NCBI GenBank assembly: GCA_031292455.1
Contig: JARLHC010000151.1
Location: forward strand, 1 to 64,000
DNA: 64,000 nucleotides
Source of the DNA: Ignavibacteriaceae bacterium
Lineage (GTDB): Bacteria; Bacteroidota; Ignavibacteria; Ignavibacteriales; Ignavibacteriaceae
Direction of reading: 5' to 3'
Shown: piece by piece, positions 1 through 64,000 of the stretch
Numbering within the stretch: position 1 is the first letter of the stretch
Layout: every line of letters begins with the position of its first letter
Program-made: the position numbers and the translations under genes
Notes under the pieces: model-generated
Told to the model about the DNA's origin: nothing
Seen by the model: the letters and a program-made list of their open reading frames with translations, nothing else
Databases searched by the model: none

Positions 1-1
1 G

Positions 2-196
2 CTTGAGATGGAAATGATAACCTCTTGTTCCCCACATAAAGATTACAGATCAAAAGAGGCCTACACAAAAAATACAGATATTGATACCATTAACACTGAT
101 CTATACAAGCTTTATATATTAAGAAACCAAATTGAAATGGCTGAAAGCTTTCTAAAGAAAGTTAAAGAGCCGGAAAATATAATATATTTCTTTTAA
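2..196 (+). CDS. C-terminal end of an unrecognised protein, cut by the window edge
   Basis: The reading frame is open from the left edge to a TAA at 194-196. The first ATG is at position 8, but the frame continues upstream of it, so this is probably the tail of a longer gene. The visible 65 residues are hydrophilic and mixed in charge, with no membrane segment or motif I recognise; the second half (ILRNQIEMAESFLKK) looks helical. A long non-coding stretch follows. It could also be a chance open frame in AT-rich DNA. No function is proposed. Confidence 0.35.
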   Translation, partial: LEMEMITSCSPHKDYRSKEAYTKNTDIDTINTDLYKLYILRNQIEMAESFLKKVKEPENIIYFF

Positions 197-770
197 TATA
201 TTTATTGGGGAGTGAATATCGATTTTGCATTATTCCAGCTACTTTTAGGGGATTTTTATTATAATAATTATGGCCTGAGTTGCATACCATAAAATAGTTA
301 GTATTTTAAGTGGCCAAAAATGAAAAAGTGGAGCTATTATTAATAGAGGGGTACTTTTTTTAGGACAGGAGTGGTAAATATTACAGCCAAGGGGAGGTAG
401 ATAGGAGGAGTTTGCATACCAAAACGAAAAAAAAACATTATCCCAAATCGCTTCAAAGTCGCTTTATACTCGCTTTAGAGTAGCTATAGGGAAATAATAA
501 TGTTATAAGGGGGGAATAGAAAACTCCGAAAGATAGTAACAAATGATATTGTTTATAAGCAGGCCGACAATTTGTCAGGGAAATATGACTGTTCGTAGAC
601 AGGATATATAGTAGGTACTTTTTTGTAAAACGGAGAAACAAATAGAGGAAGATATTATTTATTCAGGGGTAATGGTATATAAGTACCTAAATATTCTGTG
701 GATATGATAATGGCAGGAATTTTTATTAATTTCAATTTATTGATATATAATCTTAAGCTAAGGAATTAGT
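197..770. other. 574-bp stretch without a convincing gene
   Basis: Very AT-rich. It holds one minus-strand open frame (453-641, 62 codons) whose translation is low-complexity and hydrophobic and which I regard as chance. The only structure noted is an 11-bp tandem quasi-repeat around 448-491. The sequence GGTACTTTTTT occurs twice (about 351 and 612), and TTGCATACCA occurs twice (280 and 412). These may be remnants of decayed sequence. No tRNA-like fold or terminator was seen. Confidence 0.5.
448..491. repeat. Four degenerate 11-bp tandem units (TCGCTT-type)
   Basis: Units TCGCTTCAAAG, TCGCTTTATAC, TCGCTTTAGAG and a weaker TAGCTATAGGG follow each other with exact 11-bp spacing inside the gene-free left region. 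The period is close to one helical turn. Whether this is a binding array, a decayed minisatellite or chance cannot be told from the sequence. Confidence 0.5.
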
Positions 771-1202
771 ATGAAATTTTTATTGATGCTGTTGGTGGCT
801 ACGGCTTTTGCATATGCGCAGGAAGGCATACATAGATGGAAACCACTTGTTATAAATGATAAGGAGAAAATATGGTATGATCAATCAATGTTAGATTCCC
901 TTAAAGGTGATAAGCTGAATATCTGGATACTCCAGATGTACAAACAGCCGCTTACATACGAAGGAATTGTGGGAGAGGTTTACAGGTCTAAGATCCAATA
1001 TGCTATAAATCTAAAGAATGTAAAATACGGGATACTTAATGCTATTTATTATGATATTTCGAATAAAGAAATGTATAATTTTAATTATAATATTAATAAC
1101 TATCCGGATGATTTAAAATATACTTACCCTATTACAGAAAATTCATTTTTATTTACACTGCTCAAAGAAATTTACGCTAATAAGGGGACTCAGACCAATT
1201 AG
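771..1202 (+). CDS. Small secreted protein of unknown function
   Basis: 143 residues. The N-terminus is a clear Sec signal peptide: Met-Lys, a hydrophobic core at residues 3-13, then AFAYA before Gln-Glu, giving a probable signal peptidase I cut near residue 16. The mature part is rich in Tyr, Asn and Ile and shows no domain I know. The frame starts at an ATG after a purine-rich AAGGAAT. It converges on pepD, leaving 34 bp that contain a short AT hairpin (ACATAT-TTT-ATATGT, 1205-1219). Probably a lineage-specific periplasmic or surface protein; function unknown. Confidence 0.7.
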   Translation: MKFLLMLLVATAFAYAQEGIHRWKPLVINDKEKIWYDQSMLDSLKGDKLNIWILQMYKQPLTYEGIVGEVYRSKIQYAINLKNVKYGILNAIYYDISNKEMYNFNYNINNYPDDLKYTYPITENSFLFTLLKEIYANKGTQTN

Positions 1203-1236
1203 CCACATATTTTATATGTCTACATACCAGTATTAC

Positions 1237-2706
1237 TTATTTGCCCAGGGAAGAGGCTTTTCTTAATATACCTTTTAGCAACTCATAAAATTTATCAACT
1301 GATTTAATTTCAACACCTTCGTCCGGAGAATGAGCACCAGTAATTGTAGGACCGAATGAAACCATATCTATTCCGGGATATTTATTTCCCAAAATCCCGC
1401 ATTCCAGACCTGCATGAATAGCTTTTATTTCAGGTTCTGAACCGAAGAGTTCCTTATATACATTATTGGATAATTTCATTATTCTTGAATTCAGATTTGG
1501 TTTCCAACCCGGATATCCTTCTCCTGATATAGCAAGTCCTCTTCCAAGTTCAATAACAGCAGCGACACTTTGTGTAACGTAATGAATAGCACTATCAATT
1601 GAGCTTCTTTGACTGGTACCAATTGTTACCTTCCCATTGCCGGTTTTTATTGAGGCAAGGTTAGTAGAAGTTTCAACCAAACCGGGGATATCCTGGCTCA
1701 TTTCAAGAACACCATGGGGCATGGCAAGTATTACATTAACTAAGTTCTTTGTAAATGATTTTGTAAATACATTAGGATGATTGCCATTAATCTTCTTTAA
1801 TATTATTTTTAAATCACCATCGGAAGTTTTGTACTCTTCTATAATTTTTGAACATGTTTCATTAATAATGCCGAGTATCTTTTTCTCATCACTGTGATTA
1901 AACAAAACCACGGCTTCCGATTCACGCGGGATGGCATTGCTTAGCAGACCTCCGGTTATCTGTGCAACGGAATAATTGATTTTTTCCATTGCGAGTAATG
2001 TTCTGGCAAGAATTTTAATAGCATTTGCCTTCCCCATATTAATGTCTGAACCCGAGTGCCCACCTTTTAATCCTGACACCAGTAATTCATATGCAGAAGT
2101 ATTATCTCCGGCAGCCTCAGTTTCAATATCAAATATACCTCTTGTATCAATGCCTCCTGCGCATCCGACATAGAATATACCATCCTCTTCTGAATCGAGG
2201 TTAAGCAAATATTTTCCAGTAATAAATCCTGGTTGAAGATTATCGGCTCCTGTTAGTCCAGTTTCCTCATCCACGGTAAATAATAATTCCAGAGGTCCGT
2301 GTTCTGCATTGATATCTTCGGCAACGGCTAATCCTGCGGCGACGCCAATACCGTTGTCACTTCCCAGTGTTGTTCCTTCCGCTCTGATCCATCCATTATC
2401 CCGTTTAAGTTTTAAGGGATCGGTATCGAAGTTATGGTTAGTTCCTTTATTCTTTTCACAGACCATATCAACATGCCCCTGTAAAACAATAATTGGACAG
2501 TCTTCCATACCTTTTGAGGCAGGAATGGATACTACCAGGTTGCCTGTTTTATCCTGCTTAAAATGAAACTTATTTTTCTCAGACCATTGCTTAAGGTAGT
2601 ATAATATCTTTTCTTCTTTTTTAGAAGGACGCGGTACCTGAGTAATTTCGTAAAAACGATTCCATAGAATTTTGGGCTGAAGACCTTCGATAGCTTTAAT
2701 GGACAT
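1237..2706 (-). CDS. pepD: Aminoacyl-histidine dipeptidase (cytosolic non-specific dipeptidase), M20 family
   Basis: 489 residues, the usual length for PepD. It hydrolyses dipeptides such as Xaa-His in the cytoplasm using two metal ions. Visible M20 features in order: LQGHVDM (H78, D80), GSDNGIG (bridging D117), TVDEETG (catalytic base E147 and ligand E148), LDSEE (D171), and the C-terminal GAHSPDE with the last metal-binding His. A lid/dimerisation domain lies between. It probably forms its own unit: 41 bp separate it from typA upstream on the same strand, so co-transcription with typA is possible. Family assignment is secure; substrate range is inferred from the family. Confidence 0.93.
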   Translation of the reverse strand: MSIKAIEGLQPKILWNRFYEITQVPRPSKKEEKILYYLKQWSEKNKFHFKQDKTGNLVVSIPASKGMEDCPIIVLQGHVDMVCEKNKGTNHNFDTDPLKLKRDNGWIRAEGTTLGSDNGIGVAAGLAVAEDINAEHGPLELLFTVDEETGLTGADNLQPGFITGKYLLNLDSEEDGIFYVGCAGGIDTRGIFDIETEAAGDNTSAYELLVSGLKGGHSGSDINMGKANAIKILARTLLAMEKINYSVAQITGGLLSNAIPRESEAVVLFNHSDEKKILGIINETCSKIIEEYKTSDGDLKIILKKINGNHPNVFTKSFTKNLVNVILAMPHGVLEMSQDIPGLVETSTNLASIKTGNGKVTIGTSQRSSIDSAIHYVTQSVAAVIELGRGLAISGEGYPGWKPNLNSRIMKLSNNVYKELFGSEPEIKAIHAGLECGILGNKYPGIDMVSFGPTITGAHSPDEGVEIKSVDKFYELLKGILRKASSLGK

Positions 2707-2747
2707 AAACGGACTCCTTAAAATTATTATAAATAGAAGATAAGGTA

Positions 2748-4598
2748 CTATTCATCCTGAAGCAGTGCTTCAGCGGCTCTTTTACCGGCAATACGGGCAC
2801 TCTTTTTATCCATATCAGTGAGATATTTCTTCCTGATCCTGATACTTAAAGGTGTAACCTCGACATATTCATCATCTGTAATCCACTCGATAGCCTGTTC
2901 AAGGGTATGAAGGAGAGGCGGTTCGAGGCGGATAGCTTCATCGGCACCAGAAGAGCGCATGTTTGAAAGCTGTTTTGTCTTGCAGACATTGACGCGCATA
3001 TCTATTTCGCGGGAGTTTTCACCTACAACCATGCCTTCATATACTTTAGTTCCGTGTTCAACAAAGAAAGTAGAACGTTCCTGAAGCTTGAACATGGCGT
3101 AATTAGAAGCAGTTCCGGCTTCCATAGAGACCAAAGCGCCTTTAGTTCTATGAGTCATTTCGCCCTTATATGGTTCATATCCATGGAAGTTATGATGCAT
3201 AATGCCTGTGCCTTTGGTATCGGTCATGAATTCACCACGATAGCCGATAAGCCCTCTAGCGGGCATAACAAATTCTAGCCGGGTGTTACCATTGAATGAA
3301 ACCATGTTACGCATTTCGGCTTTCCGTTTGCCAAGTTTCTCGATAACGATGCCGACGTGTTCATCGGGAACGTCTATTATAACGTGTTCGAAAGGTTCCG
3401 ACAAGACATCGAGAATCTTTTTCATAATGACTTCCGGCTTGCTTAATTGAAGCTCATAGCCTTCGCGACGCATATTTTCGATAAGGATTGCAAGATGGAG
3501 CTCTCCCCTTCCGCTAACTTTAAAGGTATCTGGGGAATCGGTCATCTCGACTTTAAGACTAACATTTGATTTTAATTCACGGGAAAGGCGTTCACCAATA
3601 TTTCTGGTGGTGACATATTTACCTTCAGTACCCGCAAAGGGAGAATTGTTTACCATAAAGTTCATAGTAAGAGTAGGTTCATCAATTGCAACAAACGGAA
3701 GTGGCTCGGGTTTTTTAGGATCAGCAATAGTATCGCCGATGTCGACATCTTCGAGACCTGCGATTGCACCGATATCTCCGGCGGAAATTTCGTCTGCTTC
3801 TACTCTTTTGATATTTTCGAATTGATACAAGCGTGTAATTTTAGTTGCTATTTTTCCACCATCCTTAGTAAGGAGGACGATATTATCGCCGAGTTTAACT
3901 TTTCCGTTAGAAACCCTGCCGATACCGATCCTGCCAAGGTAATCATTATAGTCAATGGCTGAGATAAGCATCTGGAAAGGCGCATCGAGATCTCCCACTG
4001 GAGGGGGGACATGCTTAATTATAGCATCGAGGAGAGGCTCTAAGGAAATGTTTTCATCTTCGAGGTTAATTTTAGCGATACCCTGTTTAGCGATGGCAAA
4101 TACAAATGGAAAGTCCTGCTGCTGTTCTGTAGCGCCGAGAGAAAGAAAGAGATCGAATACTTCATTAAGAACCTCATTAGGACGAGCGTCTTTACGGTCA
4201 ATTTTATTTATAACAACTATTGTTTTTAATCCAAGGTCGAGGGATTTTTTCAATACAAACTTAGTCTGTGGAAGCGGACCTTCAGCCGCATCAACCAGAA
4301 GGAGGACACTGTCAACCATTTTAAGAGTTCTTTCAACTTCGCCACCAAAATCAGCATGTCCCGGAGTATCTACAATATTTATCTTCACACCTTTATAGTG
4401 GATACTACAGTTTTTGGCAAGAATTGTAATTCCTCTTTCTTTTTCCAAAACATTGGAATCCATAATCCTTTTTTCAACGTGCTGATTTGCCCTCCATACG
4501 CCGGTCTGTTTAAGCATATAATCAACTAACGTAGTTTTTCCATGATCGACGTGAGCAATGATCGCGATATTCCTAATATCTTCTCTACTTATTTTCAC
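2748..4598 (-). CDS. typA: Ribosome-binding translational GTPase TypA/BipA
   Basis: 616 residues, full length. TypA is an EF-G-like GTPase that binds the 70S ribosome and affects 50S assembly, stress and cold responses. G motifs are visible: AHVDHGKTT (G1, residues 15-23), RGITI (switch I), DTPGHADFGGEVER (G3) and NKIDRKDA (G4). Domain II, the EF-G-like domains III and V and the BipA-specific C-terminal domain follow, including the GRGELHLAIL segment and the MPARGLIGYRGEFMTDT stretch typical of BipA rather than LepA or EF-G. It is followed by pepD on the same strand. The start ATG at 4598 is followed directly by the expected MKISREDIRNIAII. Confidence 0.96.
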   Translation of the reverse strand: MKISREDIRNIAIIAHVDHGKTTLVDYMLKQTGVWRANQHVEKRIMDSNVLEKERGITILAKNCSIHYKGVKINIVDTPGHADFGGEVERTLKMVDSVLLLVDAAEGPLPQTKFVLKKSLDLGLKTIVVINKIDRKDARPNEVLNEVFDLFLSLGATEQQQDFPFVFAIAKQGIAKINLEDENISLEPLLDAIIKHVPPPVGDLDAPFQMLISAIDYNDYLGRIGIGRVSNGKVKLGDNIVLLTKDGGKIATKITRLYQFENIKRVEADEISAGDIGAIAGLEDVDIGDTIADPKKPEPLPFVAIDEPTLTMNFMVNNSPFAGTEGKYVTTRNIGERLSRELKSNVSLKVEMTDSPDTFKVSGRGELHLAILIENMRREGYELQLSKPEVIMKKILDVLSEPFEHVIIDVPDEHVGIVIEKLGKRKAEMRNMVSFNGNTRLEFVMPARGLIGYRGEFMTDTKGTGIMHHNFHGYEPYKGEMTHRTKGALVSMEAGTASNYAMFKLQERSTFFVEHGTKVYEGMVVGENSREIDMRVNVCKTKQLSNMRSSGADEAIRLEPPLLHTLEQAIEWITDDEYVEVTPLSIRIRKKYLTDMDKKSARIAGKRAAEALLQDE

Positions 4599-4734
4599 TT
4601 AATTCCTTTATTTATTAAAATGCGAACAGCAAATATAGGGATAACAGAGGGGTAAAACAATGAAGAAAAGTGTATTATCAAGATGGAAATGATGGAATAA
4701 CCTCAGAAGTTAGGGAAAACTTAGGAGATTATTC

Positions 4735-5025
4735 TTAAGTGATAATTTGAGTTAATAGCGCGATCTCTTCAAGGACGGAGGAAACTTTAAGACATCCTGA
4801 CATAGGACCTATGAACACAACAGATTGACCTTTAACATGTACTTCAAATGTATAATCTCTTGCCTGTTCAAAGGTACATCCAATTGCTTTAATAAGCTGA
4901 GTGATAACTTCTTCAAAAGAATGCCAATCATCATTAAAGAGGATTACTTTTGAAATTAGCCCAATATCAGTTTCAAGATCGACATCTAATTCGAAATCCT
5001 GCTTTTCAAGTTTTTTAATATCCAT
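4735..5025 (-). CDS. clpS: ClpS-like ATP-dependent protease adaptor
   Basis: 96 residues. ClpS delivers N-end-rule substrates to the ClpA/ClpC unfoldase. The core pattern of the family is present: ILFNDDWHSFEEVI (substrate-binding loop with Asn-Asp-Asp near residues 31-33), then the helix with GCTFEQARDYTFEVHVKG, and the final VVFIG strand. It lacks the usual long basic N-terminus and the standard Glu-His pair is only partly conserved, so I call it ClpS-like. It diverges from etfB across a 165-bp gap; no clpA or clpC lies nearby. The tail MSGCLKVSSVLEEIALLTQ fits the last ClpS helix. Confidence 0.75.
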   Translation of the reverse strand: MDIKKLEKQDFELDVDLETDIGLISKVILFNDDWHSFEEVITQLIKAIGCTFEQARDYTFEVHVKGQSVVFIGPMSGCLKVSSVLEEIALLTQIIT

Positions 5026-5126
5026 AATCGGAAATTATAAATTTAAGATGTAATATTAAAGAACTTAAAACGTATATTATTATTTTTATGGAAAGCAGAG
5101 CACAAAATCATCAATTGTGATAATCG

Positions 5127-5158
5127 TTTGATTTTATACCATGCTATGGTTATATTTT
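5127..5158 (+). promoter_or_regulatory. Bacteroidetes-type promoter candidate for etfBA
   Basis: TTTG at 5127-5130, a 20-bp spacer, then TATATTTT at 5151-5158, which matches TAnnTTTG except for the last base. It lies about 32 bp before the etfB start codon. The consensus is that of the Bacteroidetes primary sigma factor; its use in this organism is inferred. Confidence 0.35.
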
Positions 5159-5190
5159 TTGTTTCAATATTAAGATAATTCGGAGGATTA

Positions 5191-5937
5191 ATGAAAATAG
5201 CAGTCTGTGTAAGTCATGTGCCCGACACAGCTACTAAAGTTAAAATAGGTTCCGACGGGAAATCTATTGATCCTGCAGGAGTTTCATATATAATAAACCC
5301 ATATGATGAATTTGCAGTTGAAGAAGCTCTAAAAACCAAAGAATTAACAGGGTGTGAAGTAGTTATAATTAGTCTTGGAAGCGATTCAAGTAAAGAGAGT
5401 ATTAGAAAAGCATTGGCCATGGGAGCAGATCAGGGAATTTTACTTAAGAAAGATGGATTTTACGATTCATTCAGTACAGCTTGTGCTCTTGCAAAAGAAA
5501 TTAAGGAACAGAAATGTGATCTTGTTTTTTTTGGTAAACAGTCGGTTGACTATGATAATTCAATAACAGGACAACTTACTTCAGAAATACTTGGCTTTAA
5601 TTGTGTTTCAGTAGTAGTAAGCTTTAAGATTGAAAATAATAAAATAACAGCAGAGCGTGAGATAGAAGGTGGTCGCGAAGTAGTAGAAACTGAATTACCG
5701 GCGGTTATTACTGCACAAAAGGGGTTGAATGAACCGAGGTATGCCTCTTTAAAAGGAATCATGGCTGCCAAAAAGAAAGTTATTGAGGAAAAGCCCGCCA
5801 AAGAAGTAAATAATTTAACTGAAGTTATTAAACTCGTTTTGCCTGCTTCAAAACAGCCTGGAAAAATAATCGGAACAGATTCTTCGGCAGTACCAGAGTT
5901 AGTCAGGCTTTTAAGAGAAGAAGCTAAAGTGATATAA
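5191..5937 (+). CDS. etfB: Electron transfer flavoprotein, beta subunit
   Basis: 248 residues. EtfB binds AMP and pairs with EtfA to carry electrons from acyl-CoA dehydrogenases and related flavoenzymes to the quinone pool. The protein opens with MKIAVCVSHVPDTATKV and contains the family segments NPYDEFAVEEAL, GADQGILL, FFGKQSVDYD and the signature region near VETELPAVITAQKGLNEPRYASLKGI (residues about 163-188, here partly quoted). A good SD (GGAGG, 5182-5186) precedes the ATG. etfA follows after 9 bp, so the two are co-transcribed; no dehydrogenase or ETF-quinone oxidoreductase lies next to them. Confidence 0.95.
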   Translation: MKIAVCVSHVPDTATKVKIGSDGKSIDPAGVSYIINPYDEFAVEEALKTKELTGCEVVIISLGSDSSKESIRKALAMGADQGILLKKDGFYDSFSTACALAKEIKEQKCDLVFFGKQSVDYDNSITGQLTSEILGFNCVSVVVSFKIENNKITAEREIEGGREVVETELPAVITAQKGLNEPRYASLKGIMAAKKKVIEEKPAKEVNNLTEVIKLVLPASKQPGKIIGTDSSAVPELVRLLREEAKVI

Positions 5938-5946
5938 GGAAGAGGA

Positions 5947-6915
5947 ATGGCAAATAAAATATTAGCAGTATTGGAACAAAGAGAAGGTAAATTAAAGAGA
6001 AGTGCCTTTGAATTAATTAGTACAGTAAAGAAAATTTCAATTGATTTAAATTTAGATCCGACCGCAATATGTATTGGTAATAATATTGATAATCTGAATG
6101 AAGCAGGTTCTTATGGAATAATGGATGTAGTTCATTTTAAAAATACTGAATTGGAAAATTATTCTTCTTCGGCTTATACTGATATAGTCTCATCATTTGT
6201 AAAGGAAAATGAAGTTGAATATTTATTATTCAGCAATACTTCTTTAGGAAAAGATCTCGCTCCCAGAATTGCTGCTCGATTAAATGCAGGTTGTCTCACG
6301 GATTGTATTAATCTCCAAATTAATAATGGAGAGATTATAGCTTCACGTCCTGTCTATGCCAGTAAAGCAATATTAGAAACTAAAATAAACAGCCCAATCA
6401 GAATATTTACTATTAGACCCAATGTATTCAAAGCTGAGGTTACAGATGGTAATATTCAGACTGAAATAAAAGTAAAAGAGATAAGTAATCCTAACTTAAA
6501 AACTAAAGTAGTTGCAATAAAGAAATCAGCTGATAAACTTGATGTAGCTGAGGCCGATATTATAGTTTCAGGAGGACGTGGCCTCAAATCATCTGAAAAT
6601 TTTAAGCTCATAGAAGAATTAGCTGAAGTTTTAGGAGGAGCTGTCGGAGCAAGCAGAGCCGTTGTGGATGCCGGGTGGAGAAATCATGGTGAACAAGTCG
6701 GGCAGACCGGTAAAACAGTTTCGCCCAAATTATATATTGCATGTGGTATATCTGGTGCAATTCAACACCTTGCAGGTATGTCTTCTTCAAGATATATTGT
6801 GGCCATAAACAAAGATAAAGACGCTCCAATTTTTAATATTGCCGACTATGGAATAGCCGGAGATGTCTTTGAGATTATTCCTGCTCTTATACAAGAAATT
6901 AAAAAGATTTCATAA
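5947..6915 (+). CDS. etfA: Electron transfer flavoprotein, alpha subunit
   Basis: 322 residues, normal length. The FAD-binding C-terminal domain is well conserved: VSGGRGLKSSENF, GASRAVVDAGW, EQVGQTGKTV, YIACGISGAIQHLAGM and the closing NIADYGIAGD. The N-terminal half is the more variable ETF domain that packs on EtfB. It sits 9 bp after etfB, with a GGAAGAGG Shine-Dalgarno overlapping the intergenic gap. The GQTGKTV motif supports conventional FAD binding rather than an obvious bifurcating variant, but flavin content cannot be read from sequence alone. Confidence 0.95.
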   Translation: MANKILAVLEQREGKLKRSAFELISTVKKISIDLNLDPTAICIGNNIDNLNEAGSYGIMDVVHFKNTELENYSSSAYTDIVSSFVKENEVEYLLFSNTSLGKDLAPRIAARLNAGCLTDCINLQINNGEIIASRPVYASKAILETKINSPIRIFTIRPNVFKAEVTDGNIQTEIKVKEISNPNLKTKVVAIKKSADKLDVAEADIIVSGGRGLKSSENFKLIEELAEVLGGAVGASRAVVDAGWRNHGEQVGQTGKTVSPKLYIACGISGAIQHLAGMSSSRYIVAINKDKDAPIFNIADYGIAGDVFEIIPALIQEIKKIS

Positions 6916-6930
6916 TAACCGGAGTTTTTT

Positions 6931-7515
6931 TTGAATAAAATTCAATGTGAAATATTAGGCTTATCCTCAAGCCCAGCAACTGGCGGAGCTTACGCCATTT
7001 TATTGAAAGAAATTAACGGCAACAGGCGGCTTCCAATAATTATTGGTGCGTTTGAAGCTCAGGCAATAGCTCTTGAGATTGAGGGAATAAAGCCTCCCCG
7101 ACCTCTTACCCATGATCTTTTAAAGAATGTAATAGATAACCTGGGTGCCTCTATTCTTGAAGTCATTATTGATGAATTAAAAGAAAACACATTTTATGCG
7201 AAAATCATTATCGAGGTTTCAGCTCTTACTAATGAAATAGATTCAAGACCCAGTGATGCAATAGCTTTGGCAGTTAGAGCACAATGCCCCATTTATGTAT
7301 CAGAGTTAGTTATGGATACTGCAGCATTCCTCCCATCTGAAGAACCTGAAAAAGAACGTGCACTGGACAAGGTTTCAGAAGATAATGTACCTAAAAGCAA
7401 GGAAGCAAAAATAGCCGCATTACAGGATAAATTAAGAGAAGCACTAGATTCAGAGGAATATGAAAGAGCAGCAAAAATAAGGGATGATATTAAAAAGCTG
7501 ACAAGCAATAATTAG
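6931..7515 (+). CDS. Bifunctional nuclease (DUF151) with C-terminal UVR motif
   Basis: 194 residues. Residues about 1-135 are the bifunctional nuclease/DUF151 domain (VILGL-like opening, PIIIGAFEAQAIALEIEG, RPLTHDLL, SRPSDAIALAVRAQCPIYV); residues about 155-190 are a UVR (UvrB/UvrC-like) helical hairpin with the pattern LREALDSEEYERAAKIRDDI. This domain pair is common in the Bacteroidetes/Chlorobi lineage; plant and bacterial relatives have been reported to cleave RNA and DNA. It starts at a TTG preceded by GGAG (6921-6924). It follows etfA by 15 bp, and its stop overlaps the end of the convergent DUF2851 gene by 4 bp. Confidence 0.87.
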   Translation: MNKIQCEILGLSSSPATGGAYAILLKEINGNRRLPIIIGAFEAQAIALEIEGIKPPRPLTHDLLKNVIDNLGASILEVIIDELKENTFYAKIIIEVSALTNEIDSRPSDAIALAVRAQCPIYVSELVMDTAAFLPSEEPEKERALDKVSEDNVPKSKEAKIAALQDKLREALDSEEYERAAKIRDDIKKLTSNN

Positions 7516-8993
7516 TTAAAGACTTTTTTCCCGATAGCGCACTCCAGACATCTGTCTTTAGAACAATAACTTCTAAAAAGTTCAATCATTCCCTGGTATA
7601 ATACACTTCTTTTCCAGGCATCTTTAAGGTTTAACGTATTTGCTAATTCATCGACCAAATTATTTTCACTGTGCTGACAATAGTTGGAATATATTTTTAC
7701 AGTTTTTTCAGAATACTCAGCCTTTCCAAATATTTCATAATAAACAGCTATAGCCGGTAAAAGGACATTTACGATAATTTCATCAACGCGGGAGAGTCCA
7801 AGAAAATAATTGAGGGATACTTTTGCCGGCTGATCAAAGACATAATGGTTTTGCCAGTATCCTTCAGATTTTATTATCATCAGGTTTCTTATATCGGAAA
7901 TCAATTTTTTGTTATCTTCCGGCCTCTTAATGATTTTAAGTATTTTCGAAAAAAGATCTTCATTAAGTAATTTATAAACTATCCTGCATCCACCGGCCAG
8001 TCTTATAGTAGGAAAGTTCTGAGGTCTTAGCTTAAAAAAATGCCATTGAACTGCATTACAAAATTTACCGTCATATTTATATTTCAGATTTGCCCAATTT
8101 TCCTTCAGTTTCCTGACATATTCAATTGTTTCTGTATCAGGCAGGTTTGATACATCGGGAATAAGTCCGCTTACATTGAATAATATTGATTCAACAATCA
8201 TTTGAAGATCATTGTCCCCGCTAAACTTCCTGAAATACTTTATATTGACATTCTTGGCAAGGTTAAACATAATGTCTTTATTTTTTGAATAACCCAATGC
8301 CTCGAAAGTAGATTCATATATAAGCTGATTCCAAATATCCTTATCGATAAAATCTTCTTCAGTATACTTTTTATTATGATAGTTTTCATCCGGAGAATAT
8401 TTTATCATCGGTTCATTCATATGAAGTTGATTAATATATGATATTTCTTTAAGACGTTCATACATTTTAGTGCACTTAACTTTAAACCTGTTAACTCCCA
8501 GATCAAAAATAATGTCAAGTTTTTCCTGTGAATCAATCAACTGGTTTAGTTCATCACAGCGAAGTTTATTATTCCTGTTTTCCCGCTCGGATAGTATAGC
8601 TTCCTGAATTGAATTTTTTAATTCGTTGCAGAAACAATTATTCAGGCAGATCGATTGAATTTTCCTTCCATCCTGTGTAAAAACGAAGGGTTGGTGTGTG
8701 TCGCTGTCTAGGACAGCATGAAGGACAACTTTATTATACCTTTTATTGATATTATGCCCATGCATTTTCCAATCAGAATGAAAGCTGTCAATTTCAACAT
8801 CCCCGAAGTAGGTTAAATTGCCGATTTTAATACGTGCATTCTTAAAATCAGGGCCTCCCAGTTCAGTATTTTCCATTCCAGAATCAATCACCTCAACTTT
8901 CTGCCCGTCTTTAGTGAACAAGTTATTAGAGAAATTCTGTTTCTTCCAAATTTCGTTTAAGAATTTTTCATGTATCTTGTTGGTCTTCTGCAT
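7512..8993 (-). CDS. DUF2851 family protein
   Basis: 493 residues. Recognised by the opening LNEIWKKQ, VIDSGMENTELGGPDFKNA and GDVEIDSFHSDWKMHGH, which are characteristic of DUF2851. The conserved Asp, Glu and His in that N-terminal block resemble a restriction-like nuclease core, but no activity is established as far as I know. A C-terminal Cys cluster (CSKDRCLECAIGKK) could bind a metal. The family is typical of Bacteroidetes/Chlorobi genomes. The gene ends tail-to-tail on the nuclease gene with a 4-bp overlap and appears monocistronic. Function unknown. Confidence 0.82.
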   Translation of the reverse strand: MQKTNKIHEKFLNEIWKKQNFSNNLFTKDGQKVEVIDSGMENTELGGPDFKNARIKIGNLTYFGDVEIDSFHSDWKMHGHNINKRYNKVVLHAVLDSDTHQPFVFTQDGRKIQSICLNNCFCNELKNSIQEAILSERENRNNKLRCDELNQLIDSQEKLDIIFDLGVNRFKVKCTKMYERLKEISYINQLHMNEPMIKYSPDENYHNKKYTEEDFIDKDIWNQLIYESTFEALGYSKNKDIMFNLAKNVNIKYFRKFSGDNDLQMIVESILFNVSGLIPDVSNLPDTETIEYVRKLKENWANLKYKYDGKFCNAVQWHFFKLRPQNFPTIRLAGGCRIVYKLLNEDLFSKILKIIKRPEDNKKLISDIRNLMIIKSEGYWQNHYVFDQPAKVSLNYFLGLSRVDEIIVNVLLPAIAVYYEIFGKAEYSEKTVKIYSNYCQHSENNLVDELANTLNLKDAWKRSVLYQGMIELFRSYCSKDRCLECAIGKKVFN

Positions 8994-9115
8994 GCCTAAT
9001 CTAACCTAATTTCAAAAAATGTGTAATCAGATTATTATAACTTAATAATAAAACAGGCAATAGTAAATAAGTATACCTAATTCGGCAGATACTATATTGT
9101 TGAATGAATTAAGTA

Positions 9116-10354
9116 CTATGTATAATTTTTTCTTGTCCTATATATATTGGCAACTATTCCAAGCATAAACATATTAACAAGTAGAGAACTCCCTCCATAA
9201 CTTACAAACGGTAGAGGTATACCGATAACGGGTATAATACCTATAACCATACCAATATTGACGAAAAGATGTATAAAATAAACTGAAAGGATGCCTATGA
9301 GTGTTAAACTTATAAATTCATCCTTAGTAAAAGAAGCTATCTTGATAATCCTTAGAAAGATATACAGAAAAAGCATAAGGACTATGAAGCTTCCGATAAA
9401 TCCAAATTCCTCCCCTATAACGCAATAGATAAAATCAGTCCATTGTTCGGGAATGTACTGTAACTGTGTCTGGTTTCCATTCAAAAAGCCTTTGCCGAAT
9501 ATACCGCCAGAACCAATTGCAACTTTCGCCTGAATAGCATTATACCCTGAACCCAACGGATCAGAGCCCGGATTTATGAATGTAAGAATTCTCTTCTGCT
9601 GGTGAGGGCTTAATGCTCTGTAAACATAATCTGTGAAGAATCCGGCTCCAATGTTTAACGCCAGAATGGCACCGCTAAAAAATATATCCTTTTTAAAAAA
9701 TATAAGCGCCAATACCACAAGAAATAAAGTAAAGACAAAATATAAGGGACCAAATAAAGAGGAAAGAGCTACAATTCCAGGAGATAATACAATAAACAAT
9801 CCGAACAGACTTATCCCTTTCCAGAACAGCATTGTAAATATCAAACCAAAGAACACAAAAGAAGTCCCCATATCCGGCTCAAGAAAAATCAATCCCACAG
9901 GGAATAATCCAATTCCCAATGCAATTGCAATATCCTTAAAAGTATCGATATTTACATTTTTTCTGCTCATAAAATAAGCTACACCAAGTATGGTCCCTAT
10001 TTTAGCGAACTCCGAAGGCTGAAAACCTAAAGAACCTATACCAAACCAGCTTCTCTGTCCATAAATTCTTCTTCCTACTACAAGCACAATAATGAGAAAA
10101 AATATGGAAATCAAATATGAAGGAACAGCTATGGACTTAAAAGCCGAAGTAGGGAGATAATAAACAATAAAAAAGACAACAAATCCGGTTAATCCCCAGA
10201 ATATCTGTTTATCAAAATTACCACCTGCACCATGGTTGTGAAGAGTAGAGCTATATATAGCCGCTAAACCAATTAAAAATAAAACCAGAAAGGAAAGGAA
10301 TAATCCTAAATCAAATTTATCTTCTAATTTGTAATCAATTCTCAAGCCTAGCAC
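9116..10354 (-). CDS. rodA: Rod-shape peptidoglycan polymerase RodA (SEDS family)
   Basis: 412 residues with about ten membrane segments. RodA is the glycosyltransferase that extends glycan strands in the elongasome together with PBP2. SEDS hallmarks seen: GRRIYGQRSWFGIGSLGFQPSEFAKI, FLEPDMGTS, the periplasmic loop ending in GSGGIFGKGF, EQWTDFIY.VIGEEFG, and IPLPFVSYGGSSL near the end. Its start lies 20 bp inside the 3' end of the PBP2 gene, indicating translational coupling in the mre operon. FtsW is the alternative, but the operon context and length favour RodA. Confidence 0.95.
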   Translation of the reverse strand: MLGLRIDYKLEDKFDLGLFLSFLVLFLIGLAAIYSSTLHNHGAGGNFDKQIFWGLTGFVVFFIVYYLPTSAFKSIAVPSYLISIFFLIIVLVVGRRIYGQRSWFGIGSLGFQPSEFAKIGTILGVAYFMSRKNVNIDTFKDIAIALGIGLFPVGLIFLEPDMGTSFVFFGLIFTMLFWKGISLFGLFIVLSPGIVALSSLFGPLYFVFTLFLVVLALIFFKKDIFFSGAILALNIGAGFFTDYVYRALSPHQQKRILTFINPGSDPLGSGYNAIQAKVAIGSGGIFGKGFLNGNQTQLQYIPEQWTDFIYCVIGEEFGFIGSFIVLMLFLYIFLRIIKIASFTKDEFISLTLIGILSVYFIHLFVNIGMVIGIIPVIGIPLPFVSYGGSSLLVNMFMLGIVANIYRTRKNYT

Positions 10355-12152
10355 CCATTAATTTATATTTGTCAATCAGTGGAGCAGAATCTTTTTTTAG
10401 CAGATCTTTTTTTAGATATGCCAAAATCATCTTTTTGGCAATAGGGGCTGCATAGGTAGCTCCAAAACCAACATTTTCTACAACGACTGCTATTGCAATT
10501 TTAGGGTCATCGTAGGGAGCAAAACAAATAAATACCGCATGGTCTTTTCCATGAGGGTTCTGGGCAGTACCAGTTTTTCCGGCTATTTTAATATCGTCCA
10601 TTTTTAATCCGGTGGCAGTCCCTGCCCCCTGAACAACAAGGAACATCCCCTGTCTTACAATATCAAAAACTTTGGGGTTTATTCCGGTTCTTACCTCCTT
10701 AAATTTCAACGGCACAAATTCCCTTGTATTTTCTTTAAGATAACCTTTAACTATATGAGGAACGAAAGTGTTACCATAATTTGCTATTATAGAGGTATAT
10801 TGAGCTAACTGAATTGGTGTGACACTAACTTCCCCCTGTCCAATACCAAGACTTGCCATAATACTTCTCGGCCAATTGGGGCCATAGATCTTTTCGTAGT
10901 ATTTTGAATTGGGAATAAATCCATTGGATTCATCAGAAATATCAATTCCTGTCTTTTGCCCGAAACCTAATCTGTGGGCATATTCCGACCACTTATCAAG
11001 ACCGATCCGATAGATTAAATTATAAAAAAAAGTGTTGCATGATTTTTCTATCGCATGAATTACATTCAATGGACCATGCGCTCCACCATGGCATTTAAAG
11101 AACCTGCCGTAATAAAATCCGCCTCCGCATGTTATTATTGTTTCGGTTGTAATAACTCCCATATCGAGTGCAGCAATGGCAGCCATAATCTTGAATGTAG
11201 ATCCTGCGGGTTTTCCTGACATAGTAGCTCTGTTAAATGACGGTTTCCCGGGATCATTATATAGGCTTGACAAATAATCTCTTGAGGTTACATATGAGAA
11301 TTGGTTAAGATCAAAATCAGGAGCACTGGCAAGTGCAAGAACTTCACCTGTTTTGGGTTCAATCGCAACTGCAGCTCCCCTGTAAGGTTTAAGTTCCTGT
11401 TCAGCAACTCTTTGTACATCGGCATCTATTGAGAGGACTAAATCCCGCCCCTTATGTGACACACTATCCCGGGTACCATCCTTATATTTTCCGATTTCTT
11501 TTCTTTTAGCATCAACAAGTACATAATTGTATCCCTTCTGACCTCGAAGTTCTTTCTCATACATTTTCTCTATTCCAGAGTTTCCCACATAATCTCCTGG
11601 TGAGTAATAATTTTTTTCTTTCTCAAGTGCCTGTGGTGATATCTCTTTATTATAGCCAAATAAATGTGAGCCTACAACCCCTGCAGGATAGCTTCTCTGC
11701 ATTTCAACTACATAATCTACACCCGGAAGATGTTCTGCATTTTCTTCAAGCCAGGCAACAGCTTTAAAATCAATACCTCTTTTAATTCGAAGCGGGAGAT
11801 ATTTGGAATAATACCTGTTATTATACAATACCTTATCAATAAATCCAGAATCAGCATCAATCACGTTTTCAATAATCCTGCTTAATTTTTTATCATATTC
11901 GGAGGGAGTAATTCTTAATGTGTACGCCGGTGAATTACCGGCAATAACTTCCATATTTCTGTCATAAAAGACTCCCCTGAGAGGTATTTGCTCAATTGGT
12001 TTGATACTATTACTGGCAGATTTTTCATCAAAAGCTTTGTATTCAACAATCTGCATCTGGATCAGCCTGAATGAGAACAGGACAAAACTAGAAACTACAA
12101 TAAAATATACAACTGTCTTCCTGGAAATTGATGCAAATCCTTCAGCTTTCAT
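10335..12152 (-). CDS. mrdA: Penicillin-binding protein 2, elongasome transpeptidase
   Basis: 605 residues, a class B PBP. A single membrane anchor (about residues 13-32) is followed by the dimerisation domain and the transpeptidase domain. Catalytic motifs are visible: SxxK as S318-T-F-K321 (in KPAGSTFK), SxN as KSCNTFF, and KTG as AGKTGTAQNP. The enzyme crosslinks peptides on strands made by RodA. It overlaps mreD by 4 bp (ATGA type) and rodA by 20 bp. The position after mreBCD identifies it as PBP2 rather than the divisome PBP3. Confidence 0.96.
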   Translation of the reverse strand: MKAEGFASISRKTVVYFIVVSSFVLFSFRLIQMQIVEYKAFDEKSASNSIKPIEQIPLRGVFYDRNMEVIAGNSPAYTLRITPSEYDKKLSRIIENVIDADSGFIDKVLYNNRYYSKYLPLRIKRGIDFKAVAWLEENAEHLPGVDYVVEMQRSYPAGVVGSHLFGYNKEISPQALEKEKNYYSPGDYVGNSGIEKMYEKELRGQKGYNYVLVDAKRKEIGKYKDGTRDSVSHKGRDLVLSIDADVQRVAEQELKPYRGAAVAIEPKTGEVLALASAPDFDLNQFSYVTSRDYLSSLYNDPGKPSFNRATMSGKPAGSTFKIMAAIAALDMGVITTETIITCGGGFYYGRFFKCHGGAHGPLNVIHAIEKSCNTFFYNLIYRIGLDKWSEYAHRLGFGQKTGIDISDESNGFIPNSKYYEKIYGPNWPRSIMASLGIGQGEVSVTPIQLAQYTSIIANYGNTFVPHIVKGYLKENTREFVPLKFKEVRTGINPKVFDIVRQGMFLVVQGAGTATGLKMDDIKIAGKTGTAQNPHGKDHAVFICFAPYDDPKIAIAVVVENVGFGATYAAPIAKKMILAYLKKDLLKKDSAPLIDKYKLMGARLEN

Positions 12153-12637
12153 CGCATACTCCTTTTCGGTCTGAAGAAAAGAACAATTAAACTTATCCCT
12201 GCAGTATATACACCAGGAAATACACCCTGCTGCATCATAAGAAACACAAATGAAGAATTCAGGTTAGAAGATGAAAAGAAAGAATATACGAATGAATCAA
12301 TTATTCCGCACAACAGAACGATTAAAGGGAAAGCATAGGAATTCAAATAAAGTTCTCTCTTATTTTCGTTGGAAAAATAACCTGCGGTAAATCCACATAC
12401 AGTCTTAGAAATTATTGAACTGCCGAGCAAACTACCAGTTATTAAATCAAAAAGTAAACCAAAAATAAATCCCAGCACCATTCCGAATATCTGGTTATTT
12501 TTTATTGAATAATAAACCAGAAGAATAAGAATTAAATCTGGGACAATACCGCTTATAGAAATCAGATTCACAAGGGTCGACTGAAGCAGAAGTAAAACAA
12601 AGAAAAGAAATATTGGTAGAATATAATCCGAACGCAT
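12149..12637 (-). CDS. mreD: Rod shape-determining membrane protein MreD
   Basis: 162 residues, small and very hydrophobic with five or so membrane spans. MreD links MreC and the cytoplasmic MreB filament to the RodA/PBP2 synthase. Sequence conservation in this family is low; the assignment rests on the segment VPDLILILLVYYSI and LGFIFGLLFDLITGSLLGSS, typical of MreD, and on its place between mreC (abutting, no gap) and mrdA (4-bp overlap). Confidence 0.92.
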   Translation of the reverse strand: MRSDYILPIFLFFVLLLLQSTLVNLISISGIVPDLILILLVYYSIKNNQIFGMVLGFIFGLLFDLITGSLLGSSIISKTVCGFTAGYFSNENKRELYLNSYAFPLIVLLCGIIDSFVYSFFSSSNLNSSFVFLMMQQGVFPGVYTAGISLIVLFFRPKRSMR

Positions 12638-13471
12638 TTATTTACGATTAAAGAAGTTTAATTCCAGTTGGTTTTTTTGTTTCGATTCTATGATACCTAT
12701 TACGTAGACATTAGCTGCTTTTGCAAAATTGACAAGTGGTTTTACTCTCACTTCATTAAAAATCCCTGTCTCCACTTTACTTAATTCCATCACCACACCA
12801 ATTGGTACGGGTATGGAAATTAGAGAGCTCAATTCTGAAGTGATAATACGGTCTCCGGGTTTTATATCGTAGGTTTTGGGAACATCAACCATCACCAAGT
12901 CATCGCCGTTCCATTTCATTATCCCATCTATCCGGCTTCTTTCATCCTTAACTGTAAGTTTCAGGTCCCTGTTTCTCAAAGTCCTTGCAATTGAATAATC
13001 ATCGGATGTTGAATATACAATTCCAATCAGTCCTTGATCATTTATGACAGGCATGCCAGGTTTAATACCTGAAGAGTTTCCACCATGAAGAGTTACAGTA
13101 TTTTGTGAAGTTGAAAATGATTTTGCAACTATAGTTGCAGGGATTAGAGGATATTTTACTGTATCTTTTAATTTCAGCAGTCCTTTTAGTTCCTCATTTT
13201 CAATACCGAATTCCCTGAGTTTATTTAATTGCAACATTAATTCAGCATTCTTTTCTTTTAGCTGTGAGTTTTCTGTTTTAATTTGGGAAATGCCAATAAC
13301 ATCGTTTACTAGAGATGAAACTGAAGCGAAAGTTCCAAAAGCCATCGCCCTTACTGTTTTAACGCCGGGTTTCTGATTGAATGAAACTAAGACTAAACCA
13401 AGTATGAGAAGAAACGCAAGTATGAAATATTCTTTAAAGTTGCCCCAGATATTAGATATGAATCTGAACAT
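12638..13471 (-). CDS. mreC: Rod shape-determining protein MreC
   Basis: 277 residues: one N-terminal membrane span (about residues 14-31), a coiled coil (about 60-95, rich in Glu, Leu and Lys), then two beta-barrel domains with the family segments IPATIVAKSF, GIKPGMPVINDQGLIGIV and KPGDRIITSELSSL...PIPIGVV. MreC is the periplasmic scaffold that activates PBP2. It starts 1 bp before the end of mreB and abuts mreD, so the whole cluster is translated as one message. Confidence 0.95.
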   Translation of the reverse strand: MFRFISNIWGNFKEYFILAFLLILGLVLVSFNQKPGVKTVRAMAFGTFASVSSLVNDVIGISQIKTENSQLKEKNAELMLQLNKLREFGIENEELKGLLKLKDTVKYPLIPATIVAKSFSTSQNTVTLHGGNSSGIKPGMPVINDQGLIGIVYSTSDDYSIARTLRNRDLKLTVKDERSRIDGIMKWNGDDLVMVDVPKTYDIKPGDRIITSELSSLISIPVPIGVVMELSKVETGIFNEVRVKPLVNFAKAANVYVIGIIESKQKNQLELNFFNRK

Positions 13472-14496
13472 TAATATCTTCTGTTACGTATTAAAACTTT
13501 TGAATAATGATTGAGATTATCAATTACTTTACCTGCGCCTCTGACGACCGCTGTTAGAGGATCATCCGCCACATGGACTGGAAGATTTGTTTCCATCCTG
13601 ATTCTTTCATCAAGTCCTTTCAATAAAGCTCCTCCACCTGTGATCATTACTCCCCTGTCCAATATATCTGCAGAGAGTTCAGGAGGAGTCCGTTCTAATG
13701 ATTGTCTTACCGCATCAACTATTTGCACTACAGCCTCATTCAATGCTTCTCGTATTTCAACAGAGCTGACTTCGGTAGTCTTGGGAATTCCCCCCACCAA
13801 ATCTCTCCCTTTAACCTGAATTGTAATTTCTTCTTTAAGCGGGACGGCGGAACCAACTTCGCATTTAATGGCTTCTGCTGTTCTTTCCCCGATTAATATA
13901 TTATGATTTTTCTTGAAGAACTGCATGATAGCATAGTTCATTTCATCTCCGGCAATCCTTATTGATTCTTCATTTACAATTCCCGATAATGCAATAACTG
14001 CTATCTCAGTTGTTCCACCTCCTATATCTATTATCATATTACCGACTGCAGCTTCAACATCGATTCCTATACCAATTGCCGCCGCCATCGGTTCTGCAAT
14101 TAAATGGACTTCCTTTGCGCCGGCGTGTTCTGCGCTGTCTCTTACTGCTCTTTTTTCAACTTCTGTAACTCCGCTAGGTACAGCTACCACAACTCTTCTG
14201 CTTGAGAATGCGCCGGCTCTTACTTTCTTAATAAAAGCGCGGATCATCCCTTCGGCAATTTCAAAATCTGCTATTACACCATCTCGCATAGGGCGGGTAA
14301 CCCTTATATCCTTATGCTCCCTTCCCTGCATTTCTTTAGCTTTATTTCCCAGAGCAATAATTTTCTTTGTATTCCTGTCAAAGGCAACTATTGAGGGTTC
14401 ATTAAGGACAATTCCTCTTCCTTTAACATAAATTAAAGTATTGGCAGTACCTAAATCCATTGCGATATCTGCTGAAAATAAATCTAATAAACGCAT
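13471..14496 (-). CDS. mreB: Cell shape-determining actin homologue MreB
   Basis: 341 residues. Actin-fold ATPase that forms membrane filaments directing lateral wall synthesis. ATP-binding signatures: DLGTANTLIYVKG (phosphate 1, residues about 14-26), IIDIGGGTTEIAVI (phosphate 2) and MITGGGALLKGL (adenosine). The N-terminal MRLLDLFSAD is the amphipathic membrane-binding segment. It is the first gene of mreB-mreC-mreD-mrdA-rodA. A purine-rich AGAGGAAG lies just before the ATG. A promoter must lie in the 176 bp before it, but I could not pick one out. Confidence 0.97.
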   Translation of the reverse strand: MRLLDLFSADIAMDLGTANTLIYVKGRGIVLNEPSIVAFDRNTKKIIALGNKAKEMQGREHKDIRVTRPMRDGVIADFEIAEGMIRAFIKKVRAGAFSSRRVVVAVPSGVTEVEKRAVRDSAEHAGAKEVHLIAEPMAAAIGIGIDVEAAVGNMIIDIGGGTTEIAVIALSGIVNEESIRIAGDEMNYAIMQFFKKNHNILIGERTAEAIKCEVGSAVPLKEEITIQVKGRDLVGGIPKTTEVSSVEIREALNEAVVQIVDAVRQSLERTPPELSADILDRGVMITGGGALLKGLDERIRMETNLPVHVADDPLTAVVRGAGKVIDNLNHYSKVLIRNRRY

Positions 14497-14672
14497 GCTT
14501 CCTCTTGGTGTTTAAAGTTCTCTATCTTTATAAATATCATTAATTATTTAGTTAATAAACGGGTAATTCAGTTCCGGTTAATAAAGTTTTAATTTATCAC
14601 CAGCAAATTTACCAATTCCCATTACAAATGGAAGTAAGAAATATCTATTTTATAAAATATTTCCCCATTTTA

Positions 14673-16163
14673 TCAATGAATGTTTATTGCAGATATCAGG
14701 TTTTTAAGTTTATTCTGATAATCATAATTATTAAAATCACTTGCTTCGTCTATCATTTTTAGAGCATCTTCCTTTTTATTTAATTTAAGCATACTCTGAG
14801 CAAGGTAATAATCGGTGAAAGGTTTAATCCAGTTTTCTTCCGAGCTATTATAACCTTTTGATAAATTTGCAAATTTAATAGAATTATCATAGTCTCCTTT
14901 ATAGAAAAAGGCAGTAGAGATATAATAATTCGCTTCAGCTTTCAATCTGTCCGACTTGATTTGGTTCAGATCATCTATAAGCTTATCTATTGCTTCTTTA
15001 AAATGTCCCTGTTCTATTATATTGGCACCCTTTAATACTTCTACTTCGGTCGATGCAATAGTCCTTTTAGCAAATATCTCTCCTTTCCTTTTGGCATAAA
15101 TATCATCGTCAAGATCCATGTTTCCTTTACCTGTCTTGTTAAAATACATCACGGCATTATTTCTATCATTGGTAAGTTCATAACAAATACCCAATCTGTA
15201 GGAGGCAATCCCCTTATAATCTTTCTGGTTGTAGGAATTGAGAAACTTAAGATAATATTCTTTGGCTTCATCGAATTTGTTCTCTTTATAATAAATATCC
15301 CCCATTAAAAAATTAGAAAAATATATAAGTTCCTTAAAATTAAATTCCTCCGTCCTTAGTATCCGTGAAATTATTTTTTCTGCTTGCGGAAGATTTTTCC
15401 TCTTTATTTCCAGTACTCCCATGGAATAATTAAATAATAGATTGTCAGGGTACTTTTTATTTAACTGTCTTAGACATGTAGCTGCAGCATCATAATTATT
15501 TATTACTTCCGAATATATCTGACTTAGATAATATGATGCTTCGGTTTTGGAAAGATATCCTTCGCTGGCGGCCTTCCGAATATATTGTATCCCCTGCTCT
15601 TTATTTCCTTTTATCCCGGCAAGACTTAATGCCCATTTATATGCGGAAGGAATCTGTCCTACTGCAAAATTAAAAAGTCCCAGACCTAAATATGCATCTG
15701 CTCTTTTAGGATTTAATTTTAAGGATTCATTAAGATAGTTTTCTGATTTTTTACTTGCCCATGCCGCATTCAGGTAATTGCCGGCTTTAGCAAATACAAT
15801 TGCTCTACTGCTATAAGCTGTTCCCAGAGTATAATTAATAATATCACTATTAGGGTCGCTGTCGAGCTGTATTACAGCTTTGTCAATAGCAATGTCTGAG
15901 TATTTTACAAAGTTCTGATAATCATCATTATTTTTGCTGCTCAAATAATACCAGAGTGATATAGTCGATTTGTAATGATAACCGCGCATGTCATCTGGAT
16001 ATTTATCAATCAGCTTTTGAAATTCTTCATCGGCACGGTTCCATTTAAAATTATAGCAGTAATCAAGCCCTTTCAGAACATCTTTCTCGATATCTGATTG
16101 GGCAATAACAAATGTGTTAGTAATAATAACAAAGAGAGAGAGAAATATTAGTTTAATTTTCAT
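14673..16163 (-). CDS. Secreted tetratricopeptide-repeat protein
   Basis: 496 residues. An N-terminal signal peptide (KIKLIFLSLFVIITNTFVIAQ) ends near residue 22; the rest is a helical solenoid with several TPR units, for example around NPKRADAYLGLGLFNFAVGQ, LLFNYSMGVLEIKRKNLPQAE and DYKGIASYRLGICYEL. No enzymatic domain is present. It probably acts as a periplasmic protein-interaction scaffold; the partner is unknown. It lies 26 bp downstream of pyrG on the same strand, so the two may share a transcript without sharing a function. Confidence 0.8.
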   Translation of the reverse strand: MKIKLIFLSLFVIITNTFVIAQSDIEKDVLKGLDYCYNFKWNRADEEFQKLIDKYPDDMRGYHYKSTISLWYYLSSKNNDDYQNFVKYSDIAIDKAVIQLDSDPNSDIINYTLGTAYSSRAIVFAKAGNYLNAAWASKKSENYLNESLKLNPKRADAYLGLGLFNFAVGQIPSAYKWALSLAGIKGNKEQGIQYIRKAASEGYLSKTEASYYLSQIYSEVINNYDAAATCLRQLNKKYPDNLLFNYSMGVLEIKRKNLPQAEKIISRILRTEEFNFKELIYFSNFLMGDIYYKENKFDEAKEYYLKFLNSYNQKDYKGIASYRLGICYELTNDRNNAVMYFNKTGKGNMDLDDDIYAKRKGEIFAKRTIASTEVEVLKGANIIEQGHFKEAIDKLIDDLNQIKSDRLKAEANYYISTAFFYKGDYDNSIKFANLSKGYNSSEENWIKPFTDYYLAQSMLKLNKKEDALKMIDEASDFNNYDYQNKLKNLISAINIH

Positions 16164-16189
16164 AAGTAAGGTTCTATCCTATAAAAAAA

Positions 16190-17845
16190 TTATTTTGACA
16201 GTAAAAACTCTTCCCTGATTACAGGTTTTTGATTTGAGGAATACTTCAATGAAGCTCTGACAAACTCCCTAAACAATGGATGCGCCTTAGTGGCACGTGA
16301 TTTTAATTCTGGATGAAACTGACAGCCCAGGAACCAGGGGTGCCCTGGTAGTTCAATTATTTCAATGAGCTCTGTATCCGGGGAAAGGCCGCTTAATATC
16401 ATTCCGTTTTCACTTAAAACACTTCTAAATTTATTATTCACTTCGTATCTGTGCCGGTGCCTCTCGGAAATAAAATCAGATCTATAAGCTTTCCAGGCAG
16501 CTGTGCGGGGTTGAATTAAACACGGATAAGTACCCAGCCTCATTGACGCGCCCATATTTTTAACATTCTTCTGATCAGGCATAAGGTCGATAACACTGAA
16601 TTTGTTTTTCTTGAACTCTGAACTATTGGCTTTAGTAATTCCGCAAACATTCCTGGCAAATTCAATAATTGCGCATTGCAGACCAAGGCAAATTCCAAAA
16701 AAGGGTATGTTATTCTCCCTGGCAAACCTGCAGGCATTTATTTTGCCTTCGATTCCTCTTTCGCCGAATCCGCCGGGTACCAGTATCCCGGAAACTCCCT
16801 CAAGAAGTTTTGCTGGCGATTCAAGTTCAAATTGCTCTGCGCTTATTGGTCTTATATTAACTTTAGTATTATTTTCGGCCCCGGCATGAACAAAAGCTTC
16901 AAATATGCTTTTATATGCATCAAGATGCTCTGTATATTTTCCGACAAGCGCTATTTCAACTGAGGAAGTAGGATTCTTAATACCTGAAATACAGGTTTCC
17001 CATTCTTCAAGACGAATTTTCTTTTCAGGAAGATTAAGTTTTTTTAGAACCAGGGAATCAAGTTTCTCCTTGTAAAGAACTATGGGAACTTCATATATTG
17101 ATTTGCAGTCGTAAGCGGAAATAACTGACCTGGAATCAACGTTACAGAACAATGCAATTTTATCCCGGATCTCTTTTTCAAGTTTCTTTTCAGATCTGCA
17201 TATAAGAAAATCTGGTTGGATACCAAGTGACAATAAATTTTTTACGCTGTGCTGTGTCGGTTTTGTTTTTACTTCCCCTGCTGCAGAAATAAATGGCACC
17301 AATGTAACATGAATGCTAAGAGCATTTTTTTTACCTATTTCTAACATCAATTGGCGCATCGCTTCTATGAATGGCAGGCTCTCAATATCACCTATTGTTC
17401 CCCCTATTTCGGAAATTATTATATCATAATCGCCAAGCTCACTTAATCTTGTCATCCTGTATTTTATTTCATCTGTAATATGTGGAATAATTTGAACAGT
17501 AGCTCCGAGAAAATCCCCCCTTCTTTCCATATTAATTACGTTATAATAAACCTGCCCTGTAGTAGTATTATTTGCGCGGGTCATGTTAACATCCAGGAAT
17601 CTTTCATAATGCCCGAGGTCAAGATCAGTCTCAGCACCGTCTTCGGTTACAAAAACTTCACCATGCTGAAAAGGACTCATGGTACCCGGATCCACATTTA
17701 AATAGGGATCAAATTTCTGGATTGTTACCTTAAAACCCCTCTGCTTAAGGAGAAGGCCAAGTGAAGATGCTGTGATCCCCTTTCCAAGCGAGGATATAAC
17801 ACCTCCTGTAACGAATATAAATTTGACTTTTTTCTTTGTGGACAT
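16190..17845 (-). CDS. pyrG: CTP synthase
   Basis: 551 residues from the chosen start. It converts UTP, ATP and glutamine to CTP. The amidoligase domain opens with [16 protein letters not shown] (P-loop); the class I glutamine amidotransferase domain has the GICLGLQ nucleophile Cys and the FHPE His/Glu. The open frame extends 47 codons further (to 17986), but those residues are not CTP synthase-like and would run into the promoter region of the divergent gene at 17992. The ATG at 17843-17845, giving [11 protein letters not shown], fits the family exactly. Confidence 0.96.
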
Positions 17846-17991
17846 AGGATTTTTTTGTGAACTAATATACAGCAAAATCAGTTTAAAAAAATGAGAAGTT
17901 TTGAGGAAATTAATAATTGTTTGATAAGCATCAATAGAACTATTGTTCCACTTTAATACGTTAGACTCAAATTTAAAAGGAGGCATTATTT

Positions 17992-18438
17992 ATGAAAGAG
18001 AAAATAAGTGTTTCTGAACGATTTCCTGTAGATTCCGCAAAACTCTATAAAGCATGGCTCAGCAGCAAAGAACATTCTGCATTTACAGGCGGGGGTACAG
18101 CTGTAGTAAGCAAGGCCCTCAATGGTAAATTCAATGTGTGGAACAATTATATTTCGGGGAAAAATTTAATACTTGAACCATATGAAAGAATAGTGCAATC
18201 CTGGCGGGCGAGTGATTTTCCGGATAAGCATCCGGATTCATTCCTTGAAATAATATTTAAACAAGAAAAGGAAGGAACAAAAGTTACGCTGAATCATTCA
18301 GGTATCCCGGAAGGAATGAGTAAAGATTATAAAAAAGGATGGAAAGATTTTTACTTTAAGCCTATGAAGAAATATTTCACAAGGGCGCACGGTAAAAGTA
18401 TACCGCGACAAACAAAGAGAAAAATAAAGGCAATGTGA
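17992..18438 (+). CDS. SRPBCC/AHSA1-like domain protein
   Basis: 148 residues. The fold is suggested by the opening VSERFPVDSAKLYKAWLSSKEHSAFTG, the central KNLILEPYERIVQSWRASDFP and the GTKVTLNHSGIPEG segment before the long C-terminal helix, all typical of Activator-of-Hsp90-ATPase homologue 1-like (SRPBCC) proteins, which bind hydrophobic ligands or chaperones. A strong AAAGGAGG (17977-17984) precedes the ATG. The basic tail (KSIPRQTKRKIKAM) is unusual. It diverges from pyrG and converges on the GHL10 gene with a 24-bp gap. The ligand is unknown. Confidence 0.8.
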   Translation: MKEKISVSERFPVDSAKLYKAWLSSKEHSAFTGGGTAVVSKALNGKFNVWNNYISGKNLILEPYERIVQSWRASDFPDKHPDSFLEIIFKQEKEGTKVTLNHSGIPEGMSKDYKKGWKDFYFKPMKKYFTRAHGKSIPRQTKRKIKAM

Positions 18439-18462
18439 TTTTAACAGTTTAGCAGATGTGTA

Positions 18463-20298
18463 TTAATTTAAAGTAATCTTTTCAGAAGAATAGTAACCCT
18501 CTGTCCTTAACTGAATAATAAATATCTTAGATTTAATTTCACTAAAAGGGAGTTCAAATTGATAACTCCCTTCTTTTTTATAACCATAAAAAAGAGTTTT
18601 TATTTCTCTGCCTGACATATCGAACATTTTTAATCTTACTACCTCTGAGGAGCCCACATTGAAAAATACTGTAAAACCTAAACCACTATTTATTATTGAT
18701 AGAGAATTTTTATTAGATATAATCATATTTCCGGCTATCGAGACTGGTGGTACAGATATCCTGCAGTTATCATTACTTTCATTGCCGAATTTATCCATCG
18801 CAATAATTATATATTTAGCAGTTTGATTATTAGCCACCGTTTGAGTATCCAGCCATGCAGTTTTTGTTCCATATAGGACAGCTTTTATATTTCTGCTCCT
18901 CTCAATATCAACCTTTTCTGTGTCATCAAAACGGTAAATTGCAAAGTATCTTGCTTGTTCATAATCAGCTTCATTCCTTTGCTTCTGCCATTTTAATAAT
19001 ATCTTTCCATTATCTCTCTGAAATACTGCCTTGAAAGGCATTATCGGCTTAACATTATTTCTCTTTTCAATCTGAGGTGTAAGTGCATAATATTTATAGT
19101 ATTCATTATTTAAAGAGTCTTCTAATCCTAATGGATTTTTCAGATATGAACTGGTATTAAAAAAAATATTTCCTTTAATATTGTGCAAGCTCCTGTTCAA
19201 TCTTATCTGTGAAGGGATCTCACCTGCTTGTTGCCATGCAATATTTTTATCGGTACCTATTTTATAAACGGACTCCCCGGGATAAATATTCCTGCCGTAT
19301 GAATTATTATTCCACCATTCAGCCAGAAGCTTATAGTCGGCAGCCGAATAGCCGATGTTCCAGTATAACTGCGGTGCAAGATAATCTACCCAGCCTTCTT
19401 GTAACCATTTTCTTGAATCAGAATAAGTAGTGCTGAAACTTTCCGTACCTTCAGTTTTGGATCCTAAAGGGTCATCACTCCTATTCTTCCAAATGCCAAA
19501 AGGAGAGATACCGAATTTGACACCAGGTTTAACTTTCCTGATACTATCAGCAGCACTTTTTACAAAACGATTTATATTATCCCGCCGCCAATCGTCAGGA
19601 TTCTTAATACCCCGTGAGTATCGAGCAAATGTTCTTTCATCATGGAATTTTCTGCCATTCACAGGATACGGATAAAAGTAATCGTCAAAATGAACCCCGT
19701 CAATTTCGTATCTTCTAACAACATCCATAATAACTTTAAGTACATAATCTCTTACTTCCGGAATCCCGGGATTCAGCCATTTTAATTTTCCATATTCAAT
19801 ATTCCATTCAGGATGCTTTCGTGATACATGCTCTGCACAAATATTATTTAAATTTATGTTCATTACACTCCGGAAAGGATTGAACCATACATGAAGTTCA
19901 ATTCCCCTCTTGTGGCTCTCGTCAATTATGAATTTCAATGGATCGTAAAAGGGTGCTGGGCTTCTTCCTTGTTTACCGGTTAGCCATTCGCTCCATGGTT
20001 CTATGGCACTTTCATAAAATGCATCGCATGATGCACGAACCTGCACAAATACTGCATTGAACTTATCTTTTTTTAAATGGTCTATAATATCAATAAATTC
20101 TTTTTTCTGTTCTTCAGATGTTAGGTCTTTTCCGGAAGGCCAGTCTATGTTCTCTACAGTCGCAATCCAAATTCCCCTTAATTCCCTCTTTGGATCTGTA
20201 TCCTGAGATAAACTCATTGAGTTAAATAAAATTATGAATAGTAGGATGCCGAATTTGATAAAAGTGTAGCTACAGTAATAGCGCCTAATATCTGTCAA
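18463..20298 (-). CDS. Secreted glycoside hydrolase-like protein (GHL10/DUF187) with C-terminal sorting-like segment
   Basis: About 611 residues. The catalytic-like barrel starts at [19 protein letters not shown] and includes [44 protein letters not shown] and [13 protein letters not shown], matching the GHL10 family; substrate probably a cell-wall or other glycan. A fibronectin-like stretch follows ([11 protein letters not shown]...). The last ~80 residues ([16 protein letters not shown] ... SEKITLN) resemble type IX secretion sorting domains. I chose the in-frame TTG at 20296-20298, which gives a short N-terminus before the signal peptide and overlaps lptB by 14 bp; the frame extends upstream to 20361. 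Confidence 0.8.
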
Positions 20299-21022
20299 GT
20301 TTAAACTTTTCTCCAAGATAAAGTTTCTTGACTTCTTCGTCATTTGCAAGTTCCTGGGCATTGCCTGATTTAAAGATTTCCCCGTTTATAAGTATATATG
20401 CTTTATCTACAATACTTAAAGTTTCATGTACATTATGATCTGTAATTAAAACGCCGATTCCCCTGTTCTTTAAGTTTGCAACAATTTTCATAATGTCTTC
20501 TACTGCAATAGGATCAACTCCGGCAAAAGGTTCATCAAGTAAGATGAAAGATGGGTCAATAGCAAGGGCGCGGGCAATTTCAGTTCTTCGCCTTTCTCCA
20601 CCACTGAGCTGAAATGCCATGTGTTTTCTTAAATGTACAACTCCTAGATCTACAAGCAGCTTCTCGCACTTCTCCTTCTGATCTGCAGTTTTCAGGTTGG
20701 TCATTTGAAGGATTGCCATAAGATTCTCTTCCACAGTAAGCCTTCTGAATATCGAGGCCTCCTGAGGCAGATAACCTATACCCATTCTTGCCCTTTTATA
20801 CATTGCAATTTTGGTTATCTCCTTGTTATCAAGGAATACCTGTCCTTTATCAGGTTTGATCATTCCAACAATCATATAAAAAGTAGTTGTTTTCCCGGCA
20901 CCGTTGGGACCCAATAGGCCAACAATTTCTCCCTTTGATACCTCTATGGAGACTTTATTTACTACTGCTCTTCTCTTATAAATTTTTATGAGGTTGTCGC
21001 TTCTTAACGTATTTTCGTTCAT
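20285..21022 (-). CDS. lptB: LPS export ABC transporter ATPase LptB
   Basis: 245 residues. LptB powers extraction of LPS from the inner membrane with LptF/G. Motifs: Walker [19 protein letters not shown]-loop region [12 protein letters not shown], signature [15 protein letters not shown], Walker [20 protein letters not shown] and H-loop [10 protein letters not shown]. The DPIAVEDI segment after Walker B is specific to LptB. It overlaps the lptA-like gene by 4 bp. No lptF/lptG occurs in this window. The C-terminus ends at [10 protein letters not shown], the normal length. Confidence 0.96.
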
Positions 21023-22476
21023 CTCTTTATCAAATCTTCCTTTGTAGGTCTGTTAGTAAAAAGAACATATCCCGGCAGAGTATAGGATAATTCCCTGTGC
21101 TCTACCATCTTTTCAGGGTATAGATCACTTTTGACAAATCCCTGCATCTTTATTTGATCAGTTTTCCTATTTTTAAAAAGAATCAGAGCATTCTGTGAAG
21201 ATGACTTTGTTAGCCCGTTACCCGCATTATTTTCGTAATGATAATAAATGCTAAGTACCTGGTTTCTCACTTCAGTTGAAGTTATTCCTGTTGAATCAAA
21301 TGAAATAAATATTGTATCGCCTGATATCTGGTCATATCTTTTCGTATAAATTTGGTTTTGAGAGAGCAAGAATGCATTGCCGATTACATCAATCAGTTTT
21401 AGCCTGTTGTTAACCAAATGGATATTAATGGAGTCGCCGGTCATCTGCGTATTTTCATTCCACATCACCGGCTGAGGTCTTACTTGCCCCATTTTCTTTG
21501 TAATTATTCTTCCTGGCTTTTTGAAATAAATAGAATAATCATTTCTTGATGCGAATGTACCGCGTACTATTTTTACACTATCTTTCGCCTCAAACCTATT
21601 TAAAGAATCACGATATGCTTCCATAATTTCTGATCGTATTACAAGTGTATCAACTTGTACACTACTTTTTATATTAATTCCACGCTCTATTGTAGAATCC
21701 TGTACGGGGCCATAAACTTTTTCTGAATCTGTATTTAACGTTGTATCCTGAGTTATTGTTGAATCTATTTGAATAAGGAGAGGGTTCTTATTTATCAAAG
21801 TATATGATCTTTCCGCATAATCCTCAAGATGGTCCCCATAAATAACAACATTATTCCCTGAGTTAAGTATTTTAACATTCTTGTTGGCAAATGTGACCCT
21901 GCTTGTTCTGAAATGCTCAAGAGAATCGGCATAAATTGTATTTGTTGAATCGATTATTTTAACATGACCCGTAGCCACCATCCGGTTCTGCAATTTATAA
22001 TATGTCATCACGTCGGAAGTCAGAGTAGATGAAGAATCATACATCTTGACATCCCCCTGGAAAAATGCCCTGTCTTCCCTGAAGAAATAATCACCTGAAT
22101 CTGCAACCAGAATAACCTTGGTATCATTAAGCCTAATCCCGGAAACACTTCGGGTTCTTTTTTGATTTCCGAAATAGTTTGCCTTCGGCGTAATAATAGT
22201 GAGCGTATCCTGTTTTGCAACTACATTGCCTTCAAGATCAGCATCATTTCGAGAAAGATATTGTACTGCTTTTTCACAAGTAATAATTAGTTTTCCCTGT
22301 GTCAAAACTACATGTCCGTATACTTCGCGGATTGATTCGCCATCAACCATTTTCCCTTTTAAACTATCGCCAACAACAGTAATATATTGATCCTGCTGCG
22401 CCTGCTTCTGAATCTGCGGGATACAATAACTTCCTGCCGAAACAACCAGACACACTATTAATAAGAGTTTACTCAA
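21019..22476 (-). CDS. OstA/LptA-like LPS transport periplasmic protein, long form
   Basis: 485 residues, far longer than Enterobacterial LptA (about 185). A signal peptide ([18 protein letters not shown]) precedes repeated beta-strand units of the OstA/LptA kind, such as [52 protein letters not shown] and [11 protein letters not shown]. These stack into a beta-jellyroll bridge that carries LPS. Overlaps with lptB (4 bp) and lptC (4 bp) place it in the export operon. It lacks an LptD barrel. It may span more of the periplasm than a single LptA; that is inference. Confidence 0.88.
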
Positions 22477-23009
22477 AGTGTATCCCGTTTTGCTGTATAT
22501 GTAGGATTACCAATGACATAATTTCTTAAACTTTGATCGGATTCAAATCCATAGCCCTGTATCTTTTCCTTAGGAGACACTATTGTAACAAATTTATCTG
22601 AAACTATTTTCCTATCTTTATTCCTCCACATCAGTTCAGAAGTAGTAATTGTAACCCCGCTGTCGCTGACCACTACCACACTGTCTTTTGCCCACAAATT
22701 CTGTGTTGCATCATCAACCCTTCCCCTTTTTGAAGTTAAGGTGGAAGTATGAACCTGGTTTTCATCATAGAAATCAACTTTTACACTGCTGTCCAACAAG
22801 GTTTCCTGTGTATCATAAAAAACCCTGATGTGTCCGGTATGAAGTACGGCTTTCGTCTTGCCAGAATCGGTAAAGGTAACTTTTGCATTAAAGCTTTCCT
22901 GAGATGGTAATTTTTCAAGCTGGATGTTTGAAATAATAGATGGCTGAACCCTTTGCTCCTGGCATCCGTAAAAAGTCATAATAAGTAAAATGCTTACGCA
23001 AATCCTCAT
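22473..23009 (-). CDS. lptC: LptC-like LPS export lipoprotein
   Basis: 178 residues. The start MRICVSILLIMTFYGC has a lipoprotein-like signal with Cys16, though FYG is a loose lipobox; classical LptC instead has an uncleaved anchor. The body is a beta-jellyroll with LPSQESFNAKVTFTDSGKTKAVLHTGHIRV... and the LTSKRGRVDDATQNLWAKDSVVV strand pair typical of Bacteroidetes LptC. It hands LPS from LptB2FG to LptA. It overlaps kdsD and the lptA-like gene by 4 bp each, so the operon is tightly coupled. Confidence 0.88.
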   Translation of the reverse strand: MRICVSILLIMTFYGCQEQRVQPSIISNIQLEKLPSQESFNAKVTFTDSGKTKAVLHTGHIRVFYDTQETLLDSSVKVDFYDENQVHTSTLTSKRGRVDDATQNLWAKDSVVVVSDSGVTITTSELMWRNKDRKIVSDKFVTIVSPKEKIQGYGFESDQSLRNYVIGNPTYTAKRDTL

Positions 23010-23989
23010 CTTTGTTTTAATCCAAGGTTAATAAGATCGTGCAGGTGAACAATTCCGACAGGTCGGTTCTGCTCATCTGTTATTATTAGTGCCATAATCT
23101 TAAAATTCTCCATCTGCTGCAAGGCAAAAGAAGCAAGATAATTGGGGCTCATAACCTTCGGATTTATGGTCATAATATCTTTTGCATGAAGATCCTTGAT
23201 ATCAAGTGTTCTCTCAAGAAGTCTCCTTAAATCGCCATCTGTAATTATACCTGTTAAAATTCCCCTTTCATTAACAACGCATGTAGTGCCAAGTCGTTTT
23301 ATAGTAATTTCAAGAATAGAATCTTTTATAGAAGCTGATTCCTTTACAATTGGTATCTTGTCTCCCTGTATCATTATTTCTTTTATTTCCAGTGAAAGCC
23401 GCTTTCCCAGGCTTCCTCCGGGGTGAAGATAGGCGAAATCATCTACTGTAAAACCTCTCATTTGTAAAAGTGCAACTGAAAGCGCATCCCCAAGGACTAA
23501 AGTAGCTGTCGTAGAGGAAGTTGGAGCAAGGTCATGAGGGCAGGCTTCTTCTTTAACTGCGATGCTTAGAAATATATCGCACTCATGTCCTAATCTTGAA
23601 TCTCTGTCTCCCCCCATACCTATAAGCCTTACCTGAAGTCTCTTTAACAATGGAATTAGGTTGGCAATTTCTTCAGTATTTCCACTTTTGGAAATAAGAA
23701 TTGCTACATCTTCTTTCCTTACCATTCCAAGATCTCCATGCAGTGCATCTGTTGGATGCAGAAAGATAGCAGGAGTTCCTGTTGAATTTAATGTGGCAAC
23801 AATCTTTCTGGCAATAAGTCCTGATTTCCCCATTCCTGTTAAAACAACCCTTCCTTTGCATTCAAAGATAGTTAAAACTGCTTTGGCAAATTCTTCATCG
23901 ATACTATTTATTAGTCCTGCAATTGCTTCACATTCAATCTGAACAACTGATTTCCCTTTTTCAATAATTTCTTCTTTAGTCAATTTCAT
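23006..23989 (-). CDS. kdsD: Arabinose-5-phosphate isomerase (KdsD/KpsF family)
   Basis: 327 residues. It interconverts ribulose 5-phosphate and arabinose 5-phosphate, the precursor of Kdo. The SIS domain shows GMGKSGLIARKIVATLNSTG, LHPTDALHGDLGMV and ISKSGNTEEI; two CBS domains follow (about residues 205-327, e.g. GTTCVVNERGILTGIITDGDLRR). Length and domain order match KdsD/KpsF/GutQ. Its neighbours kdsA and lptCAB support the Kdo role over GutQ. Confidence 0.95.
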   Translation of the reverse strand: MKLTKEEIIEKGKSVVQIECEAIAGLINSIDEEFAKAVLTIFECKGRVVLTGMGKSGLIARKIVATLNSTGTPAIFLHPTDALHGDLGMVRKEDVAILISKSGNTEEIANLIPLLKRLQVRLIGMGGDRDSRLGHECDIFLSIAVKEEACPHDLAPTSSTTATLVLGDALSVALLQMRGFTVDDFAYLHPGGSLGKRLSLEIKEIMIQGDKIPIVKESASIKDSILEITIKRLGTTCVVNERGILTGIITDGDLRRLLERTLDIKDLHAKDIMTINPKVMSPNYLASFALQQMENFKIMALIITDEQNRPVGIVHLHDLINLGLKQR

Positions 23990-24011
23990 ATACCTTTGGG
24001 ATTATTTTTAT

Positions 24012-24665
24012 CTACAATAATTTTCTTCGCATATATTTATTGTACTGTTCAAACGCTTTTTTTAATTCCTGGTCATTGTATATCCCTAAATTATTAAAAA
24101 ATAAATTAGGATTTAATGCCTTTTCCGCATTTCTTTCATTCCTTATGAGCATAAGACTGTTATAATAATTGCTTAAAGGTATTAAATGATTAACCCCTGA
24201 AGATGATTCATATAACCAAATCTTCTTTTCTTCCGGTACAACTGCCAGTATAAACTCTTCTGGCCTGATAGCTATCTCCCTAACTTTTGAATCCGAAAAT
24301 GGAGATCTATCCCCTGGTATCCAGGAAGAATAACTCTTTAAATTATAACTTTCATCAAAGTTTTCGTTTACATCCTGACCAAACCAGACTTCAATTTTAT
24401 TCTCAGTTTCTTCGTGAATTAAAAGATCAAACTCACCTTTATCGGAATGAAAAATACCAAGTGAAAATACAGGAGACGATAGAAATGAAAAGTCTGGTTC
24501 AGGTTCATTTTCCCCCAAAATATAACTTCCAACTCCCGAATTCCCTTCCCCTAGTACCATCATTCTATCAATTTTATTTCTGTAGAGGTTGTATCCCGGT
24601 TTATTTTCCGGCAGAATCATAAAAAGACATTTTTTTTCAACGCCTGTAATTTCTCTGGGGTACAA
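24012..24665 (-). CDS. Unknown protein within the Kdo/LPS operon
   Basis: 217 residues, no signal peptide or membrane span. I do not recognise a domain. It is acidic in the middle, has a Trp/Tyr-rich beta-like segment (KIEVWFGQDVNENFDESYNL, KKIWLYESSSG) and ends in a helical, basic stretch (KKAFEQYNKYMRRKLL). It lies between kdsA (26-bp gap) and kdsD (22-bp gap) on the same strand, so it is almost certainly co-transcribed with Kdo synthesis. Kdo 8-phosphate phosphatase (KdsC) would be expected at such a place, but no HAD motif (DxDGxxT) is present. Function unknown. Confidence 0.72.
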   Translation of the reverse strand: MYPREITGVEKKCLFMILPENKPGYNLYRNKIDRMMVLGEGNSGVGSYILGENEPEPDFSFLSSPVFSLGIFHSDKGEFDLLIHEETENKIEVWFGQDVNENFDESYNLKSYSSWIPGDRSPFSDSKVREIAIRPEEFILAVVPEEKKIWLYESSSGVNHLIPLSNYYNSLMLIRNERNAEKALNPNLFFNNLGIYNDQELKKAFEQYNKYMRRKLL

Positions 24666-24691
24666 TCTATTCTCTAACTGCGATTAATTAT

Positions 24692-25513
24692 TTAAAGCCT
24701 AACTGATTTAACAACCTCATCAATCCTTTTGACCATAATAAGCAGATCTTTCAATTCATCTAGCGGAAGTTGACTTGCAGCATCACTCATTGCTTTTTTA
24801 GGATTTGGATGCACCTCCAGGAACAATGCATCAATCCCTACTGCAGTTGCTGCTTGGGCTATAGGTTTAATAAAATTAGCCTGCCCTCCGGTTATTCCGT
24901 CTGCACTTGGTATCTGAACCGAATGTGTCGCATCCATTACTACCGGGTATCCTAAATCTTTCATGATGACGAGCCCCCTCATATCTACTACAAGATTATG
25001 ATATCCGAATGATGAGCCTCTTTCGGTTAATAATACTTTTTTATTTCCTGCTGCCAGAATCTTTCCTGCTGCAAACTTCATGTCGCCAGGCGCTAAGAAC
25101 TGGCCTTTCTTTATATTTACAACTTTACCTGTCAGGGCTGCAGCCCTTAATAATTCAGTCTGACGGCAAAGAAAAGCAGGTATCTGAAGAATGTCCACGT
25201 ATTGAGCGGCTAATATTGCATCGGCAACAGTATGAATATCCGTAATTATTGGCACTTCATAAGTTTTTTTCACTTCGTCAAGTATCATAAGAGCATCTTT
25301 ATCACCAATGCCTATGAAAGAATCGTCGCTTGTCCTGTTTGCTTTTTTAAAGCTGGATTTGAATATAAAGGGAATGTTTAATTCAGAAGTTATTTCCTTT
25401 ATCCTTAATGCAGTTGTCATTACAATTTCCCTGCTTTCAATTACACAAGGACCAGCAATTAGCACAATTGGATTTCCCCCGCCTATTTTGATTCCGTTTA
25501 CTTCAATTATCAT
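24692..25513 (-). CDS. kdsA: 3-deoxy-8-phosphooctulonate (Kdo-8-P) synthase
   Basis: 273 residues. It condenses arabinose 5-phosphate with phosphoenolpyruvate to Kdo 8-phosphate. Signature segments: LIAGPCVIESREI, FKSSFKKANRTSDDSF, ITDIHTVADA, LQIPAFLCRQTELL, VNIKKGQFLAP, LTERGSSFGYHNLVVDMRGL, VMDATHSVQ and LEVHPNPKKAMSDAASQL. Asn64-type (Cys-lacking) versus metal-dependent class was not resolved; KIGGGNPIVL at the start is normal. It begins the Kdo/LPS stretch after the small zinc-ribbon gene. Confidence 0.96.
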   Translation of the reverse strand: MIIEVNGIKIGGGNPIVLIAGPCVIESREIVMTTALRIKEITSELNIPFIFKSSFKKANRTSDDSFIGIGDKDALMILDEVKKTYEVPIITDIHTVADAILAAQYVDILQIPAFLCRQTELLRAAALTGKVVNIKKGQFLAPGDMKFAAGKILAAGNKKVLLTERGSSFGYHNLVVDMRGLVIMKDLGYPVVMDATHSVQIPSADGITGGQANFIKPIAQAATAVGIDALFLEVHPNPKKAMSDAASQLPLDELKDLLIMVKRIDEVVKSVRL

Positions 25514-25559
25514 AAATTTTAAAGATTGTTATTCTATAAAAAACTAATTACCGGGACAT

Positions 25560-25802
25560 TTAATTCATGCTGCATGCTCCCCCTGCACAACCGCATCCGC
25601 CTGAGGGAATATTACAGTTTCCCTGCGAACAGGGTGATTCTAGTGAATGTGTATGTACTGAAGGGCTAAATGACGAAAATAATTTCTTTATTGTTTTTGA
25701 ATCGCATTCAGGGCATGTAACCTCATCCTGTTTTCCACTTGATTTATGTAAAACTTCAAATTTTGTATTACATGAAGAACATTTATATTCAAATACCGGC
25801 AT
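25560..25802 (-). CDS. FmdB-type zinc-ribbon protein
   Basis: 80 residues. The N-terminal MPVFEYKCSSCNTKFEVL and CPECDSKTIKKLFSSFSP form the two CxxC knuckles of an FmdB/putative regulatory zinc ribbon. The C-terminus is unusually rich in Cys and Gly (NCNIPSGGCGCAGGACSMN), as in several FmdB proteins. A role in regulation or in cofactor/metal handling is often proposed but not proven. It is 46 bp upstream of kdsA on the same strand. Confidence 0.85.
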   Translation of the reverse strand: MPVFEYKCSSCNTKFEVLHKSSGKQDEVTCPECDSKTIKKLFSSFSPSVHTHSLESPCSQGNCNIPSGGCGCAGGACSMN

Positions 25803-25867
25803 AACTTTGATCCGTAATTTATTTTTTTATCATTATAAATATAATAAATTCTGCAGACTTGAACTGC

Positions 25868-26464
25868 CTATTCTCTTTTGTAAGCTTCCCGAGCCTCTTC
25901 TACATCCGCTATATATTCAAACACTTTCATACCGAATTCTAACCATGCATCCTCTATAGGTTTATTAACCAGATCTTCAATTATACCTTTTACATATTTA
26001 CCCGATTGGTTTCTTCCGCCTAAAACCTTTATTATTCCTAATTTGTACACAGCTAAAGCCCAGTCAGTTAAATAATTTTTGTCAATCAGAAGGTCATCTA
26101 TCCTTTTAAATGCATACTCAAGATAAAGGCATTGTGCCATAATTGAAAATGCCGGGTCAAATGGGCGGAATACTTTTCTTCTATTTAATCTCCCGGGCAT
26201 AAATCTCTTCAGATCATTCCACATTTTTTCAGTGAATTGGCTTAAACCCTTTGCATCTCTTGCTTTATTTACTGCTTTGGGATTGAAGTTGCTTTCACAT
26301 TTTATCTGGGATTTAAGGAACAACCAGTCAATACCGAATTCCTCGCCGTATTTATGGAAAAGGTCATCGTATTTGTTTTCATTAAGACTCTTTATGACTT
26401 TCCGGGAATAATTATTTGTCTGAAAACTGATTCCTTTTGCTTTTTTAAGTTTTAAAACATTCAT
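25868..26464 (-). CDS. Lytic transglycosylase-like (SLT domain) protein
   Basis: 198 residues. The SLT/goose-lysozyme-like core begins at YGEEFGIDWLFLKSQIKCESNFNPKAVN, with the probable catalytic Glu in KCESNF, followed by DAKGLSQFTEKMWNDL (the G-L-x-Q-x-x-x-x-x-W motif). Such enzymes cleave glycan strands to anhydromuropeptides. No signal peptide is visible, which is odd for a periplasmic enzyme and recalls phage-type or non-classically exported proteins; no phage genes adjoin it. It begins the minus-strand run leading into fmdB and kdsA. Confidence 0.8.
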   Translation of the reverse strand: MNVLKLKKAKGISFQTNNYSRKVIKSLNENKYDDLFHKYGEEFGIDWLFLKSQIKCESNFNPKAVNKARDAKGLSQFTEKMWNDLKRFMPGRLNRRKVFRPFDPAFSIMAQCLYLEYAFKRIDDLLIDKNYLTDWALAVYKLGIIKVLGGRNQSGKYVKGIIEDLVNKPIEDAWLEFGMKVFEYIADVEEAREAYKRE

Positions 26465-26793
26465 TTAGATATCTCCAAAAAAGGTAAATGTTAAAATATA
26501 AAATCCATACGGCACTTTCCTGTTATTTTTTGAAAGACTATCTGTTTTAGCACAATTCAATTCGCTATTAACCTTGATTTGATTATTTAATTAGCCAATT
26601 TTGATGTTATTGACCTGTAACACCAAAGCCACAGATTATGAGTCATCTGTGCCGCAATTCATATTTCAGTATTAATCCCATGGGTAACTTGATGTGTCAT
26701 AATTTCGATTTAGTTTTTGTCTTAACAATTAATGAATGTCTGTACTTTAGTTGATTTTTACAAACGATTTCATAATTCCGATAGGAGGTGGCT
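26465..26793. other. 329-bp divergent intergenic region
   Basis: Lies between the transglycosylase gene (minus) and a small membrane-protein gene (plus), so promoters for both are expected here. The only structure found is a 7-bp inverted repeat CACAGAT-TATGAGTC-ATCTGTG (26630-26651). A minus-strand open frame (26697-26915) overlaps the plus gene and appears to be chance. No RNA gene was recognised. Confidence 0.5.
26630..26651. repeat. Short inverted repeat in a divergent promoter region
   Basis: CACAGAT and ATCTGTG flank 8 bp. No T-tract follows on either strand, so it is not a standard terminator. An operator is possible, but a 7-bp arm is not rare by chance. Confidence 0.3.
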
Positions 26794-27147
26794 ATGAATA
26801 ACCCGATTAATTTAAAAACATTCCTGATTTTTTTGGGCCTTATCATCTTTCTTGTTATATCTTCCATTGCAATGAATCCTCCAAAAGAAAGATATATGGT
26901 CGAGATCAGGCACACTCCTGAAGAGTGCCTGAATGTTCTCGATAAAATAAAAGATAAAGACGCTAAGCTGCTTCAGAAAATGGAGTGGGGCTGCATGTCA
27001 GGGGATCATACTGGTTATATGGTTGTAAATGCCTCAAGTGAACAGGATGCCTTAAAAGGTATACCAGCTGATTTTAATGCTAAAGCTTATAAACTTGCTA
27101 AATTTACACCAAAGCAGATTGAAGAATTTCATAAGATGAAGAAGTAA
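26794..27147 (+). CDS. Small membrane-anchored protein of unknown function
   Basis: 117 residues from the ATG at 26794, which sits 5 bp after a perfect AGGAGG (26783-26788); a GTG two codons upstream overlaps that site and is rejected. One hydrophobic span (TFLIFLGLIIFLVISSIAM, about residues 8-26) anchors it. The soluble part begins RYMVEIRHTPEECLNVLDKI and alternates strand and helix, recalling ferredoxin-like dimeric alpha/beta-barrel proteins that bind small molecules, but I cannot name the family. A strong terminator follows, so it is monocistronic. Confidence 0.72.
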   Translation: MNNPINLKTFLIFLGLIIFLVISSIAMNPPKERYMVEIRHTPEECLNVLDKIKDKDAKLLQKMEWGCMSGDHTGYMVVNASSEQDALKGIPADFNAKAYKLAKFTPKQIEEFHKMKK

Positions 27148-27169
27148 AAAGATCCCAAACTGTAAATGT

Positions 27170-27206
27170 ATACCCTTCCTGCATAATTGGGGAAGGGTAT
27201 TTTTTT
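27170..27206 (+). terminator. Intrinsic terminator
   Basis: A perfect 10-bp stem, ATACCCTTCC (27170-27179) with GGAAGGGTAT (27191-27200), an 11-nt loop, and a seven-T run (27200-27206). It ends the small membrane-protein gene, 22 bp after its stop. Confidence 0.9.
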
Positions 27207-27327
27207 ATATTGGTGATAAAATTAATATAATACTCATCTCAGAAATTCAATTCCAGCATTGCATTAAATGTTATTTATCGGTATTATTTCCGGCAATTAA
27301 ATTTCATATCACATAAAAACAAAGATT

Positions 27328-29826
27328 ATGTCTAACCGACTTTCGAAATCAGCATATTTATTTCTCCTGCTGTTCCTCTTACAGATATTCGGAACTCTAT
27401 CCGCGCAGCCAGCCAGGATTCTAAACAGCGGAGAGATAAAATTAGCCATCAAAAAACTTAACATACTTGGTTCTGTCTTATATATTGCCGCTCATCCTGA
27501 TGATGAGAACACTGCTTTGCTTTCATATTTCTCATCCGGAAAACTTTTGCATACCGGATATCTTTCTATGACTCGCGGAGACGGCGGCCAGAATCTAATC
27601 GGCTCTGAACAGGGTGAATTATTAGGACTTATCCGTACTCAGGAACTTCTTGATGCCCGCAGAATTGATGGCGCTCATCAGTTTTTTTCACGTGCCTATG
27701 ATTTCGGTTTTACCAAATCCCCGGATGAAACTTTTTCATTCTGGGGAAAGGAAAAGATGCTGTCTGATGTGGTTTGGATAATCCGCAAATTCCGTCCTGA
27801 TGTTATATTGACCCGCTTTCCTGTTACGGGTGAAGGGGGGCATGGACATCATACTGCTTCCGCAATAGTTGCAGAAGAAGCATTCAAACTGGCGGGTGAT
27901 CCTGCCATATTCCCGGAACAGCTTAAATATGTTAAGGTTTGGCAACCCAAGAGGCTTCTATGGAATGTATTTCCTCAGATTTGGTTAAATAGAAAGGTAG
28001 ATACAAGTAATCTGCCTAAACTGGATGTAGGTGAGTTCAATCCTTACCTTGGTCAGTCGTATACTGAAATTGCAGCAGAAAGCCGCAGTATGCATAAAAG
28101 CCAGGGTTTTGGAACCGGTGGTAGTAGGGGTGAATCAATACAGTATTTTGAACAACGTGAAGGATCATATGTCAAAAAGGATCTATTTGAGAATATTGAT
28201 CTTTCCTGGAACAGAGTACAAGGAAGTGCGAAACTATCGTCCCTCTTAAGTCAGGCGGAAACAGCCTATAATGAGGATAAACCGACGGATATTATCCCTT
28301 TACTTTTAAATGCTTATAATGAAATGGATAATGTAAAAGATGATTATTGGATCCCAGTCAAAAAACAGGAATTAAAAGAGATTATAGGTTCTCTTTTAGG
28401 ATTATGGACTGAAGCTATTACCAAGGATTTTTCATCGGTCCCGGGACAGGATATTACTTTTAACGCTATGGTTGTAAACAGGATAAATTATCCAATAAAA
28501 CTTAAATCGATAAACTGCACTTTCTGCAAAAGCGATTCAGTTATAAATTCAGCTCTTACCGAAGGGGAGCCTTACCAGAAATCATTTACTGTAAACGTTC
28601 CAAAGGATGCTCCCATATCTCAGCCTTACTGGTTAATAAATGAGCATGATAAGGGAGCATTTGTTATTGATCATCAGGAGCTAATTGGCAAGGCTGAGAA
28701 TGACCCTCCAATTATGGTAAAATTCACTCTTGATCTGAACGGTACTGAACTTACCTTTAATACTCCCCTTTTATACAGGTGGGTTGATCCTATAAGAGGG
28801 GAAAAATACCGTCCGTTTGAAATAATTCCTGCAGTATCTATCAATTTTGAAGATAAAGTATTTCTTTTCCCTGATAATAATTCCCATAAGATAACTATTC
28901 ATTTGATCAACAATTCAACAGGAGTAAGCGGAACTCTTAGATTAAGTCATCCTGACGGATGGAAAGTTACCCCTCAGGAACTACCTTTTATCTTCGACAA
29001 GAAGGATGAAGAGAAGCTCCTTGAATTCACCGTTATTCCTCCTCCTGGAAATTCAGAAGAAAAGATAATAGCATTAGCAAAAGTAGGAAACACTATTTAT
29101 AATAAAGGGATCATCAGGATAAATTATGATCATATTCCGATCCAGACGTATCTGCCCCCTGCAGAGATTAAAGTTGTCAGATTATCCACTGAGAAAACGG
29201 TAAACAATATTGGCTATATTATGGGTTCAGGAGATAATATTCCCGGTTACCTGTCTCAGCTCGGATACAATATCACGCTTCTTTCTGATAATGATCTGGT
29301 AACGAAAGATATTTCAAATTATGATGCGCTTATAGTTGGTGTCCGTGCCTATAATACGAAAAAGTTAATGACTCGTGTACAGGATAAATTATTAAGCTAT
29401 GTTTCTAAGGGTGGGAATATTCTTGTACAATACACTGTAAATAGGGATATAGTGGTTCCGAATATCGGCCCCTATCCGATTACGATCTCTACAGATCGTG
29501 TCACTGATGAGGACTCAAAGGTTACATTTGTTGATCCTGCAAGTCCCTTTTTAAATTATCCAAATAAAATAGATCAGAAAGATTTTAACGGATGGATACA
29601 GGAAAGAGGTTTATACTTTGCCAACAAGTGGGATCCGAGATACCAATCCGTCATCTCCTGTCACGATTTGGGTGAGAAACCACTCGAAGGTGGGCTATTG
29701 ACAACGAAATACGGTAAAGGAAATTTTGTTTATACCGGTTATTCTTTCTTCCGTGAAATTCCCGCCGGAATCACAGGTGCTATAAGATTATTTATAAACC
29801 TGTTTTCCGAAAGGAAAGATAAGTAA
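27328..29826 (+). CDS. Secreted PIG-L (LmbE-like) family deacetylase, multidomain
   Basis: 832 residues. A signal peptide (SAYLFLLLFLLQIFGTLSAQ) is followed by a PIG-L domain with the zinc motif AAHPDDEN (about residues 53-60), TRGDGGQNLIGSEQGELLG, LTRFP and GHGHHTASAI. PIG-L enzymes remove N-acetyl groups from sugars. A central beta-sandwich, NEW3-like region (about 390-610) follows, then a C-terminal domain resembling ThuA/class I amidotransferase-like folds (NYDALIVGVRAYNTKKLM, VSKGGNILVQY, YTGYSFFREIPAGI). This architecture occurs in Bacteroidetes-type genomes; the substrate is unknown. It converges on the phosphoesterase gene. Confidence 0.88.
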   Translation: MSNRLSKSAYLFLLLFLLQIFGTLSAQPARILNSGEIKLAIKKLNILGSVLYIAAHPDDENTALLSYFSSGKLLHTGYLSMTRGDGGQNLIGSEQGELLGLIRTQELLDARRIDGAHQFFSRAYDFGFTKSPDETFSFWGKEKMLSDVVWIIRKFRPDVILTRFPVTGEGGHGHHTASAIVAEEAFKLAGDPAIFPEQLKYVKVWQPKRLLWNVFPQIWLNRKVDTSNLPKLDVGEFNPYLGQSYTEIAAESRSMHKSQGFGTGGSRGESIQYFEQREGSYVKKDLFENIDLSWNRVQGSAKLSSLLSQAETAYNEDKPTDIIPLLLNAYNEMDNVKDDYWIPVKKQELKEIIGSLLGLWTEAITKDFSSVPGQDITFNAMVVNRINYPIKLKSINCTFCKSDSVINSALTEGEPYQKSFTVNVPKDAPISQPYWLINEHDKGAFVIDHQELIGKAENDPPIMVKFTLDLNGTELTFNTPLLYRWVDPIRGEKYRPFEIIPAVSINFEDKVFLFPDNNSHKITIHLINNSTGVSGTLRLSHPDGWKVTPQELPFIFDKKDEEKLLEFTVIPPPGNSEEKIIALAKVGNTIYNKGIIRINYDHIPIQTYLPPAEIKVVRLSTEKTVNNIGYIMGSGDNIPGYLSQLGYNITLLSDNDLVTKDISNYDALIVGVRAYNTKKLMTRVQDKLLSYVSKGGNILVQYTVNRDIVVPNIGPYPITISTDRVTDEDSKVTFVDPASPFLNYPNKIDQKDFNGWIQERGLYFANKWDPRYQSVISCHDLGEKPLEGGLLTTKYGKGNFVYTGYSFFREIPAGITGAIRLFINLFSERKDK

Positions 29827-29847
29827 CCTGATTAAAAGTATATTGTT

Positions 29848-30783
29848 TTATTTGCGGTACAAAGTAAATTGAGGAATGGTTTTTATTCCCTTGAAGTCTT
29901 CAGAAACCATATTCAGGTCGATCCATAAACTATTCTTATAAACCTTAATGGTAATGTAATGAAACATTCTTCTATCTGTAGGCATTTTAACCAGATCATT
30001 GAATCTTAAATCTTTGCCGGAAAAGAGGGGATGCTGAAGCCCCCCTCCACCGCCTATTACTAAAAAATCTTTATTATTTACATTAAAATGTTCATACGTA
30101 TGTGCATGTCCGCTTATAAATAATCTGCATTTTGATGTTCTGTTAAATGCATTTAGAAACTTTTGCATCGTGGTATCATATACTGAAGGGCCTACTATTT
30201 TGCTATTGGTGTAAGGTGGATGATGGCAGCCTACTAAAATAAAATCAATTTGACTGTCTGCTTCAAAGTTCCGCAGTGTTTTTATAAACCATCTCAATTC
30301 GCCATTTTTTTCTCCTTCGGTTAATTCCCCGAAATTTGAATTAAATAAAACTATGGCTGCATTTCCAAATTGCTTTGAATATCCGTGTATATCAGCCTCT
30401 GGGAATTTATTTTTAAATAAGGAGATGCCTTGATTCGGAAACAGCAAATATTCATGGTTCCCCGGTATAGGGTTAAAGCTAATCTTTCTGGCTGCAAGCT
30501 GGTTTACAAATTTATCAATATCCCCCCATTCGCTTTCCAGAAAGCCCATACCTACAAGATCACCTAAATGAAATACTGATTTAGGTGAGTTATCTAATAT
30601 ACTTTTAAATATTAATTGCCTTGCCAGCCAATTATTATTATATGGCAGATAAGCACTTTCAAAAATTAATGGTTCTTGAGTATCACTTACAAAACATAAG
30701 GATAATGTATCTCCACCGGCGTAACAATTAGCAATAAATCCGGAAAGACATATAATAAATACCAGGATCTGAGCTGACTTCAA
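29848..30783 (-). CDS. Secreted calcineurin-like metallophosphoesterase
   Basis: 311 residues with a signal peptide (about residues 1-22, ending NCYAG). Metallophosphoesterase motifs occur in order: FVSDTQE, HLGDLVGMG, PGNHEYLL, VGCHHPPY and ISGHAHTYEH. The first motif is normally DxH; here it reads D-T-Q, which alters one metal ligand. Such secreted enzymes often act on phosphomonoesters or nucleotides. It ends 21 bp from the stop of the convergent PIG-L gene. Active but atypical, or substrate-shifted, is my best guess. Confidence 0.87.
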   Translation of the reverse strand: MKSAQILVFIICLSGFIANCYAGGDTLSLCFVSDTQEPLIFESAYLPYNNNWLARQLIFKSILDNSPKSVFHLGDLVGMGFLESEWGDIDKFVNQLAARKISFNPIPGNHEYLLFPNQGISLFKNKFPEADIHGYSKQFGNAAIVLFNSNFGELTEGEKNGELRWFIKTLRNFEADSQIDFILVGCHHPPYTNSKIVGPSVYDTTMQKFLNAFNRTSKCRLFISGHAHTYEHFNVNNKDFLVIGGGGGLQHPLFSGKDLRFNDLVKMPTDRRMFHYITIKVYKNSLWIDLNMVSEDFKGIKTIPQFTLYRK

Positions 30784-30899
30784 CCGGTAGCTCCAATTAC
30801 TTTATTGAATTTTTAGAATAGTACAGTATATTATAAACTTGATCACTAAATGATATGCCAAGGTAAATTATCAAAGGCGCATTTCAATTATAATAACTG

Positions 30900-31232
30900 T
30901 TAAATGCCGATATTTGAAAGTGCAGAACTTATATAATTTACAGTTTCGACAAGCTTTGGATGTGACATTTCAAATTCTTTTACCGATTCTGATATTCCGT
31001 CGGTCGACAGTTTTAATAGCGTTGGATTTTTCTTTTTACGTGAGGCTTCGTGCGTTGATCTCTCTATAAATCCGACTATACTTTCTGCTTCTTCCGAATG
31101 AATTTTATAAAGTTCTTTAATTTCCACTTCAAGAGTGGCCAGTAAATCCATTAGTTTGGTTTTTTCTTTGTCAGGAAGAGTTGCATCCTGTTGAATTGTT
31201 TTTTCAATCTTTGATAAGGTTTTGTTTATCAC
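30900..31232 (-). CDS. DUF4404 family protein
   Basis: 110 residues, helical and soluble. The segment LPDKEKTKLMDLLATLEVEIKEL and the C-terminal FEMSHPKLVETVNYISSALSNIGI match DUF4404, a small family found in many Gram-negative genomes whose function is unknown to me. The last helix is amphipathic and might touch a membrane. It is divergent from the TetR-type regulator (169-bp gap). Confidence 0.75.
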   Translation of the reverse strand: MINKTLSKIEKTIQQDATLPDKEKTKLMDLLATLEVEIKELYKIHSEEAESIVGFIERSTHEASRKKKNPTLLKLSTDGISESVKEFEMSHPKLVETVNYISSALSNIGI

Positions 31233-31401
31233 TTTGTTTTTCCTTTTATTAAAGCCCTAACTTACTTAAAATTATAACTTCAGCCTTGTTAAATATAGCT
31301 AAATATTGAATAATCCTTTATCCTAAAACTTCCAATTAGCTTTTTTAAAAGGATTTCCAGCTATAATTTATTATTTTATAATAATATAATTTACGATAAT
31401 C

Positions 31402-31959
31402 TTGGAAAAAGATAGGAAACAACAAATACTTAAAGCAGCCGAAAAACGATTCTCACGGCATGGACTTAATAAAACTACTCTTAATGAAATCGCAAGAGAT
31501 TTAAGAATCGGCAAAGCTACAATTTATCATTATTTCGCTACTAAAGAGGAACTCTTTTTTAGAACAATAGAATGGGAAATCGATATTTATCTCGAGGAAC
31601 TAAAGCTTATATTCTTAAATGAACAGCTCGATTTGAAGAATAAGCTATTAGAGTATTTTAACCTTAAATTGTCCGCCTTTACAAGATTTAAACTTATTTA
31701 TGAGGTTTTATTTTGTATGATGAAAGAAGAAGTCCTGAATGAAGAAGTCATACTTGTAAAAATGCTTTTCGAAAAAGAAACTGATTTTCTTAAACAGTAC
31801 CTTCCCGGTAAAAAAGAGAAGCAGATTGAATCATCCTACAATATTGTATTAAGCAGCTGGGGAGAAATGCTAAGTAATAAAATTAAGACCACTGCTTTTC
31901 CCGAAATGAATCTTTCCGGACAATATTTGCTGAATTTTATAGAATCAATTTACCCTTAA
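31402..31959 (+). CDS. TetR/AcrR family transcriptional regulator
   Basis: 185 residues from a TTG start. The N-terminal DNA-binding domain is typical: QQILKAAEKRFSRHGLNKTTLNEIARDL, RIGKATIYHYFATKEELFF (helix-turn-helix at about residues 26-46). The C-terminal ligand domain is helical and divergent. No SD is seen before the TTG, and no better start exists. It lies beside the candidate ceramide genes and is convergent with the reductase, so regulation of lipid synthesis is possible but unproven; the divergent DUF4404 gene is the other natural target. Confidence 0.88.
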   Translation: MEKDRKQQILKAAEKRFSRHGLNKTTLNEIARDLRIGKATIYHYFATKEELFFRTIEWEIDIYLEELKLIFLNEQLDLKNKLLEYFNLKLSAFTRFKLIYEVLFCMMKEEVLNEEVILVKMLFEKETDFLKQYLPGKKEKQIESSYNIVLSSWGEMLSNKIKTTAFPEMNLSGQYLLNFIESIYP

Positions 31960-32029
31960 AAACATTTATCCGGATATTTTTTCCGGCTCTGTAAGTATGG
32001 GCATGTTGTCCCTGTTTCTTCTTTCAGAA

Positions 32030-33022
32030 TTAAATCCACCCCTGCTGCTTATACCAATCACAAGTTCTTTTAATTCCCTCTTCTACAGGAATGCACTGAT
32101 GGTAATTCAGGTCACGGATTGCTTTTCCGGTATCGCAGATCCAGGCATGCCGCGTAAGATCACGGGCCTTCTCAATATTCAATGTGGCGGGTTTGCTACT
32201 GAACATCGATGCAAACTGTGCAATAGCCGCTATTGTATATACAGCAAAATGAGGTACCTTAACCTTCAACGGCTTTTTTCCTAAAACTCTTGAAGTTATA
32301 TCCCCTATTTCATCCCATGCATAGTATTTTTCGGAACTTATAAAATAAGTCTGTCCTGCAGATTTGTCAGATTCGGCGGCAAGCATGAATCCTCTTACCA
32401 GGTCTTTTACATGAATTAAACTCACCACCTTCTTATCAAACCCTATAGTTGTCATTAGTCCTTTGCTGAAAGTCTGGAAGAAAATAAATATCTCAGTATC
32501 CCTTTCGCCAAATACAGCGGGAGCACGGCAGATTGTAATAGGAACCTGGCCCATAAAGCTTTTTGCCAATTCTTCCTCGGCAAGTTTGCTTCTTCCATAG
32601 TTTGTGATAGGATTACATGGTTCTTCTTCCGTAATTACCTTGCCGTTTAATGAAGGCCCCGCGGCAGTCTGGCTGCTTACAATAAGAAACTTTTTAATCG
32701 TATTCTTAAACTCTACCGCAGTTTCCAGCATTACCCTTGTCGTATCAACATTCCCTTTGAAATATCCCTCGGGCTTTTTTGATTTGATAACCCCCGCAAC
32801 ATGATAAATATATTCAGCATCTTTAAACGCCTTTCTTAATCCCTCTTTATCCATCAATCCTGAATCGTATATTTCTACATTTTTCCCTTTAAGCCATTTA
32901 AGATTGCTGCTCTTCCTTGTTATACAACGTACTATGTAATTGTTCTCAAGTAAAAGATCAACCAGATGGCTTCCGACAAAACCATTTGCACCTGTTACAA
33001 CAGCAGTTTTTCTAATTTCCAT
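32030..33022 (-). CDS. NAD(P)-dependent epimerase/dehydratase-type reductase; candidate ceramide reductase
   Basis: 330 residues, extended short-chain dehydrogenase. The Rossmann motif VTGANGFVGSHL (G11, G14, G17) and the catalytic Y142-G-R-S-K146 are intact, with VSSQTAAGPS upstream supplying the Ser. It is divergent from a serine palmitoyltransferase gene across 107 bp. In bacterial sphingolipid pathways a CerR-type member of this family reduces 3-oxo-ceramide, so that role is likely here. A general sugar epimerase or dihydroflavonol-reductase-like activity cannot be excluded by sequence alone. Confidence 0.85.
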   Translation of the reverse strand: MEIRKTAVVTGANGFVGSHLVDLLLENNYIVRCITRKSSNLKWLKGKNVEIYDSGLMDKEGLRKAFKDAEYIYHVAGVIKSKKPEGYFKGNVDTTRVMLETAVEFKNTIKKFLIVSSQTAAGPSLNGKVITEEEPCNPITNYGRSKLAEEELAKSFMGQVPITICRAPAVFGERDTEIFIFFQTFSKGLMTTIGFDKKVVSLIHVKDLVRGFMLAAESDKSAGQTYFISSEKYYAWDEIGDITSRVLGKKPLKVKVPHFAVYTIAAIAQFASMFSSKPATLNIEKARDLTRHAWICDTGKAIRDLNYHQCIPVEEGIKRTCDWYKQQGWI

Positions 33023-33036
33023 ATTTAATTGTTTAG

Positions 33037-33068
33037 TTTGATTTTAACACTATTTAATCATAGATTTG
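33037..33068 (+). promoter_or_regulatory. Bacteroidetes-type promoter for the serine palmitoyltransferase gene
   Basis: TTTG at 33037-33040, exactly 20 bp, then TAGATTTG at 33061-33068, a full match to TTTG-N19/21-TAnnTTTG. It lies about 60 bp before the TTG start at 33130. The match is good evidence that this host uses a Bacteroidetes-like primary sigma factor. Confidence 0.55.
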
Positions 33069-33129
33069 AGCCGAAATTTAAGAAGTTTTGATGACTTTTA
33101 ATAATTTTTATAACGTAATTGGAGGTTAA

Positions 33130-34320
33130 TTGGATTTATTTACAAAATGTTATGAATTTACCAGAGCTGATGAAATTAAAAAGTCAGGAATGTATCCGTA
33201 TTTCAGACCTATTGAAGCAAATGAAGGACCTGTTGTAAAAATAGAAGGTAAAAACGTTATTATGGCTGGATCCAATAATTATCTTGGATTAACGGCTCAC
33301 CCCAAAGTCAAAGAAGCTGCAATCAAGGCAATTGAGAAATACGGCACAGGTTGTTCCGGTTCCCGTTATCTAACCGGTACACTTGACCTCCATATTGAAC
33401 TTGAATTAAGGCTTGCCAAATTCCTGAATACTGAAGCTGTGCTTTTATTCAGTACCGGATACCAGACTGCACAGGGAATTATCCCTACTCTTGTTCAAAG
33501 AGGAGAATATGTTGTTTCGGATAAAGACAACCACGCATGTATTGTTGCCGGTAACCTGATGGCAAAAGGTGCTACTGCCGACATGGTACGGTATAAACAT
33601 AATGACATGGAAGACCTGGAAAGAGTTATCTCAAAACTTCCGCTTGAAACAGCAAAATTGATCGTAAGTGACGGCGTTTTCTCTACTGGCGGCGAAATTG
33701 TAAATCTCCCCTGCCTAAATGATATCGCAAAAAGATTTAATGCAAGAATTTTAATCGATGATGCCCACGCTGTAGGTGTTATCGGTAAAGGTGGGCGTGG
33801 TACTGCAAGTGAGTTTAATCTTGAGAATAAAATTGACATGACAATGGGTACTTTCAGCAAAACCTTTGCCTCATTAGGTGGTTTTGTTGCTGGTGAAGAA
33901 AGAATAATAAATTATATTAAACACCACTCCGCTGCTCTTATTTTCAGTGCATCCCCTACTCCCGCTTCAGTTGCTGCTGCATTGGCCGCCCTGGATATTT
34001 TGGAAGCTGAACCGGAAAGAGTTGCAAAGCTTATTTATAATGCTGATAAAATGAGAAAGGGATTTACCGAACTTGGTTTTAATGTTATTGATGGAAGAAC
34101 TGCAATTGTTCCCGTCATTGTTGGTGATGATCTGCTGGCTTTCAAAATGTGGCGTATGCTTTATGACGCTGGCGTATTTGTGAATGTATTCATTTCCCCG
34201 GGCGTTCCTCAGGGAAGACAGATGATGAGAACAAGCTATATGGCTACTCATGAAGAAAAACATCTTAATAAAATACTTGATGTTTTCGGCGATGTAGGAA
34301 AGAAACTCGGTATTATCTGA
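33130..34320 (+). CDS. spt: Serine palmitoyltransferase (alpha-oxoamine synthase family)
   Basis: 396 residues. It condenses serine with a fatty acyl thioester to 3-oxo-sphinganine, using PLP. The [11 protein letters not shown] motif gives the Schiff-base lysine K244; DNHACIV (H135) stacks on [14 protein letters not shown] supplies D210-H213. The opening [13 protein letters not shown] and [10 protein letters not shown] segments resemble Bacteroides SPT more than KBL or BioF. A TTG start follows GGAGG (33121-33125). A candidate N-acyltransferase follows by 75 bp and a reductase is divergent, which supports the sphingolipid assignment. KBL is the main alternative; no tdh is near. Confidence 0.88.
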
Positions 34321-34353
34321 TATAATATCCCCGTCTTTTGAAAATTAGACATT

Positions 34354-34366
34354 CCGCCTGTGGCGG
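34354..34366. other. Small GC-rich hairpin between spt and the acyltransferase gene
   Basis: CCGCC-TGT-GGCGG, a perfect 5-bp stem with a 3-nt loop in otherwise AT-rich DNA, 33 bp after the spt stop. Only TATTT follows, so termination would be weak; it may attenuate or protect the message. Confidence 0.4.
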
Positions 34367-34395
34367 TATTTCCTTATTATAATAATGGTTTTCCG

Positions 34396-35526
34396 ATGAA
34401 TGATATAAAAATATTTCCCGTTCGTTCAGAAAAAGATAGAATGCGTTTTATCAAACTACAGTGGAAATTCTATAAAAATGACCGCTATTGGGTTCCACCG
34501 CTTATAATGGACCGTAAGAAAATATTAGATGTTAATAAAAATCCTTTCTTCCAGCATGCTGAAATGGAAATGTATCTTGCCGAACAAAATGGTGAACTTG
34601 TTGGAAGGATTGCAGCAATTAAAAATGATCTTCATAATAAGACACATAATGATAAGGTTGGGTTTTTTGGTTTTTTCGAATGTATAAATGATCAGAAGGT
34701 AGCCAATGCACTTTTTGAATCAGCCAGAGCATGGCTTAAAACAAAAGGATTTGATACAATGCGAGGTCCTGCAAACCCTTCCAGTAATGATGAATGGGGT
34801 ATGCTCCTTGAAGGTTTTGATGATGAACCGCGTCTTCTAATGACTTACAATCCTAAATATTATCTGGATCTTTGCGATAATTATGGCCTTAAAAAGATAA
34901 AAGATCTTTACGCCTGGAAACTTGAAAGTGATAAAGTGCTTTCCTCTGATAAACTCAGAAGAGTTCAGGAGATAGCTAAACAGCGTGCAGGTCTGAAAAT
35001 CACTCAGCTTGATATAAAGAATTTCGCAAAGGAACTTGAGAAGGTTAAATATGTTTATAACAAAGCATGGGCTCCTAATTGGGGCTTCGTGCCGATGACT
35101 GATGCTGAACTGGATGCTATGGCTAAAGATCTGAAACCCCTAGTAGAAGCAAAATTAGTTTTATTCGGAGAAATTGATAATAAACTTATCGGTTTTGCTC
35201 TAACTATGCTTGATTATAACCAGGTTTTTAAGAGTATGAACGGTCATCTCTTTCCATTCAATTTCCTTAAACTTTACACTCAAAAGAAAAAGATTACATG
35301 GTCCCGCATTATAACACTTGGCCTTATCCCCGAATACCAGAAGCGTGGTCTTGACGCTGTTTTCTACTGGGAAATTGTTAATCGCGCAAGAGAACTGGGA
35401 ATAAAACTTGGAGAAGCAAGCTGGATATTGGAAGATAACGAGATGATGAACCGCGGTGCAGGTGATGGTGTAATGAATGGAGAACTTTATAAGAAATACC
35501 GTCTTTACGATATAAATATAGAGTAA
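34396..35526 (+). CDS. GNAT-superfamily acyltransferase; candidate bacterial ceramide synthase
   Basis: 376 residues from the ATG at 34396; the frame opens at a GTG (34360) inside a hairpin, which I reject. Family segments: VRSEKDRMRFIKLQWKFY, YWVPPLIMDRKKIL, FFQHAEMEMYLAEQNGELVGRIAAI, GPANPSSNDEWGMLLEGFDD and the C-terminal GNAT-like LGLIPEYQKRGLDAVFYWEI. Proteins of this kind accompany SPT and a CerR-type reductase in sphingolipid bacteria, where the bCerS enzyme N-acylates 3-oxo-sphinganine. The role is inferred from family resemblance and neighbours. It shares direction with spt and is probably co-transcribed. Confidence 0.8.
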   Translation: MNDIKIFPVRSEKDRMRFIKLQWKFYKNDRYWVPPLIMDRKKILDVNKNPFFQHAEMEMYLAEQNGELVGRIAAIKNDLHNKTHNDKVGFFGFFECINDQKVANALFESARAWLKTKGFDTMRGPANPSSNDEWGMLLEGFDDEPRLLMTYNPKYYLDLCDNYGLKKIKDLYAWKLESDKVLSSDKLRRVQEIAKQRAGLKITQLDIKNFAKELEKVKYVYNKAWAPNWGFVPMTDAELDAMAKDLKPLVEAKLVLFGEIDNKLIGFALTMLDYNQVFKSMNGHLFPFNFLKLYTQKKKITWSRIITLGLIPEYQKRGLDAVFYWEIVNRARELGIKLGEASWILEDNEMMNRGAGDGVMNGELYKKYRLYDINIE

Positions 35527-35681
35527 AAAAGTCGGAATAGAATAACTTCATCAAGGCAATGCTATTATATATCAGAATATCATCTACGGGTATTCTGTGG
35601 GTATACTACCAGTATTCTGAGTCGTACACAATTGCTTCCTAATTATAAAAGGAATAATGGATTGGAATATTAGCGGGGAGA

Positions 35682-36329
35682 TTATTTACTAAACTCTTTC
35701 TCAATAGTTGTAATCTTGTCCAGCCTTTTTTGATGCCGTTCTCCGCCAAACGAAGTGTTAAGCCATACTTCAAGTATTGATTTAATCGTTTCCTCCCCAA
35801 GTGACTTTGCCCCTACAACTAAAACATTACCATTATTATGCTCCCTTGCGCTCCGAGCTGAGAATTCATTGTAACAGGTGCATGCCCTTATTCCAGGAAT
35901 CTTATTTGCAGTAATCGCCGAAGGAATTCCTGTAGCATCTACCAGCACAGCAAAATCTGTCTCACCGTTTTTAACTTTTATTGAAGCAGCATAAGCAAAG
36001 TCAGGATAGTCACAAGCATTCTCATCATAAGTACCAACATCTATAATTTCGAACCCTTTTTCCACAAGTATTTTGGAAATAAGGTTTTTCACTTTAAATC
36101 CGGTATGGTCCCCTCCAAGAGATACTTTATTAGTGCGCTTTGATTTAACGGGATCCTGGATCACCCCTTCAATTATTGGTGCAGGAGTCTTTTTTACTAA
36201 TTTAATTTTAAGTTCTTTAATTCTATCTTTTGCCAGGGGCGTAAGCATTTCATTCTCACCTACAGGGAAAGTTCTGCCGCCGCTTTTATAGACTTTTAAT
36301 ACTTCAGATTCTGTAATTACTTTTACCAT
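35682..36329 (-). CDS. RpiB/LacAB-family sugar isomerase homologue, catalytic residues altered, with N-terminal extension
   Basis: 215 residues. The RpiB fold starts near residue 69 (VSLGGDHTGFKVKNLI) and ends with NVLVVGAKSLGEETI. The active-site loop that reads CGTGIGMSIAANK in ordinary RpiB is here DATGIPSAITANK: the catalytic Cys is Asp, and the Glu used by mycobacterial RpiB is Ser. The phosphate-binding REHNNGNV is kept. The first 65 residues (ITESEVLKVYKSGG, LTPLAKDRIKEL) are an extra domain. It abuts the mannose-1-phosphate guanylyltransferase gene (1-bp overlap). Possibly a binding protein or an isomerase with changed chemistry. Confidence 0.85.
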   Translation of the reverse strand: MVKVITESEVLKVYKSGGRTFPVGENEMLTPLAKDRIKELKIKLVKKTPAPIIEGVIQDPVKSKRTNKVSLGGDHTGFKVKNLISKILVEKGFEIIDVGTYDENACDYPDFAYAASIKVKNGETDFAVLVDATGIPSAITANKIPGIRACTCYNEFSARSAREHNNGNVLVVGAKSLGEETIKSILEVWLNTSFGGERHQKRLDKITTIEKEFSK

Positions 36330-37396
36330 TATAGATATTCTGACATTTTGTTAATTTTAAGATGTTCAACTATTTTCTTTACGTCCTGGCAATTATCCCT
36401 CCTGCATATAAGAAGAGCATCATCAGTGTTTATGATAACTAAATTTTCAACACCAATAACCGCAGTGAACTTATCAGGAGAATAAATATACGAATCGGCT
36501 GTCTTTTCTGCATAGATATTTCCGTTTAAAGCATTTCCGTCATTGTTTTTTTCTGTCAACTGATAAACCTCTTCCCAGCTCCCGACATCACTCCACGGGA
36601 ATTTTCCCTTTATTAGAAAAACCTTTTTTGATTTTTCCATAATTCCATAATCAATAGAAATGCTTTTGAGTAATCCGTATACATTAAATAATGTTTTTTC
36701 AAAATCTGGTGTATCAATATCTTTTCTTATTGTTTCCAACCCGTCTGAAAGATCGGGTAAATAATCCTTAATTTCCTGAAGAATTGCATCTGTTCGCCAT
36801 ATGAACATTCCGCTGTTCCACATAAAATCGCCGCTTTCTACAAATCTTACTGCGGTTGCATAATTGGGCTTTTCGGCAAAGGTAAGTACCTTATATATAT
36901 TCTCGGATGCGCTGTCATCATCAATTTGAATATATCCGTAACCTGTTTCAGGTCTTGATGGTGGAACCCCGATTGTTACAAGACCTTTTGACTTGTATGC
37001 AAATTCTGCAGCATTCTTTAGTGTACTGTGAAATGTTTCTTTGTCTTTGATAATATGATCGGCGGGAAGGATTACAGTTACTCCATTTTTATCTTTCTTT
37101 TCAATAATAATTGAAGCAAGCCCTATACAGGCAGCAGTATTTCTTCCGAATGGTTCTTCTATAATGTTTTCTTTGGGAATATCTGTAAGCTGATAGACAA
37201 TTTCCGCCTTCTGCGCCTTATTTGTTATGATATAAATATTCTCATTATCTACAAGCCCCTGAAGTCTGTTTACAGTATCCTGGATCATTGTATTATCACC
37301 GAATATCCTGAGCAGTTGTTTGGGGGATTTCTCTTTGCTCCTGGGCCAGAACCTTGAACCTATGCCTCCGGCCATTATAACTGCATGTAATTTCAT
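36329..37396 (-). CDS. manC: Mannose-1-phosphate guanylyltransferase
   Basis: 355 residues. It makes GDP-mannose from mannose 1-phosphate and GTP for glycan synthesis. The nucleotidyltransferase signature AGGIGSRFWPRSKEKSPKQLL (residues about 9-29, quoted in part: GGIGSRFWPRS, SPKQLL) is intact, followed by EPFGRNTAACIGLA, LPADHII, FAEKPN, WNSGMFIW and FPWSDVGSWEEVY. It is a short form without the C-terminal isomerase domain. The ATG at 37394-37396 follows AAGGAAAAG; two TTG codons upstream extend the frame but are unlikely starts. Confidence 0.93.
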   Translation of the reverse strand: MKLHAVIMAGGIGSRFWPRSKEKSPKQLLRIFGDNTMIQDTVNRLQGLVDNENIYIITNKAQKAEIVYQLTDIPKENIIEEPFGRNTAACIGLASIIIEKKDKNGVTVILPADHIIKDKETFHSTLKNAAEFAYKSKGLVTIGVPPSRPETGYGYIQIDDDSASENIYKVLTFAEKPNYATAVRFVESGDFMWNSGMFIWRTDAILQEIKDYLPDLSDGLETIRKDIDTPDFEKTLFNVYGLLKSISIDYGIMEKSKKVFLIKGKFPWSDVGSWEEVYQLTEKNNDGNALNGNIYAEKTADSYIYSPDKFTAVIGVENLVIINTDDALLICRRDNCQDVKKIVEHLKINKMSEYL

Positions 37397-37415
37397 CAAC
37401 AACTTTTCCTTGGTT

Positions 37416-38291
37416 TTATAATTGAATTTTTCTTCCGAATTCTTCTGCCCGGTTAAGGTAGTTTGTTATATCCACTTCCTTTCCCTTTACTACAGCGACA
37501 ATAACAATGAGACATGCTCTCATTGATTCTATAACATCCGGTTTTGGTACAAGCTCTTTAGTACTTAATAATGTAAATGCTGTTGACAATATCCGGTGCA
37601 TATTAGCTATTATCTCAAATCCTATCTTTGCAGAAAGCTCCCCGTTTGTCTTCATAAGCTTTGCCCAGCTGATTATGTCTTCCTCTTCAACTTCATAAGC
37701 TGAAATCTGTTTCAGCAATGAATCGATCAGTTTAATTGGTTTTAGTATTTCTGTCTCATAATTCTGGAAGAAGAGCTCTTCATTGTCGCTCTCCTCATCC
37801 ATTATGATTTTTTCTTTTAATATTTCATTCTCCGGTTTCTCAAATATATCAGGGTTTTGTTTTCTTTTCGAAAGATCAACCTTAATACCATTATTTGCCT
37901 GTTCAATCGTATCAAGGTTTGCATTCTTTTCTTCTTCTTTAACAACTGGTTTTAGTTTTTCTACAGCATGTTTAAAGGAATCGGGTGTTACAATATCAAG
38001 CATGTGGCTGATATCTTTTATCAGGATAGCACTGTGTTCTTTTATTTTTTCAGAGAATTTAAATAGGTCAATCTGCGGCTGGGTTAAATATGTATAAATC
38101 TCATTGAATCTTATTGCCATAGTAGAAAGCTCCGTAATCTTTTTCATATTACGGATATCCATTTCAAGGTCGCCGGACTTCACAATAATATCACGTAGCA
38201 TAGCCACAATTTCAATTTTCTGTGAGTTCAGACGAAGATTGTTTGATGCAGTTGAAATGCATTGGACTAAATATTGCTTTACTATGTCCAT
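37416..38291 (-). CDS. Unknown helical cytoplasmic protein between alr and manC
   Basis: 291 residues, no signal peptide or membrane span. It has two helical parts (residues about 1-110 and 180-291) joined by a charged, low-complexity linker rich in Glu, Lys and Asn (about 115-175). I recognise no domain. Its start is 2 bp from the alr stop and it is followed by manC after 19 bp, so alr, this gene, manC and the RpiB-like gene form one transcription unit. A cell-envelope or chemotaxis-like signalling role cannot be argued from sequence alone; function unknown. Confidence 0.72.
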   Translation of the reverse strand: MDIVKQYLVQCISTASNNLRLNSQKIEIVAMLRDIIVKSGDLEMDIRNMKKITELSTMAIRFNEIYTYLTQPQIDLFKFSEKIKEHSAILIKDISHMLDIVTPDSFKHAVEKLKPVVKEEEKNANLDTIEQANNGIKVDLSKRKQNPDIFEKPENEILKEKIIMDEESDNEELFFQNYETEILKPIKLIDSLLKQISAYEVEEEDIISWAKLMKTNGELSAKIGFEIIANMHRILSTAFTLLSTKELVPKPDVIESMRACLIVIVAVVKGKEVDITNYLNRAEEFGRKIQL

Positions 38292-38293
38292 TT

Positions 38294-39409
38294 TTATCTG
38301 TAAATCCTTGGGATTCTTTTACTTATTCCACACATTACTTCATAGGGGATAGTATTAACAAGCTTGCACCAGTCCCAGGCGCTGAATTGAAGGTTACTTC
38401 CCTTCTCTATCCCTAATAAAATAACTTCATCACCAATTTTACAACTTTCATTAGCAATATCAAACATAATTCTGTCCATTGTTACTGTTCCAACCTGCGG
38501 AAAATACTTACCGTTTATTATTGCTTTCGATTTATTCGACAATCCCCTTGTATATCCGTCAGCATAACCTATCGGTACACTTATAATATTCGTTTTCTTT
38601 TTTGTAAAATACTCCCTGCCATAACTGATGCTCTCTTCCTTATCTATTTTCTTGATCGATTCTATATATGATACCAGAGACATAACCGGTTTCAGAGGAA
38701 TAGATTCAGATGTCTCCTCGGAAGGGTAATACCCGAAAAGCAGAATGCCCGGACGCACCATATCAAAATAAGATTCGGGCATATCAAGGATTGCTCCACT
38801 ATTTGCAGCATGAGCTAAACCATAATTTATTCCTTCTGCTTTTAATTTAGAAAGCACCTCGTTAAACCGTTTCAACTGAAGCTGCGCAAAGCTCTTATCT
38901 TTTTCGTCTGAATTTGCAAAATGAGTATAAATTCCATCAATTATAATATCCTTATCCCGGCTAAGCTTTTTAACAAAACTGAATGCATCCCTGTAATCAA
39001 TTCCAAGTCTGTGCATTCCTGTATCCACTTTTACATGAATCTTAATTTTCCTGCCCTGGATATGGTTGGCTTTCATTAAAATGGAAATATGTTTCTCGCT
39101 GAATACAGACGATATTAGATCATATTTGGAAAATAACTCTGCGTCATTCTCAATTACAGGGTTAAATATTAGTATAGGCTGATGTACATTATTTCGCCTT
39201 AATTCAATTGCTTCTTCAAGTATGGCTACCCCGAAATATTCGGGCTTTTCAGGAAGTGAATTTAATGCTTTTACTGTTTCTATGACCCCATGTCCGTAAG
39301 CATCTGCTTTAACAATGGCCATAATCCTAACATCATTTATTTTCTTTCTGATATTGAGGAAATTGTACTTAAGGTTTGAAATGTCAATTAGAGCATAAGA
39401 TAAACGCAT
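38294..39409 (-). CDS. alr: Alanine racemase
   Basis: 371 residues. It supplies D-alanine for peptidoglycan. The PLP lysine motif AIVKADAYGHG is at about residues 31-41; VDTGMHRLGI, YTHFANSDE, SISYGREY and PIGYADGYTRGL follow; the second catalytic base Tyr lies in the SISYGR segment, and the C-terminus is NTIPYEVMCGISKRIPR. Start at ATG 39409 opposite the nuo promoter region. It leads the minus-strand unit alr-unknown-manC-rpiB-like. Confidence 0.95.
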   Translation of the reverse strand: MRLSYALIDISNLKYNFLNIRKKINDVRIMAIVKADAYGHGVIETVKALNSLPEKPEYFGVAILEEAIELRRNNVHQPILIFNPVIENDAELFSKYDLISSVFSEKHISILMKANHIQGRKIKIHVKVDTGMHRLGIDYRDAFSFVKKLSRDKDIIIDGIYTHFANSDEKDKSFAQLQLKRFNEVLSKLKAEGINYGLAHAANSGAILDMPESYFDMVRPGILLFGYYPSEETSESIPLKPVMSLVSYIESIKKIDKEESISYGREYFTKKKTNIISVPIGYADGYTRGLSNKSKAIINGKYFPQVGTVTMDRIMFDIANESCKIGDEVILLGIEKGSNLQFSAWDWCKLVNTIPYEVMCGISKRIPRIYR

Positions 39410-39620
39410 TTCTTGCTACAAATAATTAATTACTGGCCAAAAATAAATTTAATTGAACTTAATATCAATTAAAGTTTCCTTATTCTCATAAATGGAAATA
39501 TGATTTGCTGCATATTTTTAATAATGGCAATTACTTGTTAATATTGTTTTGAATATTTATAAATTGTGGAATAACAATGATTTTATTCAAATGGCATATT
39601 ACTTGTGAAGTATGGAACAC

Positions 39621-39644
39621 TCGGTATATAATGATATATACCGA
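39621..39644. promoter_or_regulatory. 24-bp palindrome upstream of the nuo operon
   Basis: TCGGTATATA-ATGA-TATATACCGA: two perfect 10-bp arms around a 4-bp spacer, about 75 bp before the nuoA ATG and just upstream of the candidate promoter. The form suits a dimeric regulator. No T-run follows, so it is not a terminator. Confidence 0.55.
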
Positions 39645-39675
39645 AAGAAGGGCTGTTTAATTTCTTAACATTACG

Positions 39676-39683
39676 TACATTTG
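39676..39683 (+). promoter_or_regulatory. Candidate -7 element for the nuo operon
   Basis: TACATTTG matches TAnnTTTG, 35 bp before the nuoA ATG. The -33 element is weak (TTTA, 16 bp upstream), so the call is tentative. Confidence 0.3.
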
Positions 39684-39717
39684 TAAACTATTTTTGCATT
39701 AATAATGAAAAAGTAAA

Positions 39718-40167
39718 ATGTTAACTGAATTTGGGAAAATATTTGTCTTCTTATTAGTTGCAGTAATATTTGTTATTGCATTAGTAATTGTCGCATGGCT
39801 CATAAGACCTTCCCGTCCAACCAAAGAAAAACTAATGACATATGAGTGCGGTGAGAATCCAGAGGGTTCGCCATGGGTTAAGTTTAATATTAGATTTTAT
39901 GTTGTGGCACTGATTTTCTTAATATTCGATGTGGAAGTTGTTCTACTTATTCCGTGGGCACTCGTTTACAGGCAATTCGGTTTAGGTGGATTTATGGTTG
40001 GTGCCATCTTCCTTATTATGCTTGGCTTAGGAATGGCGTATGAATGGCGTAAGGGAGATCTCGAATGGGAGCGAGCAAAAATAATTCCACCCGTAATTAA
40101 GAGACCTGTTTTTTCTTCTAAAGAAACAAGGGAAGCAGAACCTGTAAAATCAAAACAATTAGTATAA
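39718..40167 (+). CDS. nuoA: NADH-quinone oxidoreductase subunit A
   Basis: 149 residues with three membrane spans. The conserved [36 protein letters not shown] region (about residues 40-75; ECG and FDVE are the hallmark motifs) is complete. NuoA sits at the junction of the membrane arm and the quinone site. First gene of the 11-gene nuo operon, 1 bp before nuoB. The C-terminal 30 residues are a basic tail longer than usual. Its start ATG follows AAAGTAAA rather than a good SD. Confidence 0.96.
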
Positions 40168-40168
40168 T

Positions 40169-40657
40169 ATGAGTTTTTTAGACCAACAATTCGACGATAA
40201 TATCATAATAGCAAAAGTTGACGATCTCTTCAACTGGGCCCGTCTGTCATCTCTATGGCAGGTCGGTTTCGGCCTGGCTTGCTGTGCAATCGAAATGATG
40301 GCAACTTCAGCTTCTCATTATGATTTTGACAGGTTTGGTGTAATACCAAGACCGTCACCAAGACAATCGGACATAATAATTATTTCAGGAACGGTAACTT
40401 TAAAAATGGCACTCCGTGTTAAGAGACTATATGAGCAGATGCCGGATCCCAAATATGTTATTTCCATGGGAAGTTGTTCTAATTGCGGAGGCCCTTATTG
40501 GGAACACGGCTATCATGTTTTAAAGGGAGTCGACAGAGTTATACCAGTTGATGTTTATGTGCCGGGATGCCCTCCCCGCCCGGAAGCTCTTCTTGAAGGT
40601 TTGATGAAACTCCAGGAGAAAGTAAGAAATGAATCAGTAATAAGGAAATCATCATGA
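40169..40657 (+). CDS. nuoB: NADH-quinone oxidoreductase subunit B
   Basis: 162 residues. It carries the N2 4Fe-4S cluster that reduces quinone: LACCAIEMM (tandem Cys), [13 protein letters not shown] and [14 protein letters not shown] supply the four ligands. Length is typical of the soluble form. It overlaps nuoC by 4 bp. No SD is obvious before its ATG, so coupling to nuoA is likely. Confidence 0.97.
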
Positions 40658-41178
40658 AAACTGAAGAAGAAATCTTTAATCTATTGAAGGAAAATTTTAA
40701 TGATGATATAATGGAGCTGGTAAAACAACCGGTTGATCATTACATTTTGTGTAACCCGCTAAAGATAAATGAAATTTCACTTTTTCTTTTAAGCAACGAG
40801 GAATTGTTATTTGACAGCCTGATGAATTTATCAGGAGTAGATGATGCTAATGGTACAAGCACAATAAAAGAAGGTATTACTACAATTGAAGGGGGAACTT
40901 TAAGTGTATACTACCACCTTGAATCTACCAAATTCAGGCACAAAATAATTTTAAGGATTTCCACTCCAAGGGAGAAACCTGAGGCTGCTTCTGTGGCATT
41001 AGTATGGCGATCCGCAGACTGGCATGAAAGGGAAGCATTTGACCTTTTAGGAATTATATTTCTAAATCATCCTGATCTCAGAAGGATATTGATGCCTTAC
41101 GATTGGGACGCAGGATACCCATTAAGGAAAGATTATGCTAATCCTGAATTTTATCATGGTATGAAAGTACCATATTAA
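40654..41178 (+). CDS. nuoC: NADH-quinone oxidoreductase subunit C
   Basis: 174 residues, a separate subunit (not fused to NuoD). The 30-kDa-subunit signature is visible: [32 protein letters not shown] followed by GYPLRKDY. The N-terminal half is divergent. It overlaps nuoB by 4 bp and precedes nuoD by 24 bp. It helps hold the hydrogenase-like module (NuoB, D, I) together. Confidence 0.95.
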
Positions 41179-41202
41179 AAAATCGAATTATTTATATAGA
41201 AT

Positions 41203-42318
41203 ATGGCACTAAAAACTGAACAAATGATACTGAATATGGGTCCTCAGCATCCATCGACCCATGGTGTTTTACGTCTTGAAATTGTCCTTGAAGGGGAAAT
41301 TATCCAAAAAGTTACTCCCCATATCGGATATCTCCACAGATGCTTTGAGAAACATTGTGAAGCAATGACATATCCACAGGTTATTCCTTATACTGATAGG
41401 ATGGATTATCTGGCTGCCATGGGTAATGAATTTGGATATGTTATTGCAGTTGAAAAGCTGCTTGGAATACAGGTACCGGAAAGAGTTGAATATATAAGAG
41501 TGATAATGGGAGAGCTCCAAAGAATAGCATCCCACTTGGTTGCAATAGGAACGTATGGAAATGATATAGGTGCAATGACTCCCTTTCTGTTTGCTTTCAG
41601 GGATCGAGAAGTAGTTCTTAATTTATTTGAAATTACTTGCGGAGCCCGTATGTTATATAACTACATATGGGTGGGCGGTCTTTCCCATGACCTTCATCCT
41701 GATTTTGTAAGATTAACTCGTGAGTTTATTACATACTTCCGCCCGAAAATTATTGAGATGAATGAACTCCTTTCAACCAATAAGATTTTTATTGAAAGGA
41801 CTGCAAATGTAGGTGTATTACCTCTGGAAACTGCTATTAACTATGGCATTACAGGCCCGATGTTAAGAGGTTCTGGTTTCAAATGGGATTTAAGAAAAGA
41901 TGATACATATTCGGTTTACAACAAATTTGATTTTGATATTCCAATAGGTGAAGGAAAAGTTGGTACTGTGGGCGACTGCTGGGACAGGTACTTTGTTAAA
42001 ATACTGGAAATGGGAGAAAGTTTAAAGATTATAGAGCAGGCACTTGATCAATTACCAGAAGGAGATGTAACATCAGCAATTCCCAAAAGGATTAAGCCGC
42101 CTATTGGATCGGTCTACGCAAGGGTGGAGAACCCAAAGGGTGAATTAGGATATTTTATAATCAGTAACGGAACCACAAGTCCTTTTAGAGTTAAGGTAAG
42201 AGGACCGTCATTTGTAAACCTTGGCATCATGGATGTACTTTGTAAAAATCATATGGTCGCAGACGTGATTGCAATTCTGGGCAGCGTTGATATTGTATTA
42301 GGAGAAGTAGACAGATGA
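41203..42318 (+). CDS. nuoD: NADH-quinone oxidoreductase subunit D
   Basis: 371 residues. NuoD forms the quinone-binding cavity with NuoB. The family opening MGPQHPSTHGVLRL, the HIGYLHRCFEKHCEAMTYPQ helix, CGARMLYNY and the C-terminal RVRGPSFVNL...LGSVDIVLGEVDR are present. The His and Tyr of the quinone headgroup site (in HPSTHGV and YTDRMDYLAAM) are conserved. It overlaps nuoH by 4 bp. Confidence 0.97.
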   Translation: MALKTEQMILNMGPQHPSTHGVLRLEIVLEGEIIQKVTPHIGYLHRCFEKHCEAMTYPQVIPYTDRMDYLAAMGNEFGYVIAVEKLLGIQVPERVEYIRVIMGELQRIASHLVAIGTYGNDIGAMTPFLFAFRDREVVLNLFEITCGARMLYNYIWVGGLSHDLHPDFVRLTREFITYFRPKIIEMNELLSTNKIFIERTANVGVLPLETAINYGITGPMLRGSGFKWDLRKDDTYSVYNKFDFDIPIGEGKVGTVGDCWDRYFVKILEMGESLKIIEQALDQLPEGDVTSAIPKRIKPPIGSVYARVENPKGELGYFIISNGTTSPFRVKVRGPSFVNLGIMDVLCKNHMVADVIAILGSVDIVLGEVDR

Positions 42319-43415
42319 TAATTTACGATTTCCTTTATAATTTAGTATTCAGCATTACCCAAAGTGCAGTTGCAGGTGATATTACTGCCATGGTCATCAG
42401 CGCTCTATTGCCACTTTTTATATTGGTTCTGCCTTTTGCACTTCTCGCTGTATGGTTAGAAAGAAAAGTTTCAGCACATATGCAGGACAGATTGGGACCT
42501 ATGAGAACCGGATCGCATGGATGGCTCCAGACAGTGGCTGATGTAATTAAACTGCTTCAGAAAGAGGATATAGTTGCTGCTGCTAATGACAGAACATTAT
42601 TTAATATAGCACCCATTCTGGTTTTTGCAGGCAGTTATTTAGTATTTGCAGCACTCCCCTTTTCAAGTGCTTATATCGGTTCTAACATTGATCTTGGACT
42701 TATATTCATAATAGCTGCATCCGGATTTGTAGTAGCCGGAATACTAATGGCAGGTTGGTCATCTAATAATAAATATTCCCTGCTCGGTGCTATGAGATCT
42801 GCTGCGCAGATTATTAGTTACGAGATACCTACTATCCTGGTAATACTAACTATAATTATGATAACAGGAACGACCAACCTTAGAACTTTGAGTGAAATGC
42901 AGACAGGTTATTTCTGGAACTGGATGATATTTGGCGGAGCAGGATTTAGTTTATCTAAATTCCTATTTATTCCTTTCATGTTAATAGGATTTGTTACTCT
43001 ATTTATAAGTACTCTTGCAGAAGTAAACAGAACCCCTTTTGATATACCTGAAGCGGAGTCGGAACTTGTATCAGGATATCATACTGAATACTCCGGGATG
43101 AAGTTTGCAATGTTTTTCATGGCTGAATACGCGAACATGTTTGCTGTTTCGGCAATTGTATCTGCAATTTTCTTAGGCGGGTATCAATCGCCATTCGGAT
43201 ATTTAGGCAATACGTTTGGTCTTCACTGGTTAATACCGATTGAGCAATTCCTATGGTTTGCATCTAAGGGAGTTTTCTTTGTATTAGTTCAGATGTGGCT
43301 AAGATGGACACTTCCGAGACTCCGTGTTGATCAGCTGATGGCTTTATGCTGGAAATACTTAATCCCTATTGCCTTTGTTAATTTAATTATTATCGGGTTA
43401 ATAACAGTTTTATAA
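42315..43415 (+). CDS. nuoH: NADH-quinone oxidoreductase subunit H
   Basis: 366 residues, about eight or nine membrane spans. It links the quinone cavity to the proton pumps. Key segments: WLERKVSAHMQDRLGPMRTG, LLQKEDIVAA, ISYEIP, LAEVNRTPFDIPEAESELVSGYHTEYSGMKFA. The charged loop residues that couple quinone chemistry to pumping (the RTPFD and AESELV part) are intact. Ends 2 bp before nuoI. Confidence 0.96.
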   Translation: MIIYDFLYNLVFSITQSAVAGDITAMVISALLPLFILVLPFALLAVWLERKVSAHMQDRLGPMRTGSHGWLQTVADVIKLLQKEDIVAAANDRTLFNIAPILVFAGSYLVFAALPFSSAYIGSNIDLGLIFIIAASGFVVAGILMAGWSSNNKYSLLGAMRSAAQIISYEIPTILVILTIIMITGTTNLRTLSEMQTGYFWNWMIFGGAGFSLSKFLFIPFMLIGFVTLFISTLAEVNRTPFDIPEAESELVSGYHTEYSGMKFAMFFMAEYANMFAVSAIVSAIFLGGYQSPFGYLGNTFGLHWLIPIEQFLWFASKGVFFVLVQMWLRWTLPRLRVDQLMALCWKYLIPIAFVNLIIIGLITVL

Positions 43416-43417
43416 TT

Positions 43418-43972
43418 ATGAAAGAGTATTTTCAAAATATATGGTATGGATTTGCAACTATATTGACAGGAATGAGAGTTACTTTTAAACATCTCTTTGT
43501 TCCGGCAGTAACGATCCAATATCCTGATGTAAAATTACAATTACCGGAAAGAGAGCGTAACCGCCTGTATGTAAATATGGATGACTGTATAGGCTGCGAC
43601 CAATGTGCGCGTGCATGCCCTGTTGATTGTATTTCTATTGAAACAGTCAAATCAATCCCGGGTGAAGATCTGGGAAAAACATCCAATGGCAAAAAGAAAG
43701 CATTGTGGGTAACAAAGTTTGATATTGATATAGCCAAGTGCTGCTTCTGTCAGTTATGTGTTTTCCCCTGTCCTACAGAATGTATTTATATGACTGATGT
43801 ATATGAGTTTTCAGAATTTGAGAGAAACAAACTCGTATATGATTTTGTAACTCTTACTCCTGTGGAAAGAGAAGAGAAAAAAGCAAATTATGCCAAATTG
43901 GAAGCCGAGAAGGCTGCCCTGAAAGCTGCAGGAACTCCTCCTGCTAAACCTTCGGAAAAGGTAGGTGATTAG
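43418..43972 (+). CDS. nuoI: NADH-quinone oxidoreductase subunit I (2x4Fe-4S)
   Basis: 184 residues. Two ferredoxin-type motifs: DCIGCDQCARACPVDC (C57, C60, C63, C67 and the following Cys) and KCCFCQLCVFPCPTEC. These are the N6a/N6b clusters. The C-terminal stretch is a Lys/Glu/Ala-rich helix of about 35 residues, longer than in enteric NuoI. Since NuoEFG are absent from this operon, NuoI is the natural docking point for a ferredoxin or other electron donor, which is inference. Confidence 0.96.
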   Translation: MKEYFQNIWYGFATILTGMRVTFKHLFVPAVTIQYPDVKLQLPERERNRLYVNMDDCIGCDQCARACPVDCISIETVKSIPGEDLGKTSNGKKKALWVTKFDIDIAKCCFCQLCVFPCPTECIYMTDVYEFSEFERNKLVYDFVTLTPVEREEKKANYAKLEAEKAALKAAGTPPAKPSEKVGD

Positions 43973-43974
43973 CA

Positions 43975-44463
43975 ATGAGTATTTATGATATAATCTTTTA
44001 TCTGTTTGCTGCTATTACATTAATATCGGCATTCTTCGTTGTTACTATACGGAATATTGTTTATTCTGCATTCTTCCTGCTGTTTACTTTTTTTGGGGTG
44101 GCAGGCATATATGTAATTCTGGGTGCAGATTTTGTAGCAATGGTTCAACTGATTATTTACGTCGGTGGAATTGTCATTCTTATGCTTTTCGGAGTAATGT
44201 TAACTAATAAAATTACAAGTGTAGCTATTAAAACAGGCACTTCACAGATTGTTCCTGCCGCAATAGGTGTGGGTATGTTTGCCGGGATATTGACAGCAAC
44301 TTTGGTAAACTCACACTGGAGAAAAGTCGACACCGCTCCCCTGCTTCCTACAACTCAGTCTTTAGGCCTGATGCTTATTTCAGAGTACGGGATAATTTTT
44401 GAACTTCTTGGAATTATTTTACTAATCGCTCTTATAGGAGCGGCAAGTTTAGCACGGAAATAA
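43975..44463 (+). CDS. nuoJ: NADH-quinone oxidoreductase subunit J
   Basis: 162 residues, five membrane spans. Family segments ISAFFVVTIRNIVYSAFFLLFTFFGVAGIYVILGADFVA and VQLIIYVGGIVILMLFGVML carry the pi-bulge helix and the conserved Tyr. It sits between nuoI (2-bp gap) and nuoK (1-bp gap). Confidence 0.94.
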   Translation: MSIYDIIFYLFAAITLISAFFVVTIRNIVYSAFFLLFTFFGVAGIYVILGADFVAMVQLIIYVGGIVILMLFGVMLTNKITSVAIKTGTSQIVPAAIGVGMFAGILTATLVNSHWRKVDTAPLLPTTQSLGLMLISEYGIIFELLGIILLIALIGAASLARK

Positions 44464-44464
44464 T

Positions 44465-44776
44465 ATGATACATGTAGGTTTAACACATTTTTTATTTATT
44501 AGCTCTATTCTATTCTCCCTTGGGATCTTCGGCATAGTTACTCGTAGAAATGCAGTAATGGTCCTGATGGGAATTGAACTAATGCTTAATGCAGCCAATA
44601 TTAACTTTATAGCTTTTGCAAGATACGGGAACTTTGGGCTGCAGGGACAGATAATGGCTTTATTTGTTATTGTTGTTGCTGCTGCTGAAGCTGCAATTGC
44701 TCTGGCTATCGTACTTAATATTTATAAAATATTCTCAACAGTTAATGTTGATGAAATTGATACATTAAAAGATTAA
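44465..44776 (+). CDS. nuoK: NADH-quinone oxidoreductase subunit K
   Basis: 103 residues, three membrane spans. The two membrane Glu used in proton transfer are present, one in LMGIELMLNAANINF and one in VVAAAEAAIALAIVL. Length is standard. Followed by nuoL after 6 bp. Confidence 0.95.
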   Translation: MIHVGLTHFLFISSILFSLGIFGIVTRRNAVMVLMGIELMLNAANINFIAFARYGNFGLQGQIMALFVIVVAAAEAAIALAIVLNIYKIFSTVNVDEIDTLKD

Positions 44777-44782
44777 ATATCC

Positions 44783-46912
44783 ATGACAGAATTTAATTTG
44801 ATTCAAATTGCTGTTGCAATTCTTTTCCTGCCTCTGGTTGGGTTCGCATTTGTTTTATTCTTCGGAAAGAAAATCAAGAATGCCTACCTTTTCGAAATCA
44901 GTATTATTACTGTTACATTTATACTCACTGCTGTATTATTATTCAATAAGCTTTCCTGGTTCCCGGATAAGAACATAGTCTCTGAATTCAGCTGGATCAG
45001 GATTCAAAATTTGGCGGTGTTAGGCAATATAAGCATTGATCTCGGCTTTCTGCTCGATAATCTTTCAGTTATTATGATCTTTACTGTCGCATTGATCAGT
45101 ATGCTGGTCCATATTTTTTCAATAGCTTATATGAAAGGGGACAGGTTATATAACAGGTACTTTGCCTATCTCGGCCTTTTTACTTTTTCAATGTCCGGTA
45201 TTGTACTTACACACAATATACTGATGATGTATATTTTCTGGGAGCTCGTTGGTATCTCATCTTATCTGCTTATCGGCTTCTGGTACGAAAAGAAATCAGC
45301 ATCTGATGCCGGCAAAAAGGCTTTCCTGGTTAACAGGATAGGAGACATTGGAATGTTTTCAGGTATTATGCTAATATTTAATACATACCATACCTTTACT
45401 TTTGATAAAATATTTACTCAGATGGCAGCCGGAACACTTCCGTTTAACAGCGAATTCTGGCTTACTGTAACAGGACTTCTTTTATTCTGCGGCGCAGTTG
45501 GTAAATCAGCACAATTTCCATTGCATGTGTGGCTTCCCGATGCTATGGAAGGTCCCACACCTGTCAGTGCGCTTATCCATGCAGCAACTATGGTTGCAGC
45601 CGGTGTTTTTCTTGTTTGCCGTATATATCCTATACTTACAGGAAATGCATTATTTATAATTGCGGTAATAGGTGCATTATCGGCAGTAATCCCTGCTACT
45701 ATCGCATTAACTCAGAATGATATCAAAAAGGTACTGGCATACTCTACTGTCAGTCAGTTGGGTTATATGGTAATGGCTTTGGGGGTCGGCGCTTATAAAT
45801 TTGCATTCTTCCACCTTATAACCCATGCATTCTTTAAAGCTTGTTTATTCCTTGGATCTGGTTCTGTAATCCATGCCATGCATCATGAACAGGATATTAC
45901 AAAGATGGGAGGGCTTAAAAAGAAATTGCCTCTTACCTATGCTACCTTCCTGATAGCTTCATTGGCTCTTTCTGGCATTCCCCTTACGTCAGGATTTTTA
46001 AGCAAGGATGGAATTCTGCAGGGTACATTTGCATTTGCTTCCTTAACAGGTCATTGGCTCTTCCCTGCTGCCGGTTTTGCAGTCGCAATGCTTACTGCGT
46101 TTTATATGTTCCGTCTTATTATATTGACTTTCCATGGCGAGCCGAAGAACAAAGAGAAATACGATCATGCTCATGAATCCCCGTTCGTAATGGCTATGCC
46201 GTTAGTGGTATTATCTACATTATCAATTTTCTTCTGGTATACTCCAAACCCGGTAAATGCAGATGCGGGCTGGTTCTTAAGTAAATGGATTAAATCTCCG
46301 GTATTATCGGTTCCACAGAATGCCAGGTATTCATTTATGAAAACCGATGTTGTTTCCTCAGTTAGTAAAGAAGGAATTGCGGATATAAATAACTCGACCA
46401 CAGTCGAAGGAAAAGAAATAGTTTATTCTGAAGCTTATACGGAAGCTATGCATCATGCACACTACCCTGCTATGTTTCTCTCATTATTGGTCGCTGCGTT
46501 GGGTATAGTTTTTGCGTTTATCTTTTATTATTGGAAAAAGATTAGTGCGGATAAGCTTGCAGCAGATATTGAACCCTTATATAAACTGTCATTTAACAAA
46601 TGGTATTTTGATGAAATCTACAATGCAACCGCAGTAGCTTTCACTATGGGGTCAAGCAGGTTCTTGGCATGGTTTGATATGAATATTGTGGATGGAGCTG
46701 TTAACGGCGTTGCGACAGTTACCAGATGGACATCCTCCTTTACTGGTAAGTTTGACAGTGTTATAGTGGATGGTCTCGTTAATTTAGTTGCTTATTTCAG
46801 TGGCTTCATCGGACTTATTTTAAGAAGATTCCAGACCGGAAAGGTCCAAACATATCTTGTATTAGTTGTGTTTTCCTTAGTAATAATATTGTATTTATTT
46901 AAGACATTTTAG
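44783..46912 (+). CDS. nuoL: NADH-quinone oxidoreductase subunit L (antiporter-like)
   Basis: 709 residues with about 16 membrane spans, including the long lateral helix and its anchor at the C-terminus. Antiporter-family segments: FWELVGISSYLLIGFWYEKKSA, FCGAVGKSAQFPLHVWLPDAMEGPTPVSALIHAATMVAAG (pumping Lys in GKSAQ) and STVSQLGYMVMALG. A roughly 90-residue periplasmic/cytosolic insertion with poor conservation lies at about 500-570. It is longer than the E. coli form (613 residues), as in many Bacteroidetes-group NuoL. Confidence 0.96.
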   Translation: MTEFNLIQIAVAILFLPLVGFAFVLFFGKKIKNAYLFEISIITVTFILTAVLLFNKLSWFPDKNIVSEFSWIRIQNLAVLGNISIDLGFLLDNLSVIMIFTVALISMLVHIFSIAYMKGDRLYNRYFAYLGLFTFSMSGIVLTHNILMMYIFWELVGISSYLLIGFWYEKKSASDAGKKAFLVNRIGDIGMFSGIMLIFNTYHTFTFDKIFTQMAAGTLPFNSEFWLTVTGLLLFCGAVGKSAQFPLHVWLPDAMEGPTPVSALIHAATMVAAGVFLVCRIYPILTGNALFIIAVIGALSAVIPATIALTQNDIKKVLAYSTVSQLGYMVMALGVGAYKFAFFHLITHAFFKACLFLGSGSVIHAMHHEQDITKMGGLKKKLPLTYATFLIASLALSGIPLTSGFLSKDGILQGTFAFASLTGHWLFPAAGFAVAMLTAFYMFRLIILTFHGEPKNKEKYDHAHESPFVMAMPLVVLSTLSIFFWYTPNPVNADAGWFLSKWIKSPVLSVPQNARYSFMKTDVVSSVSKEGIADINNSTTVEGKEIVYSEAYTEAMHHAHYPAMFLSLLVAALGIVFAFIFYYWKKISADKLAADIEPLYKLSFNKWYFDEIYNATAVAFTMGSSRFLAWFDMNIVDGAVNGVATVTRWTSSFTGKFDSVIVDGLVNLVAYFSGFIGLILRRFQTGKVQTYLVLVVFSLVIILYLFKTF

Positions 46913-46934
46913 TTAGAAATTTAGGTAAACAGAG

Positions 46935-48539
46935 ATGGGAAATTTTCCAATATTATCGTTCATAACATTCCTTCCAATAGCAGGAATGATCATCATTTTG
47001 CTTTTACCCAAAGCTCAAACCCTCGCAATGAAAAGCATTACGCTCATAATAACCGGAATCCAGGTTATTTTAGCTGGCTTTTTATTGTACCATTACAATT
47101 ATGGAATGGGAGGAATAAATAATCCTGCTACATTTCAATACATTGAGAAGTTCAGATGGATTGAGATAACCGGATTCTCATGGATCGGTAAAATCAAGAT
47201 TGATTATTTCCTCGGTATCGATGGATTAAGTATTCCAATGGTACTGCTTACAGCTATAATATCCTTTATCGCCACTTTGGCTTCGTGGAAAATAGATAAA
47301 GCTGTGAAAGGTTATTTCGCTCTGTACCTTTTGCTTGTTACAGGGATGATGGGTGTTTTTGTGGCCCTGGATTTCTTCCTGTTCTATGTATTCTGGGAAT
47401 TGATGCTTTTACCAATGTACTTCTTAATTGGAATCTGGGGAGGTCCAAGAAGAGAATATGCTGCTATCAAGTTCTTCCTGTACACTTTGCTTGGATCAGT
47501 TTTTATTTTATTGGTTGTTATCGGTCTGTACTTCAGCACAATGGAGACTCTTGTCGACGGTTCGAAAGTGTTTACCTTCAATATGCTTTCAATGATGGAT
47601 ACGCATAATTTTGTTGCCAACGGAATTCTGTCTCCTATGAATCCCCACAACCTTAGATTGATAGCTTATATAGCATTGTTTATCGGGTTTGCAATTAAAA
47701 TCCCTATGTTCCCTTTCCATACATGGCTGCCCGATGCACACGTGGAAGCACCAACTGCAATCAGCGTTATTCTTGCGGGTGTTCTTCTGAAAATGGGAAC
47801 TTATGGAATATTAAGAGTTTGCTACCCGGTATTTCCAGATATCACCCTCAAACTTGTATGGTGGATTGGTGCTTTCGGAATGATAAATATTATCTACGGT
47901 GCTCTATGTGCAATGGCTCAGAAGGATTTCAAAAAACTTATCGCCTACTCCTCTGTTTCACATATGGGATTTGTAATGCTGGGTATGGCCTCCCTTAATA
48001 CAATCGGAATTTCCGGCGCAGTACTCCAGATGTTCAACCACGGAACAATAACTGCAATGCTCTTTATTATTGTGGGTGTTATTTACGATAGGGCACACAC
48101 AAGAGAAATTGATGCGTTCGGCGGATTAGCCACTCAAATGCCTATTTATACAGGCTTTGTAACCTTAGCTTTCTTCGCAGCTATAGGTCTCCCGGGATTA
48201 AGCGGTTTCATTTCTGAATCCTTTGTCTTCCTTGGTGGTTTTGCTTTTGAAACTATAAGAGTTATCACCGTTATCTCTACTCTCGGTTTACTGCTTGGAG
48301 CGGGCTATATGCTTTGGACTCTTCAGAGAATTTACCTCGGGACGGTTCCGGAAAAATGGAAACTTCTTAAAGATCTCGATTTCCGTGAATACGCTATGCT
48401 TGTTCCATTAAGCGTTATAATAATATTCCTGGGAGTTTATCCTTCATTTATGCTTAACCTTATGAATTCATCGGTTAATTCAATGGTTAAATTCATGATG
48501 GATTCCAGAGCTCTTTACAGCAGTATAACAGGATTTTAA
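46935..48539 (+). CDS. nuoM: NADH-quinone oxidoreductase subunit M (antiporter-like)
   Basis: 534 residues, 14 membrane spans. Conserved features: FYVFWELMLLPMYFLIGIWGG (with the membrane Glu), GFAIKIPMFPFHTWLPDAHVEAPTAISVILAGVLLKMGTYG (pumping Lys residues in AIKIP and LKMG), and YSSVSHMGFVMLGM. Starts 22 bp after nuoL; nuoN follows by 2 bp. Confidence 0.96.
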   Translation: MGNFPILSFITFLPIAGMIIILLLPKAQTLAMKSITLIITGIQVILAGFLLYHYNYGMGGINNPATFQYIEKFRWIEITGFSWIGKIKIDYFLGIDGLSIPMVLLTAIISFIATLASWKIDKAVKGYFALYLLLVTGMMGVFVALDFFLFYVFWELMLLPMYFLIGIWGGPRREYAAIKFFLYTLLGSVFILLVVIGLYFSTMETLVDGSKVFTFNMLSMMDTHNFVANGILSPMNPHNLRLIAYIALFIGFAIKIPMFPFHTWLPDAHVEAPTAISVILAGVLLKMGTYGILRVCYPVFPDITLKLVWWIGAFGMINIIYGALCAMAQKDFKKLIAYSSVSHMGFVMLGMASLNTIGISGAVLQMFNHGTITAMLFIIVGVIYDRAHTREIDAFGGLATQMPIYTGFVTLAFFAAIGLPGLSGFISESFVFLGGFAFETIRVITVISTLGLLLGAGYMLWTLQRIYLGTVPEKWKLLKDLDFREYAMLVPLSVIIIFLGVYPSFMLNLMNSSVNSMVKFMMDSRALYSSITGF

Positions 48540-48541
48540 AT

Positions 48542-50044
48542 ATGAATGTAGATTATCTTGTAAACAGCCTTTATCTAATAAAACCTGAATTAGCAATTGC
48601 TTCAGCATTAGTTCTGCTGGTACTTATTGATCTGATTATGGGAAACAATAAAAAATTCCTCCCATACGTTGCTATAGCCGGTCTGATTGCTGCGGCATAT
48701 TTTATTATCGGGCAGTTTGGCATGAACTCTTTAGCTTTTGTTTCAAAAAGCAATAAAGGAATGATAATCGCAGATCCATTCGGAGCTTTTTTCAAAGGGA
48801 TTGTAGTTTTTGCATCTCTCTTTGTCGTTTATTTTTCGATTAAATCTGATGAAATAAAAGCTTCATTCGAGAGGCATGGAGAATATTATACTCTTATTTT
48901 CGGGATGATCCTTGGAATGTTCTTTATGATCTCTGCTTCTGACCTGATATTAATTTACATTTCTCTTGAACTGGTTTCATTTTCAAGTTATGTTCTGGCA
49001 GGATTTACAAAAACAGCTCTCCGCAATAGCGAAGCTGCCTTAAAATATGTTATTTACGGCGGAGTTTCCTCAGGTATAATGCTCTTCGGTATCTCAATTC
49101 TCTATGGCATTACCGGAAGTACAAATTTATATGAGATCAATTCGCTTATTCAATCGTCCTCAATTCCAAACCTTACATTCATATTATCAGGCATTTTGAT
49201 CTTCGTCGGTATTGGATACAAAATCTCTGCCGCACCTTTCCATTTCTGGACTCCTGATGTTTATGAAGGTGCCCCTATTACAATTACTGCATTCTTGTCG
49301 GTTGCAAGTAAGGCAGCCGGATTCGCTTTATTAATTAGATTTATAAAGATTACTTTTATTAAATCTGTAGACAGTGCCGGATACTGGCAGTTGGTGGATC
49401 TCATCGACTGGAAAACATTCTTTATTTTCCTTTCGATTATTACTATGACATTAGGAAATTTCGCTGCACTATGGCAGGATAACCTTAAAAGAATGCTTGC
49501 ATATTCAAGCATCGCACACGCAGGTTATCTCTTATTGGGGATGGCCGTTCTGTCTAATCAGGGAATGATTGCCATTATAATCTACTTCGCCGTTTATGCA
49601 ATTACGAATCTTGGCGCTTTCTTTGTTGTTATGCTGATAGCAAACAAAATCGGATCAGAGAATATCGATGATTATAAAGGACTCGGTTATTCACAGCCAT
49701 TTTTAGGTGTATCGCTTGCTATTTTCCTGATTTCTCTTACAGGTCTTCCGCCTACGGCAGGGTTCATTGGCAAACTTTATTTATTTATTGCCCTTGTAGA
49801 TGCTAAAATGATTACTCTGGCTGTTATTGCCCTCCTCAACAGTGTTGTTGCACTTTATTATTATATCAGAGTCCTTAAGAATTTATTCCTTTCAAGACCT
49901 GCAAACGGAACTTTTGAGTTTAAGGTAAGCTTTTCTAACGGTTTAGTTCTGGTACTGCTTGCTGCACCTATAATTATCCTCGGAATATATTTTACTCCTT
50001 TGGTAGATCTTGCTAAGAATTCAATGCAGATATTAGGTTTTTAA
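48542..50044 (+). CDS. nuoN: NADH-quinone oxidoreductase subunit N (antiporter-like)
   Basis: 500 residues, 14 membrane spans. Segments typical of NuoN: IYISLELVSFSSYVLAGF, GIGYKISAAPFHFWTPDVYEGAPITITAFLSVASKAAGFA (Lys in GYKIS and ASKAAG) and YSSIAHAGYLLLGMAV. Its stop codon lies inside the loop of a large inverted repeat. It is the last gene of nuoABCDHIJKLMN; no nuoE, nuoF or nuoG is present in the window. Confidence 0.96.
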   Translation: MNVDYLVNSLYLIKPELAIASALVLLVLIDLIMGNNKKFLPYVAIAGLIAAAYFIIGQFGMNSLAFVSKSNKGMIIADPFGAFFKGIVVFASLFVVYFSIKSDEIKASFERHGEYYTLIFGMILGMFFMISASDLILIYISLELVSFSSYVLAGFTKTALRNSEAALKYVIYGGVSSGIMLFGISILYGITGSTNLYEINSLIQSSSIPNLTFILSGILIFVGIGYKISAAPFHFWTPDVYEGAPITITAFLSVASKAAGFALLIRFIKITFIKSVDSAGYWQLVDLIDWKTFFIFLSIITMTLGNFAALWQDNLKRMLAYSSIAHAGYLLLGMAVLSNQGMIAIIIYFAVYAITNLGAFFVVMLIANKIGSENIDDYKGLGYSQPFLGVSLAIFLISLTGLPPTAGFIGKLYLFIALVDAKMITLAVIALLNSVVALYYYIRVLKNLFLSRPANGTFEFKVSFSNGLVLVLLAAPIIILGIYFTPLVDLAKNSMQILGF

Positions 50045-50068
50045 TTATTAATAATAACCTAATATCTG
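50027..50068 (+). terminator. Large hairpin across the nuoN stop codon
   Basis: CAGATATTAGGTT (50027-50039) pairs perfectly with AACCTAATATCTG (50056-50068), 13 bp with a 16-nt loop holding the TAA stop. No T-run follows, so it may act as a 3'-end stabiliser or a factor-dependent terminator rather than a standard intrinsic one. It marks the end of the nuo operon. Confidence 0.6.
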
Positions 50069-50425
50069 TGCTATTCGTCACGGCCAACTTCCTCTTTTTC
50101 TACATTCTGCCCTTTATAAAACCTTCAAATCTGATTCATTTATATATTCTTGCATAATGAGATTCAGTATTCACAATGCCAGCTCTATGCTGTAAAAATG
50201 CGGGCTATATACGGTCTATATAGGGAGCACTGGCTTTGCACTCCTGGTTCATTCCCTTATCACCTGCCTTACCCCCCACTTCTTGTATCTGTTTTCTTCT
50301 TTTAACTTAAATTTTGATGGTTATGATATGTATTACATATAAATTATCCTCCTTTTGGATATTTGTTTTTAAGAAAGGAATTATTTAGGTTTAATAAGAC
50401 TTATTTAGTCCTATATCAATTATCT
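50045..50425. other. 381-bp gap between nuoN and the Rrf2 regulator gene
   Basis: After the nuoN hairpin the region has a 7-bp inverted repeat CTATATA-CGGTC-TATATAG (50205-50223), a T/C-rich stretch, and just before the Rrf2 gene a candidate operator (50381-50412). No gene was recognised; the in-frame codons 50363-50425 upstream of the regulator are treated as leader, not protein. Confidence 0.55.
50381..50412 (+). promoter_or_regulatory. Candidate Rrf2 autoregulatory site
   Basis: TTATTTAG occurs at 50381 and again at 50401, 20 bp apart, enclosing a dyad AATAAG-A-CTTATT (50393-50405). It ends about 14 bp before the chosen ATG of the Rrf2 gene. Rrf2 regulators usually repress their own promoters through such dyads; the link here is inferred from position. 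Confidence 0.35.
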
Positions 50426-50839
50426 ATGCTAAAACTTTCAAAGAAAACAGAATACGCTCTGATGGCTGTCAAATTCATGGCTAGAAATGCGGCCGATGGT
50501 AGTGTCACTGCCAAGGAAATATCCGAAGGATATAATATTCCCTATGATCTGTTATCTAAAGTTTTACAACAGCTTACTCATAAAAAACTTGTAAATTCTT
50601 TTCAGGGTATTAAAGGTGGATATACTTTAAACCATGATCCTGAAAATGTGACCCTATTCGACATTATCAGCGCTGTTGAACCGAATTACCAGATTACCGA
50701 TTGTTTTCAGGAAGGAAGCACCGAAAAAGACTGTACCTATATTAACTGCTGCATGATTCGCGATCCTTTAGCAAAAGTACAAAAAGAGATAGATAAATTG
50801 TTTAAAGCAGTAACTATTCAGCAGATATTATGGCCATAA
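50426..50839 (+). CDS. Rrf2 family transcriptional regulator (IscR-like)
   Basis: 137 residues from the ATG at 50426, which gives MLKLSKKTEYALMAVKFMARN, the standard Rrf2 start; the frame extends 21 codons upstream without homology. A winged helix (TAKEISEGYNIPYDLLSKVLQQLTHKKLV) is followed by GIKGGYTL and by a Cys group (C-x9-C-x4-C-C in DCFQ...KDCTYINCC), likely Fe-S ligands. It overlaps the cysteine desulfurase gene by 10 bp, so it probably senses Fe-S or redox status and controls this operon. Confidence 0.9.
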   Translation: MLKLSKKTEYALMAVKFMARNAADGSVTAKEISEGYNIPYDLLSKVLQQLTHKKLVNSFQGIKGGYTLNHDPENVTLFDIISAVEPNYQITDCFQEGSTEKDCTYINCCMIRDPLAKVQKEIDKLFKAVTIQQILWP

Positions 50840-52023
50840 AGTTCCCGATATATATGGACAATAATGCGACAACGCAGGTCGATCCTGAAGTGTTTGAAGC
50901 AATGAAACACTGGTTTATGGAAAAGTACGGTAATGCATCCAGCAAGGATCATTCATTCGGCTGGGAAGCAGAAGCAGTTGTTGAACTTTCCCGTAACCAA
51001 ATCGGTACCTTGATAAATGCCGGGGGATCAGAAATAATATTTACCGGAGGCGCTACTGAATCTATAAACCTGGTTCATTTTGGTATTGCAGAGTCTTATC
51101 AAAACAGAGGAAAGAAAATAATAACTTCTGCTATTGAACATAGCGCCGTAATAGATTCATTAAAAGAATTGGAAAAGAAAGGTTTCGAATTAATTTCCCT
51201 CAACGTTGACAGCGAAGGGTTGATTGATATTGACGAATTAAAGGAACTTGCGGATAAGAATACATTATTGGTTTCAATAATGACCGCAAATAATGAGATA
51301 GGAATTATAAATGACATAGCTGCAATCGGCAGCTTCTGCAAAGAGAAAAATATTTTCTTTCATACTGATGCTACGCAGGCGGTCGGTAAGATCCCGTTTG
51401 ATGCAAAAGCTCTCAATGCGGACCTGGTATCTTTCTCCGGCCATAAATTCTACGGCCCGAAAGGAATCGGTGTCCTCTACATAAATAAAGACAGGAGAAT
51501 TAAACTGCATCCCAGATTATTCGGCGGAGGACAGGAAAATGGGTTGCGCTCCGGAACCTTAAATGTTCCTGCAATTGCCGGCATCGGTAAAGCAGCGGAA
51601 ATCTGTATGACTAAAATGAAGGATGAATCCGTAAGGATTGAGTATTTAAGGAACAAGCTGCTTAACGGAATTGTAGAAAAGTTAGATGGTGTTAAAGTAA
51701 ACGGTTCACTCGAAAAAAGATTATCGAATAATCTGAATTTATGTTTCAGCTATGTTAAAGCAGAAAATCTGATTCTGAAGATGAGAGATGTTGCAATATC
51801 TACAGGTGCTGCCTGCACCTCCGCTTCTCTAAAACCGAATCATGTACTTAAAGCACTTGGACTTAGACCCGATGAGATAAAAAACTCAATCCGGTTCGGG
51901 CTTGGAAGGTTTACTTCTGAAGAAGAGGTCGATTATGTAATTAACCGTATTATCGTTACTGTTAATGAACTAAGATCATATTCCCCGGAATACATTTTAA
52001 GTAATAAAATAACAATAAATTAA
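50830..52023 (+). CDS. iscS: Cysteine desulfurase (NifS/IscS type)
   Basis: 397 residues. It mobilises sulfur from cysteine as a persulfide for Fe-S assembly. PLP motifs: MDNNATTQVDPEV, GGATESINL, HTDATQAVGKIPFD, SFSGHKFYGPKGIGVLYI (PLP Lys in the SGHKFYGP motif) and the persulfide Cys in STGAACTSASLKPNHVL. The short loop around ACTSAS is group I. Followed 6 bp later by a small unknown gene and then an A-type carrier. IscS versus NifS naming is by family only; no nif genes are present. Confidence 0.94.
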   Translation: MAIKFPIYMDNNATTQVDPEVFEAMKHWFMEKYGNASSKDHSFGWEAEAVVELSRNQIGTLINAGGSEIIFTGGATESINLVHFGIAESYQNRGKKIITSAIEHSAVIDSLKELEKKGFELISLNVDSEGLIDIDELKELADKNTLLVSIMTANNEIGIINDIAAIGSFCKEKNIFFHTDATQAVGKIPFDAKALNADLVSFSGHKFYGPKGIGVLYINKDRRIKLHPRLFGGGQENGLRSGTLNVPAIAGIGKAAEICMTKMKDESVRIEYLRNKLLNGIVEKLDGVKVNGSLEKRLSNNLNLCFSYVKAENLILKMRDVAISTGAACTSASLKPNHVLKALGLRPDEIKNSIRFGLGRFTSEEEVDYVINRIIVTVNELRSYSPEYILSNKITIN

Positions 52024-52029
52024 TCTATT

Positions 52030-52335
52030 ATGGAAGAGACAACAACTAAATATTCCGACGTTTTGAAAGATGAATATATAATATTTCTGAATTATCTGAA
52101 AGCAAGGCTTCCGGCATTTCATAATTCAAATCTTTTTTTCAGAGATTTTCATTATGCTGTAAAGAATTTCCTTGAAATTAAGAATATGAAGGTTACTTAT
52201 GCTAAATCGGAACAGCTTGCTAAAGAATTTTCAGAATTCCTTGAGAGTAAAAAGATTTTAATTAAAGTTTCTGAGCTTGGATGGAAACTAAATTTCCCTG
52301 ACTTTACTACTGCCAAGCCCGGCGATCCGTTTTGA
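52030..52335 (+). CDS. Small unknown protein in the Fe-S assembly operon
   Basis: 101 residues, soluble, predicted mostly helical, no Cys at all, ending LGWKLNFPDFTTAKPGDPF. I recognise no domain. It starts 6 bp after the cysteine desulfurase stop and is followed by an A-type carrier gene, so co-expression is nearly certain. It has no Cys ligand, so it is not an IscU-like scaffold. A desulfurase partner or an adaptor (as ISD11/YfhJ-like proteins are elsewhere) is a thought only. Confidence 0.7.
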   Translation: MEETTTKYSDVLKDEYIIFLNYLKARLPAFHNSNLFFRDFHYAVKNFLEIKNMKVTYAKSEQLAKEFSEFLESKKILIKVSELGWKLNFPDFTTAKPGDPF

Positions 52336-52416
52336 GTTTCAGTTTTCCGTTAAACAAATATCAATTCCCTGTTTGGGAATATATAATCAATATATAAAAT
52401 TATTTTGGAGAAGATA

Positions 52417-52767
52417 ATGTCAGAGATTCAAATACAAAATGATATTACAATAACAAGTAAAGCCGCTAAAGAAATTCATAAAATAATGGAAGAGAATAAT
52501 TTTACCCCCGATGTAGGACTCAGAGTCGGCGTAAAAGGGGGCGGTTGTTCTGGACTTACTTATGTCATGGGTTTTGATCCCGAGTTCCGTGAAGGTGATA
52601 CACTCATAGAACAGGATAATATCAGGCTTTACGTGGATGGTAAAAGTCTCTTCTACTTAATGGGAACTGAACTCGATTTTACAGATGGCCTGAATGGCAA
52701 GGGATTCACTTTCAATAATCCGAATGCGAAGAAAACATGCGGTTGCGGTGAATCATTCGGAGTTTAA
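52417..52767 (+). CDS. A-type iron-sulfur carrier (IscA/ErpA family)
   Basis: 116 residues from the ATG at 52417, placed 6 bp after TGGAG; a TTG at 52405 overlaps that site and is rejected. The three ligand Cys are visible: KGGGCSGLTYVM and the C-terminal KTCGCGESF. It carries or inserts Fe-S clusters. The name ErpA, IscA or SufA cannot be settled from sequence. It probably shares the Rrf2 transcript. Confidence 0.92.
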   Translation: MSEIQIQNDITITSKAAKEIHKIMEENNFTPDVGLRVGVKGGGCSGLTYVMGFDPEFREGDTLIEQDNIRLYVDGKSLFYLMGTELDFTDGLNGKGFTFNNPNAKKTCGCGESFGV

Positions 52768-52789
52768 TAATAAATAAGTAGTATGCATT

Positions 52790-53515
52790 ATGAAAAGGAG
52801 TAAATTTTTATTTTCACTTGCGGCCATTCCTCTTGCAGCAGGATTAAGTCCCTTATCTAAAAGTTTAAATAGTTTAGTCAATCAAAATGAAAGGAGTAAA
52901 AATACCATGTCCAAATTTGAATTGCCCCCTCTCCCCTATTCTTACGATGCCCTTGAACCGTATATAGATAAAATGACAATGGAAATACATCATGATAAAC
53001 ATCATGCTGCCTACGTTGCCAACTTTAATAAAGCAATTGAAGGAACTGCCGCTGAAGGCAAGACTATTGAGGAGATATTTAAGAATGTTTCAAAATATCC
53101 TATAGCCGTAAAAAATAACGGCGGAGGAGTTTATAATCACTCTATGTTCTGGAAAGTTATGAAGAAAAATGGTGGCGGCGCTCCCACCGGCGCTTTGGCC
53201 GATGCTATAAATTCATCATTTGGTTCATTTGACGATTTTAAAACAACATTTAATAATGCTGCTACAACCCGTTTCGGCTCTGGCTGGGCCTGGCTGATAG
53301 TTAAGGACGGAAAGCTTGCAGTAATTTCAACTGCTAATCAGGATAACCCTCTTATGGATAATGCGGAAACTAAAGGCACTCCTATCTTCCTCATGGACGT
53401 CTGGGAACATGCTTATTACCTGAAGTATCAGAACAGGCGCCCTGAATATATCGCTAATTTCTGGAATGTTATAAACTGGGATGAGGTAAATAAAAATTTC
53501 GCATCAGCTAAATAA
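52790..53515 (+). CDS. Fe/Mn superoxide dismutase with an N-terminal signal-like extension
   Basis: 241 residues. The SOD core starts at residue 40 ([20 protein letters not shown]) with metal ligands in [18 protein letters not shown] and [17 protein letters not shown] and the Gln in STANQDNPL point to the Mn or cambialistic type. The first 39 residues ([20 protein letters not shown]...) look like an export signal. The internal ATG at 52907 has a better SD (AAGGAG, 52891-52896) than the outer ATG at 52790, so both forms may be made. A strong terminator follows. Confidence 0.93.
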
Positions 53516-53850
53516 AGATATGTGTTTACATACTGTGCTGTATGCAGAATCTTTTAGAATGATTTTGATGATAAAATGATAGGACTAAAATATATGTAAG
53601 GTTCCCCGAGTAACCGGGAATGACTGTTATGTGCCCCGCTCTGCGGGGCTTTTTATTGAACTTTATACAAATCAGGATAATTGGTATTTTTAATAATTAA
53701 TGAGTATGAACAAAATTGTCCCATATTTCCTCTTATGCTGGTTATTTATGCCGATCCAGATATCCTCTTCATATTTTCGAAGAGAGGTATAAATAAATTA
53801 TCGATAGACCTTAATCTAAATTTATTGCAGAATCGTGTGATGGTAAGTTA
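53516..53850. other. 335-bp gap between sod and the membrane cytochrome gene
   Basis: Contains the sod terminator (53633-53654) and, further on, a CTCTTC/GAAGAG hairpin (53765-53784) without a T-run, which may mark the 3' end of the minus-strand respiratory operon. A plus-strand frame (53681-53896) running into the end of the cytochrome gene is taken as chance. Confidence 0.55.
53633..53654 (+). terminator. Intrinsic terminator of the sod gene
   Basis: GCCCCGC-TCT-GCGGGGC, a perfect 7-bp GC stem (53633-53639 with 53643-53649), then five T (53650-53654). It is 118 bp after the sod stop. Confidence 0.88.
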
Positions 53851-55161
53851 TTATTTCGTTTTATACGTCTTCATGAGCCATTCGGCAACCGCCTGAGCTT
53901 CATTTGGTCTTAGTCCTGGATTAGGCATCGGGGGATAATCAGGATTCTTTTTAGAAGGATTCCTTATGAATGCAACCAGTTGATCTAGTTTCCCTTCATA
54001 TTTGGGAAGGGTTTGTTTGTATGGAGGCCCTACTATTTTATGGTCGAATGAATGGCAGGAGGAACATATATTCTTAAAGATTTGTTCACCATTTGCAGCG
54101 GCCATTACTTTGTTTTCACCTGTTATCTCTTTAAGGTATTCGGTATACTTTGATGCAAGTATAACTGAATTTAGCTTTGTGGCATTTCCCATAGCAAGCT
54201 GGTCTTTTACAATAACCCCGAACATTGAGAAGATAAGTACATAGAAAACGGGACCGCTCATCTTCACATCTGAATTTCTGATCATTGAATAAAGGAAATG
54301 ATAGGCAGCAAATATTAATAATATTGCAAGTGTAGAATAAGTGAAAACTGCTCCGCTCAATGCATTTGACGGAAGCGCTATTATATCAAAGGTAAGAAAG
54401 AACGGCTGAATCAAAGCACCAGTAAATGTAATGCGTAATGCCGTTTTTTTAACAAAGGTCCGGTAATTCTCATCATCTGTTTTTTTGCCTCCATCCCAAT
54501 AGAAAAATACAAATAATATCGCTCCGCCTGTAACGGCAAAAGCCGCAGAAAGGAACTGGAGGAACCTCGCAATAACTTCAATCGAAAATAGAGGATATAA
54601 AGAATTGGATACAGCTGCAACATATAGAAATAATGCTATAAACAAAAATATCAAACCATATCTGCCGGTGCGTGTACCAAGAGCTCTGCTCCCATCCCTG
54701 TAATTCTTTATCAGCTCACTGTTGTTATCATCTTCAGGCACAATGCTCTTAATTGTCTCGAATAGCCCACTGAAGATCACAGAATACCTATAAGTATATA
54801 TCAGTATAACTCCGATAGCAGTAAATATAAATGCAAACACCAAATAGTTTATGGATGGGGAATCAGTTGAATGGAATAGCTGTGCAAATACAAGTATTGA
54901 TGTCAATAAGGGAATAATCCCCAATATTATCCCCATGCTTTTATTTATCGTCAATGTCTCAATTACATCACGTGCAAAGCGAAGGAATAGAGGATTCGTT
55001 TCTCTGAGCCCTTTTTTCCGGTAATAAACAGATAAAACAGTACCTCCGAACAAAACACTTATAAAAGGAATAAAAAGAAACATTATAAGCATTAAAATAT
55101 AATGCAGAAGCTCTATATGTTCAGATGATTGAGGAAGTACCAGATTATCAAGAAAATTCAT
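53851..55161 (-). CDS. Multi-span membrane protein with C-terminal monoheme cytochrome c domain
   Basis: 436 residues. About eight to ten hydrophobic spans lie between residues 20 and 325 (for example 23-46, 75-96, 104-124, 170-190, 203-222, 243-262, 270-292, 305-322), then a short cytochrome c domain with C366-S-S-C369-H370 and an axial Met in the PPMPNPGL loop. I do not recognise the membrane part as a known cytochrome b, NrfD or oxidase subunit. It is the last gene of the oxidase operon, 13 bp after ctaB, so electron transfer to or from the oxidase, or assembly, is likely. Confidence 0.8.
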   Translation of the reverse strand: MNFLDNLVLPQSSEHIELLHYILMLIMFLFIPFISVLFGGTVLSVYYRKKGLRETNPLFLRFARDVIETLTINKSMGIILGIIPLLTSILVFAQLFHSTDSPSINYLVFAFIFTAIGVILIYTYRYSVIFSGLFETIKSIVPEDDNNSELIKNYRDGSRALGTRTGRYGLIFLFIALFLYVAAVSNSLYPLFSIEVIARFLQFLSAAFAVTGGAILFVFFYWDGGKKTDDENYRTFVKKTALRITFTGALIQPFFLTFDIIALPSNALSGAVFTYSTLAILLIFAAYHFLYSMIRNSDVKMSGPVFYVLIFSMFGVIVKDQLAMGNATKLNSVILASKYTEYLKEITGENKVMAAANGEQIFKNICSSCHSFDHKIVGPPYKQTLPKYEGKLDQLVAFIRNPSKKNPDYPPMPNPGLRPNEAQAVAEWLMKTYKTK

Positions 55162-55173
55162 TTAGTCGTTCCC

Positions 55174-56046
55174 TTACAAATAAATTTTAATCATTTTATC
55201 GATTGAGAGCAAAAAGACAATTATTAATGCGAATATATTTATCTCTCTGAAGGCAAATCTGAAGGATAGTTTGTCGGGTCCCGGCTTTAATAATTTTACT
55301 GCTTTAATTGTAAGCCAGATACCTGCAGACAAAAGCGCAAAGCTTATAACTGGATTTCTCACAATCCCGAAAAGCGGCAGCATTAAAGAAGTAACTACGG
55401 TAGCTGCTATCCACATAAAGATAATTCTTGAGAACTGGTCCCTGCTGAATAATTTCGAAAAGGTTGGGAATCCCGCTTTCTCATAATCCTTTCCAAGTAC
55501 AGACAGGAGAAGCCAGAAATGAGGAATCTGCCAGATGAAGAAGAAAAAGGAAATAATAATTATTTGAGGATCCATTAAACTCCCCCCTGCACTCACCCAG
55601 CCCACTGCCGGAGGGATAGCTCCTACCATTGATCCGGGTATTATCGCCAGAGGATTGATTTTCTTTAAAGGAGTATAGAGACCGTTATACCAGAATAAAT
55701 TTAACAAGCTCAATGCACCTGCTAAAATTCCCCCGCTGAGCGTTAGCAATATGAACCCTGCCGTTACCAATGTAATTGCGATCAGCAGTGCATTTAATGG
55801 AGATATCCTGCCTGAAGGAATGGGACGGTTCCTGGTTCTGTCCATTAGTGCGTCAGTTCTTCTTTCCTGGTAGTGGTTTATTGCAGCCGAGCCGCATGCT
55901 ATAAAAAGAATTCCCAGCGCAGGTAGAATGACCCCGTAGTTTATTTCACCGGCTGCACAGATGTAGCCAAGTATAGTAGTTACAGTAACAAAGATTGTAA
56001 TCTTTATTTTGGTCAGCTCTGACAATATTTGTATATATTTTTTCAA
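55174..56046 (-). CDS. ctaB: Protoheme IX farnesyltransferase (heme O synthase)
   Basis: 290 residues, about nine membrane spans. It attaches farnesyl to heme b to give heme O, the precursor of heme A. The UbiA-type motif NHYQERRTDALMDRTRNRPIPSGRISP (about residues 57-83; DALMDRTRNRP is the metal-binding core) is intact, and GAIPPAVGWVSAGG forms the second. It follows oxidase subunit II by 18 bp. No ctaA is seen in the window. Confidence 0.94.
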   Translation of the reverse strand: MKKYIQILSELTKIKITIFVTVTTILGYICAAGEINYGVILPALGILFIACGSAAINHYQERRTDALMDRTRNRPIPSGRISPLNALLIAITLVTAGFILLTLSGGILAGALSLLNLFWYNGLYTPLKKINPLAIIPGSMVGAIPPAVGWVSAGGSLMDPQIIIISFFFFIWQIPHFWLLLSVLGKDYEKAGFPTFSKLFSRDQFSRIIFMWIAATVVTSLMLPLFGIVRNPVISFALLSAGIWLTIKAVKLLKPGPDKLSFRFAFREINIFALIIVFLLSIDKMIKIYL

Positions 56047-56063
56047 TATCTTATAAACATAAC

Positions 56064-56708
56064 TTATTTTGTTGTGTCTTTTGAAGCTGCACTGTTCATT
56101 TCATTTAACTTTCTGTTTAGCAGAGCATTAAAATCATTAACCGGAATTACTACAACCTTTGTTATCATATATGAATGTTTCATTCCGCAATACTCTGCGC
56201 AAAACAGATTATAAACCCCCTCCTTCTCTGTACGGAACCATGCTGTGTTGGTCCTGCCGGGTATAGCATCTTTCTTTACCCTGAATGCCGGGACAAAGAA
56301 TGAATGGTTAACATCTTTTGACCTTATGTTTACCTTTATATCCTTATCAAGCGGTAAAAAGAGAGAATCCATTTCCACTCCATTAGGGTATTTAAATGTC
56401 CAGTGCCACATTTGTCCGGTAACATCTATATTATAAGCATCAGCCGGCGGAGTAGATTCCAGTTTATAATCAGTCCATCCGAACCAGAACATAATAAGTG
56501 CCAGAATAGTTGGAATAACAGTCCATGTGATTTCAAGAGGGATGTTCCCATGTATATTGGTAGCTTTAGGATTTCTTTTCCTGCTGTATCTTATGACAAA
56601 ATAAATCATGCATCCAGTAATAAGTACAAGGAAAAAGACGGAAACTCCCACAATGAAATAGAAAGTCTGATCGACAGTATGTACTAAATTTGAAGCCTGT
56701 GCAATCAT
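56064..56708 (-). CDS. coxB: Cytochrome c oxidase subunit II
   Basis: 214 residues. Two membrane spans (about 17-38 and 60-78), then the cupredoxin domain with the Cu-A ligands H135, C170, E172, C174, H178 and M181 (VNHSFF and FCAEYCGMKHSYM) and the electron-entry MWHWTF. It has no C-terminal cytochrome c domain, unlike caa3-type subunit II, so a separate cytochrome must deliver electrons; two candidates are encoded nearby. It lies between subunit IV (5-bp gap) and ctaB. Confidence 0.95.
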   Translation of the reverse strand: MIAQASNLVHTVDQTFYFIVGVSVFFLVLITGCMIYFVIRYSRKRNPKATNIHGNIPLEITWTVIPTILALIMFWFGWTDYKLESTPPADAYNIDVTGQMWHWTFKYPNGVEMDSLFLPLDKDIKVNIRSKDVNHSFFVPAFRVKKDAIPGRTNTAWFRTEKEGVYNLFCAEYCGMKHSYMITKVVVIPVNDFNALLNRKLNEMNSAASKDTTK

Positions 56709-56712
56709 ATTA

Positions 56713-57015
56713 TTACCTTAGACTTAAAAAAGAATAATCAGCAAATAACAATGTGAATGATATTATAACAAACAAAAGTGCTACCGCTACAAATACACGG
56801 AACGCTTTCATTTCAAGCCTCAGGTGCATAAAAATAGTTAATACCAGGTACGATTTTACCGATGCAATGATCAGCGCGGCTGCTATAGTAAAAGCTCCGA
56901 AGTTAATCCCTGCAACCGCAACTGTAACTCCTGTCAGTGCCAGCAGTGATATCCAAACCCATATATATATCGTATAGCTGTGTGCGTGTTCTATATTTGA
57001 ATGATGTTTATCCAT
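56713..57015 (-). CDS. coxD: Cytochrome c oxidase subunit IV (bacterial type)
   Basis: 100 residues with three membrane spans (about residues 14-32, 38-58 and 73-94). The pattern YTIYIWVWISLLALTGVTVAVA, then VKSYLVLTIFMHLRLE, matches bacterial subunit IV (CtaF/CyoD type). It stabilises the oxidase; it carries no redox centre. Sits between subunits III and II. The Lys-His-His start (MDKHHSN) is a short cytoplasmic end. Confidence 0.88.
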   Translation of the reverse strand: MDKHHSNIEHAHSYTIYIWVWISLLALTGVTVAVAGINFGAFTIAAALIIASVKSYLVLTIFMHLRLEMKAFRVFVAVALLFVIISFTLLFADYSFLSLR

Positions 57016-57024
57016 TTAGCTTCC

Positions 57025-57645
57025 TCAGGTAATAAGATAAAATAAGGGGAATAAAAAGATCCAGATTATATCAACAAGGTGCCAGTACAATCCTGCTGCT
57101 TCAAGTTTTACATAATTATCATGTGTTATAACATTTCTGACTGTAAAGCGGGTCATAACACTTATAAGTACCATGCCGATAATAACATGTAATGCATGTA
57201 GCCCTGTCATTACATAATATAATGCGAAAAATAATCTCCGGCCTGATTCCATGGCAAGGTATTCATCGGACCCAGGATAGATTCCATGATGTATCTTGGT
57301 CATCCACTCAAAATATTTATTAACTAAAAATGCAACTGCAAGCAGGATAGTGCAAAGCTGGAAAAAGACAGATAATTTTTTATTATTCCTCTGCAGTGCA
57401 GTTATTGAAAGCGCCATCGTCAAACTGCTTGTTAAAAGAATAGCAGTATTAAAAGTTCCTACAAGTACATTTAATTCTTTTGCTGCCACATGAAAGTCTG
57501 CCTGATGCATAAACCTGTATACAGAATAAAGGAAGAAAAGACCTCCGAATAACAGAAGTTCGGTAAACAGAAAAAGCCACATTCCCATTCTGCTTCCAAT
57601 ATCGTCCCGGTGCACATGCACAACTGCTTGTTCCTGAGTGCTCAA
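57025..57645 (-). CDS. coxC: Cytochrome c oxidase subunit III
   Basis: 206 residues, five membrane spans, the short form. Recognised by GMWLFLFTELLLFGGLFFLYSVYR, LTSSLTMALSIT, YYVMTGLHALHVIIGM and WHLVDIIWIFLFPLFYL. It shields the oxygen pathway of subunit I. Start overlaps the end of subunit I by 4 bp, and subunit IV follows 9 bp on. Confidence 0.95.
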   Translation of the reverse strand: MSTQEQAVVHVHRDDIGSRMGMWLFLFTELLLFGGLFFLYSVYRFMHQADFHVAAKELNVLVGTFNTAILLTSSLTMALSITALQRNNKKLSVFFQLCTILLAVAFLVNKYFEWMTKIHHGIYPGSDEYLAMESGRRLFFALYYVMTGLHALHVIIGMVLISVMTRFTVRNVITHDNYVKLEAAGLYWHLVDIIWIFLFPLFYLIT

Positions 57646-59306
57646 TGAATTATCTCCTCCGGTAGTTCTTCGGTTTCATTTTGTTTGTATTCATAGGGAG
57701 GGGTGCTGATCATAGGTATCTTATCAAAATTATCATGCGTGGGCGGAGTTTCGATTGTCCACTCCAAAGTCTCCCCTCCCCAGATATTTCTTTCGGTAAC
57801 AACTTTCCCTTTACGCAATCCCTGTATAAGATTAGTGAACATGATTATCATCCCGGTTATGAGAATCCATGATCCGACTGTGGAAATCTGGTGGTAGATA
57901 GTATATTCAGGAAGATAATCATAATATCTCCTCGGCATCCCCAGCCAGCCCATTACAAACATTGGAAAATAAAGAGTATTGAATCCGACAAAAATAATCC
58001 AGAAAGCTACCTTTGCTCTTTTTAAATTATACATCCTTCCGAACATTTTAGGAAGCCAGTAATGAAGAGCTGCAAATATCCCCATTCCGGTTCCGCCAAA
58101 CATTACATAATGGAAATGTCCGACAATAAAAGATGTATCTGTAAGATGGATATCTACAGATAATGCTCCCTGAATAAGTCCGGTAAAACCTCCAATTGAA
58201 AAGAGGAATATAAATGCAAGCGCAAACAGCATCGGCGGATCAAGAGAAATAGAACCTTTATATAGAGTGGCCGTCCAGTTGAAAACTTTAATCGCACTTG
58301 GAATAGCTACCATAAATGTAAGGAATGAAAAGATGAACTGGCCCGTATCACTCATCCCGACCGCGAACATATGATGCGCCCAGACAAGCGAGCCGAATAA
58401 GGCGATTCCAATACTGGAAAATGCAATAAACTTATACCCGAATATAGTTCGTCTTGCAAAAACAGGTATTATTTCCGAGATAACTCCCATAGCCGGAACT
58501 ATCATAATATAAACTGCCGGATGGGAGTATATCCAGAATAGGTGCTGAAAAAGAATAGGATCGCCTCCAAGTGCGGGGTCAAACAACCCTACACCGAACA
58601 CTCTTTCGACTATAATAAGTAAAAGTGTAATACCTATAATAGGTGTGGCAAGAACCTGTATCCATGCTGTAGCATATAATGACCAGGCAAACAATGGCAT
58701 TTTGAACCATCCCATACCGGGGGCTCTTAACCTGTGAATTGTTGTTATGAAATTCAGTCCTGTTAGTATTGAAGAGAACCCGAGTAAAAATGCAGCCGAT
58801 CCGGTTATGATAACATTTGTCGTTGTTCTTACACTGTATGGAATATAGAAAGTCCAGCCTGTATCCGCAGGTCCTCCCGGCATCAGGATAGAAGCAATTA
58901 TAAGAACTCCTCCGGTTACATATAACCACCAGGAAAGTAAATTAAGCCGTGGAAAAGCAACATCCTTTGCCCCCAGCATAATCGGCAGAAAGAAATTTCC
59001 GAATACTGCAGGCAACCCCGGAATAACAAATAAGAAAATCATTATTACCCCGTGGAGCGTAAAGAATTCATTATATACCTGGGGTTCAACAATAGTTTTA
59101 CCTGGAGTAAGGAGTTCAAGTCTTATTAAGAATCCGAATGTAACTCCTAATGCAAAAAAGCAGAGCAAGGCCATTAAATAAAGAATACCGATTCTTTTAT
59201 GGTCGGTTGATAATATCCATGACCTGATGCCTTTATATTTCCCCTTATATTTCAGGAAACTAACATGATCGTTAGCTGCAGTAGCAGCATCATTATCCAT
59301 AAACAA
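57642..59306 (-). CDS. coxA: Cytochrome c oxidase subunit I, A2-type heme-copper oxidase
   Basis: 554 residues, 12 membrane spans. Ligands: H85 (FFTLHGVIMIF) and H399 for low-spin heme, H397 for the high-spin heme (VGHFHYVMFGG), Cu-B H262 with H311-H312 (VWAHHMFAVG), and the cross-linked Tyr266. The helix VI motif is Y260-S-H-P-A-V-Y266, that is YSHPxV, which marks the A2 subfamily that lacks the D-channel Glu. It pumps protons while reducing oxygen. It follows the SCO gene by 11 bp and overlaps subunit III by 4 bp. Confidence 0.96.
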   Translation of the reverse strand: MFMDNDAATAANDHVSFLKYKGKYKGIRSWILSTDHKRIGILYLMALLCFFALGVTFGFLIRLELLTPGKTIVEPQVYNEFFTLHGVIMIFLFVIPGLPAVFGNFFLPIMLGAKDVAFPRLNLLSWWLYVTGGVLIIASILMPGGPADTGWTFYIPYSVRTTTNVIITGSAAFLLGFSSILTGLNFITTIHRLRAPGMGWFKMPLFAWSLYATAWIQVLATPIIGITLLLIIVERVFGVGLFDPALGGDPILFQHLFWIYSHPAVYIMIVPAMGVISEIIPVFARRTIFGYKFIAFSSIGIALFGSLVWAHHMFAVGMSDTGQFIFSFLTFMVAIPSAIKVFNWTATLYKGSISLDPPMLFALAFIFLFSIGGFTGLIQGALSVDIHLTDTSFIVGHFHYVMFGGTGMGIFAALHYWLPKMFGRMYNLKRAKVAFWIIFVGFNTLYFPMFVMGWLGMPRRYYDYLPEYTIYHQISTVGSWILITGMIIMFTNLIQGLRKGKVVTERNIWGGETLEWTIETPPTHDNFDKIPMISTPPYEYKQNETEELPEEIIH

Positions 59307-59317
59307 CTACCTCTTGA

Positions 59318-60106
59318 CTATATTTTCTTTTTGGGTTTGACAACTAAATAAACTACAAATAACGTAACAAAGATTAATATACCTGCTCCGAATACTCTTG
59401 TAATATTAAATACATAAGTTCTCCCTTTGGGGTCATAACTAAAACAATATTGCACCAGTTTAGCCATTGTCTTTGTCTGCTCTCCGCGGGAAGTTTCTAA
59501 CATTGCCATCTTAAAATCAAAAGGAAGTATATTGAAACCTCCTTTTGACGAAACATCTGGATATATATACCTGCAGATCTTCCCTTCTTTGGTTACAAAA
59601 ACAAATCCTCCCGAATGTATAAAATTGGCTCCTTCCCTTTTGAAATAAAATCCGGCGGCATTTGAGAGCCTTCTTATATTTGTACTGTCACCTGTAAGGA
59701 AGTCCCATGAATCAAGTGGAAATTCTTTCTGAGAAAAGCCAAGAATAGTTTTTTTCTTATCGGCAGCATCAGAAGGCTTTTCCCTTTCATCCATGCTGAT
59801 TGTGACTATATTATAATCCTCTCCGGGTAGAAGATCGACTTTGCCTGTAACTGTGGCCAATTCGGTAAGTATGGGGCTGCATATTCCGGGACATTTATAA
59901 TACACAAATGCAATTAATGTCGGTCTTTTTACCAGATCCTTTAATACGACCTTATTACCTTCTTCATTATAGAATACTACATCAAGAGGAATATAAGTCC
60001 CCAGTTTCTCTACTATTCCTACTTCTTCGGAAGCTTTTTCAGCGAAAGATACATTGGCTGAAAAGATTATTAGAATTATTGAGAATATCTTTATAAGATT
60101 TTTCAT
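59318..60106 (-). CDS. SCO1/SenC family copper chaperone
   Basis: 262 residues. A signal peptide (residues 1-22, ending FA) is followed by a thioredoxin-fold domain with the copper ligands C72-P-G-I-C76 (YYKCPGIC) and H164 (ANFIHSGGFVF), and a C-terminal membrane anchor (GAGILIFVTLFVVYLVV). It loads copper into the Cu-A site of subunit II. The C-terminal anchor instead of an N-terminal one is common in this lineage. It lies directly between the cytochrome c gene and subunit I. Confidence 0.93.
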   Translation of the reverse strand: MKNLIKIFSIILIIFSANVSFAEKASEEVGIVEKLGTYIPLDVVFYNEEGNKVVLKDLVKRPTLIAFVYYKCPGICSPILTELATVTGKVDLLPGEDYNIVTISMDEREKPSDAADKKKTILGFSQKEFPLDSWDFLTGDSTNIRRLSNAAGFYFKREGANFIHSGGFVFVTKEGKICRYIYPDVSSKGGFNILPFDFKMAMLETSRGEQTKTMAKLVQYCFSYDPKGRTYVFNITRVFGAGILIFVTLFVVYLVVKPKKKI

Positions 60107-60121
60107 TTTACTTCTTATCTT

Positions 60122-61051
60122 TTAGAGTACATTTTTTAAGTAAACATAAATCAGGTCCCAATCATTATCAGTTAGATTGAACACCTGCCTGTTAAAACCA
60201 TTCTGGTTTACATTATCTACAATTGTGTTTATAAAAAGCTGTTCATTTTCTTTCCAGTCTAAAGATCTTTCTAAAGAAACCAATGCCTGAAATTTATTTT
60301 GAGTAATTTTATCAAATATTGCAACTGCAGGATTAGAATAATTCCCAGATAAAGTACTCATAATCCCGGTAATAACCTGTACAGTGGAATCATTCTCACT
60401 AATAACAAATTTAGCCGCTGCAGCAACAGGTATCTGGGTTGGAATCTCTTTTCCTTTTGACAAATTATACAATTGATCAAGCACAGTAAGATCATCGGGA
60501 GAATCCTGCGATGGATTAGGTACAAATGTAGTTCTTATATAATGGGCAAGCCCGAATTTTTCTTCCGGCGTCAGATATTCATAGGAAGCCATCCCTGATC
60601 CCGGAATACCGTCCTGTAATGTTTTATAAATCTGAGACAATTTGGATCCGTTTTTCCATCCTTCCTTTGAAGTAAAATTCCTTGGCTTGGGATTTAAAGA
60701 AGCAGCCGTTGGTCCGTCTCCTTTTCCTTCAGTACCATGGCATGAACTGCAGACGGTTGTAAATATATTTTTTCCTTTTGCAATCAGATCCGGTGCCGGC
60801 TCTCTGATTTTCGTTATATCGATAGGAGGAATTGTTTTTGACTGCATGACAGGTAAATCAGACTGTGCAGTGGTGTCGGGAAGAGGAGGATCAACATTCT
60901 GCCGGGATATATAATTCAGATTAATGACATATAAAAAACCAAGAATTGTAACCAGGATAAACATATAAGGATAAACCAAACCAAAAACCTTCCCCGGCTC
61001 TGATATTAACTTGTCTATTTTATTTTTAATAATGTTATTCAATTTGAGCAT
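60122..61051 (-). CDS. Membrane-anchored monoheme cytochrome c in the ACIII-oxidase operon
   Basis: 309 residues. One N-terminal membrane anchor (about 28-46), a linker rich in Pro (50-85), a class I cytochrome c domain with C101-S-S-C104-H105 and an axial Met in GIPGSGMASY, then a C-terminal helical domain of about 100 residues that I do not recognise. Its place between the ACIII genes and the SCO/oxidase genes, together with a subunit II lacking its own heme, suggests it shuttles electrons from ACIII to the oxidase. That role is inferred. Confidence 0.88.
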   Translation of the reverse strand: MLKLNNIIKNKIDKLISEPGKVFGLVYPYMFILVTILGFLYVINLNYISRQNVDPPLPDTTAQSDLPVMQSKTIPPIDITKIREPAPDLIAKGKNIFTTVCSSCHGTEGKGDGPTAASLNPKPRNFTSKEGWKNGSKLSQIYKTLQDGIPGSGMASYEYLTPEEKFGLAHYIRTTFVPNPSQDSPDDLTVLDQLYNLSKGKEIPTQIPVAAAAKFVISENDSTVQVITGIMSTLSGNYSNPAVAIFDKITQNKFQALVSLERSLDWKENEQLFINTIVDNVNQNGFNRQVFNLTDNDWDLIYVYLKNVL

Positions 61052-61067
61052 TATATTAATTATTTAA

Positions 61068-62258
61068 TCAAAGACGGAAGTCCAGGCCTTTTTGCAACTT
61101 CGGATCTCTTAAGGGAATCAGGTTATGCAATTTTACTCCCCTGTTAAATACTACAATTATTAAACCTGCTGCCCCGATCGGGAAAACGATATCCAGCCAG
61201 CTAAAAGTATATACTCTTCCTTCTCCATAAAAACTGGGCATTATAAGCCAGTATAGGTCTATATAATGTGCAACCAAAATCCATATGGCAATAAATTTTA
61301 ATCTTGCAGGATTGGTCTTTGAAGGAAAAGATAACAACGCTCCGAATGGAACTATAAAATGAGTTACAATTACTGCAAGGGAAAGAAATGACCAGCCGCC
61401 AGTCCATCTGTGCATAAACCAGAATGTTTCCTCCGGTAGATCGGCATACCAGATAAGCATGTATTGGCAAAAAGCGATATAGGCCCAGAAAACTGTAAAA
61501 GCAAAAAGCAAAGTTCCAAGGCTGTAATAATGATCAGAATTAACTTTCGGATGAAGATAGCCGTTCTCTTTCAATTTTATCGCAATAAATGTAACTGCTG
61601 CCAATGAGCTCCAGACAGCCCCTGAGAAGAAATAAACGCCGAATATTGTAGAGAACCAGCGGGGTTCAAGACTCATAAGCCAGTCTACTGCAGTTAATGT
61701 TATTGTAAATGCAAATACCGGCATAAAGATTCCGGAAAAAACAATGCTATTTTTGGTTAATGCCTGATCTCCCGTGACATCCTGCTTTCTTGAATTCATT
61801 ATAAATTTCAGATAAAAGGCAGTCCATATAAGAAGTATTACAAATACCCTTGTTATAAAGAATACAGAATTTAAGAAGGGCGCTTTTCCTTGCAGAATTG
61901 GATCGTTCGAAACCAGTTCAATGTGTGTCCAGCTGAACAAATTCTTCATATTCAGCAACAGAGGGATAACAAGTATAATAAGAAGCGGGAGCAATGATGA
62001 TAAGAATTCGGCTATTCTTCTAAAGGGAACGCTCCAGTCGGCTCCTGCCAGATATTCAATCGCAACCAGGAATAATGAACCGATACCTATGCTGACCAGG
62101 AACATAAATGCCGGTAAATAGCTCATCGCAGCTCTCTGAGGATCTGTAATAAAACCCAAAGTTCCAAATACTATTCCGGCAGCAAGAAACACTAAACCTA
62201 TGGTTCCAACTTTTGCAGGGAGTTCTTTTTTAATATATCCGGAATCGTTATTGAGCAT
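61068..62258 (-). CDS. actF: Alternative complex III subunit ActF (quinol:cytochrome c oxidoreductase)
   Basis: 396 residues with ten membrane spans. The NrfD-like/ActF fold is recognised from AGIVFGTLGFITDPQRAAMSYLPAFMFLVSIGIGSL, GADWSVPFRRIAEF, LSLEPRWFSTIFGVYFFSGAVWSSLAA and HPKVNSDHYYSLGTLLFAF. ActF is a membrane subunit of the menaquinol:cytochrome c oxidoreductase; it carries no heme. It overlaps the actDE gene by 11 bp. The C-terminal PLRDPKLQKGLDFRL is a typical cytoplasmic tail. Confidence 0.93.
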   Translation of the reverse strand: MLNNDSGYIKKELPAKVGTIGLVFLAAGIVFGTLGFITDPQRAAMSYLPAFMFLVSIGIGSLFLVAIEYLAGADWSVPFRRIAEFLSSLLPLLIILVIPLLLNMKNLFSWTHIELVSNDPILQGKAPFLNSVFFITRVFVILLIWTAFYLKFIMNSRKQDVTGDQALTKNSIVFSGIFMPVFAFTITLTAVDWLMSLEPRWFSTIFGVYFFSGAVWSSLAAVTFIAIKLKENGYLHPKVNSDHYYSLGTLLFAFTVFWAYIAFCQYMLIWYADLPEETFWFMHRWTGGWSFLSLAVIVTHFIVPFGALLSFPSKTNPARLKFIAIWILVAHYIDLYWLIMPSFYGEGRVYTFSWLDIVFPIGAAGLIIVVFNRGVKLHNLIPLRDPKLQKGLDFRL

Positions 62259-63411
62259 TTTTTCCAGACTCCTTGTTAATCGAAGTTAAATCAGTGGCTT
62301 TTGCATTCTTAGCTCTCTGCAGAACTCTTAAATAATTTATGATAGCCCAGCGTTCTTCTCTGCTAACCTGGTATGCATAAGAAGGCATTGCATTCTGTCC
62401 GTTTGTTATAATATGATAGATTCTGCCGTCAGGATAATTCCTCACTTTATCGGAATGAAGAGTCGGAGGATTCGGGAATTGTCCTCTTAAGCGGCTGTCT
62501 CCATCGGCTGTATTTCCATGGCAAGGGGAACAAAAAGTTAAGAATTTCCTTTTCCCGAGAGCAAGGATTTCTTCTGTCGGCAACAAAGGATTTGACAGGA
62601 CTTCTTTAGGTTCAGTTTGTCCTGAATACGGATAAGGTATAAATCCCCTTGCAACAGTACCCTGAACAGGTTTCCTCATGCCAAACCCATCAGCGAAATA
62701 ATCGCTCTTTTTCTGAGGCAGGTACTTATCCTGTTCGCTCATCCATCCATAAGGAGTAATATATAGAAGTTTATTCAGGGTTATATAAGTCGACACGGAA
62801 ACTACAAGTGCTACAACCGCCAATAAGATCATAAACCGCGGTTGGAATAAGGCGTAAACTTCTTTTGGGGGATAATATATTAATTCGGTTGATGATGGAT
62901 TAAGACTTTTAAGAAAATCCTTCGTTCCGTTAATATCAAACAATGGATCTTCAGTTTCGATTACGAGACCATATTTATCCGTTGAAACTGCTTTCATATA
63001 TTCTGAATCATGAAGTGGATGGCTGTTTGCCGGCAATTTGAAATATACAGCAAGAATTCCAAGAAATGTTGATACTGCACCCAGCAGTACAGTAGTTTCA
63101 AAAGTAATAGGTATAAAAGCAGGAAGGGCAAAGAAAGGTTTTCCTCCTATTACCATTGGATAATTTATTGATAAAGTCCACCACATAAATAACAGAATAA
63201 ATGCGGCAGAGGAAAATCCGAAGAACAAAGTAACATAACCAACAGTAGTGGGCTTTAGTCCCATTGCCTTATCCATTCCATGTACTGGATATGGAGTATT
63301 AACATCAAATTTCTTATAACCCGCTGAAGCGGTCTTTCTTGCCGCATTGATTATCAAATCAGGAGTATCAAATAATGCGGCAATGCCAAATAGCTTTTTA
63401 TTGTTATCCAT
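62248..63411 (-). CDS. Fused ActD-ActE: DUF3341 membrane subunit joined to a monoheme cytochrome c
   Basis: 387 residues. Residues 1-175 are the DUF3341/ActD domain (LFGIAALFDTPDLIINAARK, DVNTPYPVHGMDKAMGL; spans at about 55-78 and 95-122). A third span (about 191-212) leads into an ActE-like part: the GTVARGFIPY motif, then C294-S-P-C297-H298 and an axial Met in NGQNAMPSYAYQV. In well-studied complexes (Rhodothermus, Flavobacterium) ActD and ActE are separate chains, ActE being lipid-anchored; here the fusion supplies the anchor. It overlaps actC by 1 bp and actF by 11 bp. Confidence 0.92.
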   Translation of the reverse strand: MDNNKKLFGIAALFDTPDLIINAARKTASAGYKKFDVNTPYPVHGMDKAMGLKPTTVGYVTLFFGFSSAAFILLFMWWTLSINYPMVIGGKPFFALPAFIPITFETTVLLGAVSTFLGILAVYFKLPANSHPLHDSEYMKAVSTDKYGLVIETEDPLFDINGTKDFLKSLNPSSTELIYYPPKEVYALFQPRFMILLAVVALVVSVSTYITLNKLLYITPYGWMSEQDKYLPQKKSDYFADGFGMRKPVQGTVARGFIPYPYSGQTEPKEVLSNPLLPTEEILALGKRKFLTFCSPCHGNTADGDSRLRGQFPNPPTLHSDKVRNYPDGRIYHIITNGQNAMPSYAYQVSREERWAIINYLRVLQRAKNAKATDLTSINKESGKNAQ

Positions 63412-64000
63412 TATTCACCCCCTATTTGCTGAATATGATTACTCCCGTCGTGGGATGGCTGCGCTCCATGTATTACAGCTTTAACTTCAGCCATAGAAAC
63501 TACCGGTAGTGTCCGTGTAAATAATAAGATCAAAGTAAAAAATAAACCGAAACTTCCCAGAAGAATACCTAAATCAACCAGAGTAGGTGTATACATCCTC
63601 CAGCTTGATGGAAGGAAATCACGATGGAGGGATGTAACAATTATTACAAATCTCTCGAACCACATTCCTACGTTTACAAAGACTACTATAAAGAGCATTA
63701 CCGGAATTGATCTTCTTATTTTTCGTATCCAGAATAATTGGGGAATTAAAACATTGCAGCTGATCATTGTCCAGTATGCCCATGCATACGGGCCAAATGC
63801 ACGGTTCAGGAATACAAACTGTTCAAAATGATTTCCGCTGTACCATGCCATAAATAATTCCATCGAATATCCGTAACCGACCATCATGCTTGTTGCAAGG
63901 ACAATCTTATTCATATTATCAAGATGGTTCATGGTTATAATATGTTCGATATGAAATACCTTTCTTAGAAATACAAGGCATGTAACTACCATAGCAAATC
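63411..64000 (-). CDS. actC: Alternative complex III subunit ActC (NrfD-like), C-terminal part
   Basis: Partial: the frame is open through the right edge, so about the last 196 residues are seen. Four or more membrane spans, with [70 protein letters not shown] and [19 protein letters not shown], all ActC hallmarks. ActC holds a quinol site and interacts with the Fe-S subunit ActB, which should lie just beyond the window along with ActA. The cytoplasmic C-terminus ends [14 protein letters not shown]. Confidence 0.93.

Follow-up and report, generated by a model that had tools for sequence, protein, structure and literature searches.

A cytochrome c-bearing membrane protein of probable bd-oxidase descent in the ACIII/haem-copper oxidase gene cluster of an Ignavibacteriaceae bacterium

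Oxygen reductases of the haem-copper and bd types are regarded as distinct families with no relation to each other. In Nitrospirales, CydAA' oxidases have been reported directly downstream of ACIII (PMC12342949). According to a review, the contacts between ACIII and the oxidase in the supercomplex of Flavobacterium johnsoniae are made through CoxIII (PMC8361435). The closest described counterpart of the protein considered here was reported from Melioribacter roseus. MROS_0033, in the row MROS_0033-0045, was called a class I soluble cytochrome c551/c552 (PMC3534657, PMC5492636) and was detected exclusively in aerobic cells, where CoxI, CoxII, ActC and ActDE were found as well (PMC5492636). In the Figure 6 legend of the second report, c551/552 is drawn feeding the A-type and cbb3 oxidases, and the fusion of ActD to a cytochrome c (ActDE) has been described for M. 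roseus too (PMC5492636). Across the literature searched, MROS locus tags appeared in these two reports only, and among the papers listed there was none on a bd-like protein encoded within a haem-copper/ACIII cluster in the class Ignavibacteria.

The window, the whole stretch of 64,000 nucleotides analysed here, comes from an Ignavibacteriaceae bacterium (contig JARLHC010000151.1). It carries a row of oxidase and ACIII genes (Table 1) that includes the gene of a membrane protein with a C-terminal cytochrome c, called protein X below. The open reading frame of X starts with ATG and runs from 55161 to 53851. The gene order behind X, confirmed by ORFs and Pfam, is ctaB, cox2, cox4, cox3, cox1, sco, the 309-aa cytochrome c, ActF, ActDE and ActC. 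An initial annotation of the DNA had placed X in line with the oxidase genes and 13 bp after ctaB; the place is correct, but the gap measures 12 bases. The cox1 product contains YSHPAVY, which we take to be the A2-type motif. No fused cytochrome c domain was found in the window Cox2 by Pfam search, and no Pfam family matched the ActF-like protein above cut-off.

Table 1. Features of the oxidase and ACIII gene row, with positions in the window
Feature	Position	Strand	Evidence
Protein X (436 aa): membrane part of eight helices and C-terminal cytochrome c	53851..55161	-	ORF; Pfam; AlphaFold2 (mean pLDDT 89.2, pTM 0.78)
X membrane part, residues 1-345, predicted CydA fold without the checked bd haem ligands	54127..55161	-	VIA-align and profile match to A'
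X class I cytochrome c domain, residues 355-431	53869..54099	-	PF00034 E 5.7e-07; structural match to 351c
X haem c attachment motif CSSCH, residues 366-370	54052..54066	-	C, C and H in 117/121 relatives, 4 gaps
X Met412, probable distal haem c ligand	53926..53928	-	M in 115/121 relatives, 6 gaps
ctaB, haem O synthase (UbiA family)	55174..56046	-	PF01040 E 4e-46
cox2, Cu-A subunit, 214 aa	56064..56708	-	PF00116 E 1.1e-21; TIGR02866
cox4	56713..57015	-	PF03626
cox3	57025..57645	-	PF00510
cox1	57642..59306	-	PF00115 E 6.4e-152
SCO1/SenC copper chaperone (sco)	59318..60106	-	PF02630
309-aa monohaem cytochrome c with N-terminal hydrophobic stretch (label ActE)	60122..61051	-	PF00034 E 1.7e-14
ActF-like ACIII membrane subunit	61068..62258	-	Named by gene order, between ActD and the 309-aa cytochrome c
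ActD fused to cytochrome c (ActDE)	62248..63411	-	PF11821 E 1.9e-56; cytochrome c at 285-361
ActC, C-terminal part	63411..63992	-	ORF; gene continues past the window, continuation read in L185

The published gene order of M. roseus matches X-ctaB-cox2-cox4-cox3-cox1-sco, and X is the 33rd ORF from base 1 in genome G080; MROS_0033 is therefore taken to be the ortholog of X by gene order. The two occupy an identical place in an identical gene row. The difference lies in the description: MROS_0033 is called soluble in those papers, whereas the ORF of X has eight predicted membrane helices. X had been annotated as an undescribed-looking architecture. This holds in part only: the presumed ortholog is in print as a soluble cytochrome, its membrane part having been overlooked.

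X is not a chance reading frame, since its membrane part is matched in 88 of 97 related genomes and the dN/dS of X was 0.024-0.145 in 14 close pairs from clusters other than L068 and L069 (see below). Eight of the 97 have no X match of any kind, and all eight lack ActD and COX2. In G059 a short cytochrome match was the only one found; ActD and COX2 are present there, and cox2 lies at a contig edge. X is present, with ActD not matched, in three genomes (G037, G045, G051). Of 395 genomes of the phylum, 65 gave a match at E up to 1e-12. Fifty-eight of these belong to the window's class, and among the seven outside it only G147 matches the membrane part. A survey of gene neighbourhoods, as proposed in the initial annotation, found ctaB directly upstream of X in 76 of the 80 loci surveyed, which lie on named contigs and are the best 80 of 214 confirmed relatives (two rows with a tandem second cytochrome c were retained in the counts). 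X goes with ACIII/oxidase clusters and is not scattered independently of oxidases. Its proposed tie to terminal respiration is supported.

The cytochrome c domain of X is readily assigned. It carries a single CSSCH, as annotated, together with Met412, which we take to be the distal haem c ligand, and its fold resembles that of cytochrome c551 351c (VIA-align Z 10.9, rmsd 1.9, 78 aligned residues); these are the features of a class I cytochrome c. The membrane part is harder to place by sequence. Residues 1-340 had no match over cut-off among the Pfam and NCBIfam models, and in a phmmer search of PDB sequences all hits fell in the cytochrome part. A structure was predicted with AlphaFold2 from alignment A2, comprising the window protein and 55 relatives from named contigs. 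The model places eight long helices between residues 13 and 327, not the roughly ten hydrophobic segments first counted, followed by the cytochrome domain. In a Foldseek search of the PDB, the top matches of the model were cytochrome bd subunits with weak E-values (best 1.0e-03). When the same Foldseek match list was re-scored with VIA-align, ranks 1-10 were all CydA chains (Z 22.5-24.7, rmsd 3.0-3.8, 287-300 aligned), among them 7oy2_C (Z 24.7, rmsd 3.6, 298 aligned) and 5doq_A (Z 24.3, rmsd 3.3, 299 aligned). The scores against ActC (6lod_C; Z 19.1, rmsd 4.4, 283 aligned) and PsrC (2vpw_C; Z 15.3, rmsd 3.8, 228 aligned) were lower. The predicted structure thus shows the cytochrome bd (CydA) fold in the membrane part of X. 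X and CydA share this modelled fold, but X has no direct profile match to CydA, no ligand His and no adjoining CydB. It also has eight helices, compared with nine stated for CydA of M. roseus (PMC3534657).

The family from which X came was sought among the CydAA'-like pairs, whose two subunits are referred to as A and A'. In a locus outside the class (L151 of G147), a CydA-like gene adjoins an X-like gene with a C-terminal cytochrome c. G004 has X in its ACIII cluster and a separate A/A' pair elsewhere (L183), and further A/A' pairs were collected by searches. Profiles were compared by hhalign with the cytochrome domains removed. X matched A' (99.5%, E 1.4e-22 over 299 columns), A' matched A (98.6%, E 5.9e-16) and A matched canonical CydA (96.7%, E 3.8e-10), while the direct comparison of X with canonical CydA was not significant (5.5%); the sequence link between X and CydA therefore runs through A' and A. 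The Pfam CydA model was not matched by A' or A of L151 either. Nine unrelated membrane families (ActC, ActF, cox1, cox3, ctaB, NuoH, NuoL, NuoM and NuoN) all scored below 2% against X, with 0.1% for ActC of these loci and 1.6% for ActF. A tree built from 50 membrane parts sets X apart as one clade, on one side of a branch with support of 100/100. Both the architecture of X and its probable descent from the A' subunit of two-subunit bd-like oxidases are well supported. The membrane part of A' is homologous to that of X over about 300 residues, and the L151 member also ends in a cytochrome c. X differs in having neither the invariant TM1 His nor an A partner, and in sitting in an ACIII/haem-copper cluster. 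The fold and the "soluble" cytochrome of M. roseus were known; what appears to be new is the use of a bd-derived membrane part in a haem-copper/ACIII cluster. The membrane part can accordingly be placed in a known respiratory family, contrary to the initial annotation. That annotation had named a clear match to a known family with an assigned role as a finding that would refute it. Such a match was found for descent; it does not extend to the role, the checked haem ligands being gone.

The TM1 His is invariant in 16 of 16 A' and 10 of 10 A sequences (H24) and presumably corresponds to H19 of E. coli CydA. Among 121 distinct X proteins, the aligned column (position 30) holds F in 96, L in 20, other residues in four and one gap, with His in none. 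The column of the second CydA His (position 202), which we take to be the b558 ligand H186 of E. coli, has His in 7 of 121 X and Q in the window protein. No column of the X membrane part is invariant for His, the best being H15 (104/119). Other positions are conserved: S44 (119/120), Q94 (118/121), P253 (119/121) and Y291 (116/121). Partner A, searched with alignment A3 at E<1e-100, was found in 3 of the 97 related genomes (G004, G024, G086) and was absent at this threshold from the other 94 and from G000. Weaker matches to A occur in G074 and G094 at E ~1e-12, that of G074 being its canonical cydA, and G000 has a separate, ordinary cydAB (L184). The loss of the catalytic partner and of the checked bd haem ligands is shown at the level of alignments and genome searches, and the membrane part of X is probably free of haem b, judging by the two His checked.

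How the cytochrome c of X relates to the oxidase can be approached through cox2. In 50 X loci with cox2, 47 cox2 genes have no CxxCH and three do (L164-L166); in the 80-locus set, which overlaps the first, CxxCH was found in 1 of 72 cox2. A different picture was obtained for 20 loci of the class without X (19 genomes; genus mates G218, G225 and G294, and G204, for which there were no coordinates, were left out). In five of them, each next to ACIII genes, a cytochrome c is fused to cox2; in twelve, a monohaem cytochrome c is encoded immediately upstream of cox2; three have neither. Since cox2 mostly has no CxxCH at X loci and mostly comes with a fused or adjacent cytochrome c at loci without X (17 of 20), the cytochrome of X would be a natural donor to Cu-A. 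The 309-aa cytochrome c is the other candidate donor and could equally feed Cu-A. The arrangement recalls caa3 oxidases, where a dedicated cytochrome c likewise sits at the oxidase side of ACIII, but X clusters put it on a separate, apparently bd-derived membrane protein. Loci L164-L166, in which the two occur together, weaken the view that X is just a stand-in for the Cox2-fused cytochrome c of caa3 oxidases.

Clusters without the oxidase core bear on the role of the membrane part. In five clusters, L043 (G019), L245 (G086), L068 (G096), L069 (G089) and L167 (G016), X stands in a row with ACIII genes, cox3 and a cox4-like gene, and the cluster contains no cox1, cox2, sco or ctaB. The cox4-like gene of L068, L069 and L167 was named by position and size. 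COX2 was not found anywhere in these five genomes. A sixth cluster, L048 (G038), is decayed: its cox1 is gone and its cox2 and sco are shortened. X has no cytochrome c in L068, L069 and L167 and retains it in L043, L245 and L048; L067 was left out of this tendency, its contig ending there so that the lack is apparent only. Between L068 and L069, which belong to one genus, dN/dS was 0.136 for X, 0.052 for cox3 and 0.26 for the cox4-like gene. Purifying selection on an X that has no cytochrome argues that the membrane part functions without a haem of its own and without the oxidase core. A rule tying the cytochrome c of X to the presence of a Cu-A protein was considered and rejected. G019 and G086 keep the cytochrome with neither COX2 nor NosZ, and X of G089 has none though NosZ is present, so that a tendency is all that is left.

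These results are best explained, with fair probability, by X being an A'-derived subunit without a partner that was recruited into the assembly of ACIII and the A2 haem-copper oxidase, where its cytochrome c bridges ACIII and Cu-A. The ancestor of X would be the A' subunit of a two-subunit, cytochrome-c-linked bd-type oxidase. X would have lost its catalytic partner A and the checked haem ligands and would then have been recruited to the ACIII/A2 oxidase assembly. Its membrane part may form, with CoxIII and CoxIV, a bridge module docked on ACIII, and electrons may pass from the ACIII cytochromes by way of the tethered cytochrome c to Cu-A of Cox2, a recipient that here does not have the fused cytochrome c of caa3 oxidases. 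The CoxIII contacts in the F. johnsoniae supercomplex make it reasonable to regard CoxIII, CoxIV and X as ACIII-facing parts. Gene linkage and aerobic co-detection in M. roseus make X a candidate subunit of an ACIII-oxidase supercomplex. An ACIII-bound anchor whose cytochrome c feeds a Cu-A oxidase would fit these data, and the circumstantial support for a bridge is good. For the cytochrome domain, the role first proposed, that of an electron-entry subunit or Cu-A partner, still fits best. Cu-A need not be the sole acceptor, because the cytochrome is kept in G019 and G086.

The main competitor, to which we give perhaps a one-in-several chance, is that X is a plain membrane-tethered shuttle, its membrane part a mere anchor and its acceptors the A2 oxidase, cbb3 and NosZ. 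The published M. roseus scheme with two oxidases fed by c551/552 (PMC5492636) points this way, as do the X in the nos operon of G002 and the retention of the cytochrome in the two genomes with neither COX2 nor NosZ. For a mere anchor, however, a single helix would do, and X has eight, in which S44, Q94, P253 and Y291 hardly vary; nor would a mere anchor explain why the cytochrome-less X of L068 and L069 is under selection. The place directly behind ctaB, with sco in the same gene row, would suit an assembly factor for the insertion of haem or copper into the oxidase, which the initial annotation had also offered. This possibility is weakened to the point of being improbable, since X is kept in the five clusters from which cox1, cox2, sco and ctaB are gone, and no maturase ranks near the top of the structural matches.

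Two further readings take the fold as their starting point, and both seem very unlikely. The CydA fold and the descent from bd-like subunits could mean that X is still a bd-type oxygen or NO reductase, but the TM1 His is lost in every X, no His is invariant in the membrane part and partner A is missing from nearly all related genomes. Alternatively, the membrane part could be an NrfD/ActC relative, a quinone-interacting anchor whose likeness to bd is no more than a shared helical-bundle shape; the VIA-align scores to ActC (Z 19.1) and PsrC (Z 15.3) speak for it. CydA nevertheless gave higher Z at lower rmsd, and the profile match to A' (E 1.4e-22) stands against 0.1% for ActC and 1.6% for ActF.

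A more specific form of the bridge proposal, tentative and in our estimate somewhat short of an even chance, is that X is a haem-free pseudo-oxidase and a fixed part of ACIII. Together with CoxIII and CoxIV it would make up a bridge module, one that outlasts cox1, cox2 and even the haem of X itself. If so, ACIII would once have fed a CydAA'-type oxidase, as is reported from Nitrospirales (PMC12342949); a haem-copper oxidase would then have taken over, with one bd subunit remaining as an electron and docking bridge. The ACIII-linked CydAA' of Nitrospirales suggests, by analogy, such an origin, and no ACIII genes adjoined the bd-like pairs in the loci read within the phylum. In much of one bacterial class, a bd-type protein appears as a regular member of a haem-copper/ACIII gene cluster. 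If X is a supercomplex subunit, it would explain, in a form open to testing, how an oxidase whose Cox2 has no fused cytochrome c receives electrons from ACIII. The clusters that lost the oxidase core and kept cox3, the cox4-like gene and X indicate which components are ACIII's own.

Several other arrangements were seen in the loci read. In L250:2279-12193 and L251:2487-12401, sco-cox1-cox3-cox4-cox2 (with cytochrome c)-ctaB is followed by A'-Rieske-cytochrome b-A-like genes, with a small cytochrome c between ctaB and A' in L250 only; one cluster thus combines a haem-copper oxidase with a bc-type complex and the two bd-like subunits. The order A'-Rieske-cytochrome b-A (fused cytochrome c), a bd-like pair around bc genes, occurs in L249:1373-5904 and L252:8295-12514. 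A' upstream of Rieske and cytochrome b had been considered an orphan, which was rejected on finding the A-like gene after cytochrome b. In the bd-like pairs of L308:7543-11288, L309:7466-11190 and L311:8867-12630, A is about 890 aa long with eight CxxCH, an apparent octahaem extension.

X itself also varies in form and place. A tandem second cytochrome c domain is present in X of L072:4126-5832 and L071:7064-8657. In G002, an X copy lies inside a nos operon and is followed by a DoxX-like gene (L056:8437-9705), and the cox cluster of this genome (L253) has no X. The nosZ of this operon was identified by search; its neighbours are presumably nosL, nosD, nosF and a nosY-like gene. X was found in a nos operon in G002 only, though 43 of the 97 relatives have NosZ over cut-off. 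A second X copy of G026 (L053:8792-10066) is likewise followed by a DoxX-like gene, and its neighbours are taken to be nrfHA-like genes and an Rrf2-type regulator. Two tandem NosZ-like genes (749 and 799 aa), the second with CxxCH, lie in L254:4805-9453, and L152:7975-9483 encodes a fusion of a NosD-like beta-helix protein with a cytochrome c.
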